Of a stretch of 64,000 bases of DNA, positions 1 through 64,000 are shown one piece after another (within the stretch, counting starts at the first letter, position 1; each line of letters begins with the position of its first letter). The notes below the pieces were generated by a model, which was not told where the DNA came from, made no database searches, and saw only the letters and a list, made by a program, of their open reading frames with translations. The position numbers and the translations under genes are program-made. The DNA is from Salegentibacter salinarum (GTDB lineage: Bacteria; Bacteroidota; Bacteroidia; Flavobacteriales; Flavobacteriaceae): contig NZ_FUZC01000008.1 of assembly GCF_900168115.1 (NCBI RefSeq), positions 124,001 to 188,000 of the forward strand, written 5' to 3'.

Positions 1-3000
1 ACCGGGAGCGGTAAAGCTCTGCGTACTTTCATGCCAGGGGAAAGCAGCATTATATTTGTTGTCTTCCCAGTAAAATTCACCGCGTTCTTTTGGATCATTT
101 CCAATTTCGTTCATTGTTTCAGCATCATATAACCTACCATTTACCATAGTGTAAATTACAGATTCTGAATTACGAATATCTTCCAGCGGGTTTTTCTCTA
201 AGACAATCAAATCGGCTAATTTGCCTTCTTCCAGAGAACCAATTTCGCTGCCCATTCCTATATATTCCGCTCCATTAATCGTTGCCGCTTGCAAAGCTTC
301 CATATTCGTCATTCCGCCCATTTGCAGCAGCCAAAGCTCCCAGTGAGCACCAAGACCTTGTAACTGTCCGTGTGCGCCCAAGTTTACTTTTACTCCCATA
401 TCAGAAAGTGTTTTAGCAGTTTCTGATACCAAAATTGGTCCCTGCTCATATTCTTCCTCAGGAAGGGTTTCTCTTCTTCGGGAACGGGGATCTACGATTT
501 GTCTTGGAGTGAAATTCAATAAACGCTCATTTTCCCAAACTTTATCTTTGTCGTAGAAATAATATTCACCGTTAATTCCGCCGTAATTTACAATAAGGGT
601 AGGCGTATAACCGGTGTTGCTATTTCCCCAAAGTGTTTTTACATCTTTATAAACAGGTGCGATCGGGATGTTGTGTTCTATCCCGGTGTGCCCGTCTACA
701 ATCATATTCATATTGTGCAAAAAGGTACTTCCACCTTCGGGAACAACATTCATGTCCAGTTCTTTTGCAGCCTGCATAATTTGCTGGCGTTGCTCACGTC
801 GCGGCTGATTATAACTTTTTACCGAAGTCGCTCCAAATGCTTTAGTTCTTCGTAGTGCAGATCTTGCATCGTCCAGGTTATTGATCACCGCTTTAAAATC
901 ACCTTCAGCACCGTAAAGAATAATTCCTGTGGAATAAATTCTGGGTCCAACCATTTCACCGGATTTCACCATTTCGGCCATACTAAAAATACTTTCGCTT
1001 AAAGCTGAAGGATCGTGTACCGTAGTCACGCCAAACGCCATGTTTGCATATAACGGCCAGTGTTTTTTAGGTGTTAAACCATATCTAAATGCACCAATAT
1101 GGGCGTGGGCATCTACAATTCCAGGCATTATGGTTCTGCCTTCCAGGTCATAAACTTTCGCATTGTTCGGAGGCTTTATTTCGGAAGCTTCACCTATGGA
1201 TACAATTTTATTTCCTTCGATTAAAATGCTTCCATTTTCGATTACTTTATCGCCATTCATGGTGATAATCCTGGCATTGGTAAAAGCAATTTTTCCTTCC
1301 GGAACATCGGTTTTTAGCTCGAGTCCTATTTTTGTGCCTTTTTCAGTAATATCGGGAATAGAATCCGGCGAGTTTTTCAGAAAGGTAAAACGTTCTGAAA
1401 CTTTATTGGTAAAATATTCGTCACCTAAAGTCCAGTGCACATTTTCGCTGTTGTTTGACCAATGCAGGTTCATCCCAGCATCTCTGGTAATTTGAGTTAC
1501 GGGAATAGTTTTGGTGTTATTGTCTAAATCCAATGGTCGTCCGGTTAGGGTGAGCGGTGCCAGATATGCCTGATGCAAATGACTAAAAACTACCCATTTG
1601 TTATCGGGGCTTGGCACGAGACGGTTAGCGTGTTTGGAGTTGATATGTGTGCGCTCGTCGTTTCCGCTTAGATCTATACTTTTTAAGCTTTTTTCCAGGC
1701 TGCCCATAAGCGCACCGCCGGTTTGAAAGAAAATCCGGGAATCGTCCTTGCTATAAATCGGGAAATCTCCCGAATCGTGGATTTTCTTTTTATTTTCCCC
1801 GGAAGCACTTATCGTGTAAATTCCCGGTTCTTTACTAAAGGTTTGTCCCTGGTCGCTGTTACCTCGTTCCTTAACAAAAACAATTTGTTCGCCGTCATTG
1901 GAAAAAGCAGGGTTTCTGTAAATTCCTTTTTCTGAAGTCAGTTTCTGCGGATTCCTTCCGTTTAATCCAACTTTCATTAATGCCCCCATTTCTGTATCAT
2001 TCCAGGTCACATAAACAATTTCTTTTCCATCAGGGGAGAAAGCGGGTTCAAATTCAAAATCTTCAGTATTTGTAATTCGCTGAGGTTTTCCATTAGGTAA
2101 AGATTTTTTCCATAAATAGCCTACCGCATTAAAAACAAGGGTTTTTCCATTAGGTGAAGTCACCGCGTGGCGAATCACTTTCGGATTAAATTCTTCTGAA
2201 AACACTTGGTGTTCGCTGCGATGAGTTTCGGCAATTTCTATGGTATTATCTATTTCAAACGGAATTACTTCCGCATCGTAATTTTCAATATTTACCCTGT
2301 TAATTTTTCCTTCGCTCCAGAATACAATTTCTTTTCCTGAAGGAATCCAGCTAAATCCGGGATAAACGCCAAAAATAGCCCAGGCTTCTTGCTGGTCTTT
2401 GCTCAGCTTATCGTAAACCGGCCATTCTTCCCCAGTTTCTAAATCGTGTATGTATAAAACCGATTTCGTTCTGATACGTTTTATAAAAGCAAGTTTTTTC
2501 CCATCAGGCGAAACCTGTGGTCGTGCTGCGCCGCCGGGACCGCCTGTTATTGTTGTATTTTCACCGGTTTCAAAATCATATCTTTTTATTACGTAGATCT
2601 GTTTGTTTGGATCTTTATTGTACTGGAACATTCCGCCGGGGTACATATCTTCACTATAATAAAGATAGCGGCCATCGGGGGAAGTGCTGGGTTCATTTAC
2701 ATCCTGCTGATCATTTTTACGCTCGGTAAGTTGCAAACCGCCTTCGCCGCCAATATGGTATAACCACATTTCACCGGCGCCTAAAGACCGGCCCGAAGTA
2801 AAATGTTTACGAGCTACAATCGCGTTTCCATCGGGTGTCCAAACGGCATTGTTTAATAATCTAAAATCTTCTTTGGTAAGTTGCTTTGCATCTTCGCCAT
2901 CGGCATTCATAATCCAGATGTTATCGCCACCTCCGGCATCACTGGTGAAAGATATTTTTGAACCATCGGGACTAAAACGGGGCTGAACTTCGTAAGCCAT

Positions 3001-3264
3001 CCCGCTTCTTAAAATTTCAGCTTTTCCACCGCCTATCGGCATTTTATAAATATCACCTAAAAGATCAAAAACAATTGTTTTTCCATCGGGAGAAACATCA
3101 AGGTTTATCCAGGTGCCTTCGTCGGTTTGTAAGCTTACTTCTTTGATATTCCAGTCGTCAGAGTAGGGATCATTTACATCCCATTTCTTTTCTTCTTTTT
3201 CTTGTGAAATCAGGTTTGGAGTGGCCAAAAGTATAAAGATGGCCGGGAGGAATTTTTTAAACAT
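1..3264 (-). CDS. Secreted TolB-like propeller + amidohydrolase (C-terminus cut by window edge)
   Basis: The reading frame is open from an ATG at 3264 down to base 1 with no stop, so at least 1088 residues are present and the C-terminus lies outside the window. The N-terminus (MFKKFLPAIFILLATPNLISQ) is a Sec signal peptide. The first roughly 600 residues carry many PD40/TolB-type repeats with the recurring motif F/VSPDGK, which predicts a beta-propeller. The later part is an amidohydrolase barrel with the metal-binding motif GIVDAHAHIG and later histidines (VVPEGGSTFLHN, GHTGIEHN, NLGAHGQ). The family is annotated as amidohydrolase or 'WD40-like beta-propeller amidohydrolase' and is thought to hydrolyse cyclic amides or peptides outside the cytoplasm. 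The substrate cannot be told from sequence. It is transcribed away from the DinB-like gene. Confidence 0.9.
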   Translation of the reverse strand, partial: MFKKFLPAIFILLATPNLISQEKEEKKWDVNDPYSDDWNIKEVSLQTDEGTWINLDVSPDGKTIVFDLLGDIYKMPIGGGKAEILRSGMAYEVQPRFSPDGSKISFTSDAGGGDNIWIMNADGEDAKQLTKEDFRLLNNAVWTPDGNAIVARKHFTSGRSLGAGEMWLYHIGGEGGLQLTERKNDQQDVNEPSTSPDGRYLYYSEDMYPGGMFQYNKDPNKQIYVIKRYDFETGENTTITGGPGGAARPQVSPDGKKLAFIKRIRTKSVLYIHDLETGEEWPVYDKLSKDQQEAWAIFGVYPGFSWIPSGKEIVFWSEGKINRVNIENYDAEVIPFEIDNTIEIAETHRSEHQVFSEEFNPKVIRHAVTSPNGKTLVFNAVGYLWKKSLPNGKPQRITNTEDFEFEPAFSPDGKEIVYVTWNDTEMGALMKVGLNGRNPQKLTSEKGIYRNPAFSNDGEQIVFVKERGNSDQGQTFSKEPGIYTISASGENKKKIHDSGDFPIYSKDDSRIFFQTGGALMGSLEKSLKSIDLSGNDERTHINSKHANRLVPSPDNKWVVFSHLHQAYLAPLTLTGRPLDLDNNTKTIPVTQITRDAGMNLHWSNNSENVHWTLGDEYFTNKVSERFTFLKNSPDSIPDITEKGTKIGLELKTDVPEGKIAFTNARIITMNGDKVIENGSILIEGNKIVSIGEASEIKPPNNAKVYDLEGRTIMPGIVDAHAHIGAFRYGLTPKKHWPLYANMAFGVTTVHDPSALSESIFSMAEMVKSGEMVGPRIYSTGIILYGAEGDFKAVINNLDDARSALRRTKAFGATSVKSYNQPRREQRQQIMQAAKELDMNVVPEGGSTFLHNMNMIVDGHTGIEHNIPIAPVYKDVKTLWGNSNTGYTPTLIVNYGGINGEYYFYDKDKVWENERLLNFTPRQIVDPRSRRRETLPEEEYEQGPILVSETAKTLSDMGVKVNLGAHGQLQGLGAHWELWLLQMGGMTNMEALQAATINGAEYIGMGSEIGSLEEGKLADLIVLEKNPLEDIRNSESVIYTMVNGRLYDAETMNEIGNDPKERGEFYWEDNKYNAAFPWHESTQSFTAPG

Positions 3265-3409
3265 AGTGTGTTTTTTTAACGAGGCTAAATATACTATGAA
3301 AAGCTTAAAAGCTCTAATTGGATTGTCTGATTTAAAATTTTGGGTTTATTTATAGAATTGGCGACTTTTAAGTAAGTTTGGTTTGAAATATCCTTGAAAA
3401 TTATTGAAT

Positions 3410-3922
3410 ATGAACAAACCTGAAGTCTGGTTAAGAGGAAAAGTTGTTGAGGTGCCCGATTTGCTGCAACCCGCTGCCCACGCTTTATTACAATCCCGGG
3501 AAGAAGTAGAAGAATATATGAGGGATTTCCCAGAGGGATTATTATGGGAAAAACCGGCAGGAAGAGCGTCGGTGGGATTTCATTTACAACACCTAAGCGG
3601 GGTGATAGATAGAATGCTGACTTACGCAAAAGCCGAAAAATTATCGGAAACTCAATTTCAATATTTAAAAAATGAAGGAAAATTTAATGAAGAAATTTCC
3701 GTGGAATTCCTTGTGAATAATTTTCAGGAAAAAGTAGACGAAGCAATTGATTCTCTTAAAAATACACCTGAAAATATCCTAACGGAATTTAGACCGGTGG
3801 GAAGAAAAGCATTGCCTTCAACCGTTATAGGTGTGCTTTTTCACGCCGCAGAACATAGTCAGAGACACGTGGGGCAGCTTTTGGTGACGGTGAGTGTTTT
3901 AAAAGACTTAGATTCCCGATAA
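3410..3922 (+). CDS. DinB/YfiT-like metal-dependent four-helix protein
   Basis: The product is about 170 residues. It has the three-histidine pattern of the DinB_2 superfamily: one His in the FHLQHLSG helix and two in the HAAEHSQRHVGQL helix near the C-terminus. Relatives include bacillithiol S-transferases and putative metal-dependent hydrolases; the true reaction is not predictable here. I chose the ATG at 3410; a TTG six bases upstream is also in frame. A TAAGTTTG sequence at 3373-3380 fits the Bacteroidota -7 element, but no TTG lies at the normal -33 distance. The gene stands alone, divergent from the amidohydrolase and convergent with the dehydratase. Confidence 0.85.
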   Translation: MNKPEVWLRGKVVEVPDLLQPAAHALLQSREEVEEYMRDFPEGLLWEKPAGRASVGFHLQHLSGVIDRMLTYAKAEKLSETQFQYLKNEGKFNEEISVEFLVNNFQEKVDEAIDSLKNTPENILTEFRPVGRKALPSTVIGVLFHAAEHSQRHVGQLLVTVSVLKDLDSR

Positions 3923-4020
3923 ATACGGGACAGGCTCTGAAATAAATCCAGGATGACGATTGAAACTATTTAGAATTTCTACCAAGTATAAAAACCTCCC
4001 AGGAGAAGCAATTCAAGGAT

Positions 4021-4959
4021 TCAAAAAGGTAAATTACTTAAATCTACATTCCCACCCGAAATAATAATTCCCACTTTTTTCCCTCGAAATTTATCTTTTT
4101 CACGTAAAACTGCGGCAAAAGCTACCGCGCTTGAAGGTTCCACCACAATTTTCATTCGTTCCCAAATAAATTTCATCGCCGCTATGATTTCATCTTCTTC
4201 CACCCTTATAATTTCTGAAACCTTATCTTTTATAATCGGGAAATTCTTATCGCCAAGGTTGGTTTTAAGTCCGTCTGCAATGGTATTGTTGGTTTCATTA
4301 AATTCAATCCTTCCGCTTTCTAAAGAACGATAGGCATCGTCAAATTTAAATGGTTCGGCACCAATAGTTTTACAATTTTCGGTATAAAAATTTACGGCAA
4401 GAGCGGTTCCGGCAATAAGTCCGCCACCACCTACCGGAGTAATTATCATATCCAGACCAGGAAAATCTTCAATGAGTTCTTTAGCAGCGGTACCCTGACC
4501 GTAGATTACATTGAGATCGTTAGAGGGATGCAAAAAGATAGCCCCGGTTTCCTTTTGAATTTTTTCGGCAGCTGCTTCGCGGGCTTTGAGATTGGGTTCA
4601 CATTCCGTAATCTGGCCGCCGTAGGTTTTTACCGCATCTTTTTTAACCTGGGGAGCAGAAGAAGGCATCACAATATAAGCGGGAATTCCCAAGCTTTTTG
4701 CTGATAATGAAACAGCCTGGGCAAAGTTGCCCGAAGAATGGGTTACCACACCTTTCGCTCGTTCCTTTTCGCTTAAAGCCAAAATAGCAGCGGTAGCACC
4801 GCGCATTTTAAAAGCGCCCATTTTTTGAAAATTCTCACATTTAAAGAAGATTTCAGTTTCGGCTAATTTATTCAGTAAAGCTGAAGTTAACACCGGTGTG
4901 CGGTGAATAAAAGGAGAGATTTCTGAATGTAGTTTTGTGAATTCTTCTTTACTGATCAT
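4021..4959 (-). CDS. PLP-dependent threonine/serine dehydratase (serine racemase-like)
   Basis: This is a fold-type II PLP enzyme of 312 residues. The Schiff-base lysine lies in QKMGAFKMRGA (K51), and the glycine-rich phosphate-binding loop PVGGGGLIAG is in the middle of the protein. It has no C-terminal ACT domain, so it resembles catabolic threonine dehydratase or serine racemase rather than the feedback-regulated biosynthetic IlvA (about 400-500 residues). The expected reaction is deamination of L-threonine or L-serine to the 2-oxoacid and ammonia. It is the last of four minus-strand genes (7823 to 4021), but the spacing of about 70 bases to the universal stress gene makes co-transcription uncertain. 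Confidence 0.88.
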   Translation of the reverse strand: MISKEEFTKLHSEISPFIHRTPVLTSALLNKLAETEIFFKCENFQKMGAFKMRGATAAILALSEKERAKGVVTHSSGNFAQAVSLSAKSLGIPAYIVMPSSAPQVKKDAVKTYGGQITECEPNLKAREAAAEKIQKETGAIFLHPSNDLNVIYGQGTAAKELIEDFPGLDMIITPVGGGGLIAGTALAVNFYTENCKTIGAEPFKFDDAYRSLESGRIEFNETNNTIADGLKTNLGDKNFPIIKDKVSEIIRVEEDEIIAAMKFIWERMKIVVEPSSAVAFAAVLREKDKFRGKKVGIIISGGNVDLSNLPF

Positions 4960-5031
4960 TGTGACTGCTTTTCAATCAATAAAATTAATGGAATTTAATT
5001 CAGTAAAAAAGTATAATAGTGATGTTGAGCC

Positions 5032-5484
5032 TTATTTTTCTTCTTCAATAGGAATGGAAAGGACCGGGATTTCGGCAGTTTTAAATAATTCTACTGAAAC
5101 GCTTTCAGCAAAAAGATTATAGAAGAAACTGTGTTTGTGCGTACCTACAATTAAAATATCGGCTTTGAGTTTTTTGGCTTCTTCCAGCACGCTTTCTACC
5201 GTAGAACCCTGGATTAAAAGTGCATCAGATTCTATGTTTTTATTAATAAACATATCGCGAATTTGCTGTAATTCTCTGTGCTCGTCCCTTAATTCATCGG
5301 CTCGCATATCTCTAATATACTGCGGGCCTGCATCAAAACCTACAAAATCGGGATCTGGGGCGGCTACGTGAACCACCCAGATCTTAGCCCCGAATTTTTC
5401 TGCAATACTTTCAGCGTATGACATAAGTTCTCCAACGGCATCATTGAAATCTACCGCTACCAAAATATTTTTGAAAGTTTTCAT
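5032..5484 (-). CDS. Universal stress protein (UspA family), degenerate ATP site
   Basis: This is a single-domain UspA protein of 150 residues with the typical start (KNILVAVDFND) and end (AEIPVLSIPIEEE). ATP-binding Usp proteins carry G-x2-G-x9-G-S/T near the C-terminus. Here the corresponding segment reads GTHKHSFFYNLFAESVS: the second glycine is Lys and the third is Glu. The protein therefore probably belongs to the group that does not bind ATP. It lies 15 bases downstream of the hydroxyacid dehydrogenase gene and is probably co-transcribed with it. Confidence 0.9.
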   Translation of the reverse strand: MKTFKNILVAVDFNDAVGELMSYAESIAEKFGAKIWVVHVAAPDPDFVGFDAGPQYIRDMRADELRDEHRELQQIRDMFINKNIESDALLIQGSTVESVLEEAKKLKADILIVGTHKHSFFYNLFAESVSVELFKTAEIPVLSIPIEEEK

Positions 5485-5499
5485 ACGCTTAAATTTTAA

Positions 5500-6429
5500 T
5501 TAATAACCTCTATCTCGCTCAACCACGTTCTTAAGTTCTTCTTCTTCCTGCAATCTTTCATAATTCTCAATAATCTGTGGCACTACGGAGTTTGGATGCG
5601 TAACGCTGGCAATATGCGGTGTCACCCTTATTTTAGGATGTTTCCAAAATGGATGCTCATCCCTTATTGGCTCTTCCCAGAATACATCTAATGCCGCACC
5701 CGAAAGATGACCATCATCTACCTTAGCAAGTAAATCCTGCTCCACTAAATGTTCCCCGCGGGCCACATTTATCACGTAGGCACCTTTAGGTAATTTTTCG
5801 AATAATTCTAAATCCAATATTTTCTCGGTTTCAGAAGTAAGCGGAAGCATATTCACCAGAATATCTGACTGCTCTAAAAATTCATCAAACTCATCTTCAC
5901 CGGCATAACTATCTACATTTTCAAAATCTTTTTTATGTTTTGAAAAACCTATTACCTGGAATCCGTTTTTCAATAAACATTTTGATACGCTTTGTCCCAG
6001 GTTACCTATTCCTAAAATACCAACTTTCACATCGTTGTTTCTAGTGTAGGGCACAGGTTCCCATTTTTCATTTATCTGGCTTTCACGATAGTGCAACAGG
6101 TTTCTTTGATGTGCCAGCACAAGAGTGAGCACAAAAGTACCCATATCTTCTGCCAGACGATCGTCTACAACTTTGGTGATTTTTATGTTTTCGGGAAGCT
6201 CAGGATCACTGGTAATATGATCTACGCCGGCGCCCATAGAAGCAACAACTTTTATGTTTGGGTAATTTTGAAATATTCCGCGGGGATGGTTCCAGGTTAA
6301 GGCAAAATCTACCTCTTCTTTATCGTGGTCTTCTGGATACACATAAATATTTAAACCCGGATGTTGATTTTTTAAAGCTTCAACCCAAGCTTTCGGGTCT
6401 TTACCCGGACTAACAATTAATAATGACAT
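5500..6429 (-). CDS. D-2-hydroxyacid dehydrogenase, glyoxylate/hydroxypyruvate reductase A type
   Basis: The protein has 309 residues. The Rossmann motif GIGNLG is at 140-145. The catalytic triad of the D-isomer-specific 2-hydroxyacid dehydrogenases is present: Arg224 (NVARGEHL), Glu252/253 (VFWEEP) and His272 (TPHIAS). The TPHIAS context and overall length resemble GhrA, which reduces glyoxylate or hydroxypyruvate with NADPH, but 2-hydroxyacid specificity varies in this family. The gene is followed at 15 bases by the Usp gene and preceded at 29 bases by the acyl-CoA dehydrogenase, so the three may form one operon. Confidence 0.88.
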   Translation of the reverse strand: MSLLIVSPGKDPKAWVEALKNQHPGLNIYVYPEDHDKEEVDFALTWNHPRGIFQNYPNIKVVASMGAGVDHITSDPELPENIKITKVVDDRLAEDMGTFVLTLVLAHQRNLLHYRESQINEKWEPVPYTRNNDVKVGILGIGNLGQSVSKCLLKNGFQVIGFSKHKKDFENVDSYAGEDEFDEFLEQSDILVNMLPLTSETEKILDLELFEKLPKGAYVINVARGEHLVEQDLLAKVDDGHLSGAALDVFWEEPIRDEHPFWKHPKIRVTPHIASVTHPNSVVPQIIENYERLQEEEELKNVVERDRGY

Positions 6430-6458
6430 TCTATTCTTTATTTTTGAATGGTTAATAT

Positions 6459-7823
6459 TTAGCTTACAAAAGCACTATACCCCGTAATGGCACGGCCTAC
6501 AATAAGCGAATTAATTTCTTTTGTTCCTTCGTAACTATAAATAGCTTCGGCATCGGCCACAAAGCGGGCAACGTCGTGTTCAAGTAAAATTCCGTTTCCG
6601 CCCATAACTTCGCGGGCACGGCTTACCACATCCCTGGTGCGCATACTACAGAAAACTTTCGCTAAAGAAGCGTGTTCATCTGTTAGCAGGTCCGCATCCT
6701 GCATTTCAGAAAGCCGGAAAACCAATGTTTGCATTGCGGTAAGGTTGGAAACCATTTCTACCAAATGGTTTTGAATTAATTGGTACGAGGCAATTGGGCG
6801 GCCAAATTGTTCTCTTTTCCTGGTATATTTCAGTGCACTTTCGTAAGCTCCACGGGCACAACCAACCGCCTGCCAGGCTACTCCGGCACGTGTCATTCTA
6901 AGTACCTTTGCAGTATCTTTAAATGAATCTGCTTTTTGCAACCTGTCACTTTCAGGGATTACACAATCGGTTAAAGTTATAATGGCATTCTGCACAATTC
7001 GCAAGGCCATTTTATCCTCCATTTTTTCTGCTTTATATCCCGGATTTCCTTTTCTTACAAGAAAACCTTTAACCTGGTTGCTGTCTTCATCCCGTGCCCA
7101 AATAATAATCACATCGGCAAAAGTGGCGTTCCCGATCCATTTTTTCTGTCCGTTTAAGATCCAGTTTTCGCCATCAAACTTACAGGTAGTTTCTAGCCCG
7201 CCGGCCACACCGGAACCAACATTGGGCTCAGTCAAACCAAAGGCTCCAATAGCATCAAGTTTTTGCATTTTCGGTAACCATTCCTGCTTTTGTTCTTCGC
7301 TTCCGCAGAGATAAATAGATCCCATTGCAAGACCACTATGCACGCCGAAGAATGTTGAAATGGAAACATCTACACGAGCAATTTCCTGTGCGATTATACC
7401 TTCCATTAAAAACGGAAGATTGGGGCAACCATAACCTTCGTAAGGAACACCGGTAATATTTAGTTTTTTGAATTTTTCAATAATCTCATGCGGAAATTTG
7501 GCCCGGTTCCAATGGTCGTTCACCAAAGGCCGAACTTCATCTTCCATAAAATTGCGCACATCCATTTGAAGCTTGCGCTGCTCCTCGGTAAGTTTAAGGT
7601 CTAAATTGTAAAAATCGCCGGTAATTGGTGGAAGGTCACTCTGGCCTTTTTTCTGTTTGGTTTTTAACATTTTCATCAAACCCTTGAGTTGACGCTCGTC
7701 TAGCTGGCCTAAACTTTTCATCGCTTCCGAGAGGTCTATCTGTTCATTAATTTTCGCTAATTGATCCATATCAACCGACTTTAATAGGTTGATGGTGTTT
7801 CTTACTTTTCTGAAAACGGACAT
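6459..7823 (-). CDS. Acyl-CoA dehydrogenase, glutaryl-CoA dehydrogenase-like
   Basis: This flavoprotein has 454 residues. The acyl-CoA dehydrogenase signature AFGLTEPNVGS lies in the middle domain, and the catalytic glutamate is Glu432 in YEGTKEIN. The C-terminal GRAITGYSAF closely matches the GRAITGIQAF of glutaryl-CoA dehydrogenases. It has an N-terminal extension of about 75 residues with charged helices before the ACAD core (LTEEQRKLQMDVRNF). The predicted role is oxidation, and possibly oxidative decarboxylation, of glutaryl-CoA in lysine/tryptophan breakdown. No other gene of that pathway is adjacent, so substrate assignment rests on sequence similarity alone. Confidence 0.88.
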   Translation of the reverse strand: MSVFRKVRNTINLLKSVDMDQLAKINEQIDLSEAMKSLGQLDERQLKGLMKMLKTKQKKGQSDLPPITGDFYNLDLKLTEEQRKLQMDVRNFMEDEVRPLVNDHWNRAKFPHEIIEKFKKLNITGVPYEGYGCPNLPFLMEGIIAQEIARVDVSISTFFGVHSGLAMGSIYLCGSEEQKQEWLPKMQKLDAIGAFGLTEPNVGSGVAGGLETTCKFDGENWILNGQKKWIGNATFADVIIIWARDEDSNQVKGFLVRKGNPGYKAEKMEDKMALRIVQNAIITLTDCVIPESDRLQKADSFKDTAKVLRMTRAGVAWQAVGCARGAYESALKYTRKREQFGRPIASYQLIQNHLVEMVSNLTAMQTLVFRLSEMQDADLLTDEHASLAKVFCSMRTRDVVSRAREVMGGNGILLEHDVARFVADAEAIYSYEGTKEINSLIVGRAITGYSAFVS

Positions 7824-8056
7824 AAGGTGTTTGATTGGTGTAATTCTAAAATTAGGAATTAAAACTGCGTCCGGTTGTTAAAGCTTTCCGAAGAAAACGT
7901 CAAAAAAGCTTTTCATCCAATCAGAGCATTTTTTGAAAGGAATTGGGATTTTATTAAGGAATTTTAGAGAAAGTTTAGCGATCGATTTTTTAACTCGCAT
8001 TTCAATTACTCTAATTTAGGAGACAAGATTTTATTTAACCAACTAAAATATATGCT

Positions 8057-8932
8057 ATGAAAATGCAAGATCCACAAAAAAAATATCCGCAACCCCCATA
8101 TTCCGACGATAAGCAGGAAGAACCAGGGGTAGAAAAGAAAATGAACCCTATGGTAGATCATGGAGAAGAATCCTATCGTGGTTCCGGTAAACTGGAAGGT
8201 AAGAATGCAATCATTACCGGTGGTGATTCTGGGATTGGACGAGCGGTTGCTATAGCTTTTGCACGGGAAGGTGCCAATGTGCTTATCTCTTATCTTGAAG
8301 AACATGAGGATGCGAGAGAAACCGAGAAATATATAAAAGAAGCCGGAAAAGAGGCGGTCCTGATGGCGGGCGATGTAAGTGAAGAAAGTCATTGCAAAGA
8401 GATTATTAAAAAAGCTTTAGAAGAATTTGGTCAAATTGATATCCTGGTTAACAACGCTGCTTTTCAAATGGCTCGGGAATCATTACAGGATATTTCTTCT
8501 GAAGAATGGGATTACACCTTTAAAACCAATATCTACTCGATGTTTTATTTATGTAAAGAGGCAGTGCCAAATATGAAACCTGGTGCTACTATCATAAATA
8601 CCTCTTCTATAAATGCTTATTCACCACATCCAAAATTGCTTGCCTATGCTGCGACAAAAGGGGCCATTCAAAATTACACTGCCAACCTTGCCCAAATTCT
8701 TGCAGAAAAAGGCATAAGGGTGAACTGTGTAGCACCGGGACCTATTTGGACGCCCCTTATTCCAGCTACCATGCCACAGGAAAAAGTGGAGAAATTCGGG
8801 AAAAATACTCCGCTCGGGCGTGCCGGGCAGCCAGCAGAACTAGCGGCCAGTTATGTTCTACTGGCATCGGAAGACTCCAGTTATACTACCGGCTCCACGG
8901 TACAGATAACCGGTGGGCGACCTACTATTTAA
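8057..8932 (+). CDS. Short-chain dehydrogenase/reductase, YghA/GSP39-like
   Basis: The SDR has 291 residues. The cofactor motif TGGDSGIG is at 54-61 and NNAA at 132-135. The catalytic Ser is near 183-184, with Tyr197 and Lys201 in YAATK. A proline-rich tail of about 45 residues precedes the core (MKMQDPQKKYPQPP...), as in the YghA / general-stress-protein-39 group of oxidoreductases, which are often stress-induced. The substrate is unknown. The 233-base gap upstream holds an imperfect palindrome near 7839-7859 (ATTCTAAAATTAGGAAT) but no convincing promoter. The next gene follows 26 bases downstream. Confidence 0.88.
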   Translation: MKMQDPQKKYPQPPYSDDKQEEPGVEKKMNPMVDHGEESYRGSGKLEGKNAIITGGDSGIGRAVAIAFAREGANVLISYLEEHEDARETEKYIKEAGKEAVLMAGDVSEESHCKEIIKKALEEFGQIDILVNNAAFQMARESLQDISSEEWDYTFKTNIYSMFYLCKEAVPNMKPGATIINTSSINAYSPHPKLLAYAATKGAIQNYTANLAQILAEKGIRVNCVAPGPIWTPLIPATMPQEKVEKFGKNTPLGRAGQPAELAASYVLLASEDSSYTTGSTVQITGGRPTI

Positions 8933-8958
8933 AACATACGATAAATCTAAAGTTTAGT

Positions 8959-10107
8959 ATGATGGATAAAAATAATAACAAAAATCCCCGCAGAAATTTT
9001 ATAAAAAACACCGGCCTGGGGATGGGCGGTGTTATTTTGGCGCCTTCCCTATTGTCTTTTACGGAGCAGGAAAGTGTAAATATAGCGCGGGATAATAAAA
9101 AACTTGGTATTGCATTAGTAGGATTGGGCCGGTATAGTACTAATCAATTAGCTCCTGCATTAGAAAAAACTAAGAATTGTCGCCTATCTGGCATAGTTAC
9201 GGGTTCACCATCAAAGGAGAAAGCCTGGAAAAAGAAATATAAACTTCCCGATAGTAATATATATAATTATGAAAATTTTGATGAGATAGCCGGTAATGAG
9301 GATATAGATATAGTTTATGTGGTGTTGCCTATCAGTATGCACAAGGAATTTACCATACGCGCGGCAAAAGCTAAAAAACATGTGATTTGTGAGAAACCCA
9401 TGGCGCTTAATGCAGAAGAGGCACAACAAATGGTGAAAGCCTGCAAGGATAACGGGGTTTTACTTGCTATAGGTTACCGGTTGCATTTTGAACCTTTTAA
9501 CCAACGCGTAATGGAACTGGGGCAGCAAGAAGTGTTTGGAAAAGTAAAAAGTATAAAGGCCGTAGATAACAGTAACATGACTGGTGGCAGCCTGGATTTA
9601 TGGCGGCTCGATAAAGAGCGCGCTGGAGGAGGGCCATTGATGGATTTGGGTATCTATTGTGTTCAGGCTGCGATATATACTATGGGGAAACCTCCGGTGG
9701 CTGTCAGGGCGAAATTTGGGGAGGTTACACACCCTGCCTATTTTAGAGATGTAGAGCAGTCGATTACCTGGGAAATGGAATTTGATGAAGGGGTAGTGGC
9801 TAATTGTGAGGCCAGTTATGCAGACGAAGAGGAAAAAAACAGTCTATCTGGCAAGGCTGAAGATGGCTGGTGGAAATTGGAACCCGCTTATTCCTATGAA
9901 GGTAAAAAAGGGGAGACCAGTAATGGTAAAATGGAATTTCCAAATATCTATGAACAGGTTAAGCAAATGGATGCCCAGGCTGAAAGTTTTCGGAATAACC
10001 AAAACCCCAAAACACCGGGAGAGATGGGGCTAAGGGATATGAAGATATTAATGGCCATTTATAATTCCGCAAAAAAAGAAGGAACAAGAGTAGAGATCAC
10101 TTATTAA
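8959..10107 (+). CDS. Tat-exported Gfo/Idh/MocA-family oxidoreductase
   Basis: I place the start at the ATG of 8959 (382 residues); a second ATG follows directly. The N-terminus has a twin-arginine signal (NPRRNFIKNTGLGMGG then a hydrophobic stretch), so the folded, cofactor-loaded protein should be exported. The Rossmann motif ALVGLGRYS and the EKP motif (HVICEKPMAL) identify the family. The C-terminal half matches glucose-fructose oxidoreductase-like members, which hold NADP(H) tightly, in keeping with a periplasmic location. The sugar substrate is unknown. It probably shares a transcript with the SDR 26 bases upstream. An in-frame upstream extension overlapping the SDR gene is not coding. 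Confidence 0.88.
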   Translation: MMDKNNNKNPRRNFIKNTGLGMGGVILAPSLLSFTEQESVNIARDNKKLGIALVGLGRYSTNQLAPALEKTKNCRLSGIVTGSPSKEKAWKKKYKLPDSNIYNYENFDEIAGNEDIDIVYVVLPISMHKEFTIRAAKAKKHVICEKPMALNAEEAQQMVKACKDNGVLLAIGYRLHFEPFNQRVMELGQQEVFGKVKSIKAVDNSNMTGGSLDLWRLDKERAGGGPLMDLGIYCVQAAIYTMGKPPVAVRAKFGEVTHPAYFRDVEQSITWEMEFDEGVVANCEASYADEEEKNSLSGKAEDGWWKLEPAYSYEGKKGETSNGKMEFPNIYEQVKQMDAQAESFRNNQNPKTPGEMGLRDMKILMAIYNSAKKEGTRVEITY

Positions 10108-10117
10108 TTGGAAAAAT

Positions 10118-10145
10118 ACCTCCTATATTTTAGAATACAGGAGGT
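10118..10145. terminator. Hairpin terminator between convergent genes
   Basis: ACCTCCT (10118-10124) pairs with AGGAGGT (10139-10145) around a 14-base AT loop. A T-rich run follows on the plus strand and A-rich sequence precedes it. It lies between the oxidoreductase stop and the metK stop, so it may serve both directions. Confidence 0.7.
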
Positions 10146-10179
10146 GTTATATTTTTAAACAAGATGTATTTTCCTGAAT

Positions 10180-11436
10180 TTATAGTCCAAAGGCCTCTTT
10201 TACCTTCTCCACATAATCCAGTTTTTCCCAAGTAAATAATTCAACTTCTTTCTTTATTTCTCCTGAATAGGAACTTTTAAAGATCTTGGTGACGGTTCTT
10301 GGTTCTTTCCCCATATGCCCATAGGCAGCAGTCTCGCGGTATATTGGATTTCTAAGTTTTAGTCGGCTTTCTATGGCCCAGGGTCGCATATCGAAAATTT
10401 CAGCAACTTTTTTTGCGATTTCCCCATCTTTCATATCAACATTAGAAGTTCCATAAGTTTCTACGGAAATTGAAGTTGGTTCTACCACACCAATTGCATA
10501 AGAAACCTGCACCAAAACTTCATCTGCCAGTCCTGCGGCAACCAGATTTTTGGCTACGTGGCGAGAAGCATAAGCAGCAGAACGGTCTACTTTACTCGGG
10601 TCTTTTCCTGAAAAAGCACCACCACCGTGAGCGCCTTTACCGCCGTAGGTGTCTACGATAATTTTTCTTCCTGTAAGTCCGGCATCACCGTGAGGCCCGC
10701 CAATTACAAATTTTCCGGTTGGATTTATATGATAAGTGATTTCATCATTAAACAGCTTCTGAACATATTCCGGCAGTTGCTCTTTTACCCGCGGAATAAG
10801 AATTTCAAGAATATCTTTCTTGATTTTATTCAGCATTGCATCATCATCCTCATCAAAATCATCGTGTTGGGTAGAAACCACAATCGCTACAATTTTCTGC
10901 GGGACATTATCGTCGCTATACTCAATGGTCACCTGGCTTTTAGAATCGGGACGCAGGTAAGGAATATCTTTGCCTTCACGTCTTAGTTTTGCCAGCTCAA
11001 TAAGTATTTTGTGTGAAATATCTAATGCGAGGGGCATATAGTTTTCGGTCTCGTTGGTTGCATAACCAAACATCATTCCCTGGTCTCCCGCACCCTGTTC
11101 CTCTTTGTTTTCACGATCTACGCCCTGGTAAATTTCCTGGGATTGTTCGTGGATTAAAGAGATTACGCCGCAGGAATCGCCGCTAAATTTATAGGCACCT
11201 TTGGTGTAACCAATATCATTAATTACTTCTCGGGCAATATTTTGCACGTCTAAATAGGTGTCGCTTCTAACTTCGCCGGCAAGAACAACCTGGCCGGTTG
11301 TAACTAAAGTTTCGCAGGCGACTTTAGAATTTTCATCAAATGCTAAGAAATTATCGAGTAAAGTATCGCTAATCTGGTCGGCGATTTTATCTGGGTGTCC
11401 TTCAGAAACACTTTCTGAAGTAAATAAATAGGCCAT
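10180..11436 (-). CDS. metK: S-adenosylmethionine synthetase
   Basis: MetK has 418 residues. All family signatures are visible: [16 protein letters not shown] near the N-terminus, the ATP/metal motif [12 protein letters not shown], and [21 protein letters not shown]. It makes S-adenosylmethionine from methionine and ATP in the cytoplasm. The gene is transcribed away from the methionine-biosynthesis operon. A 5' untranslated region of roughly 140 bases is implied by a CAAATGTA (minus-strand TACATTTG) at 11583-11590. That leader can fold into a three-way junction, described separately. Confidence 0.97.
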
Positions 11437-11471
11437 ATTTTTAAATTAGTTTTTTAAAAAATACGGGTTGA

Positions 11472-11559
11472 ATTTGACGAAAAGCTAAGGGAGTAGTGAT
11501 ACTGCTTTAGCATTTTTCTTATACTTTTAAAAGTATAAAAGGGTTGCAATCAGTCAAAT
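11472..11559 (-). promoter_or_regulatory. Structured metK leader RNA, candidate riboswitch of unknown class
   Basis: On the minus-strand transcript, P1 is ATTTGAC (11559-11553) paired with GTCAAAT (11478-11472). Inside it lie a perfect 20-base palindrome at 11538-11519 (half-site TTATACTTTT) and a hairpin at 11511-11484. The hairpin has GCTAA/TTAGC and AGTA/TACT helices, two mismatches and a TCAC loop. Single-stranded words TGATTGCAACC and GCTAAAG lie at the junction. It lacks the S-box core seen upstream of metH. The words TGATT, GCAACC and GCTAAA recall parts of SAM-II RNAs, but the layout differs. Being directly upstream of metK suggests SAM or methionine sensing; this is inference. Confidence 0.45.
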
Positions 11560-11582
11560 CCTTCCCTTTAATAATTCGGTTA

Positions 11583-11825
11583 CAAATGTATAAAAATAAC
11601 CCAAACTCATCCTTTCTTTAACTTTCTTTTTTATACAGTTGAAGGCTTTTAAATATTGACTTCAATTTATAGATTTTAGAATTATAATTTTATACTTCTG
11701 AAATATAGGTTATTGTGATGTTCCTTCAGCGATAAATATATTATAAATAATTTTATGTCAATTAAATTATTGATTACTCAATTTAAATTGATAAAAATTT
11801 ATTTTCCATAAAAATGAAGTTTTGG
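11583..11825. other. AT-rich divergent intergenic region between metK and met leader
   Basis: Apart from the minus-strand -7-like element CAAATGTA at 11583-11590, I see no gene or RNA structure that I can support in this stretch. It is very AT-rich and ends at the plus-strand promoter of the methionine leader. It most likely holds metK promoter sequence and regulator sites. Confidence 0.5.
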
Positions 11826-11858
11826 TTTGGTTATTAAAAATTTCTGCCCTTATCTTTG
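11826..11858 (+). promoter_or_regulatory. Bacteroidota-type promoter of the methionine leader/operon
   Basis: TTTG at 11826-11829 (-33) and TATCTTTG at 11851-11858 (-7, consensus TAnnTTTG) are separated by 21 bases, within the 17-23 range reported for flavobacteria. Transcription should start near 11864-11866, about 13 bases before the first leader ATG. I see no other promoter between here and metY, so both leaders are probably on one transcript. Confidence 0.8.
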
Positions 11859-11877
11859 TAACCAACAAAACAACGAA

Positions 11878-11949
11878 ATGTACCAGATAATTTGCAATAT
11901 GATGCGTATGATGATGTGGAAAGCTTCCGCAGCGCGCTCAATTGCTTAA
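11878..11949 (+). CDS. Leader peptide 1, Met-rich (attenuation)
   Basis: This 23-codon ORF has its ATG about 13 bases after the predicted transcription start. Residues 7-14 are NMMRMMMW, so five of six consecutive codons (11899-11916) are Met. The stop is at 11947. An intrinsic terminator begins 19 bases later. In an uncharged Met-tRNA state, a ribosome stalled on the Met codons would leave GCAGCG (11929-11934) free to pair with CGCTGC (11978-11983). That would break the terminator's 5' arm; TTGC/GCAA (11942-11945 with 11969-11972) can add to this antiterminator. A ribosome reaching the stop codon would cover the segment and allow termination. The downstream operon makes homocysteine for methionine, so codon content and gene function agree. 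Confidence 0.8.
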   Translation: MYQIICNMMRMMMWKASAARSIA

Positions 11950-11967
11950 ATCTGAAAAGATATAAAT

Positions 11968-12004
11968 TGCAAAAAGCCGCTGCCAATCGCAGCGGCTTTT
12001 TGCA
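11968..12004 (+). terminator. Leader 1 intrinsic terminator
   Basis: A perfect 15-bp stem is formed by 11968-11982 and 11990-12004 with a 7-base loop (CCAATCG). The 3' arm includes five Ts, giving AAAAAGCCGCTG/CAGCGGCTTTTT. It is rho-independent in form and positioned for attenuation of the methionine operon. Confidence 0.88.
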
Positions 12005-12014
12005 TTTAAAGAGA

Positions 12015-12090
12015 GTCATTTCTGCGGAAGCGGAAATCCAGAATAAGAAAATAGGTTAATAAAAATAAGATTCCCGCCTTTGCGGGAATG
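12015..12090. repeat. Palindromic repeat element (GTCATTCCC...GGGAATC family)
   Basis: Two hairpins lie in tandem: a degenerate one at about 12019-12036 (TTTC-TGCGGAAGCG-GAAA) and a perfect one at 12070-12089 (ATTCCCGC-CTTT-GCGGGAAT). The sequence belongs to the widespread intergenic repeat type whose minus-strand translation reads SRKGGN. It sits between the two methionine attenuators. An ATG at 12088-12090, at its edge, is in frame with leader 2. Confidence 0.7.
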
Positions 12091-12129
12091 GCAAAAACTA
12101 GAAGGATGATCAAGGCAATAAAAAATAAT

Positions 12130-12195
12130 ATGATGGGCTATATGATGATGTGTATGTGTATGCAGATGAAATGCTATTGCCAAAACCGAATGTAA
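12130..12195 (+). CDS. Leader peptide 2, Met/Cys-rich (attenuation)
   Basis: This is a 21-codon ORF starting MMGYMMMCMCMQM and containing nine Met and four Cys codons in all. Over 60 percent of its residues are the two sulfur amino acids, which cannot reasonably be chance. In-frame ATGs at 12106 and 12088 could give a longer peptide of 29 or 35 residues; the Met/Cys run is the same in each case. It is followed 23 bases after the stop by a strong terminator and then, 97 bases later, by metY. Cys codons fit because MetY uses sulfide and competes with cysteine synthesis. It appears to be a second, tandem attenuator on the same transcript. I could not identify its antiterminator by eye. Confidence 0.8.
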   Translation: MMGYMMMCMCMQMKCYCQNRM

Positions 12196-12218
12196 CTTAG
12201 TTTGTTTAGAGTTCAATT

Positions 12219-12260
12219 AAAAGGTCCCCTTGGTAATAGCTACTTAAGGGGACTTTTTTT
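12219..12260 (+). terminator. Leader 2 intrinsic terminator
   Basis: GTCCCCTT (12224-12231) pairs with AAGGGGAC (12246-12253). The flanking AAAAG/TTTTT extends the stem to about 13 bp, and GTA/TAC adds pairs in the loop. A run of seven Ts follows (12254-12260). The AAAAGGTCC...GGACTTTTT frame is shared with the terminator before sulfite reductase. Confidence 0.88.
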
Positions 12261-12273
12261 ATCAAAAAACGTC

Positions 12274-12293
12274 ATTCCCACACAGATGGGAAT
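12274..12293. repeat. Short palindromic repeat, third copy
   Basis: ATTCCCA (12274-12280) and TGGGAAT (12287-12293) form an inverted repeat preceded by GTC, the same family as the element at 12015-12090. It lies in the untranslated region just upstream of metY. Confidence 0.6.
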
Positions 12294-12357
12294 CTATCAA
12301 AAACAAAATCAAGCTTCTAAAAATTGAGGCAAACAAAACTTTAAAAAACTAGAAATT

Positions 12358-13650
12358 ATGAGTACTCAAAAATTTTCAACAAACGCATTACACGCAGGTC
12401 ACGATACAAAGGAAAACGGGGGAACCAGGGCGGTGCCTATTTATCAAACGACTTCCTATGTTTTCAATAATTCAGATCACGCGGCCAATTTATTTTCCCT
12501 TGCAGAACCGGGTTATATTTATACACGATTGAATAATCCTACTAACGATATCCTGGAACAACGCCTTGCAGCGCTGGAAGGCGGAATTGCCGCGGTAGTA
12601 ACTGCATCAGGAACTGCCGCAATTAATACCACACTTTTAACGCTTTTAAAATCGGGTGATCATATTGTAGCTTCCAGTAGTTTATACGGAGGAACTTATA
12701 ATTTACTAAGTGTAACTTTACCAAGGTTCGGGATTACAACCACCTTTGTAGATCCTGAATATCCAGAGAATTTTAAAAAGGCAGCAAAAGAAAATACCCG
12801 CGCCATTTTTGTAGAATCTCTTGGCAATCCAAAATTAGATGTTTTAGACCTTAAGGCAATTTCAGCAGAAGCAAATGCGCTTAAAGTTCCTTTTATAGTG
12901 GATAATACGGTTGCAACCCCTTCACTTTTGAAACCTATAGAACACGGAGCCGATATTGTAATAGAATCGCTCACTAAATATATAAGCGGTAACGGAACTT
13001 CCCTGGGAGGAGCCATTATAGATGCCGGTAACTTTAATTGGGCAAACGGGAAATTCCCTGAATTCACCGAACCTTCCCCAGGTTACCACGGACTCGTTTA
13101 CCACGAAGCTCTAAAGGAAGCTGCTTTTATTGCAAAGGTTAGAATTGAAGGTTTACGAGATCACGGGGCGGCATTAAGTCCGTACAATGCTTTCCAGATT
13201 TTACAAGGTTTAGAAACTCTGGAAATCAGAATAAAACAACATAGCCAAAATGCTTTGGAACTCGCCACCTGGCTGGAGCAGCAGGAAGAAGTAAAATGGG
13301 TAAATTATCCAGGGCTGGAGAGCAGTAAATACAATAAACTCGCTAACGAATATCTCTCAAAAGGACAAAGTGGCGTGGTGACTTTTGGAGTTGAAGGAGG
13401 CTTTGAGTCGGCTAAAGTAGTGGCCGATGAAACCAAACTTTTCTCACTGGTTGCCAATATTGGCGATACCAAATCATTAATTATTCATCCGGCAAGCACC
13501 ACGCATCAACAACTGGACGAAAAACAACAGGCAACGGCCGGAGTTACGCAAGACCTGATTCGTCTTTCGGTTGGACTGGAAGATGTTGAGGATTTAAAAA
13601 CAGATTTAAAAGAAGCTTTTTCTAAAATTCAGAAAAAGGCACTGGTATAA
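12358..13650 (+). CDS. metY: O-acetylhomoserine sulfhydrylase (aminocarboxypropyltransferase)
   Basis: This is a Cys/Met-metabolism PLP enzyme of 430 residues. The PLP lysine is Lys207 (ESLTKYISG), followed by GNGTSLGGAIID, which marks the O-acetylhomoserine sulfhydrylase subgroup (longer than cystathionine gamma-synthase). It condenses O-acetylhomoserine with sulfide to give homocysteine. It is the first structural gene of metY-metX-hom-metZ, with the acetyl donor enzyme MetX directly downstream. The operon is preceded by two tandem leader-peptide attenuators. Confidence 0.95.
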   Translation: MSTQKFSTNALHAGHDTKENGGTRAVPIYQTTSYVFNNSDHAANLFSLAEPGYIYTRLNNPTNDILEQRLAALEGGIAAVVTASGTAAINTTLLTLLKSGDHIVASSSLYGGTYNLLSVTLPRFGITTTFVDPEYPENFKKAAKENTRAIFVESLGNPKLDVLDLKAISAEANALKVPFIVDNTVATPSLLKPIEHGADIVIESLTKYISGNGTSLGGAIIDAGNFNWANGKFPEFTEPSPGYHGLVYHEALKEAAFIAKVRIEGLRDHGAALSPYNAFQILQGLETLEIRIKQHSQNALELATWLEQQEEVKWVNYPGLESSKYNKLANEYLSKGQSGVVTFGVEGGFESAKVVADETKLFSLVANIGDTKSLIIHPASTTHQQLDEKQQATAGVTQDLIRLSVGLEDVEDLKTDLKEAFSKIQKKALV

Positions 13651-13670
13651 ATTATTGTTGGTGGAAAGGC

Positions 13671-13716
13671 AAAGGAAAAAGCAGCCAGGTTAAGTCTTTT
13701 TCCTTTTGCTTTTTCT
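13671..13716 (+). terminator. Terminator-like hairpin between metY and metX
   Basis: AAAGGAAAAAG (13671-13681) pairs with CTTTTTCCTTT (13696-13706) around a 14-base loop, and TTTGCTTTTT follows. It could reduce transcription of metX-hom-metZ relative to metY. The 3' arm ends about 20 bases before the metX ATG. No leader ORF precedes it, so it is more likely a partial terminator than an attenuator. Confidence 0.6.
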
Positions 13717-13726
13717 AATTCAAAAA

Positions 13727-14749
13727 ATGAAAAAAATGCTTCAGGAACTCTGTTTAAAAGATTTTGAAAATTCCGCGGGAACGGTTCAGGATATCTATTT
13801 GAGCTTTCAGCAGTTTGGTCAAAACCCGGAAAATGCGCCGGTGGTTTTAATAAATCACGCGCTCACGGGAAACTCCCAAATAACCGGGAAACTCGGCTGG
13901 TGGACTAAAATTGTGGGTCCACAGAGATGTATAGATACCGATAAGTTCAGCATTCTGGCTTTCAATATTCCCGGGAATGGTTTCAACGGAAAGAAGGAAC
14001 ATTTAATTGAAAATTATAAAGAATTTACGCTTCAGGATATTGCCAGGATTCAGGCTTTAGGGCTGCAAAAATTAAAGATTGATAAACTTTTTGCCATAAT
14101 TGGCGGCTCAATAGGGGGCGCACTCGCATGGGAACTGGCTGCTTTAAAACCTGATTTAGCCGAAAATATTATTCCCATCGCCACGGATTATAAAGCGACA
14201 GATTGGGTTTTGGCAAATTGTAAAGTTCAGGAGCAAATCTTAAATAACTCCAAGGAACCGGTAAAAGATGCAAGAATGCATGCGATGACTTTTTATCGCA
14301 CGCCGCAATCTTTAAGTAAGAAATTCAACAGAACAAAAGAAGAAGTAAAGCCTTGTTACAAAGTAGAAGGCTGGCTGCAATACCACGGCATTAAGCTGGA
14401 GGAGCGTTTTCAACTTGCATCTTATAAATTTATGAATCATTTGCTAACTACTATAGACATTAGCAAAGGCAGCGGTAATTACCTGGAAACCGCAAAGAAA
14501 ATTGAGGGAGATATTCATATTGTAACCGTAAATTCCGACTGGTTTTTCCTCGCCGATGAGAACTGGGAGACTTATGTAAACCTTTCCCTGATAAAAAATA
14601 ATGTAAGTATTCACGAAATAAGATCAATTCATGGGCACGATGCGTTTTTAATAGAAGCCTCGCAACTGTCCAGATTTTTAAAACCCGTTTTTATAACCAA
14701 CAATAAAAAAAATGAAGAAAGTGAACATCATCTTGTTTGGAATAGGTAA
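13727..14749 (+). CDS. metX: Homoserine O-acetyltransferase
   Basis: An alpha/beta-hydrolase acyltransferase of 340 residues from the ATG at 13727; a TTG 21 bases earlier and another ATG at 13736 are alternatives. The nucleophile is Ser128 in IIGGSIGG. The early INHALTGNS motif and the C-terminal SIHGHDAFLIE with its catalytic His complete the family pattern. It acetylates L-homoserine with acetyl-CoA to make the substrate of MetY. Its last 38 bases overlap the start of hom in another frame, so the two are probably translationally coupled. Confidence 0.93.
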   Translation: MKKMLQELCLKDFENSAGTVQDIYLSFQQFGQNPENAPVVLINHALTGNSQITGKLGWWTKIVGPQRCIDTDKFSILAFNIPGNGFNGKKEHLIENYKEFTLQDIARIQALGLQKLKIDKLFAIIGGSIGGALAWELAALKPDLAENIIPIATDYKATDWVLANCKVQEQILNNSKEPVKDARMHAMTFYRTPQSLSKKFNRTKEEVKPCYKVEGWLQYHGIKLEERFQLASYKFMNHLLTTIDISKGSGNYLETAKKIEGDIHIVTVNSDWFFLADENWETYVNLSLIKNNVSIHEIRSIHGHDAFLIEASQLSRFLKPVFITNNKKNEESEHHLVWNR

Positions 14750-15785
14750 TGTAGGAAGTACCTTAATTCAGCAATTACTCGACGCAAAAAAGCAATGGGA
14801 AAAACATTCTGGGGTTTCGGTAAGTATTCCCGTGATTGCCAATTCAAGAAAAGCGCTTTTTAATGCAGCAGGAATTTCTGAAAACTGGCAAAAAGATTTT
14901 AAAAAATCGGCCGAAAAGTATAAACTGGAAGATATCCTGGATTTTACAAAAGAAAATGACCTGGAACATCTTATCGCCATAGATGCTACCGCAAGTAAGG
15001 AATTCGTAGACCTGTATATTCGGTTAATTCAAAACGGCTTTAACCTGGTAGCCGCCAATAAAGTAGCGAATACACTTTCTGCCGAATTTTATAATAAATT
15101 ACGCAAAGAATTAGATTACCACGGGAAGTATTTTTACTACGAAACCAACGTGGGCGCAGGCTTGCCAATTGTTCAAACCGTACAGGGCTTGCACCAGGCG
15201 GGAGAAAAAGTTACCAAAATTCGAGGTGTATTTTCCGGTTCGTTGAGTTTTATTTTCAATACTTTTTCTGAAAATAAAGAGAAGTTTTCTGATGTATTAC
15301 GAAAAGCAGGAAGGTTAGGATATACTGAGCCCGATGCCCGCGAAGATCTTTCAGGGAACGATGTGGGAAGAAAATTATTGATCCTGGCACGTGAGCTTCA
15401 GCTGGAAAAGGAATTTCAGGAAATTAAAATCCAATCATTAATTCCGGAGAAATTAAACGGACAAACTTCGGCAGAAGAATTTCAGCGTAGAATAGGAGAA
15501 CTGGATGAGATATTTTTTCAGCATAAAAAAGATCAAAATAAAGATCACGTGCTACGATACATTGGGGAAATTGAAGTAGGAAGCGCCAACCTGGAGGCAA
15601 AACTTATTTCTGAACCAAAAAGTACCGCGCTGGGCCAAATTAAAGGCGCCGATAATATTTTTGAGATTTATACTGAATCTTACGGAGATCAACCGCTTGT
15701 AATTCAGGGAGCCGGGGCAGGAGCAGCGGTAACCGCTCGCGGTGTAGTTAGCGATGTGCTTAAATTATCGCAAAGACTTAATTAA
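14712..15785 (+). CDS. hom: Homoserine dehydrogenase, short monofunctional form
   Basis: The protein has 357 residues with an N-terminal NAD(P)-binding motif (ILFGIGNVGSTL). The catalytic region includes NLVAANKVAN, RGVFSGSLSFIFNTF and GYTEPDAREDLSGNDVGRKLLILAR, all diagnostic of homoserine dehydrogenase. It has no aspartokinase domain and no ACT domain, so threonine feedback through ACT is not expected. It reduces aspartate semialdehyde to homoserine, giving this operon its own homoserine supply for methionine. The start overlaps metX by 38 bases, and metZ follows 22 bases downstream. Confidence 0.94.
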   Translation: MKKVNIILFGIGNVGSTLIQQLLDAKKQWEKHSGVSVSIPVIANSRKALFNAAGISENWQKDFKKSAEKYKLEDILDFTKENDLEHLIAIDATASKEFVDLYIRLIQNGFNLVAANKVANTLSAEFYNKLRKELDYHGKYFYYETNVGAGLPIVQTVQGLHQAGEKVTKIRGVFSGSLSFIFNTFSENKEKFSDVLRKAGRLGYTEPDAREDLSGNDVGRKLLILARELQLEKEFQEIKIQSLIPEKLNGQTSAEEFQRRIGELDEIFFQHKKDQNKDHVLRYIGEIEVGSANLEAKLISEPKSTALGQIKGADNIFEIYTESYGDQPLVIQGAGAGAAVTARGVVSDVLKLSQRLN

Positions 15786-15807
15786 AAATTCAACAAAACC
15801 AACAATT

Positions 15808-16971
15808 ATGCATTTTGAAACCGAAGCCATTAGAACACAAAATGAACGTACCCATTTCCAGGAGCATTCTACGCCCCTGTACCTTACGTCCAGTTATGTT
15901 TTTGATGATGCTGAAGACATGAGAGCCTCATTTTCTGAAGAAAAAGAGCGCAATATTTATAGTCGATTTACCAATCCCAATACTTCAGAATTTACTGAGA
16001 AAATTGCCAAAATGGAAGGGGCAGAAGCCGGCTTCGCTTTTGCAACCGGAATGAGCGCTGTATTCTCCAGCCTGGCTGCACTTTTAAATAGTGGTGATCA
16101 TATAATTTCGGCAAGATCAGTCTTTGGTTCCACGCATAGTTTGTTTACCAAGTTTTTCCCAAAATGGAATATTTCGCATACTTATTTTAATGTGGATGAA
16201 GTTGATAAAATTGAAAGTTTAATAAAGCCGGAAACTAAAATCATTTTTGCTGAAACACCTACCAATCCCGGGGTAGATGTCCTGGATTTAGAGGTTTTAG
16301 GTAAGATTGCCAAAAAGCACAATCTTATTTTAATTATAGACAATTGTTTTGCTACACCCTGGTTACAAAATCCTATAAAATTCGGGGCCCATTTGGTAAT
16401 ACATTCAGCTACAAAATTAATAGACGGTCAGGGCCGCGTTCTGGGCGGTGTAACAGTTGGGAATGCCGATCTTATTAGGGAAATCTACCTGTTCTCAAGG
16501 AATACGGGACCGGCTTTGTCACCGTTTAATGCCTGGGTGCTTTCAAAAAGTTTGGAAACCCTGGCGGTACGTTTGGATAAGCACTGTGAAAATGCTGAAA
16601 AAGTAGCAGAATTCTTGGAATCCGAAGCCAATGCAGAAAATGTAAAGTACCCATTTTTAAAGTCGCACCCTCAGTATGAAATTGCCAAAAAGCAGATGAA
16701 AAAAGGTGGAAATATTGTTTCATTTGAGATTAAGGGAGGTATTGAAGCCGGGAGGAAATTTATAGATGCTATAAAACTTTGTTCAAGATCTGCCAATTTG
16801 GGAGATACCAGGAGCATTGTTACACATCCTGCTTCAACAACGCATAGTAAATTAAGTGAGGAAGATAGGTTGGAAGCCGGCATAAAACCGGGATTGGTAA
16901 GGGTTTCAGTAGGATTGGAACATGTAGATGATGTAATAGCCGATTTAAAACAGGCGCTAAATTCAATTTAG
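15808..16971 (+). CDS. metZ: Second trans-sulfuration PLP enzyme, O-succinylhomoserine sulfhydrylase-like
   Basis: From the ATG at 15808 the product is 387 residues; an in-frame extension into hom is not supported. The PLP lysine is Lys203 (HSATKLIDGQGRVLGG). The GQGRVLGG sequence is characteristic of MetZ-type O-succinylhomoserine sulfhydrylases, though cystathionine gamma-synthase activity cannot be excluded by sequence. It shares about the same fold as MetY but is clearly a different subgroup. Because MetX here is an acetyltransferase, MetZ probably uses O-acetylhomoserine in practice; this is inference. The Rrf2 gene follows closely. Confidence 0.88.
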   Translation: MHFETEAIRTQNERTHFQEHSTPLYLTSSYVFDDAEDMRASFSEEKERNIYSRFTNPNTSEFTEKIAKMEGAEAGFAFATGMSAVFSSLAALLNSGDHIISARSVFGSTHSLFTKFFPKWNISHTYFNVDEVDKIESLIKPETKIIFAETPTNPGVDVLDLEVLGKIAKKHNLILIIDNCFATPWLQNPIKFGAHLVIHSATKLIDGQGRVLGGVTVGNADLIREIYLFSRNTGPALSPFNAWVLSKSLETLAVRLDKHCENAEKVAEFLESEANAENVKYPFLKSHPQYEIAKKQMKKGGNIVSFEIKGGIEAGRKFIDAIKLCSRSANLGDTRSIVTHPASTTHSKLSEEDRLEAGIKPGLVRVSVGLEHVDDVIADLKQALNSI

Positions 16972-17066
16972 TTATGGTAATTTCAGCAGAAACCGGGCTT
17001 TTTGATTTTTCCGTAGAGAATTCAATTATGAATGCGAAAAAGTCAATATTTAAGTATATTCGCAAT

Positions 17067-17483
17067 ATGCTTTCAAAAAAGACTAAATACGGTATTAAAG
17101 CCCTGGCGTTTATCGCAAAAAAGGGTAATAAAAAACCGGTGCAAACTTCTGAAATCTCAAAAAGTGAAAATATCTCGCAAAAATTCCTTGAAAGCATACT
17201 TCTGGAATTGCGAAAATCGGGATTTTTAGGCTCTAAAAAAGGTAAAGGCGGTGGCTATTATTTAATCAAGGAACCGGAAGATATCCGAATGACTTCGGTA
17301 ATTCGCGTACTTGAAGGTCCTATAGCGATGGTGCCCTGTGTGAGCCTAAATTATTACGAAAAGTGCGACGATTGCCCCAGCGAAGAAGCCTGTTCTGTTC
17401 ATAGTTTGATGATTCAGGTTAGAGATAGCACATTAAAAGTGCTGGGTGATAACACTTTAGCTGATATTTCTGCGAAAAAATAA
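17067..17483 (+). CDS. Rrf2-family transcription regulator with four cysteines
   Basis: I choose the ATG at 17067 (138 residues), because MLSKKTKYGIKALAFIA is the usual family start. The N-terminal winged helix includes SENISQKFLESILLELRKSGFLGSKKGKGGGYYL. Four cysteines (C91, C100, C103, C109) cluster in the C-terminal part, which suggests an Fe-S or redox-sensing site as in IscR/RsrR, though spacing differs from IscR. It lies between the methionine operon and the sulfate-reduction operon. An inverted repeat at the next promoter (17567-17589) is a probable target. A CymR-like role in cysteine supply is inferred. Confidence 0.88.
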   Translation: MLSKKTKYGIKALAFIAKKGNKKPVQTSEISKSENISQKFLESILLELRKSGFLGSKKGKGGGYYLIKEPEDIRMTSVIRVLEGPIAMVPCVSLNYYEKCDDCPSEEACSVHSLMIQVRDSTLKVLGDNTLADISAKK

Positions 17484-17530
17484 GAATTCAAAAATTAAAT
17501 GTTAAATACTGAAATTTAGGCCTTTAATAG

Positions 17531-17561
17531 TTGGTCTGATAAAAAAACAAAGTTACTTTTG
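17531..17561 (+). promoter_or_regulatory. Promoter of the sulfate-reduction operon
   Basis: TTG (17531-17533) and TACTTTTG (17554-17561) are separated by 20 bases, a good match to the flavobacterial TTG-N17-23-TAnnTTTG promoter. Transcription should start near 17567-17569, at the left edge of the inverted repeat. Confidence 0.75.
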
Positions 17562-17566
17562 CTCTA

Positions 17567-17589
17567 TAACCTACTAATCCGATAGGTTA
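17567..17589. promoter_or_regulatory. Candidate Rrf2 operator
   Basis: TAACCTA (17567-17573) and TAGGTTA (17583-17589) form a perfect 7-bp inverted repeat with a 9-base centre (CTAATCCGA). It begins at the predicted transcription start, so a bound protein would block initiation or clearance. The adjacent Rrf2 gene is the likely source of that protein (inferred from position and symmetry). Confidence 0.65.
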
Positions 17590-17611
17590 ATAGAATTAAA
17601 CGAAAAGGAAT

Positions 17612-17863
17612 ATGATACTGGATCAGGCAAAATCTAAAACCACTTATAAAAAAGACAGGACTTCAGAAAAGCCCTTGCGCAGTATTTTAAAAACGGTGAG
17701 TTGGAGAATTGTAGGAACCATAGATACAATAGTTATTTCCTGGTTGCTTACAGGAGAAATTGAAACCGCACTGGCAATTGGGTCGGTAGAATTGGTGACT
17801 AAGATGATCTTATATTTTGGCCACGAGCGGCTTTGGAATATGATCAGTTTTGGTAAGGAATAA
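17612..17863 (+). CDS. DUF2061 small membrane protein
   Basis: This 83-residue protein has a basic N-terminus followed by SWRIVGTIDTIVISWLLTG and ALAIGSVELVTKMILYFGHERLW, matching DUF2061 with two hydrophobic segments. DUF2061 genes often accompany sulfate-assimilation genes in bacteria; the molecular role is unknown, and a link to sulfate or sulfite transport would be a guess. It is the first gene of the operon behind the Rrf2-type operator. Confidence 0.85.
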   Translation: MILDQAKSKTTYKKDRTSEKPLRSILKTVSWRIVGTIDTIVISWLLTGEIETALAIGSVELVTKMILYFGHERLWNMISFGKE

Positions 17864-17926
17864 AATATATTTCAGAAAGTATATAAAGTATAGTTAGGCT
17901 CTGAAGGGCCAGAAAATTTGAAAAAG

Positions 17927-18556
17927 ATGAAACGGTACAGCGAAAAAGAATTAAAGATCCTCAACCAGCAGTTTAAAGGAATTACACCGGCAGAGATCGT
18001 ACAATGGGTAATATCTAACTCGGCCAGGCCGGTGATTACTACCAATTTCAGACCTTATGAAGCTGCAATTTTACACGCGGTTTCAGAGATTGACCCGGTA
18101 ATAAAAGTAATTTGGTGTGATACCGGTTACAATACGCCGCAAACTTACAAGCACGCGAAACAGGTGATAGACCAGTTATCGCTTAACGTTAAGCTTTACA
18201 CACCAAAGCAAACCGCGGCCTATCGTGATGCATTTTTTGGTGGAATTCCGGATATTAATAATCCGCAGCACGAAGAGTTTACCAAACAGGTAAAACTGGA
18301 ACCTTTTTTACGGGCTATGCGCCAGCAAAATCCTGATGTTTGGTTTACAAATCTTAGAAAAGGCCAGACCAGTTTTAGGGATAGTATAGATATTTTAAGC
18401 TACAGCAAAGATGGAATTTTAAAGGTAAGTCCGTTTTACCACTGGGGTGACGAAAAACTGGATGCTTATTTAGAGCAACACGACCTGCCAAACGAATTTA
18501 AATATTTTGATCCTACTAAAGTTTTGGAAAACCGTGAATGTGGCCTTCACGCTTAA
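17927..18556 (+). CDS. cysH: Phosphoadenylyl-sulfate (PAPS-type) reductase
   Basis: The product has 209 residues from the ATG at 17927 (a TTG nine bases upstream is in frame). The fold's signature VIWCDTGYNTPQTY and the C-terminal catalytic NRECGLHA with Cys206 are present. The paired cysteines (CC...CxxC) that hold a 4Fe-4S cluster in APS reductases are absent, so the enzyme should prefer PAPS and use thioredoxin. No APS kinase or sulfate adenylyltransferase gene (cysC, cysD, cysN) is in the window. The cysteine leader ORF starts ten bases after the stop. Confidence 0.92.
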   Translation: MKRYSEKELKILNQQFKGITPAEIVQWVISNSARPVITTNFRPYEAAILHAVSEIDPVIKVIWCDTGYNTPQTYKHAKQVIDQLSLNVKLYTPKQTAAYRDAFFGGIPDINNPQHEEFTKQVKLEPFLRAMRQQNPDVWFTNLRKGQTSFRDSIDILSYSKDGILKVSPFYHWGDEKLDAYLEQHDLPNEFKYFDPTKVLENRECGLHA

Positions 18557-18565
18557 TAAATTCAA

Positions 18566-18628
18566 ATGAAAAAAGAGCAAAAATATACTGTGATGTGCCG
18601 TTCACTAATGTGTATTACCTGCACTTAA
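18566..18628 (+). CDS. Leader peptide 3, Cys/Met-containing (intra-operon attenuation)
   Basis: This 20-codon ORF ends VMCRSLMCITCT, with three Cys and two internal Met codons in the last eleven residues. It lies directly after cysH and is followed 23 bases after its stop by an intrinsic terminator, then by sulfite reductase. Cysteine starvation would stall ribosomes at the Cys codons and could favour read-through into sulfite reductase and the siroheme genes. The position inside an operon means termination would leave DUF2061-cysH transcribed but cut off the later genes. The antiterminator is not obvious; ACCT (18617-18620) with AGGT (18655-18658) is only four pairs. Confidence 0.7.
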   Translation: MKKEQKYTVMCRSLMCITCT

Positions 18629-18651
18629 AAGAAGCTTTTTATAAAAATTAT

Positions 18652-18692
18652 AAAAGGTCCTTTTAAATGAAATTTCAAAAAAGGACTTTTTT
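18652..18692 (+). terminator. Leader 3 intrinsic terminator
   Basis: AAAAGGTCCTTTT (18652-18664) pairs with AAAAGGACTTTTT (18679-18691) with one G-U pair, and an inner AAAT/ATTT extends it. The stem ends in a T run. It closely resembles the terminator of methionine leader 2. Confidence 0.85.
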
Positions 18693-18736
18693 ATTAAATA
18701 CCTGTTTTTCAGGTTTCAATTTAAAAATTATCGATA

Positions 18737-20830
18737 ATGCAAAGTTTTAGAACCGAAATAGAAAACCCAATTGTAGAGCAAGATATCCTTGATTTAGAAA
18801 AGAAAATCAGGTTGTTTCGTGAGGGAAAAGCAGATGAAGAGAAATTCCGAAGCCTCCGTTTAGCGCGTGGGGTTTACGGGCAACGACAGGCGGGCGTACA
18901 AATGGTTCGAATAAAACTGCCATTTGGTAAAGTAACTTCAGAACAGCTGCACAGAATAGCCGATGTTTCTGATGAATATTCCAAAGGCCGTTTGCATATC
19001 ACAACGCGCCAGGATATCCAGATTCACCACGTGAGTTTAGACAGAACGCCAGAGCTTTGGGCGCAGCTGGAAAGAGATGATATTACTTTGCGTGAAGCCT
19101 GCGGAAACACGGTAAGAAACGTAACCGCTTCCCCAACCGCGGGAATTGATGTAAACGAACCTTTTGATGTTTCTCCATACGCACACGGAACTTTCCAGTT
19201 TTTCCTCCGTAACCCGATTTGCCAGGAAATGGGAAGGAAATTTAAAATTTCTTTCTCTTCTTCAGATGAAGATACTGCGCTGAGTTACATTCACGATCTT
19301 GGTTTTATCGCTAAGTTGAAAGAAGGAAAACGTGGCTTTAAAGTGATGTTGGGTGGCGGACTCGGTTCTCAACCAAGGCACGCCGATGAGCTCTATGATT
19401 TTCTTCCGGTTGAAGAAACCCTTCCTTTAATTGAAGGTGTATTGCGGGTTTTTGATCGGTACGGCGAACGTGCAAAACGATTAAAAGCAAGGATGAAATT
19501 TCTTGTAAAAGATATAGGAAAAGAAGCCTTTATGGAACTTGTAGCGGAACAAAACACGGCGCTTTCAAAAAACCATCCAAAATTTGACATTGAAAAATTT
19601 GAAGTAGCACCATCCTTACAGAATGTTGAAGTTCCTGCAGTAACAATTGAAGATCAGGAAGATTTTGAAACCTGGAAAAGTACCAATGTACTTCCGCAGA
19701 AACAGGAAGGCTTGTTTGCGGTTGGAATCCGGGTTCCCTTAGGAGATTTTTATACCGGTGGCGCAAGAAAACTTGCCGATTTGGTAAAGAAATACGCCGG
19801 AAATGAGATCAGGCTGAGTTTAAGACAGGATATATTAGTTCGTCACGTTCGGGAAGAATTTTTACCATTTTTCTATACAGAATTAAAAAAACTGGGCTAT
19901 GCTGATACCGGTTACGATAAAACCGTAGATATCACGGCCTGCCCGGGAACCGACACCTGTAACCTTGGAATCGCCAGCAGTACCGGAATTGCCGATGTGC
20001 TGGAAGATGTTTTAAAAGAAGAATATCCGCAGTTTATAAACGGTAAAGATATCACTATAAAAATAAGCGGTTGTATGAACGCCTGTGGGCAGCATAATAT
20101 GGCCGAGATCGGTTTCCAGGGTATGTCGGTTAAAGTTGGCAAAACCGTGGCACCGGCACTTCAGGTGTTATTGGGTGGCGGTACCCTTGGAGATGGACAG
20201 GGCCGTTTTGCCGATAAAGTGGTAAAAGTGCCCAGTAAACGTGGACCACAAGCTTTACGATTGTTGCTTAACGATTTTGAAGCAAATTCAACTTCCGAAG
20301 AAAAGTTTGCAGAATATTACGACAGGCAGGGGAAAACCTATTTCTACGATCTATTAAAAGAATTGGCCGATACTTCAAACCTAACAGAAAACGAATTTGT
20401 AGACTGGGGCCACGAAGAGCCATATATAAAAGCAGTAGGAGTTGGCGAATGTGCCGGCGTGGTTATAGACCTTATCGCTACACTTTTATTTGAAAGTGAA
20501 GAAAAGATCGACAATGCAAAAAGTGCACTGGAAAGAAAAGCCTGGGCCGATAGTATTTATCATTCCTATACATCAATTGTGAATTCCGCTAAAGCTTTGT
20601 TGCTGGCAGAAGAGGTGAAGACAAATACCCAGGCGGGGATTATTTCACAGTTTGATGAGTTGTTTGTAGATACCGGTAAGATTGAATTATCGACTTCTTT
20701 TAAAGAATTCGCTTATCAAATGAACGAGCACGAGCCTACTGAAGCTTTTGCAAATAAATATTTAGAAGACGCGCATTTGTTCTTAAAAAGAGTTGATGCA
20801 TTTAGAACGAAGGAGGTACAGAATGTATAA
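18737..20830 (+). CDS. sir: Assimilatory sulfite reductase (siroheme, 4Fe-4S; ferredoxin-type)
   Basis: The protein has 697 residues. Two nitrite/sulfite reductase half-domains are present (RLHITTRQDIQIHHV and EIRLSLRQDILVRHV). The siroheme/4Fe-4S ligands are in ACPGTDTC and SGCMNACGQH (Cx5C and Cx3C). The family includes nitrite reductases, but the neighbours (cysH, siroheme synthesis) point to sulfite. About 130 extra C-terminal residues after position 560 form a helical extension often annotated as HEPN-like. It reduces sulfite to sulfide, presumably with electrons from ferredoxin and the reductase encoded at the end of the operon. It is preceded by a cysteine-leader attenuator. Confidence 0.93.
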   Translation: MQSFRTEIENPIVEQDILDLEKKIRLFREGKADEEKFRSLRLARGVYGQRQAGVQMVRIKLPFGKVTSEQLHRIADVSDEYSKGRLHITTRQDIQIHHVSLDRTPELWAQLERDDITLREACGNTVRNVTASPTAGIDVNEPFDVSPYAHGTFQFFLRNPICQEMGRKFKISFSSSDEDTALSYIHDLGFIAKLKEGKRGFKVMLGGGLGSQPRHADELYDFLPVEETLPLIEGVLRVFDRYGERAKRLKARMKFLVKDIGKEAFMELVAEQNTALSKNHPKFDIEKFEVAPSLQNVEVPAVTIEDQEDFETWKSTNVLPQKQEGLFAVGIRVPLGDFYTGGARKLADLVKKYAGNEIRLSLRQDILVRHVREEFLPFFYTELKKLGYADTGYDKTVDITACPGTDTCNLGIASSTGIADVLEDVLKEEYPQFINGKDITIKISGCMNACGQHNMAEIGFQGMSVKVGKTVAPALQVLLGGGTLGDGQGRFADKVVKVPSKRGPQALRLLLNDFEANSTSEEKFAEYYDRQGKTYFYDLLKELADTSNLTENEFVDWGHEEPYIKAVGVGECAGVVIDLIATLLFESEEKIDNAKSALERKAWADSIYHSYTSIVNSAKALLLAEEVKTNTQAGIISQFDELFVDTGKIELSTSFKEFAYQMNEHEPTEAFANKYLEDAHLFLKRVDAFRTKEVQNV
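20811..20817 (+). promoter_or_regulatory. Strong Shine-Dalgarno for the SUMT gene
   Basis: AGGAGGT lies five bases before the ATG at 20823. Such a full Shine-Dalgarno is rare in flavobacteria and in this window. It decides the start of the downstream gene and probably supports re-initiation, since the sulfite reductase stop at 20828-20830 overlaps that start. Confidence 0.75.
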
Positions 20831-21605
20831 TTCACCAAAATTAAGCGTGGTTGGCGCCGGGCCTGGAGATCCGGAACTAATCACCATAAAAGCTTTAAAT
20901 ACTTTAAAAGATGCGAAAGTAGTGCTTTTCGATGCGCTCATAAATCGCGATCTTTTAGAATATGCGCCGCAGGCTGAACATATTTTTGTTGGAAAACGAA
21001 AAGATAAGCACCGCTACTCGCAGGATGAAATTAACGAGCTTATCGTAAGATACGCCCTGGAAAGAGGCCACGTGGTTCGCTTAAAAGGTGGCGATCCATT
21101 TATCTTCGGAAGGGGATCTGAGGAGATTAATTATGCCAAAAGCAAAGGTTTGGAAACGGCTGTGGTTTCAGGAATTACTTCCTCAATAGCAGTTCCTGCA
21201 AATGTTGGAATTCCGCTAACCCAACGGGGAACTTCAGAAAGTTTTTGGGTGATTACGGGAACAACAACGCAGAAAAAACTTTCTGAAGATGTTCGTCTGG
21301 CAGCCCAATCTACTGCAACGGTGGTGATTTTAATGGGAATGGCAAAACTTGCTGAAATCGTAAAGGTTTTTAGCCACTACGGAAAAGAAAATGTTCCGGT
21401 AGGAATTATTCAGAATGGAACTACCGCTAATGAGCAATCCGGGTTTGGAACCATTAAAAGTATAGAGAAAGTAGTTGCTGAAAAACAATTAACCGCTCCG
21501 GCAATTATCGTTATCGGGGAAGTAGTTCGCGAGAGCGGACAGCTTAAAGCGGTTTTTAAAAATGTCAAGGAATACGAATTTCGAAATTCCCCAATTTTAG
21601 ACTAG
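20823..21605 (+). CDS. cobA: Uroporphyrinogen-III C-methyltransferase (SUMT)
   Basis: The product has 260 residues, beginning at the ATG that follows AGGAGGT. Motifs of SAM-dependent SUMT are clear: VGAGPGDPELITIKAL at the N-terminus, VRLKGGDPFIFGRGSEE, and GIPLTQRG. It makes precorrin-2 from uroporphyrinogen III, the first step to siroheme. The start overlaps the sulfite reductase end by eight bases, and the next gene begins four bases after its stop. The operon thus supplies the cofactor together with the enzyme that needs it. Confidence 0.94.
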   Translation: MYNSPKLSVVGAGPGDPELITIKALNTLKDAKVVLFDALINRDLLEYAPQAEHIFVGKRKDKHRYSQDEINELIVRYALERGHVVRLKGGDPFIFGRGSEEINYAKSKGLETAVVSGITSSIAVPANVGIPLTQRGTSESFWVITGTTTQKKLSEDVRLAAQSTATVVILMGMAKLAEIVKVFSHYGKENVPVGIIQNGTTANEQSGFGTIKSIEKVVAEKQLTAPAIIVIGEVVRESGQLKAVFKNVKEYEFRNSPILD

Positions 21606-21608
21606 TCT

Positions 21609-22202
21609 ATGGAAGAGAGAAACGAATTATACCCAGTCTTTTTAAAGGTCAATAAACTGAATATTCTGGTCGTAGGAGGCGGACAGGTGGGTCATGAAAA
21701 ACTTCATTTCCTGTTTAAATCGAGCCCCAATGCCAATGTAGAAATTGTAGCAAAATGGTTTTTGCCTGAAACAGAAGAACTGGCAAAAAAACACGGAGCC
21801 AAGTTGACCAAAGGCAGGTACAGAAGAAAATATCTTAAGAACCGGCATTTTGTAATTGCGGCTACTAACGATGCGAAATTAAATAAGCGGGTCTACAAAC
21901 ACGCCAAAAAGCGATATTTACTGGCCAATATAGCCGATACCCCGGAACTCTGCGATTTTTATATGGGCGGAATTGTAAATAAAGGCCACGTAAAAATAGC
22001 GATTTCCACAAATGGAAAATCGCCTACCGCGGCAAAGCGTTTACGCCAGTTTTTTGAGGAAGTAATTCCCGAAGACGTAAACCAGATGGTAGAAAACCTC
22101 AATGAATACCGAAGCACTATAAAGGGCGATTTTGAAGCCAAAGTAGAGCAAATGAATTCTATAACCGAATCTTTAAAAGTTAAAAACAAAAGTGATGATT
22201 AA
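21609..22202 (+). CDS. Precorrin-2 dehydrogenase / sirohydrochlorin ferrochelatase (CysG N-terminal or Met8 type)
   Basis: The protein has 197 residues. It has the Rossmann motif NILVVGGGQVGHEK and the family segment HFVIAATNDAKLNKRVYKHAKKR...ANIADTPELCDFYMGGIVNKGHVKIAISTNGKSP. It oxidises precorrin-2 to sirohydrochlorin and probably inserts iron. Together with SUMT it does the work that CysG does as one fused protein in enterobacteria. It is tightly packed in the operon; the next start overlaps its end by a few bases. Confidence 0.92.
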   Translation: MEERNELYPVFLKVNKLNILVVGGGQVGHEKLHFLFKSSPNANVEIVAKWFLPETEELAKKHGAKLTKGRYRRKYLKNRHFVIAATNDAKLNKRVYKHAKKRYLLANIADTPELCDFYMGGIVNKGHVKIAISTNGKSPTAAKRLRQFFEEVIPEDVNQMVENLNEYRSTIKGDFEAKVEQMNSITESLKVKNKSDD

Positions 22203-23259
22203 AACAGATATCCTGATAATTGGGGCCGGCCCAACCGGTTTGTTTACCGTTTTTGAAGCGGGATTACTAAAGTTAAAAACCCATTTAATAGACGCACTGC
22301 CGCAACCCGGCGGGCAATGTTCTGAGATATATCCTAAAAAACCAATTTATGATATTCCGGCATTTCCTGAAATTTTAGCGGGAGATTTGGTTGGAAACCT
22401 CATGGAACAAATAAAACCATTTGAACCCGGTTTCACGTTGGGCGAACGCGCCGAAACTTTGGAAAAACTGGACGATGGTACGTTTATCGTAACCACCAAT
22501 AAAGGAACTAAACACCACGCCCCGGTAGTTGCAATTGCCGGCGGATTAGGTTCTTTTGAACCCAGAAAACCCCCAATTGCCAATATTACAGATTTTGAAG
22601 ATAAAGGGGTTTCTTATTTTATTAAAGATCCTGAAGTTTACCGCGATAAAAAAGTAGTGATAGCCGGTGGTGGCGATTCAGCATTAGACTGGGCCATTTA
22701 CCTGGCCGATGTTGCTTCTGAAGTTGCCCTGGTACACCGTAGAGCAGAATTCCGTGGCGCATTGGACTCTGTGGAAAGGGTTTCAGAACTGGCCAAACTC
22801 GGTAAGATTGAAATGATTACCAATGCTGAGGTTGTTGGCCTTAGAGGTGAAGATCAGCTTGAGCAGGTGGTAATTAGGCATAAAGATGAAGCCCGTGGAG
22901 AGGAATTTAAAGATGTAGATGAATTTATCCCGCTTTTCGGATTGTCGCCTAAACTGGGGCCAATTGGAAGCTGGGGACTGGAAATAGAGAAAAACGCGAT
23001 TAAAGTTGATAATTCTTACGATTATCAAACCAACATTCCCGGCGTTTATGCCATTGGCGATGTAAACACCTATAAAGGAAAATTGAAATTGATCCTTTCC
23101 GGGTTTCACGAAGCCGCGATTATGTGTCAAAGTGCTTACCAGCGAATTTTCCCTGATAAAAAATATGTACTTAAATATACCACCGTTGGCGGCGTAACCG
23201 GATTTGACGGTAGTAAAAAAGAAGCCAAAAAAGAAGTGGTACAGAGTATCGGCGTGTAA
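22195..23259 (+). CDS. Ferredoxin/flavodoxin-NADP+ reductase, thioredoxin-reductase-like
   Basis: The product has 354 residues from the ATG at 22195 (a GTG just before is in frame). FAD is bound by ILIIGAGPTGLFTVFEAG and NADPH by VVIAGGGDSALDWAI; VYAIGDVNTYKGKLKLI is the second FAD contact. There is no CxxC redox pair, which separates it from true thioredoxin reductases and places it with the TrxR-like ferredoxin-NADP reductases. Being last in the sulfate-reduction operon, it most likely feeds electrons to sulfite reductase through ferredoxin; this is inferred from context. Confidence 0.88.
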   Translation: MIKTDILIIGAGPTGLFTVFEAGLLKLKTHLIDALPQPGGQCSEIYPKKPIYDIPAFPEILAGDLVGNLMEQIKPFEPGFTLGERAETLEKLDDGTFIVTTNKGTKHHAPVVAIAGGLGSFEPRKPPIANITDFEDKGVSYFIKDPEVYRDKKVVIAGGGDSALDWAIYLADVASEVALVHRRAEFRGALDSVERVSELAKLGKIEMITNAEVVGLRGEDQLEQVVIRHKDEARGEEFKDVDEFIPLFGLSPKLGPIGSWGLEIEKNAIKVDNSYDYQTNIPGVYAIGDVNTYKGKLKLILSGFHEAAIMCQSAYQRIFPDKKYVLKYTTVGGVTGFDGSKKEAKKEVVQSIGV

Positions 23260-23580
23260 ATTACCACTTGTCCCCAATAGGGAATTAATCAGAATAAAAT
23301 AAAATTTTTTAAAGCTTATTAAGCCCCCCTCCTTTTTAAGGGGGGCGATAGGCCGGGGTGGTTCAAGCCTTCCGTTATTCCTTTGGAATGCCAGCTTTTC
23401 CTTGAAAGGGAAGGAGCTTAAAATTTAAACATCAGAGTTTTTATGGCCCATATTGGTTTAAGCGAATCCTGAGGGAGTAGGGACGCCGACTTGTCGGTTT
23501 AATTTTTTGTTTCTTGGTTTTCTAAATTACATTTCGACAAGAAGCGTTATTTGCAATAACCGAAGTTAGCTCCTGGCGGG
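23260..23580. repeat. Non-coding region with hairpin repeats
   Basis: A perfect GCCCCCCT/AGGGGGGC hairpin (23323-23346) can terminate the sulfate operon. Downstream come GGCCGGGGTGGTT and an imperfect hairpin at 23393-23418 (AGCTTTTCCTT...AAGGAGCT). These look like the short GC-rich repeats common between flavobacterial genes. A GTTATT-TGC-AATAAC inverted repeat lies near 23547-23561. GGGAGTAGGGACGC at 23473-23486 recurs at 25341. I see no gene here. Confidence 0.55.
23473..23486 (+). repeat. Left copy of 14-bp repeat flanking the PIN/ImmA pair
   Basis: GGGAGTAGGGACGC here matches GGGAGTAGGCACGC at 25341-25354 in 13 of 14 bases and the same orientation. The two copies bracket the toxin-antitoxin-like pair. 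Confidence 0.5.
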
Positions 23581-24087
23581 TTATAGGTGACAAACAAAAT
23601 TTATATTTACCTTTTTAATAAATTCAAAGTCATCAATCCATTCAACCTTCATATTTTCACAAACGTGTGGAATTTTTATTTTCGTTTGTTTTTTGATAAA
23701 ATCTTTCTGCTCTTTGGTGACGACAATTGCTTTTTCATTCATCGCGTGTGCTATAACCCAAGGATCTGCTTTGGAATGAATCTGATTGCTTGATACTAAA
23801 TACTTATGGTTTGGATTAGTAGCATATATTTCTTTTAAGCAATTAGCAACTGACCCGTCAATTTTTCTGATTGGAATATCACTTTTTTTTAACCATTCGA
23901 AAAGATCATCTTCACCTTTTTCAATTTCTTCAAAAACAACTTCTGGAATAAATATTATTCCTTTCTTTCCTAATTCGTTTAATACCTGCCAGTAAGAAGG
24001 ACAAATTTCGGGTGAGTAATATTTTTGCCAAGCTTGTATAAGAATGTTGGCATCTATGCAAAAAATGGTCCTTTCGTCCTCAAACAT
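23581..24087 (-). CDS. PIN-like DUF4411 protein, probable toxin
   Basis: The product has 168 residues. It begins FCIDANILIQAW, with the first conserved Asp of PIN-fold ribonucleases, and ends in KADPWVIAHAMNEKAIVVTKE, with the later acidic pair. This matches DUF4411, a PIN-like family usually encoded next to an XRE/ImmA protein. Cleavage of RNA is the expected activity; it is not proven for this family. Its ATG overlaps the stop of the upstream partner by one base (TAATG), showing translational coupling. Sequence and codon use look more AT-rich than the surrounding sulfur genes, in keeping with acquisition. Confidence 0.85.
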   Translation of the reverse strand: MFEDERTIFCIDANILIQAWQKYYSPEICPSYWQVLNELGKKGIIFIPEVVFEEIEKGEDDLFEWLKKSDIPIRKIDGSVANCLKEIYATNPNHKYLVSSNQIHSKADPWVIAHAMNEKAIVVTKEQKDFIKKQTKIKIPHVCENMKVEWIDDFEFIKKVNINFVCHL

Positions 24088-25259
24088 TAAGCTAGTAGTT
24101 TTTCAAACTTTTGGAATTTATTTATTTGTGTATTTAATAGATTGCTTGCAATTGATGGTGAAATAGTTCCATTTTTGAAAGAATCCATAACAATTCTGGT
24201 GAAAAGTTTACTGTTCTTATTTAATCTTAAAAGATATGTATCTGGCCCAGAATCTTTCTTTTTTTGCCTTAACTTTCTTTCTTCTTCTTTGGCTACAAAT
24301 TTCTCAAATTCTTCTTGAGCCTCATTCTTTAAAAATTGATAACTATTGTTTGAAATCAAATTTAGTTTAAGAAAACGAACCAATAATGCGAATGAGCTAA
24401 CACCAAGCTCTTTTGCTTGTTTAAAAACATTTTTATTTGAACTATATACTTCTTCCCCCATTTGAACTATAAGTTCTCTAGGCATTAAAGCGTTAGCAGC
24501 AACTTGATTACAAAATAATTCAACAGGATGAAATTTAGATTTAGGTTTTTCACTATAATCTATATCTATTTCATTTGATATTCCTGACTTAGCAATCCAA
24601 ATATGAGCTAATTCGTGTACTAGGGTGAATAATTGTGGAGCATCCCAGTTTTTTGTATTAATAAATATAAATGGAGCATATTTATCTGCAATTGCAAAAC
24701 CTTGGATTAGATCTCGATTTAAGACCAATTTCGAATGCAGATAACTAGTTCTTGAAATAAATATTCCGGCTGACTCCGCCTTATCAATCCACTCTGAAAT
24801 TGGTCTTTTTGAATAGTCGTTTGGATTTATTTTAAGTGTGTTTAAAATGTCTCTAGCAACTGTTTCTGGGTTATCATTGATAGAAAATTTACCTACGAAA
24901 TCTAGTTGGTCTTCACCAGTTTCTTCAAATAATTCACTAATCCAATTTTGTTTTTCTTGAATATCACGAATTATAAAAATTGATGCTGTATCCAGTTTTT
25001 TTGAATCGTCCCTTCGATAATCTTGTAATGGTTGAAAATCTTTTGGTATCTCTGGTAAGAAAAATAATGAGAATGGTCTTCGATATCCTTTGGCAAGTAA
25101 TTTTGCTTGTCTAATTGTTGGATAACCCGTTCCATTTTCCCAGGTTTCTAATCTTTCTGAAGAAACTTCAGCTTTCTTAGCACCATCTTCCAATGAGATA
25201 TTGGCGGACTCCCTAGCCCACTTTAAAATCTCAGAGGTAATAAATGCTTTATCTGCCAT
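24087..25259 (-). CDS. XRE-HTH + ImmA/IrrE metallopeptidase, probable antitoxin/regulator
   Basis: The protein has 390 residues. Residues about 10-60 form an XRE helix-turn-helix (ISLEDGAKKAEVSSERLETWENGTGYPTIRQAKLLAKGY). The middle holds a zinc-peptidase motif HELAH (LFTLVHELAHIWIA) of the ImmA/IrrE family. Such proteins pair with PIN or DUF4411 toxins and are thought to repress the operon and neutralise the toxin. It lies upstream of and overlaps the toxin gene. The pair interrupts a block of sulfur-metabolism genes and is bracketed by short direct repeats. Confidence 0.88.
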   Translation of the reverse strand: MADKAFITSEILKWARESANISLEDGAKKAEVSSERLETWENGTGYPTIRQAKLLAKGYRRPFSLFFLPEIPKDFQPLQDYRRDDSKKLDTASIFIIRDIQEKQNWISELFEETGEDQLDFVGKFSINDNPETVARDILNTLKINPNDYSKRPISEWIDKAESAGIFISRTSYLHSKLVLNRDLIQGFAIADKYAPFIFINTKNWDAPQLFTLVHELAHIWIAKSGISNEIDIDYSEKPKSKFHPVELFCNQVAANALMPRELIVQMGEEVYSSNKNVFKQAKELGVSSFALLVRFLKLNLISNNSYQFLKNEAQEEFEKFVAKEEERKLRQKKKDSGPDTYLLRLNKNSKLFTRIVMDSFKNGTISPSIASNLLNTQINKFQKFEKLLA

Positions 25260-25643
25260 TACTTTTACAAATGTAAAATTTTTATCTAGATAAGTTCATT
25301 TTTAGCATGCATCGAATGGTTTCGTATAAGGAAAAGTTGCGGGAGTAGGCACGCTTTTTCTCGGCTTTGCTATTTTTAACTTGGTGAGTAAAATAGCACA
25401 TTTTCACCAGAATACCCGCTATTTACAGTTAACTGATGTTATAATTGGTATTCCTTTTACCAAGGTCTATTCCTTGTTACATTAATAAACCTTCCGTTTT
25501 ACGAGAAACCGTAAACCCGGCATTTTCTGGAACCTTACCATCCTAACCTGGGAGCTTGAAATCTAAATTTCCAAGTGTCGATTACTATGGGAACCGTGAG
25601 GTTTTTTAGTAAGCTTTAGCTAAATTTGTTTAAAACAAGAATT
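25260..25643. other. Intergenic region upstream of osmC
   Basis: This holds the promoter area of the ImmA/PIN pair (minus strand), the right 14-bp repeat, and TAAATTTG at 25621-25628, which fits the -7 element for osmC. The middle part, about 25400-25600, carries no feature I can name. Confidence 0.5.
25341..25354 (+). repeat. Right copy of 14-bp repeat flanking the PIN/ImmA pair
   Basis: GGGAGTAGGCACGC differs by one base from the copy at 23473-23486. It lies about 80 bases upstream of the ImmA start codon. Confidence 0.5.
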
Positions 25644-26066
25644 ATGAAGGTTAACCTTAAAAGACTTAATAAAGATTATCATTTCGAAACCGTAAATGAG
25701 CGTGGAGACATTGTTCATTTAGACAATAAAACCGATGCCGATCCAAAAGGTGCCAGCCCAATGGACCTTCTATTGCGGGCCATTGCTGGTTGCAGCAGTA
25801 TTGATATTGTAATGATTCTGAAAAAGCAACACCTGGAACTGGAAGATCTTCAGGTTGAGGTTGAGGGTTTTAGAGAAGATGGTGCGGTGCCCAATGTTTT
25901 TAAGAAAATTCAGCTTAATTTTCTTTTAAAAGGAGATGTACCTGCGGCAAAAGCAAAACGCGCCGTAGATCTTTCTATGGAGAAATATTGTTCGGTTTCT
26001 AAAATGCTGGAAAAGGCAGCCGAGATCAACTATGCCATTACTTTAAACGGGGAGCTTATTAATTAG
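25644..26066 (+). CDS. OsmC/Ohr-family protein
   Basis: The protein has 140 residues from the ATG at 25644. The family pattern ASPMDLLLRAIAGCSSIDIVMILKKQ contains the first conserved Cys (AGCS), and the second is in VDLSMEKYCSVSKML. These two cysteines reduce organic hydroperoxides in Ohr/OsmC proteins. This short YhfA-like branch has no defined substrate. It is probably monocistronic, with a promoter TAAATTTG about 16 bases before the ATG. Confidence 0.9.
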   Translation: MKVNLKRLNKDYHFETVNERGDIVHLDNKTDADPKGASPMDLLLRAIAGCSSIDIVMILKKQHLELEDLQVEVEGFREDGAVPNVFKKIQLNFLLKGDVPAAKAKRAVDLSMEKYCSVSKMLEKAAEINYAITLNGELIN

Positions 26067-26530
26067 ATGAATCTTTCGAAACCAGGATAGTTAGCATCTG
26101 GAAGCCATCGGTATTTTTAACTGTTATTTTCTTCATCCTCCTGCTGAGAGGTAGCGTTATTAATTCGGTTTTTGAGGTAGAAGAAGAGTGCTTAGAGTTA
26201 CCGGTAGTATTGCCTTTATGCTGGGAATGCTGGAGCTTTTAGTCGGTCGTTTGTGAATCCTAAATATCTTGGGGATATGGAGATAGATGAAACCAGGGTG
26301 AAAATTGATTTAGCCAATTCCAAAAAGGAATTTTTAATTCTGAATTAAGGAAAATTGGCTTTAAATATGGTGGTTACTCCAGTTTCTGGAAGTATACTTT
26401 ACACGGAAATAAAAAACATATTTATTTCACTACGCTTCCAGGTGAAAAATATAATTCTGAGATCATTCTTCAGAATAAACAAATGAAAGAAGAGCTGAAA
26501 ACTTTTCTAAACCAATTAAATTCTACTTAA
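26067..26530 (+). pseudogene. Decayed gene for a small membrane protein
   Basis: Protein-like sequence runs through three frames in order. ESFETRIVSIWKPSVFLTVIFF gives a first hydrophobic segment (from about 26069). RRVLRVTGSIAFMLGMLELLVGR gives a second (about 26186-26254). FVNPKYLGDMEIDETRVKIDL and then IGFKYGGYSSFWKYTLHGNKK form a soluble C-terminal part ending at the TAA of 26530. Frames change near 26180, 26255 and 26345. Together this looks like a 150-residue protein with two membrane helices broken by frameshifts. I do not recognise the family. Sequencing error is possible, but three shifts make decay more likely. Confidence 0.55.
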
Positions 26531-26706
26531 GCCCTTCAAATAAAGAAATTTGGTAATTCTTCATTTTAATAATATAGAAAATATGGAAATTAAAGCCTGC
26601 TTTAGGAGCAATCTTTAATTTTTAAGTATTGTTTTTTCTGTTTTCTTGAAAATATATTTCAGGAAATCCTATAAAATACATAATTCATAAAAATTACTCC
26701 CGGGCC

Positions 26707-26736
26707 TTGCATTTAAAAGGCTGTGCCGTATATTTG
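26707..26736 (+). promoter_or_regulatory. Promoter of the metH-metF transcript
   Basis: TTG (26707-26709) and TATATTTG (26729-26736) are 19 bases apart, an excellent flavobacterial promoter. Transcription should start near 26743, about 22 bases before the SAM riboswitch. Confidence 0.8.
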
Positions 26737-26764
26737 CTGGTTCAAGTTCATTGTTTATAACATC

Positions 26765-26869
26765 GTTATCAAGAAAGGTTGAGGGAATAGACCCGTTGAA
26801 GCCTTGGCAACCCTCCTGTAATGGGAGAAGGTGCTACATTCTACTTCGCTTTTTGCGCAGATAGATAAC
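26765..26869 (+). promoter_or_regulatory. SAM-I (S-box) riboswitch
   Basis: P1 is GTTATC (26765-26770) with GATAAC (26864-26869). The conserved core follows in order: AAGAAAGG-TTGAGGGA kink-turn side, GACCC, GTTGAAGCCTTGGCAACC, the P3 hairpin CCTCCTGTAATGGGAG, GGTGCTAC, and a P4 hairpin. This is the standard SAM-I aptamer. The expression platform (26870-26905) has GAAAG-AATT-CTTTC and then a run of seven Ts, a weak terminator that P1 formation would favour. High SAM should therefore switch off metH-metF. Confidence 0.93.
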
Positions 26870-26923
26870 AAGAAAGAATTCTTTCCCGCTTCTTTTTTTG
26901 ATAGTGATTTTAGATAAAATTAT

Positions 26924-27940
26924 ATGTCGAAATTAGAAGAACAACTTCAAAAAAATATACTCATTTTAGACGGTGCCATGGGCACGATGCTTCAGGAATA
27001 TAAATTTTCTGAAGAAGACTTCCGTGGAAAACGTTTTGTAGATTGGCCGGTTTCCGTGCAGGGAAATAACGACCTCTTATCTATTACCCAGCCTGAAGCA
27101 ATCGCAACAATACACCGCAAATATTTTGAAGCCGGTGCAGATATTGTGGAAACCAACACCTTTTCTGCAACCACTATCGCAATGGCCGATTATAAAATGG
27201 AAGAACTCGTAGACGAACTCAATTATGAGTCGGCCAGGATTGCCAAAGAAGTTGCCGTAAAAATGACAGAAGAAAATCCTGAAAAACCTCGTTTTGTAGC
27301 CGGTGCTATTGGGCCTACCAATAAAACCGCCAGTATGAGCCCGGATGTGAACGATCCCGGTTTCAGGGCAATTTCTTTTGAAGAATTACGGGTAGCTTAT
27401 AAACAACAGGCCAAGGCTTTGATCAAGGGTGGAGTAGATATACTTTTGGTAGAAACCGTTTTTGATACTTTAAACGCTAAAGCCGCACTTTTTGCTTTGG
27501 AGGAACTTAAGGAAGAATTGCAGTTAGATATTCCCATAATGGTAAGCGGGACAATTACCGATGCTTCGGGCAGAACCTTATCGGGTCAAACTGCTGAAGC
27601 TTTTCTTATTTCAGTATCTCATATTCCATTGATTAGCGTTGGTTTTAACTGCGCGCTGGGCGCTAAACAACTAACACCGCACCTCGAGGTTTTAAACCGT
27701 TTTGCGAGTTGTGGGGTTTCGGCTTATCCCAACGCGGGCTTGCCAAATGCCTTTGGGGAATACGACCAGGATGCTGAAGAAATGGCAAGACAGATCAGGG
27801 AATATTTAGAAAAAGGACTGGTAAATATTCTCGGTGGTTGCTGCGGTACCACCCCGGAACATATTAAAGCTATTGCTGAAATTGCCAAAGATTATAATCC
27901 ACGAAAAATAGAGAAACCTGAATTTTCCACCGCTTTATGA
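26924..27940 (+). CDS. metH: Methionine synthase, homocysteine-binding subunit (MetH N-terminal domain)
   Basis: This 338-residue protein corresponds to the first domain of cobalamin-dependent MetH. It starts [15 protein letters not shown] and holds the zinc ligands in GFNCALG and [10 protein letters not shown] (C306, C307). It binds and activates homocysteine. In many Bacteroidota MetH is split after this domain. The stop overlaps the next ATG by four bases, so the two parts are made together and must assemble into one enzyme. Expression is controlled by the SAM-I riboswitch upstream. Confidence 0.94.
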
Positions 27941-30900
27941 TAGAAACAGTGAAAAAAGAAAATAAACAGGAAGAAATTTCTTCGGAAAAACAACAGCAAG
28001 AGGTGAGACCTTTAAAATTATCGGGCCTTGAACCTTTAATAATAACGCCCGACAGCAATTTTGTTAATGTTGGCGAAAGAACCAATGTGGCGGGTTCTAA
28101 AAAATTCCTGCGCTTAATTAAAGAAGAGAATTTTGAAGAAGCCCTGGAAGTAGCCAGGGACCAGGTAGACGGTGGGGCACAGATCATCGACATCAATATG
28201 GACGATGGTCTTATTGAAGGGAAAGAAGCGATGGTAAAATTCCTTAACCTTATTGTAGCCGAACCAGATATTGCCCGTGTGCCTATTATGATAGACAGTT
28301 CAAAATGGGAAATTATTGAAGCCGGTTTGCAGGTGGTACAGGGAAAATGCGTGGTGAATTCTATAAGCCTGAAAGAAGGTGAAGCAGAATTTATAGATCA
28401 CGCTAAGAAAATAAAACGCTACGGGGCGGCGGTAATTGTAATGGCTTTTGATGAAGTTGGGCAGGCCGATAATTATGACCGCCGAATTGAAATAGCAAAA
28501 CGTTCTTATGACATCCTTGTCAATAAAGTTAACTTCCCACCGGAGGACATCATATTTGACCTGAATATTTTTCCAGTTGGAACCGGGATGGACGAACATA
28601 AACGCAATGCCATAGATTTTATTGAAGCTACGCGTTGGGTAAGAGAAAACCTTCCACACTGTAGTATTAGTGGTGGGGTAAGTAATGTATCGTTTTCCTT
28701 CCGCGGAAATAACCCGGTCCGGGAAGCGATGCATTCGGTCTTTTTATATTATGCGATCAAGGCCGGAATGAATATCGGGATAGTAAATCCCGCGCTGCTT
28801 GAAGTTTATGACAATATCCCGAAAGATCTTTTAGAACACGTAGAAGACGTTATCCTGGACAGAAGGGAAGATGCCACCGAGCGACTTTTGGAATTTGCCG
28901 AAACCGTGGTAGGTTCAAAACGAGAAAGCAAGGTAGATCTCTCCTGGAGGGAAAAGCCCTTACAGGATAGGGTTACCCACGCACTTGTAAAAGGTATTGA
29001 TGCTTATATTTTAGAGGACATAGAACAAGCCCGCCAGGAAGCCGAGCAACCTATCGAGGTAATAGAGGGCCATTTGATGATTGGCATGAACGTGGTTGGA
29101 GATCTTTTTGGAAGCGGAAAAATGTTCCTGCCACAGGTAGTGAAATCGGCACGGGTGATGAAGAAAGCAGTAGCTTATCTTCTACCTTATATTGAAGCAG
29201 CAAAAAAAGCTCCTCAACCACCAAAAGGGGAGGATTATTGGAAAAAGGCAGAGCCTGAACTCTTTGCCTCCATGAAGGAATTTGCCGAAAAACAACGATA
29301 TAATAAGGAGACCAAAGCTGAAAATGTGCTATGGGAATCTTTAAAAGACAAACAACTCGAAGATTTTAAATTTAGAAAACAGCATATTATTGGAGACTAT
29401 ATAGCCGATTTTGTGTGTCTCAATAAGAAACTTATCATTGAGATAGAGGGATTGAGCCATCAATTGCCTGAAAATAAAAAAGGCAACGAAGAGAGAACAA
29501 CCTGGCTAAGAGATAACGAATTTAGGATTCTTAGGTTTACTAATGGAGATGTACTTACCAATTTTGATCACGTGCTGGATAAAATCTTACGTACGCTTAA
29601 AAAAGCTCCGGCATCGGGGTCAGGCGGGGCTGGAAAAGTCCTTATGGCCACTGTAAAAGGAGATGTGCATGATATTGGAAAAAATATTGTAGGCGTAGTC
29701 CTGAGTTGTAATAATTATGAAATTATAGACCTTGGGGTAATGGTGCCCCCGGAAAAAATAATAGAAACCGCTAAAGCTGAAGGTGTAGATGCCATTGGAC
29801 TAAGCGGTTTAATCACGCCTTCTTTAGACGAAATGGTATTTTTGGCAAAAGAAATGCAACGGCAAAATTTTGATGTGCCTTTGCTAATTGGTGGCGCTAC
29901 AACTTCAAAAGCGCACACTGCTGTAAAAATAGATCCACAGTACAAAAATGCGGTTGCCCACGTAAATGATGCTTCCCGTGCTGTTACTGTAATTGGAGAC
30001 CTTTTAAAGGAAAATACGCGTCAGAAATATATGAGTGATCTTAAAGCTGAGTACGATAAATTCAGGCTTAATTTTAAGAAAAGAAGTAAGGTGAAATCCT
30101 TTTTACCTATAGATGAAGCCCGGAAAAATAAGTATAAAATTGACTGGAAGAGCACTAATATCACGAAACCAAATAAACCGGGAATTCAGCAGATTGATGA
30201 TTTTGATTTAAGAGAACTTGAGCCTTTTATAGACTGGAGCCCGTTTTTTAGAAGCTGGGATTTACACGGAAGATATCCCGATATTTTAGAGGATAAAGTG
30301 GTTGGCGAACAGGCAACTTCATTATTTGAGGATGCCAAAGTTTTGCTGAAAAGAATCCTTGACGAGAAATTACTAAAAGCAAAAGCGGTTTACGGGTTGT
30401 TTCCTGCGAATACGGTTAATGATGATGATATTGAAGTTGCTTATGAAGAAGATTCAGAAGAAAAAACTATCCTTTTCAGAACGCTTCGGCAGCAATTAAA
30501 AAAACACGGAGGAAAACCAAACTTTGCACTTTCTGACTTTATTGCGCCAAAAGAAACCGGAATCCAGGATTATATAGGTTGTTTTTGCGTCACTACAGGA
30601 TTTGGTACCGCAGAACTCGCGAAAAAATTTGAGGAAGATTTCGACGATTATAATTCGATTATGATAAAAGCCCTGGCCGATAGGCTTGCGGAAGCTTTTG
30701 CCGAATATTTACATAAGAAAATAAGGCGGGAAGACTGGGGATATGCGCCTGAAGAGAATTTAAGCAACGAAGAATTAATAAAAGAAACCTATAAGGGAAT
30801 TCGGCCGGCACCGGGTTACCCCGCCTGTCCTGATCATTTAGAGAAACTAAGTATTTGGGAAGTTTTAAAGGTAAAAGAGCGAATTGGTGTAGAACTTACC

Positions 30901-31077
30901 GAAAGTTTGGCAATGTGGCCGGCTGCCAGTGTAAGCGGTTATTATTTTGCCAATCCCGAAGCACGTTATTTCGGCCTGGGAAAAATAAAAGACGACCAGG
31001 TGAGGGACTTTGCCGAGAGAAAAGGAATTCCGTTGAAAAAGGCCGAAAAATGGCTAAACCCGAATATCGTAGACTAA
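27937..31077 (+). CDS. metH: Methionine synthase, pterin/cobalamin/activation part, with inserted DUF559 domain
   Basis: The product has 1046 residues. Order: methyl-THF (pterin) binding at about 30-300 ([31 protein letters not shown]); the helical cap to about 422; a DUF559 endonuclease-like insertion at 423-554; the B12 Rossmann domain with DVHDIGKN (axial His578); and the AdoMet activation domain from about 730 ([15 protein letters not shown]). The insertion lies in the flexible linker between cap and B12 domain, leaving all core motifs intact. It is bounded by an 11-bp direct repeat, so the enzyme is probably still functional. The reaction is transfer of methyl from methyl-THF to homocysteine. 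metF follows 82 bases downstream. Confidence 0.93.
29203..29609 (+). mobile_element. In-frame DUF559 endonuclease-like insertion in metH with 11-bp direct repeats
   Basis: AAAAAAGCTCC occurs at 29203-29213 and again at 29599-29609, exactly 396 bases (132 codons) apart. The sequence between encodes a PPKGED border, a helical stretch ([19 protein letters not shown]) and a DUF559 domain: [41 protein letters not shown], then [20 protein letters not shown]559 is related to Vsr and very short patch-type PD-(D/E)xK nucleases. Candidate metal ligands are D491, E502, E504 and H508; the usual E-x-D appears here as E-x-E. The left border also holds a CTCC...GGAG inverted repeat. Deleting one repeat unit yields [19 protein letters not shown], an ordinary MetH linker. 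Confidence 0.85.
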
Positions 31078-31100
31078 AACGCAATAAATAGTATAAGGTA

Positions 31101-31138
31101 GATTGTAAAAATATAGCATGCAATTACAATATACAATC
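31101..31138. repeat. Inverted repeat between metH and metF
   Basis: GATTGTA (31101-31107) and TACAATC (31132-31138) form an inverted repeat with a 24-base spacer; TTTACAAT occurs again at about 31145-31152. It may be a weak hairpin in the metH-metF intergenic transcript. Confidence 0.4.
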
Positions 31139-31159
31139 GACAGTTTACAATAAAATTAA

Positions 31160-32116
31160 ATGAAAGTAACAGAACATATAAACCGAGCAAAAGGAGAAAC
31201 CTTGTTTTCTTTTGAAATTGTTCCGCCGCAAAAAGGAAGAAATATACAGGATCTCTATAATAATATTGATCCGTTAATGGAGTTTAATCCGCCATTTATA
31301 GATGTGACGACCTCCCGGGAAGAACACGTTTACATTAAAAAAGAGGATGGCTTACTGGAAAGGAAGATTACCCGCATGCGCCCGGGGACGGTTGGTATTT
31401 GTGCTGCCATAAAGCAAAAATATAATGTAGATACTATTCCACACGTACTTTGTGGAGGGTTTACCCGGGAGGAAACCGAGTATTTACTGGTAGATTGTCA
31501 TTATCTGGGGATAGAAAATGTAATGGCCTTGCGGGGAGATGCTATGAAACACCAACGCTATTTTGAACCTACAAATGGTGGAAACTGTTTTGCCAGTGAA
31601 CTCGTAACTCAAATTAAAGATTTGGGAGCAGGGAAATATTTAAACGAAGTTATTGAATCTGATAATAACGCAGATTTTTGTATTGGAGTAGCCGGTTATC
31701 CCGAAAAACACCTGGAGTCACCGTCTTTACAAACCGACCTAAAAAGACTAAAGGAAAAAATTGATGCCGGCGCCGATTATGTGGTTACCCAAATGTTTTT
31801 TAATAACCAGGCCTATTTCGATTTTGTAGAACAGGCAAGGGAAGCGGGAATCACCGTTCCTATAATTCCGGGTATAAAACCTATAGCCGTTAAAAGACAT
31901 TTGCAATTATTACCACAGGTTTTTAGTATAGATATGCCTGAAGAATTAATTAAAGATGTAGAAGCCTGTAAAAGTAATGTAGAAGTAAGGAAAGTTGGTA
32001 TTGAATGGGCTATAGCACAATCTAAGGAGTTGAAAGCTGCCGGGGTTCCTGTTTTACATTATTACTCTATGGGAAAAAGTACCAATATTCAGAAAATTGC
32101 CGAGGCGGTTTTTTAA
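31160..32116 (+). CDS. metF: 5,10-methylenetetrahydrofolate reductase
   Basis: The flavin-dependent MTHFR has 318 residues. Motifs seen are FSFEIVPPQKG at the start, DVTTSREEH, ALRGDAMKHQ and CIGVAGYPEKHLESPS, then GADYVVTQMFFNNQAYFDFV and IPGIKPI. It reduces methylene-THF to methyl-THF, the methyl donor for MetH, so gene order matches pathway order. It probably shares the SAM-regulated metH transcript. Confidence 0.95.
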   Translation: MKVTEHINRAKGETLFSFEIVPPQKGRNIQDLYNNIDPLMEFNPPFIDVTTSREEHVYIKKEDGLLERKITRMRPGTVGICAAIKQKYNVDTIPHVLCGGFTREETEYLLVDCHYLGIENVMALRGDAMKHQRYFEPTNGGNCFASELVTQIKDLGAGKYLNEVIESDNNADFCIGVAGYPEKHLESPSLQTDLKRLKEKIDAGADYVVTQMFFNNQAYFDFVEQAREAGITVPIIPGIKPIAVKRHLQLLPQVFSIDMPEELIKDVEACKSNVEVRKVGIEWAIAQSKELKAAGVPVLHYYSMGKSTNIQKIAEAVF

Positions 32117-32126
32117 AATATTAGGC

Positions 32127-32134
32127 TACATTTG
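32127..32134 (+). promoter_or_regulatory. Candidate -7 element for the lipid A deacylase-like gene
   Basis: TACATTTG fits TAnnTTTG. It ends six bases before the ATG at 32141, so the transcript would be nearly leaderless. No good -33 TTG is at the usual distance, so the call is tentative. Confidence 0.4.
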
Positions 32135-32140
32135 CGGGTA

Positions 32141-33241
32141 ATGAAGAAAATTACCGCCCTTATTTTTCTTTTTATCTTAGGTAGTATTTCGGCCCAGGAT
32201 TCCGGGAAGAATTATTATTCTTTTGATGCGAATTATTTCTACGGAACCATTGCCGAACACAATCCCGACATCGCCCATTTAATTACCGGACACCCAACGG
32301 GTTTAATTTTGGGATTTAATAAAAAAAGTTTCGGATTTGAAGATTGGGAAAAACGCTATAATTATCCCGATGTAGGTGTTTCTTTTACCTATCAGGATAT
32401 GAAAAATCCGAGTTTAGGCGAAAATTACGGACTCTACGCACATATGAATTTCTACCTGTTTAAAAGAAATTTGATGTTTAGAATAGGGCAGGGGCTGGCT
32501 TATGCTTCCAAGCCTTACCATCCGGATGATAATTATAAAAATAATGCTTACGGTTCGCGTTTGCTGAGTTCTACTTACCTGATGGCGAATTATAAAAAAG
32601 AAAACATTTTTGAAGGTTTGGGAGTGCAGGCCGGACTTTCGTTAATCCATTATTCCAACGCCGATTTTAAATCGCCCAATGCCAGCACGAATACCATTAC
32701 TTTTAACCTGGGAGTAAATTACACACTGGATCATCAAAACCTACCCAATTATATTCCAAAAGGATCAAAAGAAAAATATACTGAGCCGATTCATCATAAT
32801 TTTGCTTTGCGAAGCGGCGTAAATACTATGGGAATTATCGGTTCTAAGCAATACCCGTTTTTAACTTTTTCGGCTTTTGCCGATAAGGTTTTGAATCATA
32901 AAAGCACCCTGCAGGCCGGAACCGAAGTTTTCTTCTCCAAAGCTATGCAAGAACGTATTTATTATCAGTCGGTAGCTTTTCCTTCAGGAGATACCTCGGG
33001 AGATGAAGATTCTAAACGGGTTGGCGTTTTTGTTGGTCACCAGTTAAATTTCAATAAACTATCGGTGATTACGCATTTGGGATACTACGTGTATTATCCT
33101 TACGAACATTTTGTAGACCAATTATATAATCGGATTGGTTTACAAAGAAAGATTACAGAAAATCTGTGGGTTTCACTTACGGTGCGCTCACATTATGCCA
33201 ATGCGGAAGCTGTAGAACTTTCAATAGGGTATCGATTATGA
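32141..33241 (+). CDS. Acyloxyacyl hydrolase / lipid A 3-O-deacylase (PagL-like) outer-membrane protein
   Basis: The protein has 366 residues from the ATG at 32141 with a signal peptide (KKITALIFLFILGSISAQ). The conserved PagL-like active-site segment LIHYSNADF (His and Ser) is present, and alternating beta strands with aromatic residues predict an outer-membrane barrel. It is longer than enterobacterial PagL (about 170 residues) because of a roughly 150-residue C-terminal extension that also looks like barrel strands. The predicted role is removal of the 3-O acyl chain of lipid A. Its stop overlaps the next ATG (ATGA). Confidence 0.8.
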   Translation: MKKITALIFLFILGSISAQDSGKNYYSFDANYFYGTIAEHNPDIAHLITGHPTGLILGFNKKSFGFEDWEKRYNYPDVGVSFTYQDMKNPSLGENYGLYAHMNFYLFKRNLMFRIGQGLAYASKPYHPDDNYKNNAYGSRLLSSTYLMANYKKENIFEGLGVQAGLSLIHYSNADFKSPNASTNTITFNLGVNYTLDHQNLPNYIPKGSKEKYTEPIHHNFALRSGVNTMGIIGSKQYPFLTFSAFADKVLNHKSTLQAGTEVFFSKAMQERIYYQSVAFPSGDTSGDEDSKRVGVFVGHQLNFNKLSVITHLGYYVYYPYEHFVDQLYNRIGLQRKITENLWVSLTVRSHYANAEAVELSIGYRL

Positions 33242-33993
33242 AAAAAGTAATTTTAAGCATAGCGGTATTGATTTTTATTTCTTTAGGCTGTGATTCTGAA
33301 GAAGCACCCACCTGCATACAAACTTCCGGTGAGATTATTTCTGAAGAATTTACTGTGGATTCCTTTGAAGAAATTATGGTCTACGAACGTGTTAAGCTCT
33401 TTGTTGAGCAGGGCGATGAATATAAGGTAAAGATTGAAACCGGGGAGAACCTTAAAGAAAATGTATATGCTGAAGTTGTAAATAACCGACTTGAACTGAG
33501 AAATGAAAATTCCTGCAATCTTTTTCGGGATTATGAGATCACTAAAATCTATGTGACCACGCCTACCTTAAACTGGTTGCAAAACAGCAGCGGAAGTGCC
33601 ATAGAAAGTATAGGAACGCTAAACTTTCCCGAACTTTGGTTGCGCTCATTCAACCAGGAGCGCGACCCCGATATTCACACCAACGGCGATTTTATTCTTG
33701 ACCTGGAGGTTGAAAACCTAAGAATTACCAACGATAATATTTCCAATTATTTCCTCACGGGAAATGCCGAAAACGTAAACCTGTTTTTTGCGAACGGCGA
33801 TGGAAGGCTGGAAGCCGGGGAGTTTTTAGTGCAACATTATGATATTTTGCATCGTGGAACCAATAAGTTAATCATTAATCCTCAGCAATCCTTAAAAGGA
33901 GATATTTTTGGGTTTGGAGATATTATTTCAAAAAACCGCCCAACCGATGTAGACATAGAAGAACACTACACCGGAAGACTTATTTTTGAGTAA
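33238..33993 (+). CDS. Lipoprotein with DUF2807 (GIN / auto-transporter adhesin head) domain
   Basis: The product is 251 residues with a lipoprotein signal (ILSIAVLIFISLGC). The rest matches DUF2807: a beta-solenoid-like domain with repeats such as DSFEEIMVYERVKLFVEQGDEYKVKIETGENL. Its function is unknown; it is common in Bacteroidota envelopes. It is translationally coupled to the lipid A deacylase-like gene through an ATGA overlap, hinting at a joint envelope role. The last 14 bases overlap the end of gldA on the other strand. Confidence 0.85.
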   Translation: MKKVILSIAVLIFISLGCDSEEAPTCIQTSGEIISEEFTVDSFEEIMVYERVKLFVEQGDEYKVKIETGENLKENVYAEVVNNRLELRNENSCNLFRDYEITKIYVTTPTLNWLQNSSGSAIESIGTLNFPELWLRSFNQERDPDIHTNGDFILDLEVENLRITNDNISNYFLTGNAENVNLFFANGDGRLEAGEFLVQHYDILHRGTNKLIINPQQSLKGDIFGFGDIISKNRPTDVDIEEHYTGRLIFE

Positions 33994-34885
33994 GTTCTGC
34001 AAATAAACTTTCCAGATTCTTTGTTTTTTGATTTAACTGAAGTGTCTTTAATCCGTTATCGTGGGCAAAATCGAATACTGCCGGGCGCATATCTTTCTTG
34101 GTATCAAAAGTGAGCTCGTAGGCAAATCCGCCAACATTTTTAGCTGAAAGAAGATGGGGTATTTTTTGAAGTGCAATTTGCTCAACCCTGTAATCGAATT
34201 CCACTAAGATTACCTGCTCATTTTCTTCGCGTAAATCTTTCAGGTTTTTGTCGGCAACAACTTTGCCTTTGTTGATAATAATCACCCGGTCGCAAATAGC
34301 TTCTACTTCCTGCATTATATGCGTGGAAAGAAAAATAGTTTTACCCGATTTTTCCTTTCCGATATTCTTAATAAGATTTCTTATTTCTACCAATTGATTT
34401 GGATCCAGTCCCGTGGTAGGTTCATCTAAGATCAAAACTTCCGGGTCGTGGAGCAGGGCGGTGGCCAGCCCCACACGTTGGCGGTAACCTTTGGAGAGTT
34501 GTTCAATCTTTTTATTGGCTTCAGGTTTTAGACCGGTGAGTGCTATAACTTCCTCAATTCGGGATTTATCGGTTTTATAAACTTTGGCGTTGAATTCTAA
34601 ATATTCACGCACATACATTTCAGTGTACAATGGGTTGTGCTCGGGCAAATATCCAATTTGCTGCTGAATTTTATGTAAATCTTCTTCAAGTGAAATTCCG
34701 TTTACTTCAGCTTTTCCTTCAGAAGCAGCTAAATAACCGGTAAGGATTTTCATTAAAGTAGATTTTCCGGCGCCGTTTGGCCCAAGGAATCCTACTATTT
34801 CCCCTTTGTTCAATTTAAAAGAAACGGAATCCAGCGCTTTTTGTTCACCGTAAAATTTTGAAATTCCTTCAACATGAATAGACAT
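33980..34885 (-). CDS. gldA: ABC transporter ATPase, gliding-motility type
   Basis: The protein is 301 residues from the ATG at 34885 (another ATG nine bases upstream). Walker A GFLGPNGAGKST, signature LSKGYRQRVGLA and Walker B VLILDEPTTGLDPNQ are all present, and the start MSIHVEGISKFYGEQKALDSVSF closely resembles GldA. In flavobacteria GldA works with the permease parts GldF and GldG, which are not in this window. It is assigned to gliding motility by similarity. Confidence 0.88.
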   Translation of the reverse strand: MSIHVEGISKFYGEQKALDSVSFKLNKGEIVGFLGPNGAGKSTLMKILTGYLAASEGKAEVNGISLEEDLHKIQQQIGYLPEHNPLYTEMYVREYLEFNAKVYKTDKSRIEEVIALTGLKPEANKKIEQLSKGYRQRVGLATALLHDPEVLILDEPTTGLDPNQLVEIRNLIKNIGKEKSGKTIFLSTHIMQEVEAICDRVIIINKGKVVADKNLKDLREENEQVILVEFDYRVEQIALQKIPHLLSAKNVGGFAYELTFDTKKDMRPAVFDFAHDNGLKTLQLNQKTKNLESLFAELTQK

Positions 34886-35143
34886 AGCAAGCATTTTTTC
34901 AAAAGTAAGAATTTTTACCTCGCTGTAAAGCGTCGAAAATGAAGGATATAAAGTTTTAAAAAAAAATTACATTAGAGATTTCGGAATTACCAGCTGATTA
35001 TTTTAGGAGGTTTTATAAATCTTTCGATGATTCTGGATAAAAAAAGCCAAGTCTGTAAAAAGCTTGTAAAAGCCTAAAAAAATCTAAAAAATGGTTTTTC
35101 ATTAAGGAATTATATTCTACTTTAGCCCCGTAACAACGAAACA
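34886..35143. other. Intergenic region between gldA and the aromatic leader
   Basis: This is AT-rich and carries the two divergent promoters. A TACTTTAG at 35118-35125 is a one-mismatch -7 element 19 bases before the aromatic leader ATG; the -33 box is unclear. Nothing else is recognisable. Confidence 0.5.
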
Positions 35144-35221
35144 ATGAATCACTTAATTAGCTGGAACGCATTCTATTTTTTTTATTTCTATTTCAGAGAT
35201 AGGAACGGGAATGCTATGTAA
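35144..35221 (+). CDS. Leader peptide 4, Phe/Tyr-rich (attenuation)
   Basis: This is a 25-codon ORF in which residues 10-17 are FYFFYFYF: eight aromatic codons in a row (35171-35194), five Phe and three Tyr. It is followed 19 bases after the stop by a 13-bp terminator and then by pheA. Codons 21-22 contain CGGGA (35206-35210), which can pair with TCCCG (35247-35251) in the terminator's 5' arm, an antiterminator that would form when ribosomes stall at Phe/Tyr codons. The operon makes phenylalanine and tyrosine, so codon content and function agree. The GTAACAACGAAACA before the ATG resembles the sequence before methionine leader 1. Confidence 0.85.
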   Translation: MNHLISWNAFYFFYFYFRDRNGNAM

Positions 35222-35240
35222 TTAAGTAAGAAATTATATA

Positions 35241-35274
35241 AAAAAGTCCCGATAAACATCGGGACTTTTTTTTT
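35241..35274 (+). terminator. Leader 4 intrinsic terminator
   Basis: AAAAAGTCCCGAT (35241-35253) pairs perfectly with ATCGGGACTTTTT (35258-35270) around AAAC, and four more Ts follow. It precedes pheA by about 30 bases. Confidence 0.9.
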
Positions 35275-35305
35275 ACTCGATAATCGAGGTTTATTATAAA
35301 AATTA

Positions 35306-36130
35306 ATGGATAAAATTATTGCAATTCAGGGAGTGCAAGGCTCATTTCACCATTTGGTGGCACAGGAATATTACCACAAGGAGGTTGAGGTTTTAGAATG
35401 TATGTCTTTTGCCGAGCTAACAAAAAGCCTTCTAAAGGGTGAAGCCAATGAAGGCGTGATGGCTATAGAAAATTCTATTGCAGGATCTATTTTACCAAAT
35501 TATGCGCTTATAGACGAAAATAATCTAAAAGTGGTTGGCGAACATTACATCCCAATAGATATGAATTTTATGGCAATGCCGGGGCAAAAAATAGAGAATA
35601 TCAAAAAGGTCTATTCGCACCCAATGGCCTTGTTACAGTGTAAAGAATTCTTTAAAAAGCATCCGCATATCAAATTGATCGAAGATACCGATACCGCTGA
35701 GGTTGCCAGGAGAATTTCAGAAAAAGGAAGCACAAAAGTAGCAGCCGTAGCCAGTAAAGCAGCAGCGCAGCTATTCGGACTTGAAATTTTAGCAGAAAGT
35801 ATTCATACCAAGAAAAGCAATGCAACGCGTTTTTTGATTATCAGCACTAAAAAGAAGGAGCCCAATGGCGATAAAATAGACAAAGCTTCTTTGAAATTTG
35901 AACTGGAAAGCAAACGCGGGAGCCTGGTATCGGTATTGAATATTTTAAGGGATTTTAACCTGGATATGACTAAAATTCAAAGTATGCCCATTATAGAATT
36001 CCCGTGGAAATATTCATTTTTTATCGATGTGGTCTTTGAAGATTACCCCGAATTTCAAAAAGCCATGGATATTCTGGAAGTAATGACCGAGCGATTAACA
36101 ATTTTAGGAACCTACAAAAACAGTTTGTAA
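35306..36130 (+). CDS. pheA: Prephenate dehydratase
   Basis: The protein has 274 residues. It contains the catalytic-domain motifs IQGVQGSFHHLVA, AIENSIAGSILPNY and KSNATRFLII (the TRF motif). A C-terminal ACT domain (LKFELESKRGSLVSVLNILRDFNLDMTKIQSMPI) should bind phenylalanine for feedback control. There is no chorismate mutase domain; that activity is fused to DAHP synthase at the end of the operon. It converts prephenate to phenylpyruvate. The stop codon overlaps the next ATG by one base (TAATG). Confidence 0.95.
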   Translation: MDKIIAIQGVQGSFHHLVAQEYYHKEVEVLECMSFAELTKSLLKGEANEGVMAIENSIAGSILPNYALIDENNLKVVGEHYIPIDMNFMAMPGQKIENIKKVYSHPMALLQCKEFFKKHPHIKLIEDTDTAEVARRISEKGSTKVAAVASKAAAQLFGLEILAESIHTKKSNATRFLIISTKKKEPNGDKIDKASLKFELESKRGSLVSVLNILRDFNLDMTKIQSMPIIEFPWKYSFFIDVVFEDYPEFQKAMDILEVMTERLTILGTYKNSL

Positions 36131-37278
36131 TGATAGAGCAGGCCAAAAGGTTAAGCAACGTAAAAGAGTACTATTTCTCTACAAAATTGAAGGAAGTGCG
36201 TGCTATGGCAGCTGCCGGAAAGGATATTATTAACCTTGGCATTGGCAGCCCCGATTTGGCACCACCGCAGCAGGTGATTTCGGCTTTAAACGAAGCTTTG
36301 GTAAATCCCGGTGCGCATCAATATCAGCCATATAAAGGCACCGCCGATTTTAGAAATGCGATTGCTGAATTTTATCTAAATCACTACCAGGTAAACCTTA
36401 ATGCCGAAACTGAAATTCTACCGCTTATGGGTAGCAAAGAAGGAATTACGCATATTTCTATGGCTTTTTTGAATGAAGGCGATGAGGTGCTTATTCCAAA
36501 TCCCGGTTATCCAACCTATTCTTCGGTTACCGAACTTGTAGGAGCAAAAGCGGTTTTTTACGATTTAAATGCTGAAGGAAACTGGCTTCCGAATTTAGAA
36601 GAACTGGCTAAAAAAGATTTGAGTAAGGTGAAGTTAATGTGGGTCAATTATCCGCATATGCCCACGGGAGCTTCAGCAAATGATAAACTTTTCGAAGAAG
36701 TGGTAGCTTTTGCGAAAACACATAAAATTTTAATCGTGAACGATAATCCGTACAGTTTTATTCTAAACAATAATCCCAAAAGTATTTTAAAAGCTGAAGG
36801 GGCAAAAGACGTGGTTTTAGAACTGAATTCTTTAAGCAAAAGCTTTAATATGGCAGGCTGGCGAATAGGAATGCTTTGCGGAAGCGAAAAAAATCTAAAC
36901 ACGGTTTTAAAAGTAAAAACTAATATGGATAGCGGGATGTTCTATCCTCTTCAGGCAGGAGCAGCTGCAGCTTTACGATTAAATGGCGAATGGTTTTCTG
37001 CTCAAAATGAAATTTATCAAAGCCGAAAAGAAAAAATCCTGGAACTTGCTGCAGCTTTACAGTGCGAACCGGAAAAAGAACAAACCGGAATGTTTGTTTG
37101 GGCCAAGGTTCCAAAGGGAACAGACGCAGAAGCTTTTGTAGAATTTTTACTGAATAAATACCACATTTTTACAGCCCCGGGTTTCATTTTTGGAAGTAAC
37201 GGCGAAGGCTATATTCGGTTTTCACTTTGCGCAAGCGAAGAGAATATTAACAGGGCTATAAAAAGAGTTACCTCATGA
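36130..37278 (+). CDS. Class I/II aminotransferase, aromatic/aspartate type
   Basis: This PLP aminotransferase has 382 residues. The Schiff-base lysine is Lys237 in LNSLSKSFNMAGWRIGML, and the N-terminal INLGIGSPDLAPP is typical. Its place between prephenate dehydratase and prephenate dehydrogenase indicates that it aminates phenylpyruvate and 4-hydroxyphenylpyruvate, the last steps to Phe and Tyr. Activity on aspartate or other amino acids is possible. It overlaps pheA by one base and tyrA by four. Confidence 0.92.
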   Translation: MIEQAKRLSNVKEYYFSTKLKEVRAMAAAGKDIINLGIGSPDLAPPQQVISALNEALVNPGAHQYQPYKGTADFRNAIAEFYLNHYQVNLNAETEILPLMGSKEGITHISMAFLNEGDEVLIPNPGYPTYSSVTELVGAKAVFYDLNAEGNWLPNLEELAKKDLSKVKLMWVNYPHMPTGASANDKLFEEVVAFAKTHKILIVNDNPYSFILNNNPKSILKAEGAKDVVLELNSLSKSFNMAGWRIGMLCGSEKNLNTVLKVKTNMDSGMFYPLQAGAAAALRLNGEWFSAQNEIYQSRKEKILELAAALQCEPEKEQTGMFVWAKVPKGTDAEAFVEFLLNKYHIFTAPGFIFGSNGEGYIRFSLCASEENINRAIKRVTS

Positions 37279-38123
37279 AAGTTCAAATAATAGGAATCGG
37301 ACTTATAGGCGGCTCGTTTGCGCTGGATATTAAATCGGCTTTTCCCGATGCGGAAATCTACGGAAGCGATGCCGATGAAAAGAATTTAAAGAAGGCAAAG
37401 GAACTCGGGATTATAGATGACTTGGCTCATATTGAAGATGTTCAGCACGCTGATGTTGTTTTGGTGGCAGTTCCCGTAGATGTTGCAAATAAAGTGGTGA
37501 CAGAAGTTTTAGACCTGGTGAACGAGAATACGCTGGTTTTTGATACGGGTTCTACAAAATCGGGACTTTGTAAAGAAATCGCGAATCATCAAAACCGACG
37601 GAATTTTTTAGCTGCACATCCTATTGCAGGAACTGAATTTTCTGGTCCCGAAGCTGCGATTTCTAATTTGTACAGGAATAAAACCAATATTATCTGTGAA
37701 GTAGAAAAGACTGCTTTTAAACTTCAGGAACGAGCCCTGGATATTTTCCAGAAACTGGGAATGCGCATCAGGTATATGGACCCGGTTTCGCACGACAGGC
37801 ATATTGCTTATGTTTCGCATTTATCCCATATAAGTTCGTTTATGCTGGGAAAAACGGTTTTAGAAAAAGAACGAAATGAACGCGATATTTTCGATTTAGC
37901 AGGTAGTGGATTTGCTTCTACAGTAAGGCTTGCTAAAAGTTCACCGGCAATGTGGTCGCCCATTTTTCAGGAGAATAAAGAAAACGTGCTGGAAACTTTA
38001 AAAGAATACATTAATAACCTCACGCATTTCAAAGATCTTATTGAAAAAGACGATTTTCAGGAGGTATATAACGAAATGCAACGCACCAATCATATCAAAT
38101 CAATTTTAAACGGAATAAATTAA
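37275..38123 (+). CDS. tyrA: Prephenate dehydrogenase
   Basis: The protein has 282 residues with the NAD-binding start VQIIGIGLIGGSFALDI. Family segments follow: VFDTGSTKSGLCKEI, FLAAHPIAGTEFSGPEAA and HDRHIAYVSHLSHISSFML. It oxidatively decarboxylates prephenate to 4-hydroxyphenylpyruvate for tyrosine. It lacks an ACT domain. The start overlaps the aminotransferase stop (ATGA). Confidence 0.95.
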   Translation: MKVQIIGIGLIGGSFALDIKSAFPDAEIYGSDADEKNLKKAKELGIIDDLAHIEDVQHADVVLVAVPVDVANKVVTEVLDLVNENTLVFDTGSTKSGLCKEIANHQNRRNFLAAHPIAGTEFSGPEAAISNLYRNKTNIICEVEKTAFKLQERALDIFQKLGMRIRYMDPVSHDRHIAYVSHLSHISSFMLGKTVLEKERNERDIFDLAGSGFASTVRLAKSSPAMWSPIFQENKENVLETLKEYINNLTHFKDLIEKDDFQEVYNEMQRTNHIKSILNGIN

Positions 38124-38146
38124 AAATCAGGATTAAATTTTAAATT

Positions 38147-39229
38147 ATGGAAAACAAGAAAGAACTAAGAAACTGGCTGGACGATTTCGGATTAGATCAT
38201 CCGTTAGTAATTGCCGGGCCGTGTAGCGCAGAAACCGAAGAACAGGTTTTAAAAATCGCTCATCAATTAAAAGATACAGATGCCACGGTTTTACGTGCCG
38301 GAATCTGGAAACCAAGAACAAGACCGGGAAATTTTGAAGGCGTTGGAGCACTTGGTTTAAAATGGTTAAAAAAAGCCAAGGAAGAAACCGGAATGCTAAC
38401 TACGACTGAGGTTGCCAATGCACATCACGTAGATCTTGCTTTGGAAAACGATGTTGATATTCTATGGATTGGCGCCAGAACTACGGTTTCCCCATTTATC
38501 GTTCAGGATATTGCTGATGCCCTTAAAGGAACCGATAAAACCGTTTTGGTTAAAAACCCGGTAAACCCTGATCTATCGCTTTGGTTAGGTGCTGTGGAAA
38601 GATTTCATACGGCCGATATTAAAAATTTAGGAGTAATCCACCGTGGATTTTCGGCTTACGAAAAGACCAAATACAGAAACAATCCTGAATGGCAAATCGC
38701 TATTGAACTTCAGAATAAATTCCCTGATCTTCCACTAATTTTAGATCCGTCGCATATTGCTGGACGCAGGGATATTATTTTTGATCTTTGTCAAACCGCT
38801 TTAGACCTTAATTACGATGGATTAATGGTTGAGACCCATCACACTCCCGATGATGCCTGGAGTGATGCCGCACAGCAAATCACCCCCGCAACACTTGTTC
38901 AGATTATGAAAGATTTGAAAATTAGAAAAGAAGTTTCAGAAAGTGAAGATTTCAAAAATAAATTGAACACTTTAAGAGCTAAAATTGATGTTGCCGATAA
39001 CCAATTGATCGAATTGCTTTCAAAAAGAATGAAAATTTCAGATGAAATTGGAAAGGTGAAAAAAGCACAGAACGTTTCGGTTTTACAAACCAAAAGATGG
39101 AACGAAATTCTTGGAAATATGGTATTGGAAGGCGAACAACACGGCTTAAGCGAAGAATTTATTCTGCGTTTATTCAAAGCGGTTCACCAGGAATCCATTA
39201 ATCACCAGGAAAAAATTATGAAAGCTTAG
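38147..39229 (+). CDS. Bifunctional DAHP synthase / chorismate mutase
   Basis: The protein has 360 residues. The first about 260 form a DAHP synthase (VIAGPCSAETEEQVLKIA, RAGIWKPRTRPGNFEGVG, PLILDPSHIAGRRD). The C-terminal about 95 residues are a helical chorismate mutase (LRAKIDVADNQLIELLSKRMKISDEIGKVK...SVLQTKRWNEIL). One protein thus makes the first committed step of the shikimate pathway and the branch step to prephenate. The mutase domain may also serve as the feedback site for prephenate, as known for this fusion type. It ends the Phe/Tyr operon controlled by leader 4. Confidence 0.95.
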   Translation: MENKKELRNWLDDFGLDHPLVIAGPCSAETEEQVLKIAHQLKDTDATVLRAGIWKPRTRPGNFEGVGALGLKWLKKAKEETGMLTTTEVANAHHVDLALENDVDILWIGARTTVSPFIVQDIADALKGTDKTVLVKNPVNPDLSLWLGAVERFHTADIKNLGVIHRGFSAYEKTKYRNNPEWQIAIELQNKFPDLPLILDPSHIAGRRDIIFDLCQTALDLNYDGLMVETHHTPDDAWSDAAQQITPATLVQIMKDLKIRKEVSESEDFKNKLNTLRAKIDVADNQLIELLSKRMKISDEIGKVKKAQNVSVLQTKRWNEILGNMVLEGEQHGLSEEFILRLFKAVHQESINHQEKIMKA

Positions 39230-39253
39230 AAAGTTTCTTGTTTTCCAAAATAA

Positions 39254-39288
39254 CTTTTACAGGATTTCGGCCGGGAATCCTGTAAAAG
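39254..39288. terminator. Terminator hairpin after the aromatic operon
   Basis: CTTTTACAGGATT (39254-39266) pairs perfectly over 13 bp with AATCCTGTAAAAG (39276-39288). T-rich sequence follows. It sits between convergent genes and may act in both directions. Confidence 0.8.
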
Positions 39289-39296
39289 TTTCATTT

Positions 39297-39944
39297 TTAA
39301 TTGGTGTAAGCAAGACGTCGAGAGGCCTTTCTCATTAATTTATTAATAAGAGCGTCAGTGGTGCTACCCAGGCTACCAGCAACCCGCTTATTGTAGTTCC
39401 ATAACAATTCACCATCAGTAGCATTGTTTACGCTCATATTCACTGTAGCCGTGTTTGTAGATCCCCAGAAGCCTACTAATAATCCAAGTGCGATGGAAGC
39501 TCCGTCAGACATAGGTTTATCGGTTTCAAAGGTTCCAGAAACTACTGCGTCTACTCCTAGAATTTTAGCAAGCTCTTCCGGGGTATGTCTTGTAGGATCT
39601 GTAATATTATTATCCTGAAGTAAAATTCTGGTGCGTTTTGGATCCTGTACATTAAGGCTTAGTTTGCCACGCTTCTGACGGGTCAAAAACCAGGTGTACA
39701 TTGAGTTTTGAATTGCAAGACCTTCATTTTGGGCCATTTCCTTAAGTTGTTCGGCAGTGATCTCTTTCATTTGTTTCGGCCTTAACTTTATACTTGCTTC
39801 AAACGGAAGAATTGCCAGGCTTTTATGGTTCTTAGAAATCTCATCGAACTGTGGATGTTCAAATAAACGAGTTTGTGCATTTGCAGAAAAAGCAAAGAGG
39901 CATATCATGCCTGTAATAAATAATTTAAAAGTAAATTTGTTCAT
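39297..39944 (-). CDS. Secreted hypothetical protein, CsgG/DUF799-like
   Basis: The product has 215 residues and a signal peptide (ITGMICLFAFSANAQ). The segments KSLAILPFEASIKL and AKILGVDAVVSGTFETDKP resemble the N-terminal fold of CsgG-like and DUF799 lipoproteins that assemble at the outer membrane, but the similarity is weak. A glycine-rich hydrophobic stretch (ASIALGLLVGFWGST) lies in the middle. The function is unknown. A CAAAGATA at 39974-39981 (minus-strand TATCTTTG) is a good -7 element about 30 bases upstream. Confidence 0.7.
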   Translation of the reverse strand: MNKFTFKLFITGMICLFAFSANAQTRLFEHPQFDEISKNHKSLAILPFEASIKLRPKQMKEITAEQLKEMAQNEGLAIQNSMYTWFLTRQKRGKLSLNVQDPKRTRILLQDNNITDPTRHTPEELAKILGVDAVVSGTFETDKPMSDGASIALGLLVGFWGSTNTATVNMSVNNATDGELLWNYNKRVAGSLGSTTDALINKLMRKASRRLAYTN

Positions 39945-40033
39945 AATTTAGATGTTATTAAATTTTTCAGCATCAAAGATATATCAAAGATTAACACAAA
40001 ATTCAGTTATTTTAAGAGTAGATTAACAAATTA

Positions 40034-40984
40034 ATGAAAGGAATCGTTTATAAATCTACCGGAAGCTGGTATCAGGTAAAAAGTGAAGCAGGAACGTTTT
40101 ACGATTGTCGGATTAAAGGAAAATTCCGCATTAAAGGTATTAAGAGCACCAATCCGGTGGCTGTTGGTGACCGCGTGGAATTTGATATTGAAGATAAGGA
40201 AGGTGCAGAACAGGGGGTGATCAAGAAAATTGATGAACGCGAAAATTACATTATTCGTAAATCGGTAAATCTTTCTAAGCAAACCCATATTATCGCCGCC
40301 AATATAGACCAGGTTTTTTTACTGATAACCCTTAACAATCCGCCCACCCTTACCACTTTTATAGACCGATTTCTGGTTACTGCGGAAGCTTACCACGTAA
40401 AGGCGGTTTTACTTTTCAATAAGGTAGATACTTATAATGAAGATGAATTGCTTGAGATTAAATATCTCGCCGCTATTTATAGAAATGCCGGTTACGATTG
40501 TATAGGAATTTCCGCCTCTACCGGAAAAAATGTAGATAAAGTCAAGGATATGATGCTGGGCAAGACCAGTATGTTCGCCGGCCATAGCGGTACCGGAAAA
40601 TCAACTTTGATCAATGCTATTGAACCCGGTTTAAATTTAAAAACTTCCCAGATTTCTGAGCAGCATAAACAAGGCCAGCATACCACCACCTTTGCTGAAA
40701 TGTTCGACCTAAATTTTGATGCAAGAATAATTGACACTCCTGGAATTAAAGGTTTTGGGGTGGTAGAAATTGAACGGGAAGAATTAGGAGATTATTTTCC
40801 TGAATTTTTCAGGATAAAACAAGATTGTAAATTTCATAATTGCCTCCATTTAGAAGAACCGAAATGTGCCATTAAAGATGCACTGGAAGAGGGCGAAATT
40901 GCCTGGAGCCGTTATAAAAGTTATTTACAGATTTTAGAGGGAGAAGAAGACAATTACAGAACAGATATTTATCCGAAAAAATGA
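40034..40984 (+). CDS. rsgA: Ribosome small-subunit-dependent GTPase A
   Basis: The protein has 316 residues with the permuted GTPase order of RsgA/YjeQ: NKVDTY (G4), then GHSGTGKSTLINAI (G1), then DTPGIKGF (G3). An N-terminal OB fold precedes and a C-terminal zinc site follows (CKFHNCLHLEEPKC). It acts late in 30S subunit maturation. Its stop overlaps the dtd start (ATGA). Confidence 0.96.
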   Translation: MKGIVYKSTGSWYQVKSEAGTFYDCRIKGKFRIKGIKSTNPVAVGDRVEFDIEDKEGAEQGVIKKIDERENYIIRKSVNLSKQTHIIAANIDQVFLLITLNNPPTLTTFIDRFLVTAEAYHVKAVLLFNKVDTYNEDELLEIKYLAAIYRNAGYDCIGISASTGKNVDKVKDMMLGKTSMFAGHSGTGKSTLINAIEPGLNLKTSQISEQHKQGQHTTTFAEMFDLNFDARIIDTPGIKGFGVVEIEREELGDYFPEFFRIKQDCKFHNCLHLEEPKCAIKDALEEGEIAWSRYKSYLQILEGEEDNYRTDIYPKK

Positions 40985-41433
40985 GAGTAGTTTTACAGCG
41001 AGTTTCTAAAGCCTCAGTACAAATAAACCACGAAATTAATGCGGTGATGCGTACCGGATTATTGATCTTATTAGGAATAGAAAATGAAGACTCGCAGGAA
41101 GATATAGATTGGCTTTGCAATAAAATAGTGAAAATGCGCATTTTTAGCGATGATAATGACGCTATGAACCTTTCTTTACTTGATGTTGACGGCGATGCCA
41201 TTGTGGTAAGTCAGTTTACATTACACGCTTCCACCAAAAAAGGAAACAGACCTAGTTTTATTAAAGCGGCGAAACCTGATGTTGCGGTTCCACTTTACGA
41301 GAAATTCATCGAGAAACTGGAAGAAACTTTAGGTAAACGGGTTGGTACAGGAGAATTTGGTGCCGATATGAAAGTAGAGTTAATTAATGATGGGCCTGTA
41401 ACAATCTTAATGGATTCTAAAGAAAAAAGTTAA
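40981..41433 (+). CDS. dtd: D-aminoacyl-tRNA deacylase
   Basis: The 150-residue protein begins MRVVLQRVSKASV and has the family motifs SQFTLHAST (catalytic-site SQFTL) and NDGPVTILMDS (GPVT). It removes D-amino acids mischarged on tRNA. It is translationally coupled to rsgA by a four-base overlap. Confidence 0.96.
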   Translation: MRVVLQRVSKASVQINHEINAVMRTGLLILLGIENEDSQEDIDWLCNKIVKMRIFSDDNDAMNLSLLDVDGDAIVVSQFTLHASTKKGNRPSFIKAAKPDVAVPLYEKFIEKLEETLGKRVGTGEFGADMKVELINDGPVTILMDSKEKS

Positions 41434-41485
41434 AATTAGTTAAAATTTTATACCTTGCGATTCTAAACTTCATCTCTTTAGATAA

Positions 41486-43393
41486 ATGCGTAAGGTTTTT
41501 TTGCTCCTGTTTCTATTTTTTCAATTAGGTATTTCCTCAATTTATAGTCAGGATTATAGTATTTCTTCACTTCCTGCCAACTTACTATCCAATGCCAATG
41601 CCATTGTTCGTAATGAGTCTATAGAAATATCTATTCTTGCCGTTGACAAAATGAGGGTGAAAACAATGCGGGTCGTTACGGTTCTTAATGAATATGGAGA
41701 GCAACACGTTCAGGCTTACGATTTTTATGATGAGAATACCAAAATAAAACATCAGGAAGTCATTGTTTACAACAGTAGCGGAGAAAAAATAGATAAAATA
41801 AAAGAGCGAGATTTTTATGATCGTAGTCTTAATGGTTCAGGCACGCTCTTTAGTGATAACCGACTTAGTTATTTAAACTATACCATTAGTGATTATCCTT
41901 TAACCTTCGCCTATGAAAGTGAAGTAGAAACCAATTCTACAATTTTTATCCAGCCATGGAAGCCACTTGGAAATTATAATCTCAGTGTAGAAAAAACTTC
42001 TTATAAACTCCTAAACCTCAATGCGATTCCATTTAGGTTTGAGGAAAGGAATCTCGAAGAATTGGACCTTGAAAAGAATAATTCCACTTCAGAATTATTT
42101 TATAAAACCGGCAATATTTTAGCAGTTAAAAATGAAGTTTTAAGCCCCGATCTTTCAACTTTTACTCCCCAGGTCTTAGTGGCACTGAATGAGTTTGCCC
42201 TGGTAGGAGTGGAGGGTAAAGCTTCCAGTTGGAAAGAATTGGGAAAATGGCAGTATGATTATTTGTTAAACAATAAAACTGACCTTCCCGAGGAAACAAC
42301 TTTAAAGATTAAAGAACTTACCTCTAAGGCGATTTCTAACAGGGAAAAGGCAGAAATAATTTACAACTATGTTCAGGAAAATACCCGTTATATAAGTGTA
42401 CAATTAGGGATTGGAGGCTGGGAACCAATGGCAGCTGCAGATGTGGATAAATTGGGTTATGGAGATTGTAAAGCGCTTACTAATTACACCAAAGCCTTGC
42501 TGGAGTCCCAAAACATACCATCGTATTATACCGTGGTTTATGGTGGTAAAAAAAATAATATTGATCCCGATTTTGCTTCTATGCAGGGGAATCACGTAAT
42601 CCTTAATTTACCACTAGCAGAAGAAGATGTATGGTTAGAATGCACCAGCCAGTCTACTCCATTTAATTATTTGGGTGATTTTACCGACGATAGAAAAGTC
42701 TTAAAAATTTCTGCGGAAGGGGGAGAAATTATAAGCACGCCAAATTACTCTACAGCATCAAACCTCGAAGAGAGTTTATGCGAAATTCAACTAAACGAAG
42801 ATGGCGGATTTTTAGCGGAAGTTACACGTAGTAATTCCGGCATTGCTTATGGAGATACTTACGGGATTAGAAATCAGAAGTTAGATCACCAGAAAATTTA
42901 TTACCGGGAAAATTGGGGGCACTTAAAGGAATTGGAGATCGGGAAAATAGCTTTTGTGAATAACCGAGAGTCCGTAATTTTTACTGAGAACTTAGAGATT
43001 AAGGGAACTAAATTTGCTTCTAAGGCCGGAAACAGGTTATTGCTTCCCCTTAATTTTTTACCGGCTAAATCATTTAATTTACCAAGAAACGAGTCCAGGA
43101 AACTTCCTTTGGTCATAGACAGAGGAGAAACCTATAAAGATAATTTCCAATTTAAACTACCTGCAGGATTCAAAATAGAATCTATTCCGGAACCGGTGGT
43201 TATTGAAAATGATTTTGGTAAACTAAGTATAAAAACCAGTCTTACAGGTATTTCTAAAAACGAACTAAACGTTGAAAGACTGCTGATTTTAAATGAAGGG
43301 AGCTGGAATAGTTCAGAATATAATGCTTATCGTGAATTTATGAATCAAATAAAGTCTAATACCAATCAAAAGGCAGTTTTAGTCAGTAACTAA
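41486..43393 (+). CDS. Secreted DUF3857/transglutaminase-like protein, copy 1
   Basis: The product has 635 residues with a signal peptide (VFLLLFLFFQLGISSIYSQ). An N-terminal DUF3857 domain is followed by a transglutaminase-like core. GYGDCKALTNYTKALLE holds the catalytic Cys, and GNHVILNLPL holds the His. Function in Bacteroidota is unknown, with peptide cleavage or cross-linking in the periplasm as possibilities. It is followed eight bases later by a second protein with the same architecture. Confidence 0.85.
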   Translation: MRKVFLLLFLFFQLGISSIYSQDYSISSLPANLLSNANAIVRNESIEISILAVDKMRVKTMRVVTVLNEYGEQHVQAYDFYDENTKIKHQEVIVYNSSGEKIDKIKERDFYDRSLNGSGTLFSDNRLSYLNYTISDYPLTFAYESEVETNSTIFIQPWKPLGNYNLSVEKTSYKLLNLNAIPFRFEERNLEELDLEKNNSTSELFYKTGNILAVKNEVLSPDLSTFTPQVLVALNEFALVGVEGKASSWKELGKWQYDYLLNNKTDLPEETTLKIKELTSKAISNREKAEIIYNYVQENTRYISVQLGIGGWEPMAAADVDKLGYGDCKALTNYTKALLESQNIPSYYTVVYGGKKNNIDPDFASMQGNHVILNLPLAEEDVWLECTSQSTPFNYLGDFTDDRKVLKISAEGGEIISTPNYSTASNLEESLCEIQLNEDGGFLAEVTRSNSGIAYGDTYGIRNQKLDHQKIYYRENWGHLKELEIGKIAFVNNRESVIFTENLEIKGTKFASKAGNRLLLPLNFLPAKSFNLPRNESRKLPLVIDRGETYKDNFQFKLPAGFKIESIPEPVVIENDFGKLSIKTSLTGISKNELNVERLLILNEGSWNSSEYNAYREFMNQIKSNTNQKAVLVSN

Positions 43394-43400
43394 CATCATT

Positions 43401-45419
43401 ATGAAACAATTTTATTTTTTTATCATCAGTTTATTTTCCGTGTGTTTACTTCAGGCACAGGATTACAAATTTGGAAAGGTTTCTAAGGAAGAAGTACAGC
43501 AAAAAGAACATCCCACATTTGACGAAGCTAATGCGGCAATACTGTTTAGGAAGCATAGAGTTTATTATGAAATAAATAAAAATACGGGAATAAGTTTGGT
43601 AACCAATGTTCACGAGCGTATAAAAATCTATAATAAAGATGGTTTTGATTGGGCAAATAAAACCATAAGTGTATACCAGAATGGCTCTCAAAGGGAGAGT
43701 GTTAGCGATATAAAAGCCTATACCTATAATATTATTGATGGCAAACTGGTTGATGAAAAACTTAGAAAAAATGGTGTGTTCCAGGAAGAGGCCAGTAAAT
43801 ACAGCCTAAAAACCAAATTTACAATGCCTGCGGTAACTGCGGGTAGTGTAATAGAATATAAATATACCATTAAATCCCCATTTGTCACCTCTATAGACGA
43901 TGTGCCGCTTCAGTTTGAAATTCCGGTAGACAGGTTAGAGGCGGAAGTGAAAATCCCGGAATTTTTTGGATTTAAAATGCATTACAACCCAAGATCACCT
44001 ATTATTTTTCCCATTGATAAATCCCGCGAAAGCTTTAGATATAATTACACGCAGAAAAGAAGGAGCGGCGACCACGTGAGCAATACACAGTACAATCAGA
44101 AAAGCATAGATTATATCTTAAACGTCTATAACTTTCAAAAAGATGGTATTCCCCCTTTAAAAAAAGAAATTTATGTAGATTACCTTCAAAACTATGCAGC
44201 TTATTTGCGATGGGAATTACAGTATACCAAATTTCCTGATTCTCCAGTAGAAAGTTATTCCCGTACCTGGGAGCATGTGGCAAAAAGTATTTACGACGAT
44301 GCCGGCTTAAAACAAGAGGTAAACAAAACCAATTTTTTTGATGATGATATCGATGAATTACTGGCTGGAACGCAGGAGCAGCCTGCGAAACTTGAAAAAG
44401 TTTATAATTATGTAAAAAATAGAATAACCTGGAACGATTTTATAGGTTTTCAGGCAGAAAATGGGGGGAAATCGGCATATAAAGATGGAAAGGGTAATAC
44501 CGGTGATATAAACCTTATGCTGGTAAGCATGTTAAGATACGCGGGCTTTGATGCTAATCCTGTTTTGGTAAGTACTAAATCTCATGGAATACCATTTTAC
44601 CCAACCAGAAATGGTTTTAATTATGTGATAGCCGCTGTTGAAACTCAGGATAATATTGTTTTACTGGATGCTACCGATAAGAATGTGGCTATAGGAGAAC
44701 TTCCTGAAAGAGCTATGAATTGGAGAGGAAGGATAATTAGGGAAGATGGTTCTTCGGATTGGGTAGATTTAATGCCTAGCGTAAAGTCCCAAAACACTAC
44801 TATTCTCAATATGCAATTTGATGAAGAAATGGTATTGAAGGGTAAATCGCTAAGCAATATTAATGGTTTGCACGCCAAAAAATTTAGAGATAGTTATGTA
44901 GGTTTAGCGGAAAACGATTACCTGCAGGTTTTAGAAAAAGATAAGGGGAATATTCTTATTTCTGAGATAGATATATCTAACGAAAACGCCATTGGGCAAG
45001 ACATTAAGCAAAGCTATAATTTTGAACTTAGAGACGCGATGGAGGTAATAAATGAGAAAATTTATTTAAGACCCATGGTTTTTACCGCCCTTGATGAAAA
45101 TCCTTTTAAGGGTGAAGAGCGCAATTATCCAATAATATTTGACTTTCCATCCAGTGAAACTAAAGTGATAAACTTCCTTATCCCAGATGGTTATGAGGTT
45201 GAGTCGTTGCCGGAAAGCGCAATAGTTAAACTCAAGGACGGGGATGGGATCTTTAAGTTTATAGTGAATTTTGGTGGAAAATTTTTGAGAATTGAATCTT
45301 CTTTAGAATTAAATAATATAGTTTATACCTCTTTAGATTATGAGGGACTTAAAAATTTCTATGGACATATGGTGAATAAACATTCAGAAGCCATAGTTTT
45401 GTCAAAAGCTGAAAAATAA
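43401..45419 (+). CDS. Secreted DUF3857/transglutaminase-like protein, copy 2
   Basis: The 672-residue protein has a signal peptide (FYFFIISLFSVCLLQAQ), DUF3857 and a transglutaminase-like region. Where copy 1 has a catalytic Cys in GYGDCKAL, this copy reads GNTGDINLMLVSMLRYAGF, so the Cys is replaced by Ile and the protein is probably not an active peptidase. The His region is FNYVIAAVE. The pair may act as active enzyme and inactive partner. mazG begins one base after the stop. Confidence 0.82.
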   Translation: MKQFYFFIISLFSVCLLQAQDYKFGKVSKEEVQQKEHPTFDEANAAILFRKHRVYYEINKNTGISLVTNVHERIKIYNKDGFDWANKTISVYQNGSQRESVSDIKAYTYNIIDGKLVDEKLRKNGVFQEEASKYSLKTKFTMPAVTAGSVIEYKYTIKSPFVTSIDDVPLQFEIPVDRLEAEVKIPEFFGFKMHYNPRSPIIFPIDKSRESFRYNYTQKRRSGDHVSNTQYNQKSIDYILNVYNFQKDGIPPLKKEIYVDYLQNYAAYLRWELQYTKFPDSPVESYSRTWEHVAKSIYDDAGLKQEVNKTNFFDDDIDELLAGTQEQPAKLEKVYNYVKNRITWNDFIGFQAENGGKSAYKDGKGNTGDINLMLVSMLRYAGFDANPVLVSTKSHGIPFYPTRNGFNYVIAAVETQDNIVLLDATDKNVAIGELPERAMNWRGRIIREDGSSDWVDLMPSVKSQNTTILNMQFDEEMVLKGKSLSNINGLHAKKFRDSYVGLAENDYLQVLEKDKGNILISEIDISNENAIGQDIKQSYNFELRDAMEVINEKIYLRPMVFTALDENPFKGEERNYPIIFDFPSSETKVINFLIPDGYEVESLPESAIVKLKDGDGIFKFIVNFGGKFLRIESSLELNNIVYTSLDYEGLKNFYGHMVNKHSEAIVLSKAEK

Positions 45420-45420
45420 A

Positions 45421-45747
45421 ATGAACATAGAAAACGCTCAAAAGGCAGTAGACGATTGGATAAAAGAACACGGAGTTCGGTATTTTAATGAACTTACCAA
45501 TATGGCGCAACTTACCGAGGAAGTAGGCGAAGTTGCCCGTATAATCGCCCGAAGATACGGGGAGCAAAGTGAAAAAGAATCTGATAAGGAAAAGGATCTG
45601 GGTGAGGAGCTGGCAGATGTAATGTTTGTGGTGCTCTGCCTGGCCAATCAAACCGGGGTTGATCTTCAGGAAGCTTTTGATAAAAAATTGGATATAAAAA
45701 CAAAAAGAGATCACGACAGGCATCATAATAACGAAAAGTTAAAATAA
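45421..45747 (+). CDS. MazG-type nucleotide pyrophosphohydrolase
   Basis: The protein has 108 residues with the MazG metal motif TEEVGEVARI (ExxE) and GEELADVMFVVLCLA (the second ExxD). Such short MazG proteins hydrolyse NTPs or dNTPs to monophosphates and pyrophosphate in the cytoplasm. The gene is coupled to the next by a one-base overlap (TAATG). Confidence 0.93.
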   Translation: MNIENAQKAVDDWIKEHGVRYFNELTNMAQLTEEVGEVARIIARRYGEQSEKESDKEKDLGEELADVMFVVLCLANQTGVDLQEAFDKKLDIKTKRDHDRHHNNEKLK

Positions 45748-46010
45748 TGAAGTTCAAAGAGATGATTTCGCAAAGAGCATTCTGGAAATCGGTTTTGTTT
45801 CTAGGCCTTGGCTTTTTAATTGTATATGATATTGTAAGTATGTTGTTTGAATACGGCGGATTTCATTTTGAAGCCTATTTTACCGAACGCACGGAAGATG
45901 GGAAGTTGTTTCGTTTTATCGCGGGTCAATTTCTTGCAGCTTTTGTTTATGGATTTATCATTTCGTTTGGGCAGTTTAGGGCAAGAAAAAAGAAAGATGC
46001 CGAAAACTAA
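45747..46010 (+). CDS. Small membrane protein of unknown function
   Basis: The 87-residue protein has two hydrophobic segments (VLFLGLGFLIVYDIVSML and FLAAFVYGFIISFGQF) and a basic tail. I do not recognise a family. It overlaps mazG by one base and is followed 12 bases later by aroA, so it belongs to this tight operon. Confidence 0.8.
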   Translation: MKFKEMISQRAFWKSVLFLGLGFLIVYDIVSMLFEYGGFHFEAYFTERTEDGKLFRFIAGQFLAAFVYGFIISFGQFRARKKKDAEN

Positions 46011-46022
46011 TATTAGCAATTA

Positions 46023-47252
46023 ATGAACTTAAAAATTTCAAATACCACGAAGCATCTTAGCGGTACAATAAAAGTTACCGGTTCTAAAAGTGAATCTAAT
46101 CGTTTACTGATTTTGCAGGCTTTATATTCAAATTTAAAGATCAGCAATCTTTCCAATAGTGATGATACCCATTATTTGCAGAAAGCTTTAAAAAGCGAAG
46201 ATGAATTAGTTGATATTCACCACGCAGGGACGGCAATGCGCTTCCTAACCGCTTATTTTTCTACTTTAGAAGGCAGGGAAGTAGTGTTAACCGGGAGTAA
46301 AAGAATGACCGAGCGTCCTGTTAAACTTCTTGTTGATGCGTTAAAACAAATGGGAGCTGATATTTCTTATGAGCAAAACGAAGGTTATCCGCCAATAAGG
46401 ATTAAAGGGAAAAAGCTTACCGCAAATCGTGTGACGCTTCAGGCTAATATTAGCAGTCAGTATATTTCAGCATTAATGCTTATTGCACCTTCACTTCCTA
46501 ACGGACTCGAAATTAATTTGGAAGGTGAAATTACTTCTACACCTTATATAAAAATGACTTTAGAAATCTTGCAACGCTTAGGAATTCCAGGAGTTTTTGA
46601 AGGAAATACCATTAAAATTGAACCTACTCAGGAAGTAGAAAGACAAACTTTAGCTGTTGAATCAGATTGGAGTTCAGCTTCTTATTATTATAGTTTAGCG
46701 GCGATTAGCGATTCTGCCGATTTAAAATTAAGCACTTATCGAAAAACCAGTTTACAGGGAGATTCCTGCCTGGCTGAAATTTATAAGCAGTTTGGAGTGA
46801 CTACCAAGTTTGAAGATGATCATATTATTTTAAAAAAACGCCCCGGAACTAAACCAAAACATATTGAAGAAAACCTTCAAAACTCACCGGATATCGCCCA
46901 AACCATTTCAGTGACCTGTCTTGCTTTAAGCGTGCCCTGTAAGCTAACCGGTTTGCACACCTTAAAAATAAAAGAGACCGACAGGCTGGTAGCTTTAAAA
47001 ACTGAAATTGAGAAATTCGGAAGTAAAGTAAAAGTCACCAATAACAGTTTAGAACTTCTTCCGGAGAAAAAATTTTCAGAGAATGTTTCAGTAGCCACGT
47101 ATAATGATCATCGAATGGCAATGGCTTTTGCTCCCCTGGGACTCAAGGTTCCATTTAAAATTGAAGATGCCGAAGTGGTTTCAAAATCATATCCTGGATT
47201 TTGGGAAGATTTTGAAAAACTCAGTTTTAAGATTGAAAAAACTTCAATTTAA
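46023..47252 (+). CDS. aroA: 3-phosphoshikimate 1-carboxyvinyltransferase (EPSP synthase)
   Basis: The protein has 409 residues, slightly short for the family (about 430). Motifs seen are KVTGSKSESNRLLILQAL, HAGTAMRFLTAYFS (usually NAGTAMR), ISSQYISALMLIAP and KIKETDRLVALKTE, and NDHRMAMAFAPLG. It transfers enolpyruvate to shikimate-3-phosphate in the chorismate pathway. It is separate from the Phe/Tyr operon and lies with mazG and a membrane protein. Confidence 0.95.
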   Translation: MNLKISNTTKHLSGTIKVTGSKSESNRLLILQALYSNLKISNLSNSDDTHYLQKALKSEDELVDIHHAGTAMRFLTAYFSTLEGREVVLTGSKRMTERPVKLLVDALKQMGADISYEQNEGYPPIRIKGKKLTANRVTLQANISSQYISALMLIAPSLPNGLEINLEGEITSTPYIKMTLEILQRLGIPGVFEGNTIKIEPTQEVERQTLAVESDWSSASYYYSLAAISDSADLKLSTYRKTSLQGDSCLAEIYKQFGVTTKFEDDHIILKKRPGTKPKHIEENLQNSPDIAQTISVTCLALSVPCKLTGLHTLKIKETDRLVALKTEIEKFGSKVKVTNNSLELLPEKKFSENVSVATYNDHRMAMAFAPLGLKVPFKIEDAEVVSKSYPGFWEDFEKLSFKIEKTSI

Positions 47253-47281
47253 AAGCTTTTTTCAAATAAACCGTTAATTAC

Positions 47282-47313
47282 TTGACAACCCCTATCTTGA
47301 GATTGTATATTTG
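47282..47313 (+). promoter_or_regulatory. Promoter of queA
   Basis: TTG (47282-47284) and TATATTTG (47306-47313) are 21 bases apart, a full match to the flavobacterial promoter pattern. Transcription should start about 20 bases before the ATG. Confidence 0.8.
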
Positions 47314-47339
47314 CCGCTTCTAAAAATGCAATTATGGGA

Positions 47340-48389
47340 ATGAAACTTTCACACTTCAATTTTGAACTTCCAGATGAACTATTGGCAGAGTACCCTTCAG
47401 AGAACAGGGACGAAGCCAGATTAATGGTTCTAAACCGGAAGGAACAAACAATTGAACATAAACAATTTAAAGATATTCTGGATTATTTTGAGCCCGAAGA
47501 TGTTATGGTATTGAACAATACCAAGGTATTTCCGGCTAGATTATATGGTAATAAAGAAAAAACCGGAGCCAGAATTGAGGTTTTTCTTTTAAGAGAATTA
47601 AATCCTGAAACCAAACTTTGGGATGTTCTTGTAGATCCTGCAAGAAAAATTAGAATCGGGAATAAGCTTTATTTTGGTGAAGATGAAAGTTTAGTGGCTG
47701 AGGTTATAGACAACACTACTTCCCGCGGAAGAACGCTTCGTTTTCTTTACGATGGTTCTTACGAAGATTTCAGAAAAAAATTAAAGGACCTGGGAGAGAC
47801 TCCACTTCCCAAATATATAAAGCGTAATGTTGAGCCTGAAGATCAGGAGCGCTACCAAACAATCTACGCAAAAGAAGAAGGAGCTGTAGCTGCACCAACC
47901 GCCGGACTTCACTTTTCTAAACACCTTTTAAAGCGTTTGGAAATTAAAGGAGTAGATTTTGCTGAAGTTACATTACACGTAGGTTTGGGAACTTTTAGCC
48001 CGGTTGAGGTAGAAGACCTTAGCAAACATAAAATGGATAGTGAAGAAGCTTTTATTGAAAGGAAAGCTACACAAACCATCAACAGGGCAAAACTGGAAAA
48101 CAGGCGCGTTTGTGCTGTTGGTACCACGGTAATGCGTGTGTTGGAAAGTGCGGTTTCTTCTAACCATACCTTAAATGAATTTAATGGCTGGACCAATAAA
48201 TTTATTTTCCCTCCTTACGATTTTAGTATTGCGAATTGTATGATTACAAACTTCCATACTCCAAAATCTACACTTCTTATGATGATCTCAGCCTTTGCCG
48301 GTCACGATTTTATGAAGCGTGCTTATGAAGAGGCGGTAAAAGAGAAATATCGTTTTTATACTTATGGGGATGCGATGTTGATCATCTAA
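47340..48389 (+). CDS. queA: S-adenosylmethionine:tRNA ribosyltransferase-isomerase
   Basis: The product has 349 residues from the ATG at 47340 (an ATG six bases upstream adds two residues). Signature segments are [49 protein letters not shown] and [23 protein letters not shown]. It makes epoxyqueuosine in tRNA from preQ1, using SAM. A clear promoter precedes it and a terminator follows, so it appears monocistronic. Confidence 0.96.
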
Positions 48390-48411
48390 TTCCATAAAGT
48401 TTTAAAAATAC

Positions 48412-48445
48412 AAGCCACAACTTATATAATTAGGTTGTGGCTTTT
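48412..48445 (+). terminator. Terminator after queA
   Basis: AAGCCACAAC (48412-48421) pairs with GTTGTGGCTT (48434-48443), followed by TTT. A second hairpin, TTAGGTTT/AAACCTAA, lies at 48477-48503. The rest of the queA-rlmN gap holds no recognised gene. Confidence 0.85.
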
Positions 48446-48645
48446 TGATTGATTGTGTTTTTGCAATGGAATAGAATTAGGTTTATTTAATTCACAAACC
48501 TAAGAGGTGTAAAAAAAAACTCACCGGAAGCTAGGTATGTGATGGATGAATTTTTTTAATGCTTAAAATCAAAATTTTAATTTGCTTAGCATCAGAAATT
48601 AAAACACTTAGCTTCAGCTTAACTTAAAAATCCTTTAATTCTTCA

Positions 48646-48653
48646 TACTTTTG
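48646..48653 (+). promoter_or_regulatory. Candidate -7 element for rlmN
   Basis: TACTTTTG fits TAnnTTTG but ends only four bases before the GTG start of rlmN. The transcript would then be leaderless. No clear -33 TTG is at the right distance. Confidence 0.45.
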
Positions 48654-48657
48654 CAGC

Positions 48658-49701
48658 GTGAAAAATAAGAAGAAAGACATACGGGCACTTACCAAAGCTC
48701 AACTACAGGAATTTTTTGTAGCCAATGGCGATAAATCTTTCCGCGGAAGTCAGGTATATGAATGGCTTTGGAATAAAGGCGCGCACAGTTTTGAGGCGAT
48801 GACCAATATTTCTAAAGCTACCCGCGAAATGCTGGACGAGAATTTTGTGATTAACCATATTCGGGTAGACAAAATGCAACGCAGCAGCGATGGCACCATT
48901 AAAAATGCTGTAAAACTTCACGATCAACTAACAGTAGAATCGGTTTTAATTCCTACAGCCAGCAGAACAACGGCCTGTGTTTCTTCTCAGGTTGGTTGCA
49001 GCTTAGACTGCCAGTTTTGTGCTACCGCAAAATTAAAAAGAATGCGCAACCTGAATCCTGATGAAATTTATGATCAGGTAGTTGCTATAGATAATGAAAG
49101 TCGCTTGTATTTTGACAGGCCTCTTAGTAATATTGTTTTTATGGGAATGGGCGAACCGCTTATGAACTATAATAACGTAATGAAAGCGGTAGAAAAGATC
49201 ACTTCCCCAGAAGGTTTGGGAATGTCCCCAAAACGAATTACTATTTCTACCTCTGGAGTTCCAAAAATGATTAAAAAACTGGCCGATGATGAAGCTAAGA
49301 TTAAACTTGCTGTTTCTCTACATTCAGCAATAGATGAGGTGCGAACCCAAATAATGCCTTTTAATGAAACTTTTCCTTTAGACGATCTTAGGGAAGCTTT
49401 GGAATACTGGTATTCTAAAACCAAAAGTCGAATTACTTACGAATACATTGTTTGGAAAGATATTAACGATACGAGAAAGGATGCTGAAGCGCTTGTTCGT
49501 TTCTGTAGTTATGTACCGTGTAAGGTGAATTTAATTGAATACAATCCAATAGACGATGGTAATTTTCAGCAGGCTTCTTCTAATGCTACAGATATGTATC
49601 AGCAAATTTTGGAACGCAATGGGATTACAGTAACGGTAAGACGTTCCCGTGGTAAAGATATCGACGCTGCCTGTGGTCAGTTAGCTAATAAATCGGCTTA
49701 A
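48658..49701 (+). CDS. rlmN: 23S rRNA/tRNA (adenine-C2)-methyltransferase
   Basis: This radical-SAM enzyme has 347 residues, starting at a GTG. The cluster motif is CSLDCQFCATAK (CxxxCxxC), and the methyl-carrying C-terminal cysteine is in DIDAACGQLA. The N-terminal segment FRGSQVYEWLWNKG is typical. It methylates A2503 of 23S rRNA and A37 of some tRNAs. The start lies almost directly after a -7-like box, which suggests a leaderless transcript or a slightly misplaced promoter call. Confidence 0.94.
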   Translation: MKNKKKDIRALTKAQLQEFFVANGDKSFRGSQVYEWLWNKGAHSFEAMTNISKATREMLDENFVINHIRVDKMQRSSDGTIKNAVKLHDQLTVESVLIPTASRTTACVSSQVGCSLDCQFCATAKLKRMRNLNPDEIYDQVVAIDNESRLYFDRPLSNIVFMGMGEPLMNYNNVMKAVEKITSPEGLGMSPKRITISTSGVPKMIKKLADDEAKIKLAVSLHSAIDEVRTQIMPFNETFPLDDLREALEYWYSKTKSRITYEYIVWKDINDTRKDAEALVRFCSYVPCKVNLIEYNPIDDGNFQQASSNATDMYQQILERNGITVTVRRSRGKDIDAACGQLANKSA

Positions 49702-49781
49702 TCGCTCTTCAGAATCACTTAATTTTTGAAAGAAAAACCACCGATGAATATTCTCTATAAATAATTATCTTTGGTGGCTTA

Positions 49782-50759
49782 ATGAAAGTAATTTCCCAAA
49801 TAAAACTTCCGGTTGAGAAAGAGATGGAGCTTTTTGAAAAAAAGTTCCTGGAATCTATGTCCTCCAAAGTTGCACTGCTCAACAGGATAACACATTATAT
49901 TGTTAACCGCAAAGGAAAGCAGATGCGACCTATGTTCGTTTTCCTGGTTGCTAAAATGGTTTCTGACGGGAGCGTGAACGAGCGCACCTATCGCGGTGCA
50001 TCGGTAATAGAGCTTATTCATACCGCTACTTTGGTTCACGATGATGTGGTTGACGATTCTAATCGCCGCCGTGGATTCTTTAGTATAAATGCTTTATGGA
50101 AAAACAAGATCGCCGTTTTAGTGGGTGATTATTTACTTTCTAAGGGTTTACTTCTTTCTATAGATAATAATGATTTTGACCTGCTAAAAATTATTTCAGT
50201 CGCGGTTCGGGAAATGAGTGAAGGTGAATTGCTTCAAATAGAAAAAGCCAGGCGTTTAGATATTACTGAAGCCGTTTATTACGACATTATTCGGCAAAAA
50301 ACCGCTACGCTTATTGCTGCTTGTTGCAGTTTAGGAGCAGCTTCGGTGAAACCAGATTCTGATGCCATTGCTAAAATGAGACGATTTGGTGAATTAATTG
50401 GGATGGCGTTCCAGATTAAAGATGATCTCTTTGATTATGGCGATGAGCAAATTGGGAAGCCTACCGGCATTGATATTAAAGAACAAAAAATGACTTTGCC
50501 TTTAATTTACGCCCTGAATAATTCGACTAAAAAAGAGAAGGATTGGGTGATTAATTCGGTTAAAAATCACAATAAAGATAAGAAGCGGGTAAAAGAGGTA
50601 ATTCAGTTTGTAAAAGATAAGAATGGACTTGATTACGCCGTAACTCGTATGGAAGAATTTCAGCGTGAAGCTTTATTGATCCTTGAAGATTATCCGCCAT
50701 CACCTTACCGCGAATCCCTGGAGCTTATGGTAAATTACGTGATAGAACGTAAAAAGTAA
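49782..50759 (+). CDS. Polyprenyl (octaprenyl-type) diphosphate synthase
   Basis: The protein has 325 residues. The two aspartate-rich motifs of trans-prenyl synthases are present: LVHDDVVDDSNRRRG and QIKDDLFDYGDE. GKQMRPMFVFL near the N-terminus binds the diphosphate. Length and the small residues around the first motif suggest a long-chain enzyme for the menaquinone side chain. It is probably monocistronic. Confidence 0.92.
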   Translation: MKVISQIKLPVEKEMELFEKKFLESMSSKVALLNRITHYIVNRKGKQMRPMFVFLVAKMVSDGSVNERTYRGASVIELIHTATLVHDDVVDDSNRRRGFFSINALWKNKIAVLVGDYLLSKGLLLSIDNNDFDLLKIISVAVREMSEGELLQIEKARRLDITEAVYYDIIRQKTATLIAACCSLGAASVKPDSDAIAKMRRFGELIGMAFQIKDDLFDYGDEQIGKPTGIDIKEQKMTLPLIYALNNSTKKEKDWVINSVKNHNKDKKRVKEVIQFVKDKNGLDYAVTRMEEFQREALLILEDYPPSPYRESLELMVNYVIERKK

Positions 50760-50869
50760 GGCTGGTTTGAAGTTTTACGTTTCCTCTAAAACATTCGATT
50801 AGAATCTGAAAACCAGTTCAGGTTAACAAAAAAACAAAACAGCCTTAATTACTTTTTAAAAGAATAAGA

Positions 50870-51100
50870 TTAGTTATCGTCTTCGTGAATTTCTTCATCT
50901 ATTTCTCTTTCTACTTTTTCTGCACCTTCTTCAACTTTTTTAGCCCCTTCTTTCACTTTTTCCCCGGCTTTATTCACATTGTCTTCAATGTCTTTGCCTA
51001 TTGCTTCTACGGCATCTTCTGTTTTTTCCTGGGTGGTGTCCCGGCAGGAATATAAACTAAGCGCAAAAATGCAAACTAATAATAAAATTAAATTTTTCAT
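50870..51100 (-). CDS. Small charged lipoprotein, paralogue A
   Basis: The protein has 76 residues from the ATG at 51100. Its lipoprotein signal is ILLLVCIFALSLYSC. The mature part begins CRDTTQEKTEDAVEAIGKDIEDN, then alternates acidic and lysine-rich heptads (VKEGAKKVEEGAEKVEREI), suggesting an amphipathic helix like YtxH/LEA-type proteins. It is clearly related to the neighbour at 51181-51417. Its function is unknown. A terminator separates the two. Confidence 0.8.
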   Translation of the reverse strand: MKNLILLLVCIFALSLYSCRDTTQEKTEDAVEAIGKDIEDNVNKAGEKVKEGAKKVEEGAEKVEREIDEEIHEDDN

Positions 51101-51123
51101 TGAAATTTGATTTTGGTTTAAAC

Positions 51124-51158
51124 TAAAAAAAGCCACTTTTTATTACAAAAGCGGCTTT
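51124..51158 (-). terminator. Terminator after lipoprotein paralogue B
   Basis: On the minus strand AAAGCC-CTTTT pairs with AAAAG-GGCTTT (51158-51147 with 51140-51129, one mismatch), followed by further Ts. It ends the upstream lipoprotein transcript 24 bases before the next ATG. Confidence 0.75.
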
Positions 51159-51180
51159 AGAATCTAATACAAAGAAACGA

Positions 51181-51417
51181 TTACATATTGTCGTCTTCGT
51201 TCATTTCTTCTTCCATTTCTTGCTCAGCTTCTTCAGCTTCAGCTTCTATTTCGTTACCAGCTTCTTCCATCTCATTTCCTGCTTCGTCAGCAGCATTTTC
51301 GATGTCTTCACCAGCAGACTCCATAGCGTCTTCTGTTTTTTCTTCAGTAGTTTCTCTACAAGAGTAGATAGAAAGTGACATTGTTGCAACAGCAAAAAGT
51401 AAAAATAATTTTTTCAT
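51181..51417 (-). CDS. Small acidic lipoprotein, paralogue B
   Basis: The protein has 78 residues with signal LFLLFAVATMSLSIYSC and a mature start CRETTEEKTEDAMESAGEDIEN that matches paralogue A. The rest is extremely acidic (EEAGNEIEAEAEEAEQEM) with almost no lysine, unlike A. Both probably form surface- or periplasm-facing helices. No function is known. Confidence 0.8.
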   Translation of the reverse strand: MKKLFLLFAVATMSLSIYSCRETTEEKTEDAMESAGEDIENAADEAGNEMEEAGNEIEAEAEEAEQEMEEEMNEDDNM

Positions 51418-51462
51418 TTTAGAATATGTTAATTAGTTGAAAGAACAAATTTAAACTATTTT

Positions 51463-51789
51463 TTAATTGTGCAAGGGATTCTTTTCAATCAAATATTTCC
51501 AATATCTTTTGGGGACGTGTTGATGATGAAGCTTAATGTTTATGCGGAATTTGATGGTGGTAGCTTCAAAATAATTCTTCCATAATTTCTGAAACTCCTG
51601 CTCGTGGGAATCTAAGAAATAATCATTTTCTTCTGAAGAACCCGAATTTTTAGCAAAATCAATATTGATGATATCGGTGGTAGGTAGATTATAATAGAGT
51701 CCGTATTTACGTTTCAGATCATATATTATCCATTCCTGGTCGCTATAGCGGGTGGTGAAGTGATTTTTTATAAGCCTTAATTCGATCAA
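51463..51789 (-). pseudogene. 5'-truncated DUF4130 (TIGR03915-type DNA repair-like) fragment
   Basis: About 108 residues match only the C-terminal part of DUF4130 / putative DNA metabolism proteins: YSDQEWIIYDLKRKYGLYYNL, then FQKLWKNYFEATTIKFRIN and HHQHVPKRYWKYLIEKN. The full family is about 250 residues. The reading frame meets a TAA two codons upstream of 51789 and has no suitable ATG; the sulfatase gene ends 60 bases away. The N-terminal half is missing, so this is a remnant. Confidence 0.65.
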
Positions 51790-51849
51790 ACATTATAATC
51801 TGTGAAGTTGATTCAAAAATAGGAAAAAATCCGATAATTTGGATTAATT

Positions 51850-53532
51850 CTAATTTTTAAAATCAGGATAGTTTTCCGGATCTTCCCCCGCAAGTTTCGC
51901 AAAATTTCTATAGGCCCGTTCTACCTTTTCTTCGGGGGTTGTCTTAAATTCTGCATCAGTAATATTATATTCTTCCTGTAGGGAATCCAGGCTTTGATGC
52001 ATTTCTTCTCTTACTTCGGCATAATCTGGATGATTATAAATATTTGTCATTTCTTTAGGGTCTTCTTTCAAATCATAAAGTTCCCATTCATCAATATTAT
52101 CATAAAAATGCATTAATTTAAAACGATTGGTCCTAATCCCGTAGTGTCTTTTCACCATATGAAAAGCGGGAAAATCGTAATAATGATAATAAATTGCATT
52201 CCTAAAATCTTCATCTGAAACTGAATTATTCATTAAAGTTCGTAATGATTTTCCCTGCATATCCTGTGGAATTTCTGCATTGGCAAAATCGAGAAAAGTT
52301 GGAGCAAAATCCAGGTTTTGCGTTAGCGCACTTATTTCACTTCCGGCTTCAATCTCTCCGGGAAGTTGCATTAGCATAGGCATAGCCAAAGATTCTTCGT
52401 ACATAAACCGCTTGTCAAAAAATCCTTTTTCACCTAAATAAAAACCCTGGTCTGTGGTGTAAACAATTAAGGTGTTCTCATCTAAACCTGATTCTTCCAG
52501 ATAATCAAGAATCTCCCCAACCCCTTCATCTACCGAAGCAACAGTGGCAAGATAATCTCTTAAATAGCGCTGACCTTTCCATTTTGCCAGTTCTTTACCT
52601 GTTAAATTAGCTTCGTGGAAAGCATCATTTTTAGGTCGGTAAGCAGCGTTCCAGGTATCGCGTTGTTCTTTCGTCATTCTTTCAAAATCTGTTTTCCATG
52701 GATTATGCCTTAAGGAATCGCTGCCTTTCTCCACGCTCATTTTTAAATCGTGACCTTCGTACATATCTTCATAGATGGTTTGCAGTTGTTGCTGCGCGGC
52801 TACCTGGCCTTCGTGATCTGAAAAATAACTATCGGGCAAAGGGAATTCAATAGAATCGTATTTATTTAAATGCCTTAAAGCGGGCATCCAGTTTCTATGT
52901 GGAGCCTTATGTTGAACCATAAGCATAAAAGGTTTGTCTTCATCCCGGTTGTTTTTTAACCAGTCCAGGCCCATTTCGGTAATAATATCTGTGGCATAAC
53001 CTTCAATTCTTGTAGTATCTTTTCCTTTAATGAAATCGGGATTATAATAATTCCCCTGATCTACAAGAATATTCCAGTGATCAAAACCTTCAGGTAAACC
53101 GTGAAGGTGCCATTTTCCAACCAGGGCGGTTTGATACCCAACTTCTTTTAAGAATTTGGGAAGCGTGGGTTGCGAACCGTCAAAAACTTCCCCGTTCATT
53201 CTAAACCCGTTTTCGTGGCTATGCTTCCCGGTTAGGATTACAGCACGGCTGGGTCCACAAATGGAATTTGTACAAAAATTATTATTGAATTTCACTCCGT
53301 TTTGAGCAATTCTATCAATGTTTGGAGTTGGTGCTAATTTACTTACCGGATGGCCGTAAGCACTAATCGCCTGAGCCGCGTGATCATCGGTCATTATAAA
53401 AACAATATTTGGCCGTTTTGTTTCCGGGTCTTTATCTTCTTCTTTTTCTGAAGTATTGTTTTTACAGGAAATCAACGAAATACCTACTAGAAAAAAGCTG
53501 AAGACCAAAGGAAAAATTTTCTTAGAAATCAT
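51850..53532 (-). CDS. Lipoprotein sulfatase (formylglycine-dependent, S1 family)
   Basis: The product has 560 residues from the ATG at 53532. A lipoprotein signal (LVFSFFLVGISLISC) anchors it to a membrane. The sulfatase start RPNIVFIMTDDH supplies metal ligands. The formylglycine motif is CGPSR (NSICGPSRAVILTGK), so the Cys is converted by a maturase. The C-terminus ends in a DUF4976-like tail. Sequence context (HSHENGFRMNGEVFDGSQPTLPKFLK) resembles N-acetylglucosamine-6-sulfatase-like enzymes, but the substrate is uncertain. It is divergent from the regulator of the neighbouring glycan locus and probably belongs to it. Confidence 0.88.
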   Translation of the reverse strand: MISKKIFPLVFSFFLVGISLISCKNNTSEKEEDKDPETKRPNIVFIMTDDHAAQAISAYGHPVSKLAPTPNIDRIAQNGVKFNNNFCTNSICGPSRAVILTGKHSHENGFRMNGEVFDGSQPTLPKFLKEVGYQTALVGKWHLHGLPEGFDHWNILVDQGNYYNPDFIKGKDTTRIEGYATDIITEMGLDWLKNNRDEDKPFMLMVQHKAPHRNWMPALRHLNKYDSIEFPLPDSYFSDHEGQVAAQQQLQTIYEDMYEGHDLKMSVEKGSDSLRHNPWKTDFERMTKEQRDTWNAAYRPKNDAFHEANLTGKELAKWKGQRYLRDYLATVASVDEGVGEILDYLEESGLDENTLIVYTTDQGFYLGEKGFFDKRFMYEESLAMPMLMQLPGEIEAGSEISALTQNLDFAPTFLDFANAEIPQDMQGKSLRTLMNNSVSDEDFRNAIYYHYYDFPAFHMVKRHYGIRTNRFKLMHFYDNIDEWELYDLKEDPKEMTNIYNHPDYAEVREEMHQSLDSLQEEYNITDAEFKTTPEEKVERAYRNFAKLAGEDPENYPDFKN

Positions 53533-53576
53533 AAAGGAAGATTTTGATGAGTAAGGACTAAAGTACAAAAAGTATG

Positions 53577-53584
53577 TAATTTTG
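53577..53584 (+). promoter_or_regulatory. Candidate -7 element for the glycan-locus regulator
   Basis: TAATTTTG fits TAnnTTTG and lies 41 bases before the ATG at 53626. A -33 TTG is not at the usual distance. Confidence 0.4.
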
Positions 53585-53625
53585 TCTTAAATTAGACCTA
53601 TACACAAACTGCTCAATTACATTTT

Positions 53626-56376
53626 ATGAAGTTTTCTCAACTGAAAATATTAGTTATTCTATTATTTGGTTTTCAGTATTATAGCCTGTTTTCACAGCAG
53701 CTTACTCCACCTATACATAACTATTCTTCTACAGATTATGAAGCTGCCAGCCAGAACTGGGATATTGATGTAGATAAAGATGGCGTGATTTACGCTGCGA
53801 ATAATCAGGGCCTACTAAGTTTCGATGGACAGGCCTGGGAATTGCATCCTCTACCCAGTGGTAGTATTATTCGTTCGGTTTTTGTGCATAAGGATATGAT
53901 TTTCACAGGGTCCTATAAGGAATTTGGATATTGGAAGAAGGATGCTACGGGCGAGTTGTTTTATACCTCGCTTATTCCAAAACTGGGGAAGTACGCGATG
54001 CAGAGTGAAGAATTCTGGGAAATCCTGGAATTTAACGGGGATATTTACTTTAGATCTTTTGGCGCGATTTATAAATATGATAATGAGGTCATAAAACCCA
54101 TTCAGAATATTATAAGCAATAAAATGTTAGTCTATAAGGATAAGTTACTATTTGCTGTGCGTAAGAATGGTCTGCATTTTTTGGATGAGAATAATGAATT
54201 ACAAAAGTTGCCAAATCAGGAAATCTTAGATGAAGAAATAATTGTAGATATGGCAATCCAGGGAGATGACCTTATTATTGGTACCCGGGAGAAACTTTTT
54301 AAGTATGACGGCAATATATGCATCTTGCTTGATGATCCAGAATTGATGGAAGAGTTAAAAAGTTCTGAACTTAATCATGTAATGACCTTAGATAAGCATA
54401 GACTCCTCTTAGGTACCGTTAAGAATGGAATTATAAATTATGATGAGACAAACCAGTCTCATACTATTTTTAATCGAAATAGCGGACTTCAGAATAATAC
54501 CATCCTTGGGTTTGTAGAGAAACAAGGTAATATCTGGTTAGGACTTGATAACGGGATTGACCGGATAGAAATTGATTCTCCCGTAGAATTTTATACCGAT
54601 GATACCGGGGAATTAGGAGCTGTATATGATCTTGTTTTTCATAAGGATAAAATGATCCTGGCCAGTAATACCGGGGTTTATACTTTTAGTAATAATCAGC
54701 TTGAGATTATCAATGGAGCTGAGGGGCATACCTGGAATCTTGAAATCTTAAATGATACTTTATATGTAAATCATAACACAGGAACCTATTACCTATTGCA
54801 GGATAGGTTGATGCCTGTGGAGACATCTACCGGAAGTTTTAAGATCAGTAACCTGCCCTACAGCAGAAATGAGTATTTGATTAGCAGTTATACCGGAATC
54901 CGCAATTTGAGCCAAAAGGATGATAGTATTTATAGCCTTGATAGCTTAAATTTTCCGGTTAAAAATGTGGTTTTTGAAAATGAAAGCATCCTTTGGGCTG
55001 CCCATCCTTACGAAGGTCTTTACAGGGTAGGTTTAAAAAATAGCTTTAGGGAGACTCAGTTTATTGATAAAATCAATATACCCGATGGTGGCAACAGTAT
55101 TAATACCAATGTCTTTTTAATTAATAACCAAATAGCGGTTTTTAATGGAGACCAATGGTTTAAGTATAACTCCTTTAAAGATTCATTATTGGTTTTTGAA
55201 GAATTGGATGCTTTTAGAAAGCATAAAATGTTACTGAAAGATGGAGATTCCTATTGGTTCAGCCATACCGAAAATAACTCCCTTAAGTATACCAATTTTG
55301 ATGATAAAAATATAGTGATTGCTCCCGGAAATCTGAATAACAGACTGGTAAAGAATTATGAGGAAATTTTAAAAAATGGGGATTCGCTCTACTATATTGC
55401 TTTAAATGATGGCTTTGCAAGGATAGACCTGGCCAAATTTGTGAATAATTTAGACGAGGTTCATATTAGTAAACCTACTGTTAAGGGTTTTCTTGATCTT
55501 GAAAGGCGCCATTCTCTTGAAAATAATCCCGAAGTTCCTTATAAAAGTTCCCGGGAGCTAAATATTTATACTTCTTTTCCAGTTTCTGAAGCAATGGGTT
55601 TACGCTATCGTTTAAGGGGAGAAGACACGCTGAGCGGTGAAGTTAAGAATGGGGTAATAAATCTGCAGAACCTTAATCATGGCGATTATCAGCTACAACT
55701 TCTTGCTGTAGGACCACAAGCTAAAATTGCAAAAAAGAACAGTTTTAATTTTAGTATTAACCCGCCGTGGTACCTATCAAACCTAATGAAACTAGTGTAT
55801 ATGCTTATCATCTTATCACTGGTGGTTTTGGTTTATTGGTATAACCAGCTGAAACTTAGAAAGCACCAGCGGGTGTTGGAAGAAAAGTTTGAAAAGGAGC
55901 ACCAGGAACGACTTAATAATCTTGAAAAAGAACGTTTGAAAAATCAGATTACTTTAAAAAGAAAAGAGTTGGCTAATACCACCATGGTAGCTGCAAAAAA
56001 GAATGAAATGTTGATGGAAATTCAAAATGAATTGAATAAGGATAAAGGTAGTTTCCCTAATCAATTTAAAATGAAGCATATTTTGAACAAAATAAACCGT
56101 GCTATAAAAAATAAGGACGAATGGCAGGTTTTTGAAACTAATTTTAATGAGCTGCACCAGGATTTCTTTAAGGATATTCTGGATAGCTATCCACATCTCA
56201 CCAGCAAAGATTTAAAGCTTTGCTCGTATCTTAAAATGAATCTTACTTCAAAGGAAATTGCTCCTTTAATGGGAATTTCAGTACGAGGGGTAGAAGTACA
56301 TCGTTACCGCCTCAGAAAAAAGATGAATTTGGATAAAAAGGAAAACCTGACGAATTTTCTAATAAAAAATTTCTAA
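53626..56376 (+). CDS. Membrane-bound propeller / Y_Y_Y / LuxR-type regulator
   Basis: The protein has 916 residues. A signal peptide is followed by a periplasmic two-component-type beta-propeller (about 30-620) and a Y_Y_Y-like Ig domain (about 630-705). One membrane helix lies at about 714-737 (NLMKLVYMLIILSLVVLVYW), then a coiled coil (about 740-795). The cytoplasmic end is a LuxR-type HTH (LTSKDLKLCSYLKMNLTSKEIAPLMGISVRGVEVHRYRLRKK, about 862-903). There is no histidine kinase or receiver domain. It should sense glycan fragments outside and act on DNA directly, as for SusR-like one-component regulators. Its neighbours SusC and SusD are the likely targets. Confidence 0.87.
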   Translation: MKFSQLKILVILLFGFQYYSLFSQQLTPPIHNYSSTDYEAASQNWDIDVDKDGVIYAANNQGLLSFDGQAWELHPLPSGSIIRSVFVHKDMIFTGSYKEFGYWKKDATGELFYTSLIPKLGKYAMQSEEFWEILEFNGDIYFRSFGAIYKYDNEVIKPIQNIISNKMLVYKDKLLFAVRKNGLHFLDENNELQKLPNQEILDEEIIVDMAIQGDDLIIGTREKLFKYDGNICILLDDPELMEELKSSELNHVMTLDKHRLLLGTVKNGIINYDETNQSHTIFNRNSGLQNNTILGFVEKQGNIWLGLDNGIDRIEIDSPVEFYTDDTGELGAVYDLVFHKDKMILASNTGVYTFSNNQLEIINGAEGHTWNLEILNDTLYVNHNTGTYYLLQDRLMPVETSTGSFKISNLPYSRNEYLISSYTGIRNLSQKDDSIYSLDSLNFPVKNVVFENESILWAAHPYEGLYRVGLKNSFRETQFIDKINIPDGGNSINTNVFLINNQIAVFNGDQWFKYNSFKDSLLVFEELDAFRKHKMLLKDGDSYWFSHTENNSLKYTNFDDKNIVIAPGNLNNRLVKNYEEILKNGDSLYYIALNDGFARIDLAKFVNNLDEVHISKPTVKGFLDLERRHSLENNPEVPYKSSRELNIYTSFPVSEAMGLRYRLRGEDTLSGEVKNGVINLQNLNHGDYQLQLLAVGPQAKIAKKNSFNFSINPPWYLSNLMKLVYMLIILSLVVLVYWYNQLKLRKHQRVLEEKFEKEHQERLNNLEKERLKNQITLKRKELANTTMVAAKKNEMLMEIQNELNKDKGSFPNQFKMKHILNKINRAIKNKDEWQVFETNFNELHQDFFKDILDSYPHLTSKDLKLCSYLKMNLTSKEIAPLMGISVRGVEVHRYRLRKKMNLDKKENLTNFLIKNF

Positions 56377-56600
56377 GTTCTTATTTTAATCCTTCAAATT
56401 TAACATAAATGAAATACATCATTACTACATCATCGGTTTAACGCTTTGTTAAAAATTTACATCAAAAAACTTTTAAATAACTGTATATCAATAATATAAA
56501 ACCTTAATTTTTTTGATGTAGCAGTAGTGTACTATAACGTTTGCGTAGAAACTAAGCTTGGTTGTATCTTTCTGTTAAAATTCAGTAAAAATTCAACCGT
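56377..56600. other. Regulatory region upstream of susC
   Basis: This 224-base gap is very AT-rich. TATCTTTC at 56564-56571 is a one-mismatch -7 element about 30 bases before the SusC ATG. GTAGCAGTAGTGTAC lies at 56519-56533. No gene or clear operator is seen; it is the place to look for sites of the LuxR-type regulator. Confidence 0.45.
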
Positions 56601-59600
56601 ATGAAATTAAAATTATTTGCCATTTGTATGGTCTTATTATCCAGTTTTGGATTTGCTCAGGAAACCAAATCCATTACAGGGATCATAACAGACCAAAATG
56701 ATATGCCTTTACCGGGAGCCGAAGTAAAGGTTATTGACAAAGAGATTTTTGATGTAACCGACTTTGATGGGAATTTCAGTCTTGATAATGTTGAAGTTGG
56801 TGATGCCGTAAGGGTAACTTTCCTTGGGTTTATTCCGCAGGAATTTACGGTGGGTGAAAATAATGAGTATACAATTTCACTGGAAGAAGATGCCGATCAG
56901 CTAGAAGAAGTTGTTGTGATTGGATATGGTACCCAGGAGAAAAGAGATTTAACGGGTTCCATTAGCACGGTGTCTGCTGAAGAAATTGAAAAAACACCTA
57001 CCGCTAACGTAATGCAATCATTACAGGGGAAAGTTTCCGGGGTACAAATTGTTAACTCCGGTTCACCCGGAGAATCTCCTACTGTAAGAATTAGAGGTCT
57101 GGGCACCTTTGGAGATGGAACTAATGTACTATATGTAGTAGATGATGTTTTGTATGATAATATTGACTTTCTAAACACCAAAGATATTAAGTCTATAAAC
57201 GTTCTAAAAGATGCTTCTTCTTCGGCTATTTATGGAGTAAGGGCAGCGAACGGCGTTGTGATTATTGAAACAAAATCAGGTAGAAAAAACCAAAAGCCTC
57301 AATTTGAGTACGATGGTTATACCGGTTTTCAACGTGCACAGAATGTTATGAAACTTGCCAATACAGAGCAATTTGCTACTATGGCAAGGGAATCTGGGTC
57401 TGCACCTGATGCTCAATTTATTGAAAATGCAATTCAACGTTATGGCCGTAGCCGTATAAACCCTAACGTTCCCGCAGTGAATACCGATTGGTATAAGGAA
57501 ATTCTGAGAGAAGGCTTAATCCAAAACCATAGTATTTCTGCTTCAGGTGGAGGCGAAAGTGTAGTTTATGCGGTTGGTGCAAACTATACCGGTCAAGAAG
57601 GGATTCTTGATATGAAAAACGATTACGAACGTTTTAATATTCGGTCTAAAGTAGATATAGATCTTACCGATCGTTTAAAAATTGGAGTTAACTCAATTTT
57701 CAGTAATGCTACCAAACATGCTCCAGAGGACGGAGCCTGGTTTAGAGCTTATTTTGCAGTACCTACCATGCCGGTTATAGACGAAACCAATACAGAAGCC
57801 GGCCCTACACGCTACTCCAACGCTCAACTTCTTGGATACAGAAGTACGCAAAACCCATTTCAGGATCTTGCTTATAATGAGAATAGGTTAAAAATAAGAA
57901 AACAACTTACTTCTGCCTTTTTACAGTATGAATTAATAGAAGATAAATTAGACATTAAAACTACCTACAGTCACGATTATTCCAGTATAGAAGTACGTGA
58001 AGTGAATCTTCCATATACATTAGGGAATAATTTTGAAAGACGTTCGAGTATTAAAAGAGAAAACAATAATTTCTCTAACCAATACTGGGATAATGTGTTG
58101 ACTTATGAAGATACTTTTGGTGATCACGATCTAACTTTAATGGCCGGTACATCATTTAGGGATGAAGCTAGCAACGAATTTGAAGCTACTGGTTTTGATA
58201 TATCAGGAGTTGGGCTCGAAACAAGTTGGTACCTGGATTTTGCCGATCCTGATTCTTTTGCTAATAACGTAGAAGAACTGGGGAGAAGGTATTACGGACT
58301 TTCATACTTTGGTAGGGTAGCCTATACATTTAAAGATAGATACATTTTCTATGGTACATTTAGAGCTGATGGATCTTCAAAATTTACTTTAGATCCCTGG
58401 GGTTATTTCCCTTCCGTTGGTTTAGGATGGGTAGTGTCTGAAGAAGAATTTCTTGTAGATAATGACCTTATAGATTTTTTTAAATTAAGAGCCAGTTGGG
58501 GGAAATTGGGTAATGATAATGTAGCGGCAAGTGCCGGATCTAATACTATTGAAGTCGTAACTGCACCAATAGGCGATCAACCTCGTACAGGTTTAACTTC
58601 TACCAGTGTATTTTCTAATAATACCTGGGAGGTTATTGAAGAATATAACTTCGGTTTAAATCTAGAAGCATTCGATAGAAGGTTATCTATTGATGCCGAT
58701 TATTATATACGTGATACCCACGATGCAATTCTTCCGGTTTTTATTCCAATTGTTAACAGAAGTATTGATAGAAACTCGGGAGTAATAAGAAACGAAGGCT
58801 TAGAGCTTGTGGCAAACTGGAATCAACAGGTTACTGAAGATTTTAGCTTTAGAATAGGTGCAAACTTTACTACGCTTAAAAATGAAGCTCTCGAAATTGA
58901 AGATGAAAGAGGATATATCGATTCCGGTTCGGCTGAATTTAGACAGCGAACTACTATTGGTGGTCCATTACTTGGTTTTTATGGATATGAAAGAATTGGT
59001 GTTTACCAAAACCAGCAGGAAATAGATGCCGATCCTGTTGCTGTAGAAAACGACCTTGTCCCCGGAGATTTAATTTATAGAGATCAAAACGGTGATGGAG
59101 TTATAGATGATTCCGACAGGGTAATCCTGGGATCTTTCTTACCGAAATATACTTTTGGTGGTAATATCGGGGTTAGCTATAAAGCCTTTGATTTTTCAAT
59201 GGACTTTTATGGCCAGGCCGGTAATAAGATTTTAAATAGAAAACGAGGTGAGATTATTTATACCCAGGATACAAATATTGATGCCGATCTTGCAATTAAC
59301 AGGTGGCACGGAGAAGGAACAAGTAATACCTATCCTTCATCAGCAGGACTACGTAAAGCCTGGAACCAACGTTTAAGTGATTTCTGGGTAGAAGATGGAG
59401 ATTTCTTCCGCATTCAAAATATTCAGATAGCTTATAATATTGAAGCAGCAGGTTTACCGGAAACAAGAATCTATTTCACTGCTGAAAAACCATTTTCATT
59501 CTTTAACTACAATGGTTTTAATCCTGAAGTAGCAGACGGGGTAGATAGGCAAACATACCCAGTTCCAGCAATTTACACTATGGGTGTTAATTTAAAATTC

Positions 59601-59603
59601 TAA
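56601..59603 (+). CDS. SusC/RagA-type TonB-dependent glycan transporter
   Basis: The protein has 1000 residues with a signal peptide (LFAICMVLLSSFGFAQ). A carboxypeptidase-D-like domain follows (ITGIITDQNDMPLPGAEVKV, about 23-95). The plug begins LEEVVVIGYGTQEKRDLTGSIS and includes GKVSGVQIVNSGSPGESPTVRIRG. The rest is the outer-membrane barrel ending in VNLKF. It imports oligosaccharides with TonB energy, with the SusD protein as lid. SusD starts four bases after its stop. Confidence 0.97.
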   Translation: MKLKLFAICMVLLSSFGFAQETKSITGIITDQNDMPLPGAEVKVIDKEIFDVTDFDGNFSLDNVEVGDAVRVTFLGFIPQEFTVGENNEYTISLEEDADQLEEVVVIGYGTQEKRDLTGSISTVSAEEIEKTPTANVMQSLQGKVSGVQIVNSGSPGESPTVRIRGLGTFGDGTNVLYVVDDVLYDNIDFLNTKDIKSINVLKDASSSAIYGVRAANGVVIIETKSGRKNQKPQFEYDGYTGFQRAQNVMKLANTEQFATMARESGSAPDAQFIENAIQRYGRSRINPNVPAVNTDWYKEILREGLIQNHSISASGGGESVVYAVGANYTGQEGILDMKNDYERFNIRSKVDIDLTDRLKIGVNSIFSNATKHAPEDGAWFRAYFAVPTMPVIDETNTEAGPTRYSNAQLLGYRSTQNPFQDLAYNENRLKIRKQLTSAFLQYELIEDKLDIKTTYSHDYSSIEVREVNLPYTLGNNFERRSSIKRENNNFSNQYWDNVLTYEDTFGDHDLTLMAGTSFRDEASNEFEATGFDISGVGLETSWYLDFADPDSFANNVEELGRRYYGLSYFGRVAYTFKDRYIFYGTFRADGSSKFTLDPWGYFPSVGLGWVVSEEEFLVDNDLIDFFKLRASWGKLGNDNVAASAGSNTIEVVTAPIGDQPRTGLTSTSVFSNNTWEVIEEYNFGLNLEAFDRRLSIDADYYIRDTHDAILPVFIPIVNRSIDRNSGVIRNEGLELVANWNQQVTEDFSFRIGANFTTLKNEALEIEDERGYIDSGSAEFRQRTTIGGPLLGFYGYERIGVYQNQQEIDADPVAVENDLVPGDLIYRDQNGDGVIDDSDRVILGSFLPKYTFGGNIGVSYKAFDFSMDFYGQAGNKILNRKRGEIIYTQDTNIDADLAINRWHGEGTSNTYPSSAGLRKAWNQRLSDFWVEDGDFFRIQNIQIAYNIEAAGLPETRIYFTAEKPFSFFNYNGFNPEVADGVDRQTYPVPAIYTMGVNLKF

Positions 59604-59607
59604 AAAA

Positions 59608-61188
59608 ATGATTATGAAAAGATATAGTTTCACAAAAATTTTCCTCCTGTGTCTCATTTTGGGCTTCGGAGTTAATTCCTGTACCGATAAACTTGAAGAA
59701 AGAGAAGGGCAATTAGATACCGGGGATCTAGACGTTACCGATGCCAGTAATATGGTACAGCCTCTAATTGGTGCTTATTACGAATTTGCAACCCGTGGTT
59801 GGGAAGAACCGCTTTTGTTAGGGGTAAGAGGTGATGACGTAAACGCAGGTGGCTTGGGAGACCAGCAACAGTTTGCAGATACCGACAGGTATGAGTATGA
59901 CCAAGGCTATTGGATGTATAATTCGCTTTGGAATGTTCATTATAATGATATTGTTAATATGAACAGCGCAATTTTACAGCTGGAAAGCTTTAAAGAGTTT
60001 GCTGATGCCGAGGATATAGATAGAGCAGATCAATATATTGCTGAGATAAAAGTATTGAGAGCTTATCTTCATTTTAACCTGGCCAGAACCTGGGAAGAGG
60101 TATTTATTATAACTTCCAATCAGCCAGAGGAAGAACTGGAACAGGGAGTTTCTTCAAAAGCAGATGTAATGCAATTTATTTCTGATGAAATGGATATGGC
60201 TATAGAAAATCTTCCAGACGCACGGCCAAACGAGCGTACCGATATTCAGGGAGGAGTTACGCAATATACTGCCTATGCCCTTAAGGCCCTTGCTCATCAG
60301 GAATTAGAGAATTATCAGGAAGTAGCCGATGCTGCCGGAGCTATTATAAGTTCAGGGAAATTTTCTCTTTACCCAGATTTCTACCAACTCTTTAAGGATC
60401 CTGGCGAACTAAGTAATGAGAGTCTACTTGAAATTCAATATTCAGATTATGGAACTGAAGCCGGGGGTGAATTGTATCACGAATACTCACCTTTTGGTCC
60501 ACAAAACTGGACGCCCGCTCGTGAAAACGCGCAGAGTGGTTGGGGCTTTTATGAACCCAGTAATAAATGGATAGAATTCATGATAGATCGCGGAGAGGAA
60601 ACCAGGCTGGAAACAAGTGTGCTCTTTACCGATAGAGGTATTGCAGATCTAGAAGCCGAGGGTGTAGAAGTACCGGGATTCGTTTCGAATACAACTCCTT
60701 CGGGGGATGTAATTAACGACTATGCCCGTGCAAAATTTGCCAGTGGTAAACACTACCTGCCATCAACTCAACTTACTGATGGAAGAAATAATTATAGCGC
60801 CGGAAAAAATATGATTATAATTCGCTATGCCGAAGTGTTGCTAATGTATGCCGAAGCTATAACCTTAGGTGCAAATGGTTCCAGTATTTCTGCCGATGAA
60901 GCTGTGAATACGGTGAGAGATCGTGCCGGTATGCCGCCGTTAAGCGGGGTTACCCACGAGGATGTTTTAGATGAAAAATTCGCTGAATTAGCAATGGAGT
61001 GGGGAATTAGATTTTACGATATGATTCGTCACGATATGTACGGTGAATTAAGTTATGATGGTAGAAATTTCACTGCAGATAAGGAATATTTACCATATCC
61101 ACAGGAGCAATTAGATGCCTTACCTATTGAGGCCACAGCAGTAGACAGAAATACTGTGATGAACGATATTTTGTCTGAATTAAACTAA
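59608..61188 (+). CDS. SusD/RagB-type surface glycan-binding lipoprotein
   Basis: The protein has 526 residues with a lipoprotein signal (IFLLCLILGFGVNSC). SusD features are visible: YIAEIKVLRAYLHFNLARTW in the TPR region and NMIIIRYAEVLLMYAEAI, then ELAMEWGIRFYDMIRHD near the C-terminus. It captures glycan at the cell surface for the SusC partner. It is followed six bases later by a further surface lipoprotein. Confidence 0.96.
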   Translation: MIMKRYSFTKIFLLCLILGFGVNSCTDKLEEREGQLDTGDLDVTDASNMVQPLIGAYYEFATRGWEEPLLLGVRGDDVNAGGLGDQQQFADTDRYEYDQGYWMYNSLWNVHYNDIVNMNSAILQLESFKEFADAEDIDRADQYIAEIKVLRAYLHFNLARTWEEVFIITSNQPEEELEQGVSSKADVMQFISDEMDMAIENLPDARPNERTDIQGGVTQYTAYALKALAHQELENYQEVADAAGAIISSGKFSLYPDFYQLFKDPGELSNESLLEIQYSDYGTEAGGELYHEYSPFGPQNWTPARENAQSGWGFYEPSNKWIEFMIDRGEETRLETSVLFTDRGIADLEAEGVEVPGFVSNTTPSGDVINDYARAKFASGKHYLPSTQLTDGRNNYSAGKNMIIIRYAEVLLMYAEAITLGANGSSISADEAVNTVRDRAGMPPLSGVTHEDVLDEKFAELAMEWGIRFYDMIRHDMYGELSYDGRNFTADKEYLPYPQEQLDALPIEATAVDRNTVMNDILSELN

Positions 61189-61194
61189 AAAACA

Positions 61195-62928
61195 ATGAAA
61201 AAAATCAATAAATATTATTTCGGAATATTTTCATTCATCCTTCTACTCACTTCCTGTGAGTACGATGGAATAGATCCGTTAACCCAGGTTGATCCGGGTG
61301 AGGATGCCGGTGCTCCCGAGGTAACCATTAATTATCCTAATGAAGGGACTACAATTCAGGTACCTGAACCCGTAGCCTCAATAAACATTAGGTTTGAGGT
61401 AGTTGATGATATTGAAGTGGATATGATTGAAGTCCTGGTAAATGGAGATCAAATTGCAACTTTTAATGAATTTCTTGACTATCGTATAGTAAAGGAAGAA
61501 GTAAGTTTTGAGAATGTTACCAATGGGGAACATACCTTAACTATTAATGCTACAGATATTGCCGGAAATACTACAAGTAAAACGGTGAATTTCAGTAAAG
61601 AACCTCCTTACACTCCAAAATATGCCGGAGAGTTTTTCTATATGCCATTTGATGCCGATTTTACCGAACTGGTAAATATTTATATGGCCGATGAAACAGG
61701 AGATCCGGCTATTTCCGGTGATGCCTTCCTGGGAACAGGAGCCTACGAAGGAGTGGCTGAATCTTATATAGATGTGCCGCTGGACCAGGAAAACCTTGGT
61801 AGTGAATTTAGTGGTGCTTTCTGGTATAAAGTAAATACCGATGAAGCTGATCGTGCAGGGATTTTAGTAGCAGGTGCCGAAGGTTCCGGAGATAGTGAAA
61901 GTCGTCAGCAGGGTTTCCGTTTATTTAGAGAAGGTTCAGCGGAAGAGCAAACTATCAAAATGAACGTTGGAACGGGTACCGGGGAAAGCTGGAATGATGG
62001 TGGAATTATAAATGTAACTAATAATGAATGGGTACATATTGCTTTCAGCGTAACTCCAACAGAAACTATACTTTACTTTAATGGGATGCCGGTAAATACC
62101 GGGACAATGACCGCAGCTATAGATTGGACGGGAGTAGAACAACTTACCATTGGAGCAGGCGGAGATACCTTTAGTTATTGGGATCACAGGTCTGATATTA
62201 ATAGTAAAATTGATGAACTTCGGCTATTCAATACGACATTAACCCAGGAAGATATTCAGGCTTTAATTAATGCCTCTTCAATTACATTGCACATGCCATT
62301 TAATGGAGATTATAGAGATATGGTTTCCAATCGGGAAGTTACAGAAGTAGGTTCTCCCGGCTTTGCAGGAGAAAGTGTAGAAGGCAACAATGCTTATGCA
62401 GGTACCGAAGGTTCATATCTTCAATTACCTTCTGACGGACTTCTAAGCGAAGAATTCAGTACTACTTTCTGGTATAAAGTTAATGCCGATCCAGAGCGTG
62501 CAGGAATCATCACTATTAGTCCTGAAGATGAAGAAAACCCAGATGCACAAAATAACAGAACCAGTGGTTTCCGTCTCTTTAGAGAGGGAAATGCCGACGA
62601 ACAGCGAATTAAAGCCAATGTTGGAAATGGCTCTGCCGATAGTTGGAATGATGGCGGTGTGATAGATGTAGCTGCGGGAGAATGGGTACACGTTGCCCTT
62701 GTAATCACCGAAACTGAAAGTCATATTTATCTGGATGGCGAACTGGTTAATACCGGTGATGTGCCCGGCGGAATAGACTGGACAGGAACCAATATCGTTT
62801 CGATTATGTCTGGTGCTCCAAGATTCACGGGATGGGATCACCTTGCCGATCTAAGTTATATGGATAATCTACGCTTCTATAACAAAGCTCTGACTGCAGA
62901 GGAGGTTGAAGCCGCAATGGGAGAATAA
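61195..62928 (+). CDS. Surface lipoprotein with Ig-like and two LamG-type domains
   Basis: The protein has 577 residues. The lipoprotein signal is FSFILLLTSC. Residues about 40-140 form a bacterial Ig-like domain (PEVTINYPNEGTTIQVPEP). Two tandem LamG/concanavalin-like domains follow (about 150-355 and 365-577). They share SxxFSxxFWYKVNxD, RAGIL/I, GFRLFREG, and SWNDGG.I.V....EWVH, so they arose by duplication. It takes the SusE/F position, which suggests a surface glycan-binding protein that presents the polysaccharide to the SusCD pair or the glucanase. Catalytic activity is not evident. Confidence 0.88.
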   Translation: MKKINKYYFGIFSFILLLTSCEYDGIDPLTQVDPGEDAGAPEVTINYPNEGTTIQVPEPVASINIRFEVVDDIEVDMIEVLVNGDQIATFNEFLDYRIVKEEVSFENVTNGEHTLTINATDIAGNTTSKTVNFSKEPPYTPKYAGEFFYMPFDADFTELVNIYMADETGDPAISGDAFLGTGAYEGVAESYIDVPLDQENLGSEFSGAFWYKVNTDEADRAGILVAGAEGSGDSESRQQGFRLFREGSAEEQTIKMNVGTGTGESWNDGGIINVTNNEWVHIAFSVTPTETILYFNGMPVNTGTMTAAIDWTGVEQLTIGAGGDTFSYWDHRSDINSKIDELRLFNTTLTQEDIQALINASSITLHMPFNGDYRDMVSNREVTEVGSPGFAGESVEGNNAYAGTEGSYLQLPSDGLLSEEFSTTFWYKVNADPERAGIITISPEDEENPDAQNNRTSGFRLFREGNADEQRIKANVGNGSADSWNDGGVIDVAAGEWVHVALVITETESHIYLDGELVNTGDVPGGIDWTGTNIVSIMSGAPRFTGWDHLADLSYMDNLRFYNKALTAEEVEAAMGE

Positions 62929-63061
62929 ATTTTAAGAATGATTCCGGCTCTAATTAGAGTCGGAACCTTTTCATCTTACTATCATTTAGTGAGACTGGTT
63001 TATGCACCTTAAATTTTTGAAAATTCAGATGTTACTTTCTCCTTCATTAAAAATACTCAAG

Positions 63062-64000
63062 ATGCTTAAGAGCTTATATTTTATAGGATTAATGCTAATT
63101 TTTTATTCCTGCTCCAGTGATGATGGTCCCGGCTATCAGGAACCTTTTGATCCGGATTCAGAAAATGAAGAGGAAGAAAAATTGAGTGATGAAGATTTAC
63201 TGGATAAAGTTCAGGAACAAACTTTTAAATATTTTTGGGATTTTGCGGGTACTAATTCCGGTTTAGCCAGAGAACGTTCGCAAGCCGATGCCTATGGAGG
63301 CGAGGGAAGAAATATTGTAACTACAGGGGGTTCCGGGTTTGGACTTGCCGCATTCCCGGTCGCTGTAGAACGTGGGTGGATAAGCAGAGCTGAAGCCGTT
63401 GAAAGGCTTGACAAAATCCTCGACTTTTTAGAGGAAGTTCCCACCTATCACGGTGCATTTTCTCACTGGTATTTAGATGATGTAGCACAAACCCGTCAAT
63501 TCGGCGATATGGATGATGGTGGTGACCTGGTTGAAACTGCTTTTCTTATGCAGGGATTGCTAATTAACCGAGAGTATTTTGCTGAAGAAGAAAATATCAC
63601 CGAAAGAATTACTGAATTATGGGAAGCTGTAGAATGGGATTGGTATACGCAGGGTGAAAATGTGCTTTACTGGCACTGGTCCCCAACCTATAGTTTTCAG
63701 AAAGATTTAAAAATCCAGGGATGGAATGAGTCTCTAATGGTTTATGTGCTTGCTTCGGCGTCACCAACTCATTCTGTTGATCCGGAAGTCTACCATCAGG
63801 GTTGGGCTTCTAACGGTAATATGGTGAACAACCGGCAGCATTACGGGATAGATCTTCCGTTGGGACCTTCATACGGTGGTCCGCTCTTTTTTGCGCATTA
63901 TTCTTTTATAGGTCTCGATCCTCAAAATTTAAGCGATGAATATGCTAATTACTGGGAACAAAATACAGCGCATAGTCTTATCCATTATAATTATGCCATA
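63062..64000 (+). CDS. GH144-like (glucoamylase-family PF10091) lipoprotein, C-terminus beyond window
   Basis: The frame is open to base 64000 (313 residues seen). I chose the ATG at 63062 because it gives a compact lipoprotein signal (MLKSLYFIGLMLIFYSC); in-frame ATGs at 63002 and 63029 exist. An acidic linker precedes the catalytic domain starting VQEQTFKYFWDFAGTNSGLARER. TTGGSGFGLAAFPVAVERGW, GDLVETAFLMQGLL and PLFFAHYSFIGLDPQ match the family now classed GH144, which includes endo-beta-1,2-glucanases. The locus may therefore target beta-1,2-glucan, although other specificities within this fold are possible. Confidence 0.85.
   Translation, partial: MLKSLYFIGLMLIFYSCSSDDGPGYQEPFDPDSENEEEEKLSDEDLLDKVQEQTFKYFWDFAGTNSGLARERSQADAYGGEGRNIVTTGGSGFGLAAFPVAVERGWISRAEAVERLDKILDFLEEVPTYHGAFSHWYLDDVAQTRQFGDMDDGGDLVETAFLMQGLLINREYFAEEENITERITELWEAVEWDWYTQGENVLYWHWSPTYSFQKDLKIQGWNESLMVYVLASASPTHSVDPEVYHQGWASNGNMVNNRQHYGIDLPLGPSYGGPLFFAHYSFIGLDPQNLSDEYANYWEQNTAHSLIHYNYAI

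What the first reader, a model, noticed from the sequence alone, without database searches (positions are those of the whole stretch)
29203..29609. DUF559 nuclease-like domain inserted in frame in methionine synthase, with 11-bp direct repeats
Seen directly: AAAAAAGCTCC at both ends exactly 396 bases apart. The insert encodes a complete DUF559 domain in the same frame, and removing one unit restores a normal linker between the MetH cap and B12 domains. This looks like a protein-level mobile module, comparable to an intein or homing insertion but without self-splicing motifs. It is placed where the host enzyme tolerates it. The DUF559 nuclease fold (PD-(D/E)xK) suggests the domain may drive its own spread or repair-mediated insertion.
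Basis: partly seen in the sequence, partly recalled or inferred. Interest (0 to 1): 0.88.

Follow-up and report, generated by a model that had tools for sequence, protein, structure and literature searches.

The report
Nuclease element hidden inside methionine synthase
A small piece of DNA that encodes a DNA-cutting enzyme sits in frame inside the gene of a bacterial housekeeping enzyme; relatives of it sit at fixed places in other housekeeping proteins of related bacteria, and they appear to spread like a selfish element that is not spliced out.

Summary
The insert is real. It is not the 396-bp unit between 11-bp direct repeats (such repeats are ordinary here) but a 141-codon module, 29209-29631, in the MetH cap/B12 linker of a Salegentibacter-genus genome. 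Sister copies carry ~26-bp G+C-rich terminal inverted repeats (TIRs), each with an inner palindrome; two modules in one MetH of G251 (345 of 418 bases alike) match exactly from one outer edge to the other. The window's TIRs are decayed (21/26, 20/27). The module is a DUF559 nuclease, predicted fold nearest NGO0050 and homing endonuclease I-Bth0305I. Occupancy of the MetH site is patchy (14 changes on 80 hosts); closely related Lutibacter hosts carry different modules; TIR-TIR remnants exist. Related modules sit in frame inside or at an end of LeuRS, IleRS, RecG, HemD, HisD, acetate-CoA ligase, HsdR and PurQ-like proteins; module lineages follow the host site (8 changes, minimum 7). LeuRS with the module is the only LeuRS found in 17 of 17 genomes, so essential hosts tolerate it. 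Best reading: a palindrome-ended, in-frame, non-splicing, homing-like element. Cleavage and homing are inferred, not shown.

The parts
26763..26871 (+). SAM riboswitch (S box leader) upstream of the split metH genes
   Evidence: Rfam RF00162, 87.6 bits
26924..27940 (+). metH 5' gene: homocysteine S-methyltransferase domain as a separate ORF, overlapping the next start by 4 bp
27937..31077 (+). metH 3' gene (pterin-binding, cap, B12, activation domains) carrying the module in frame, 1046 aa
28963..29181 (+). B12-binding_2 (cap) domain, host, left of the insertion
   Evidence: PF02607 residues 343-415
29208..29233 (+). left terminal inverted repeat with inner palindrome, decayed (21 of 26 to the form seen in sister copies)
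29209..29631 (+). the in-frame module, 141 codons, TIR to TIR
   Evidence: boundaries from filled/empty alignment and the G251 twin modules
29234..29274 (+). N-terminal extension (YW..A.P..) of the kind shared by many in-protein modules and not seen in the free-standing DUF559 proteins examined
   Evidence: pattern chosen after looking
29275..29598 (+). DUF559 nuclease domain (E38, D67, E78, H84 of the module kept; position 80, D in most copies, is E here)
   Evidence: PF04480 E 2.4e-29, alignment A1, fold search
29605..29631 (+). right terminal inverted repeat with inner palindrome, decayed (20 of 27)
29632..29913 (+). B12-binding domain, host, right of the insertion
   Evidence: PF02310 residues 566-659

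Best explanation
The insert is an in-frame, palindrome-ended mobile element that encodes a Vsr / I-Bth0305I-like (DUF559) nuclease and is translated as an extra domain of methionine synthase. G+C-rich terminal inverted repeats (in the MetH form without a stop codon in any frame) and a compact nuclease fold let the element sit in a loop between two host domains without being spliced. Each host site (MetH linker, LeuRS editing region, RecG, IleRS and so on) has largely its own nuclease lineage, which most likely spreads by homing: the nuclease cuts the empty allele in a cell that also holds the filled one and the break is repaired from the filled allele. Rarely the element jumps to a new site (MetH site 1 to site 2 in G251). 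Copies decay through loss of the nuclease to TIR-TIR remnants and then to an empty site. Shown by computation: anatomy, in-frame coding, purifying selection within the genus, patchy occupancy of one site, different modules in closely related hosts, TIR-TIR forms, other hosts, lineages by host site, sole-copy essential hosts. Inferred: cleavage of the empty allele, homing by gene conversion, absence of splicing at the bench level, and the direction of decay. The window's own copy, with decayed ends and position 80 changed to E, may be ageing or immobile.
For: Filled and empty alleles at one MetH site within the genus. 14 gain/loss changes on a tree of 80 hosts, 26 filled, at least 9 forced by starred branches. 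Lutibacter L097/L107 against L102: host pS 0.38-0.41 and pN 0.03, module pS 0.66-0.76 and pN 0.28, so a different module at the same site. L099: host data reject grouping with L100/L106 (p 1.5e-10), module data reject grouping with L094/L095 (p 0.009). Aequorivita L091/L093: module pS 0.30 below host pS 0.57. Twin modules in one MetH of G251, similar exactly from AGCCCCCC to GGGGGGCT, 345 of 418 bases and 120 of 139 residues alike. TIR-TIR forms without nuclease at the same site: L132, L150, L159. 117 module domains labelled by host site need 8 changes, minimum 7, shuffles mean 62.7. Fold match to NGO0050 (E 1.1e-7) and I-Bth0305I (E 5.7e-4). Module core dN/dS median 0.13 within the genus. LeuRS with the module is the only LeuRS found in 17 of 17 genomes, likewise IleRS in the 3 genomes with a filled IleRS that were searched; 7 of 12 genomes with a filled MetH show no MetE.
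Against: No cleavage data. Module identity exceeds host identity in only 9 of 325 pairs, and module and host identities correlate (Spearman 0.34), so much inheritance looks vertical. Flanking co-conversion is only suggestive: MetH of the window and of G002 is 81-88% identical in the host bins nearest the module and mostly 90-97% further away, but dips again at 82-87% elsewhere, grouped pairs show only weak effects, and against G012 and G013 other stretches are lower than the module. Known homing endonuclease genes do not usually carry TIRs (recalled). Five close Lutibacter modules as one clade are rejected in one test (p 0.0077) and not in another (p 0.066). The module of L099 is not a recent transfer by synonymous sites (module pS 0.67-0.68 against 0.55-0.58 for the host). 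RecG modules show no TIR signal in the automated test (0 of 8). Several forks that separate the host sites have modest support (RecG 81, LeuRS 82). The window genome has a MetE, so its MetH need not be essential.
Confidence: 0.6

Rival explanations
1. REP/RAYT-like or MITE-like transposition: the DUF559 protein mobilises the palindromic repeats that are scattered in these genomes, and the in-protein copies are the insertions that happened to be in frame and tolerated.
For: The same palindrome occurs dispersed in 13 of 16 genomes, none for the reversed control pattern; in 20 places that I chose to fetch, 18 of 27 repeats lie outside ORFs of 100 codons or more and four places hold inverted pairs of 66-187 bp. 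Free-standing DUF559 genes sit between inverted repeats: 26 of 42 rank in the top 5% of local controls with 250-bp flanks, 11 of 42 with 90 bp. One ectopic jump MetH1 to MetH2.
Against: Module lineages are faithful to one site in one conserved gene across genera, which random transposition does not predict; no target duplication seen in the twin comparison; in the window's module the Pfam scan found DUF559 and nothing else.
Confidence: 0.22
2. One ancient acquisition per host gene, then vertical inheritance with many losses; the domain may now serve the host (domesticated nuclease or a nucleic-acid-binding module).
For: Modules cluster by host site and largely by genus; purifying selection; sole-copy essential hosts carry it.
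Against: Closely related hosts with different modules, conflict of L099, module synonymous divergence below host divergence in some pairs, TIR structure and TIR-TIR forms, sister species with and without the module.
Confidence: 0.15
3. Splicing element of an unknown type: the insert is removed from mRNA or protein.
For: TIRs could pair in RNA (not tested); essential hosts stay functional (inferred).
Against: No intein domain in Pfam or NCBIfam scans, no intron family at the site, codon-level purifying selection across the module core in the host frame.
Confidence: 0.02
4. Misassembly or chance fusion in one genome.
For: None found.
Against: Nine filled genomes in the genus, two of them single-contig, and 26 of 80 named loci.
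Confidence: 0.01

Closest known systems
EDxHD / Vsr-like homing endonuclease I-Bth0305I (PDB 3R3P)
   Same: Predicted fold of the module matches its catalytic domain (Foldseek E 5.7e-4, 22% identity); small nuclease at a fixed site in a conserved gene
   Different: I-Bth0305I belongs to a phage group I intron (recalled); here the nuclease is translated in frame inside the host protein, with TIRs and no detected splicing element
ShiLan domain of phage methylases (PMC11855218; abstract and Discussion section read)
   Same: Insertion without detected splicing, open in frame with the host, homing-like distribution, hides a homing-type endonuclease
   Different: There the HNH nuclease is in another frame and a phage gene is hit; here the nuclease is in the host frame, the element has TIRs and sits in bacterial housekeeping genes
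Rickettsia palindromic elements (passages in the review PMC10969869; the original papers recalled)
   Same: Palindromic DNA inserted in frame in unrelated protein genes, each element with a coding frame
   Different: RPEs are ~150 bp and, as recalled, carry no nuclease; the elements here are ~420 bp, carry a nuclease and reuse fixed sites
REP/RAYT and MITE families
   Same: Palindromic or inverted repeats around a nuclease gene, solo repeats scattered in the genome
   Different: RAYT is a Y1 HUH transposase (recalled); DUF559 is another fold; insertion here is in frame inside genes
DUF559 proteins such as Caulobacter VsrA (PMC12907096, passages seen)
   Same: Same Pfam domain; VsrA is needed for a DNA damage response in cells lacking a methyltransferase, so the family can act on DNA
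   Different: Free-standing, suggested very-short-patch repair role

Membership tests
DUF559 (PF04480) | profile match over the curated cut-off | tested here: met
   101.8 bits against 20.6
DUF559 / Vsr-like nuclease | fold and conserved acidic and histidine residues | tested here: met
   fold search (model mean pLDDT 75); E38, D67, H84 invariant and E78, D80 nearly so in 22 modules; the window has E at position 80. That these are the catalytic residues is recalled. Activity not tested
Homing endonuclease element | same site in a conserved gene, patchy between close relatives | tested here: met
Homing endonuclease element | element history differs from host history | tested here: met
   L099 and L097/L107; much of the rest is congruent
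Homing endonuclease element | co-conversion of flanks | tested here: inconclusive
Homing endonuclease element | cleavage of the empty but not the filled allele | not testable with these tools
   needs biochemistry
Intein | Hint / splicing domain | tested here: not met
   only DUF559 found between the host domains
Group I / II intron | intron RNA fold | tested here: not met
   Rfam scan of the window at gathering scores: two riboswitches only
MITE / Rickettsia palindromic element-like | terminal inverted repeats with palindromes | tested here: met
   MetH set 24 of 37 in the top 5% of local controls with 90-bp flanks, 21 of 37 with 250 bp; the window copy alone fails
MITE | target site duplication | tested here: inconclusive
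   none seen outside the TIRs in the G251 twins
MITE / Rickettsia palindromic element | non-autonomous, no enzyme of its own | tested here: not met
   full copies carry a DUF559 domain; the forms in L132, L150 and L159 lack it
REP/RAYT | Y1 transposase | tested here: not met
   only DUF559 found in the window's module by the Pfam scan

The most novel reading that the evidence does not exclude
A class of selfish element that lives permanently inside host proteins across the window's bacterial class: palindrome-ended, always in frame, encoding a site-specific nuclease made only as a domain of housekeeping enzymes (LeuRS, IleRS, MetH, RecG, acetate-CoA ligase and others), spreading by homing without any splicing, each lineage loyal to one protein site, with solo palindromes as its dead or non-autonomous relatives.
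Probability: 0.5. Interest if true: 0.93.

Novelty: new variant of a known kind. Interest (0 to 1): 0.86.

Why it matters
Homing elements in protein genes are generally thought to need self-splicing (intron or intein) to be tolerated. Here the cost seems to be avoided by structure: in-frame ends and a loop position, so that essential enzymes such as LeuRS carry the nuclease as an extra domain. That would be a testable further solution to the problem of living inside a gene, a source of domain insertions in protein evolution, and a possible role for palindromic repeats of Bacteroidota and for DUF559, which the Pfam copy used here still describes as of unknown function. It is also a warning for annotation: these proteins read as odd fusions.

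Tried and rejected
Direct repeats as target duplication: rejected. Pairwise TIR test on the window copy alone: no signal, because its ends are decayed. RecG modules: no TIR signal by the automated test (0 of 8), although palindromes are visible at their ends by eye; left open. Co-conversion: suggestive only. Palindrome pattern with up to 3 mismatches in the window's own genome: 0 matches. Full-length MetH model: pTM 0.41, not used. Phage and plasmid vectors: 3 and 38 records, all under 60% identity, so no near vector in those two collections. Paper searches: DUF559 (14 papers listed, none about this by title or start of abstract; passages of one, PMC12907096, read) and combined searches: no description of in-frame DUF559 insertions in MetH or LeuRS among the papers listed; the library lacks most subscription papers.

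Caveats on counts. The 80 named loci are the best 80 of 300 and were found with a query that contains the module, one of the six peptide patterns lying in it, so filled alleles are over-represented. The N-terminal motif was chosen after looking at the sequences; so were the clades for the AU tests. In one search domains weaker than E 1e-8, spanning under 80 residues or identical to one already taken were dropped before the count, and loci L163-L168 were left out; named and unnamed loci overlap, so many were dropped as identical. Host labels there come from short sequence motifs; one domain labelled free (L196) falls among the HemD modules, one LeuRS domain (L066) falls outside the LeuRS clade, and the support of several forks is modest. 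The listings are cut, so 73 of 150 refers to the listed matches only; those 150 ORF lengths were copied by hand into. Many loci are cut at 1.5 kb on each side of the domain.

Full report
Observation. The window belongs to a genome of the genus of the named Salegentibacter loci (genus inferred from the near-identity of MetH, 90-94% to most of them). The ORF 27937-31077 is the larger part of a split MetH; the homocysteine-binding part is 26924-27940, behind an S-box SAM riboswitch. A DUF559 domain lies between the cap and B12 domains. The two 11-bp direct repeats exist but are unremarkable: of 126 overlapping 1-kb stretches of the window 53 hold such a pair.

True boundaries. Filled MetH alleles elsewhere begin with AGCCCCCCAACCCCCAAAGGGGGAGC-like and end with GCTCCCCCTTTGGGGGCGGGGGGGGCT-like sequence, inverted repeats of each other, each with an inner palindrome. 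In G251 one MetH ORF of 1159 aa has two modules, one in the usual linker and one further downstream after [10 protein letters not shown]; their DNA similarity (345 of 418 bases; 120 of 139 residues; 41 codons differ synonymously, 19 not) starts and stops exactly at these ends. In the window the ends are decayed, 21 of 26 and 20 of 27 positions. The two consensus ends hold no stop codon in any of six frames, and the window's two ends are 58% and 78% G+C in a 38.5% window; ends of modules in other hosts differ and some contain TAA in one frame (by eye).

Statistics of the ends. Rank in the top 5% of local controls for inverted repeats, with flanks of 90 / 250 bp: MetH 24 / 21 of 37, LeuRS 8 / 6 of 17, IleRS 2 / 1 of 3, HemD 3 / 3 of 9, RecG 0 / 0 of 8, free-standing DUF559 genes 11 / 26 of 42. 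An earlier test with other controls gave 10 of 40 in-frame modules, 2 of 9 HemD and 2 of 11 free genes above all controls, and failed for the window copy. The palindrome, with up to 3 mismatches, is dispersed in 13 of 16 genomes, with no match for the reversed control; the window's own genome has none. In 20 places that I chose to fetch, 18 of 27 repeats lay outside ORFs of 100 codons or more, and L169, L178, L184 and L187 hold inverted pairs of 66-187 bp.

Mobility at one site. Of 15 genus genomes (own included), 14 gave a MetH match: 9 filled, 5 empty. Of 80 named loci 26 are filled, in Salegentibacter, Christiangramia, Salinimicrobium, Gillisia, Aquimarina, Maribacter, Aequorivita, Croceitalea, Polaribacter, Lutibacter and one unnamed Flavobacteria bacterium. 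The host tree needs 14 changes, shuffles about 22. S. holothuriorum (filled) and S. maritimus (empty) are sisters there. Aequorivita L132, L150 and L159 have both TIRs but no nuclease: remnants, or palindrome pairs that never held one.

Different histories. Module and host identity correlate weakly (Spearman 0.34) and the module is more alike than the host in 9 of 325 pairs, so vertical descent is common. Exceptions: L097/L107 against L102 (host pS 0.38-0.41, module pS 0.66-0.76; pN 0.03 against 0.28); L099, whose host groups with Polaribacter and whose module groups with L100/L106 (AU p 1.5e-10 and 0.009). Holding five close Lutibacter modules together is rejected in one test (35 rows, p 0.0077) and not in another (26 rows, p 0.066). 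Of 18 pairs examined, module pS is below host pS in some (L091/L093 0.30 against 0.57; L082/L083 0.38 against 0.57; L096/L102 0.22 against 0.34; L098/L104 0.57 against 0.72; also L098/L102 and L090/L092) and above it in the other 12, among them L099/L100 (0.68 against 0.55) and L082/L103 (0.86 against 0.70). MetH of the window and of G002 is mostly 90-97% identical but 81-88% in the host bins next to the module, and 82-87% again further downstream; the two module bins are the lowest of the comparison with G002, but not with G012 or G013. The region is mosaic, so this is only suggestive.

Selection. In 9 genus alleles the host median dN/dS is 0.036 and the module core 0.129, over the pairs where dS could be computed: the domain is kept as protein. 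At the motif, L003/L105 have E78 to A, and the window and L084 have E at position 80.

Other hosts. In 299 genomes drawn from the family, 143 have DUF559 matches, many in long ORFs; in 295 drawn from the class, 120 do, and 73 of 150 listed matches lie in ORFs of at least 300 aa. Hosts confirmed by family scans of sample members: MetH third site (L230, L231, L233, L234), LeuRS second site (L229, L239) and first site (L245, L248; 17 genomes), IleRS (L078), RecG (L064, L065), HisD with the module at its C-terminus (L045), acetate-CoA ligase (L249, L257), HsdR (L232), a PurQ-like protein below the family cut-off (L240). HemD with the module at its N-terminus is supported for L069 (E 3.2e-16, below the cut-off) and not confirmed for L072 at E 1e-15; the HemD name for the other seven ORFs, and the host names of further members, rest on motifs. 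Of 117 distinct domains, labels by host site need 8 changes where 7 is the minimum. Many internal modules share an N-terminal Y.T....-type extension (MetH site 1 27 of 36, site 2 1 of 1, LeuRS 13 of 17, RecG 8 of 8, IleRS 3 of 3, HisD 1 of 1, HemD 1 of 9, long ORFs of the class sample 9 of 20; free-standing 0 of 42 and 0 of 10). In an alignment of 21 MetH proteins, the 25 residues left and right of the site are at the 95th and 84th percentile of conservation.

Hosts must tolerate it. LeuRS with a module is the only LeuRS at E 1e-60 in 17 of 17 genomes chosen for carrying it; IleRS likewise in 3 of 3 (the second enzyme matched there is below the family cut-off). MetE is absent from 7 of 12 genomes with filled MetH and present in 5, the window's among them.

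Nuclease. The module model (mean pLDDT 75, pTM 0.71) matches NGO0050 (3HRL, E 1.1e-7) and the homing endonuclease I-Bth0305I (3R3P, E 5.7e-4). A Caulobacter DUF559 protein is needed for a DNA damage response in vivo (PMC12907096, passages).

Conclusion. A palindrome-ended, in-frame element with a homing-endonuclease-like domain, with no sign of splicing, is well supported by these computations; homing as the means of spread is the best inference (0.6). The nearest published ideas seen are the ShiLan insertion (PMC11855218), where the nuclease is out of frame, and Rickettsia palindromic elements (PMC10969869). I found no report of this DUF559 form in the searches listed under Tried and rejected.

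Noticed in passing
window 23581-25259: DUF4411 gene beside an HTH plus IrrE/M78 peptidase gene, without a match in the fetched regions of three genus relatives: a strain-variable pair that looks like a toxin-antitoxin system (inference); the HTH-peptidase protein has PADLOC matches to RmrA and capP.
   Followed up: partly
window 11497-11573, minus strand: SAM-II riboswitch in the same window as the S-box riboswitch of metH.
   Followed up: no
window 26924-27940 and 27937-31077: MetH split into two overlapping genes with the homocysteine domain separate.
   Followed up: partly
L062 (G251), MetH ORF: Two DUF559 modules in one MetH protein, 345 of 418 bases alike; 41 codons differ synonymously and 19 not.
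   Followed up: yes
L245 (G417) LeuRS: The module is preceded by tandem copies of a palindrome-derived repeat in frame (SPQERGEGFVAGFSPQERGEG), so the ends themselves seem to multiply inside the protein.
   Followed up: no
L232 (G340): A DUF559 module inside the HsdR subunit of a type I restriction enzyme.
   Followed up: no
window 41501-45500: Stretch without a match in the fetched G002 and G013 regions but 76-81% identical in G012: a variable island.
   Followed up: no
L169, L178, L184, L187: MITE-like inverted pairs of the same palindrome, 66-187 bp, too short for a DUF559 gene.
   Followed up: partly
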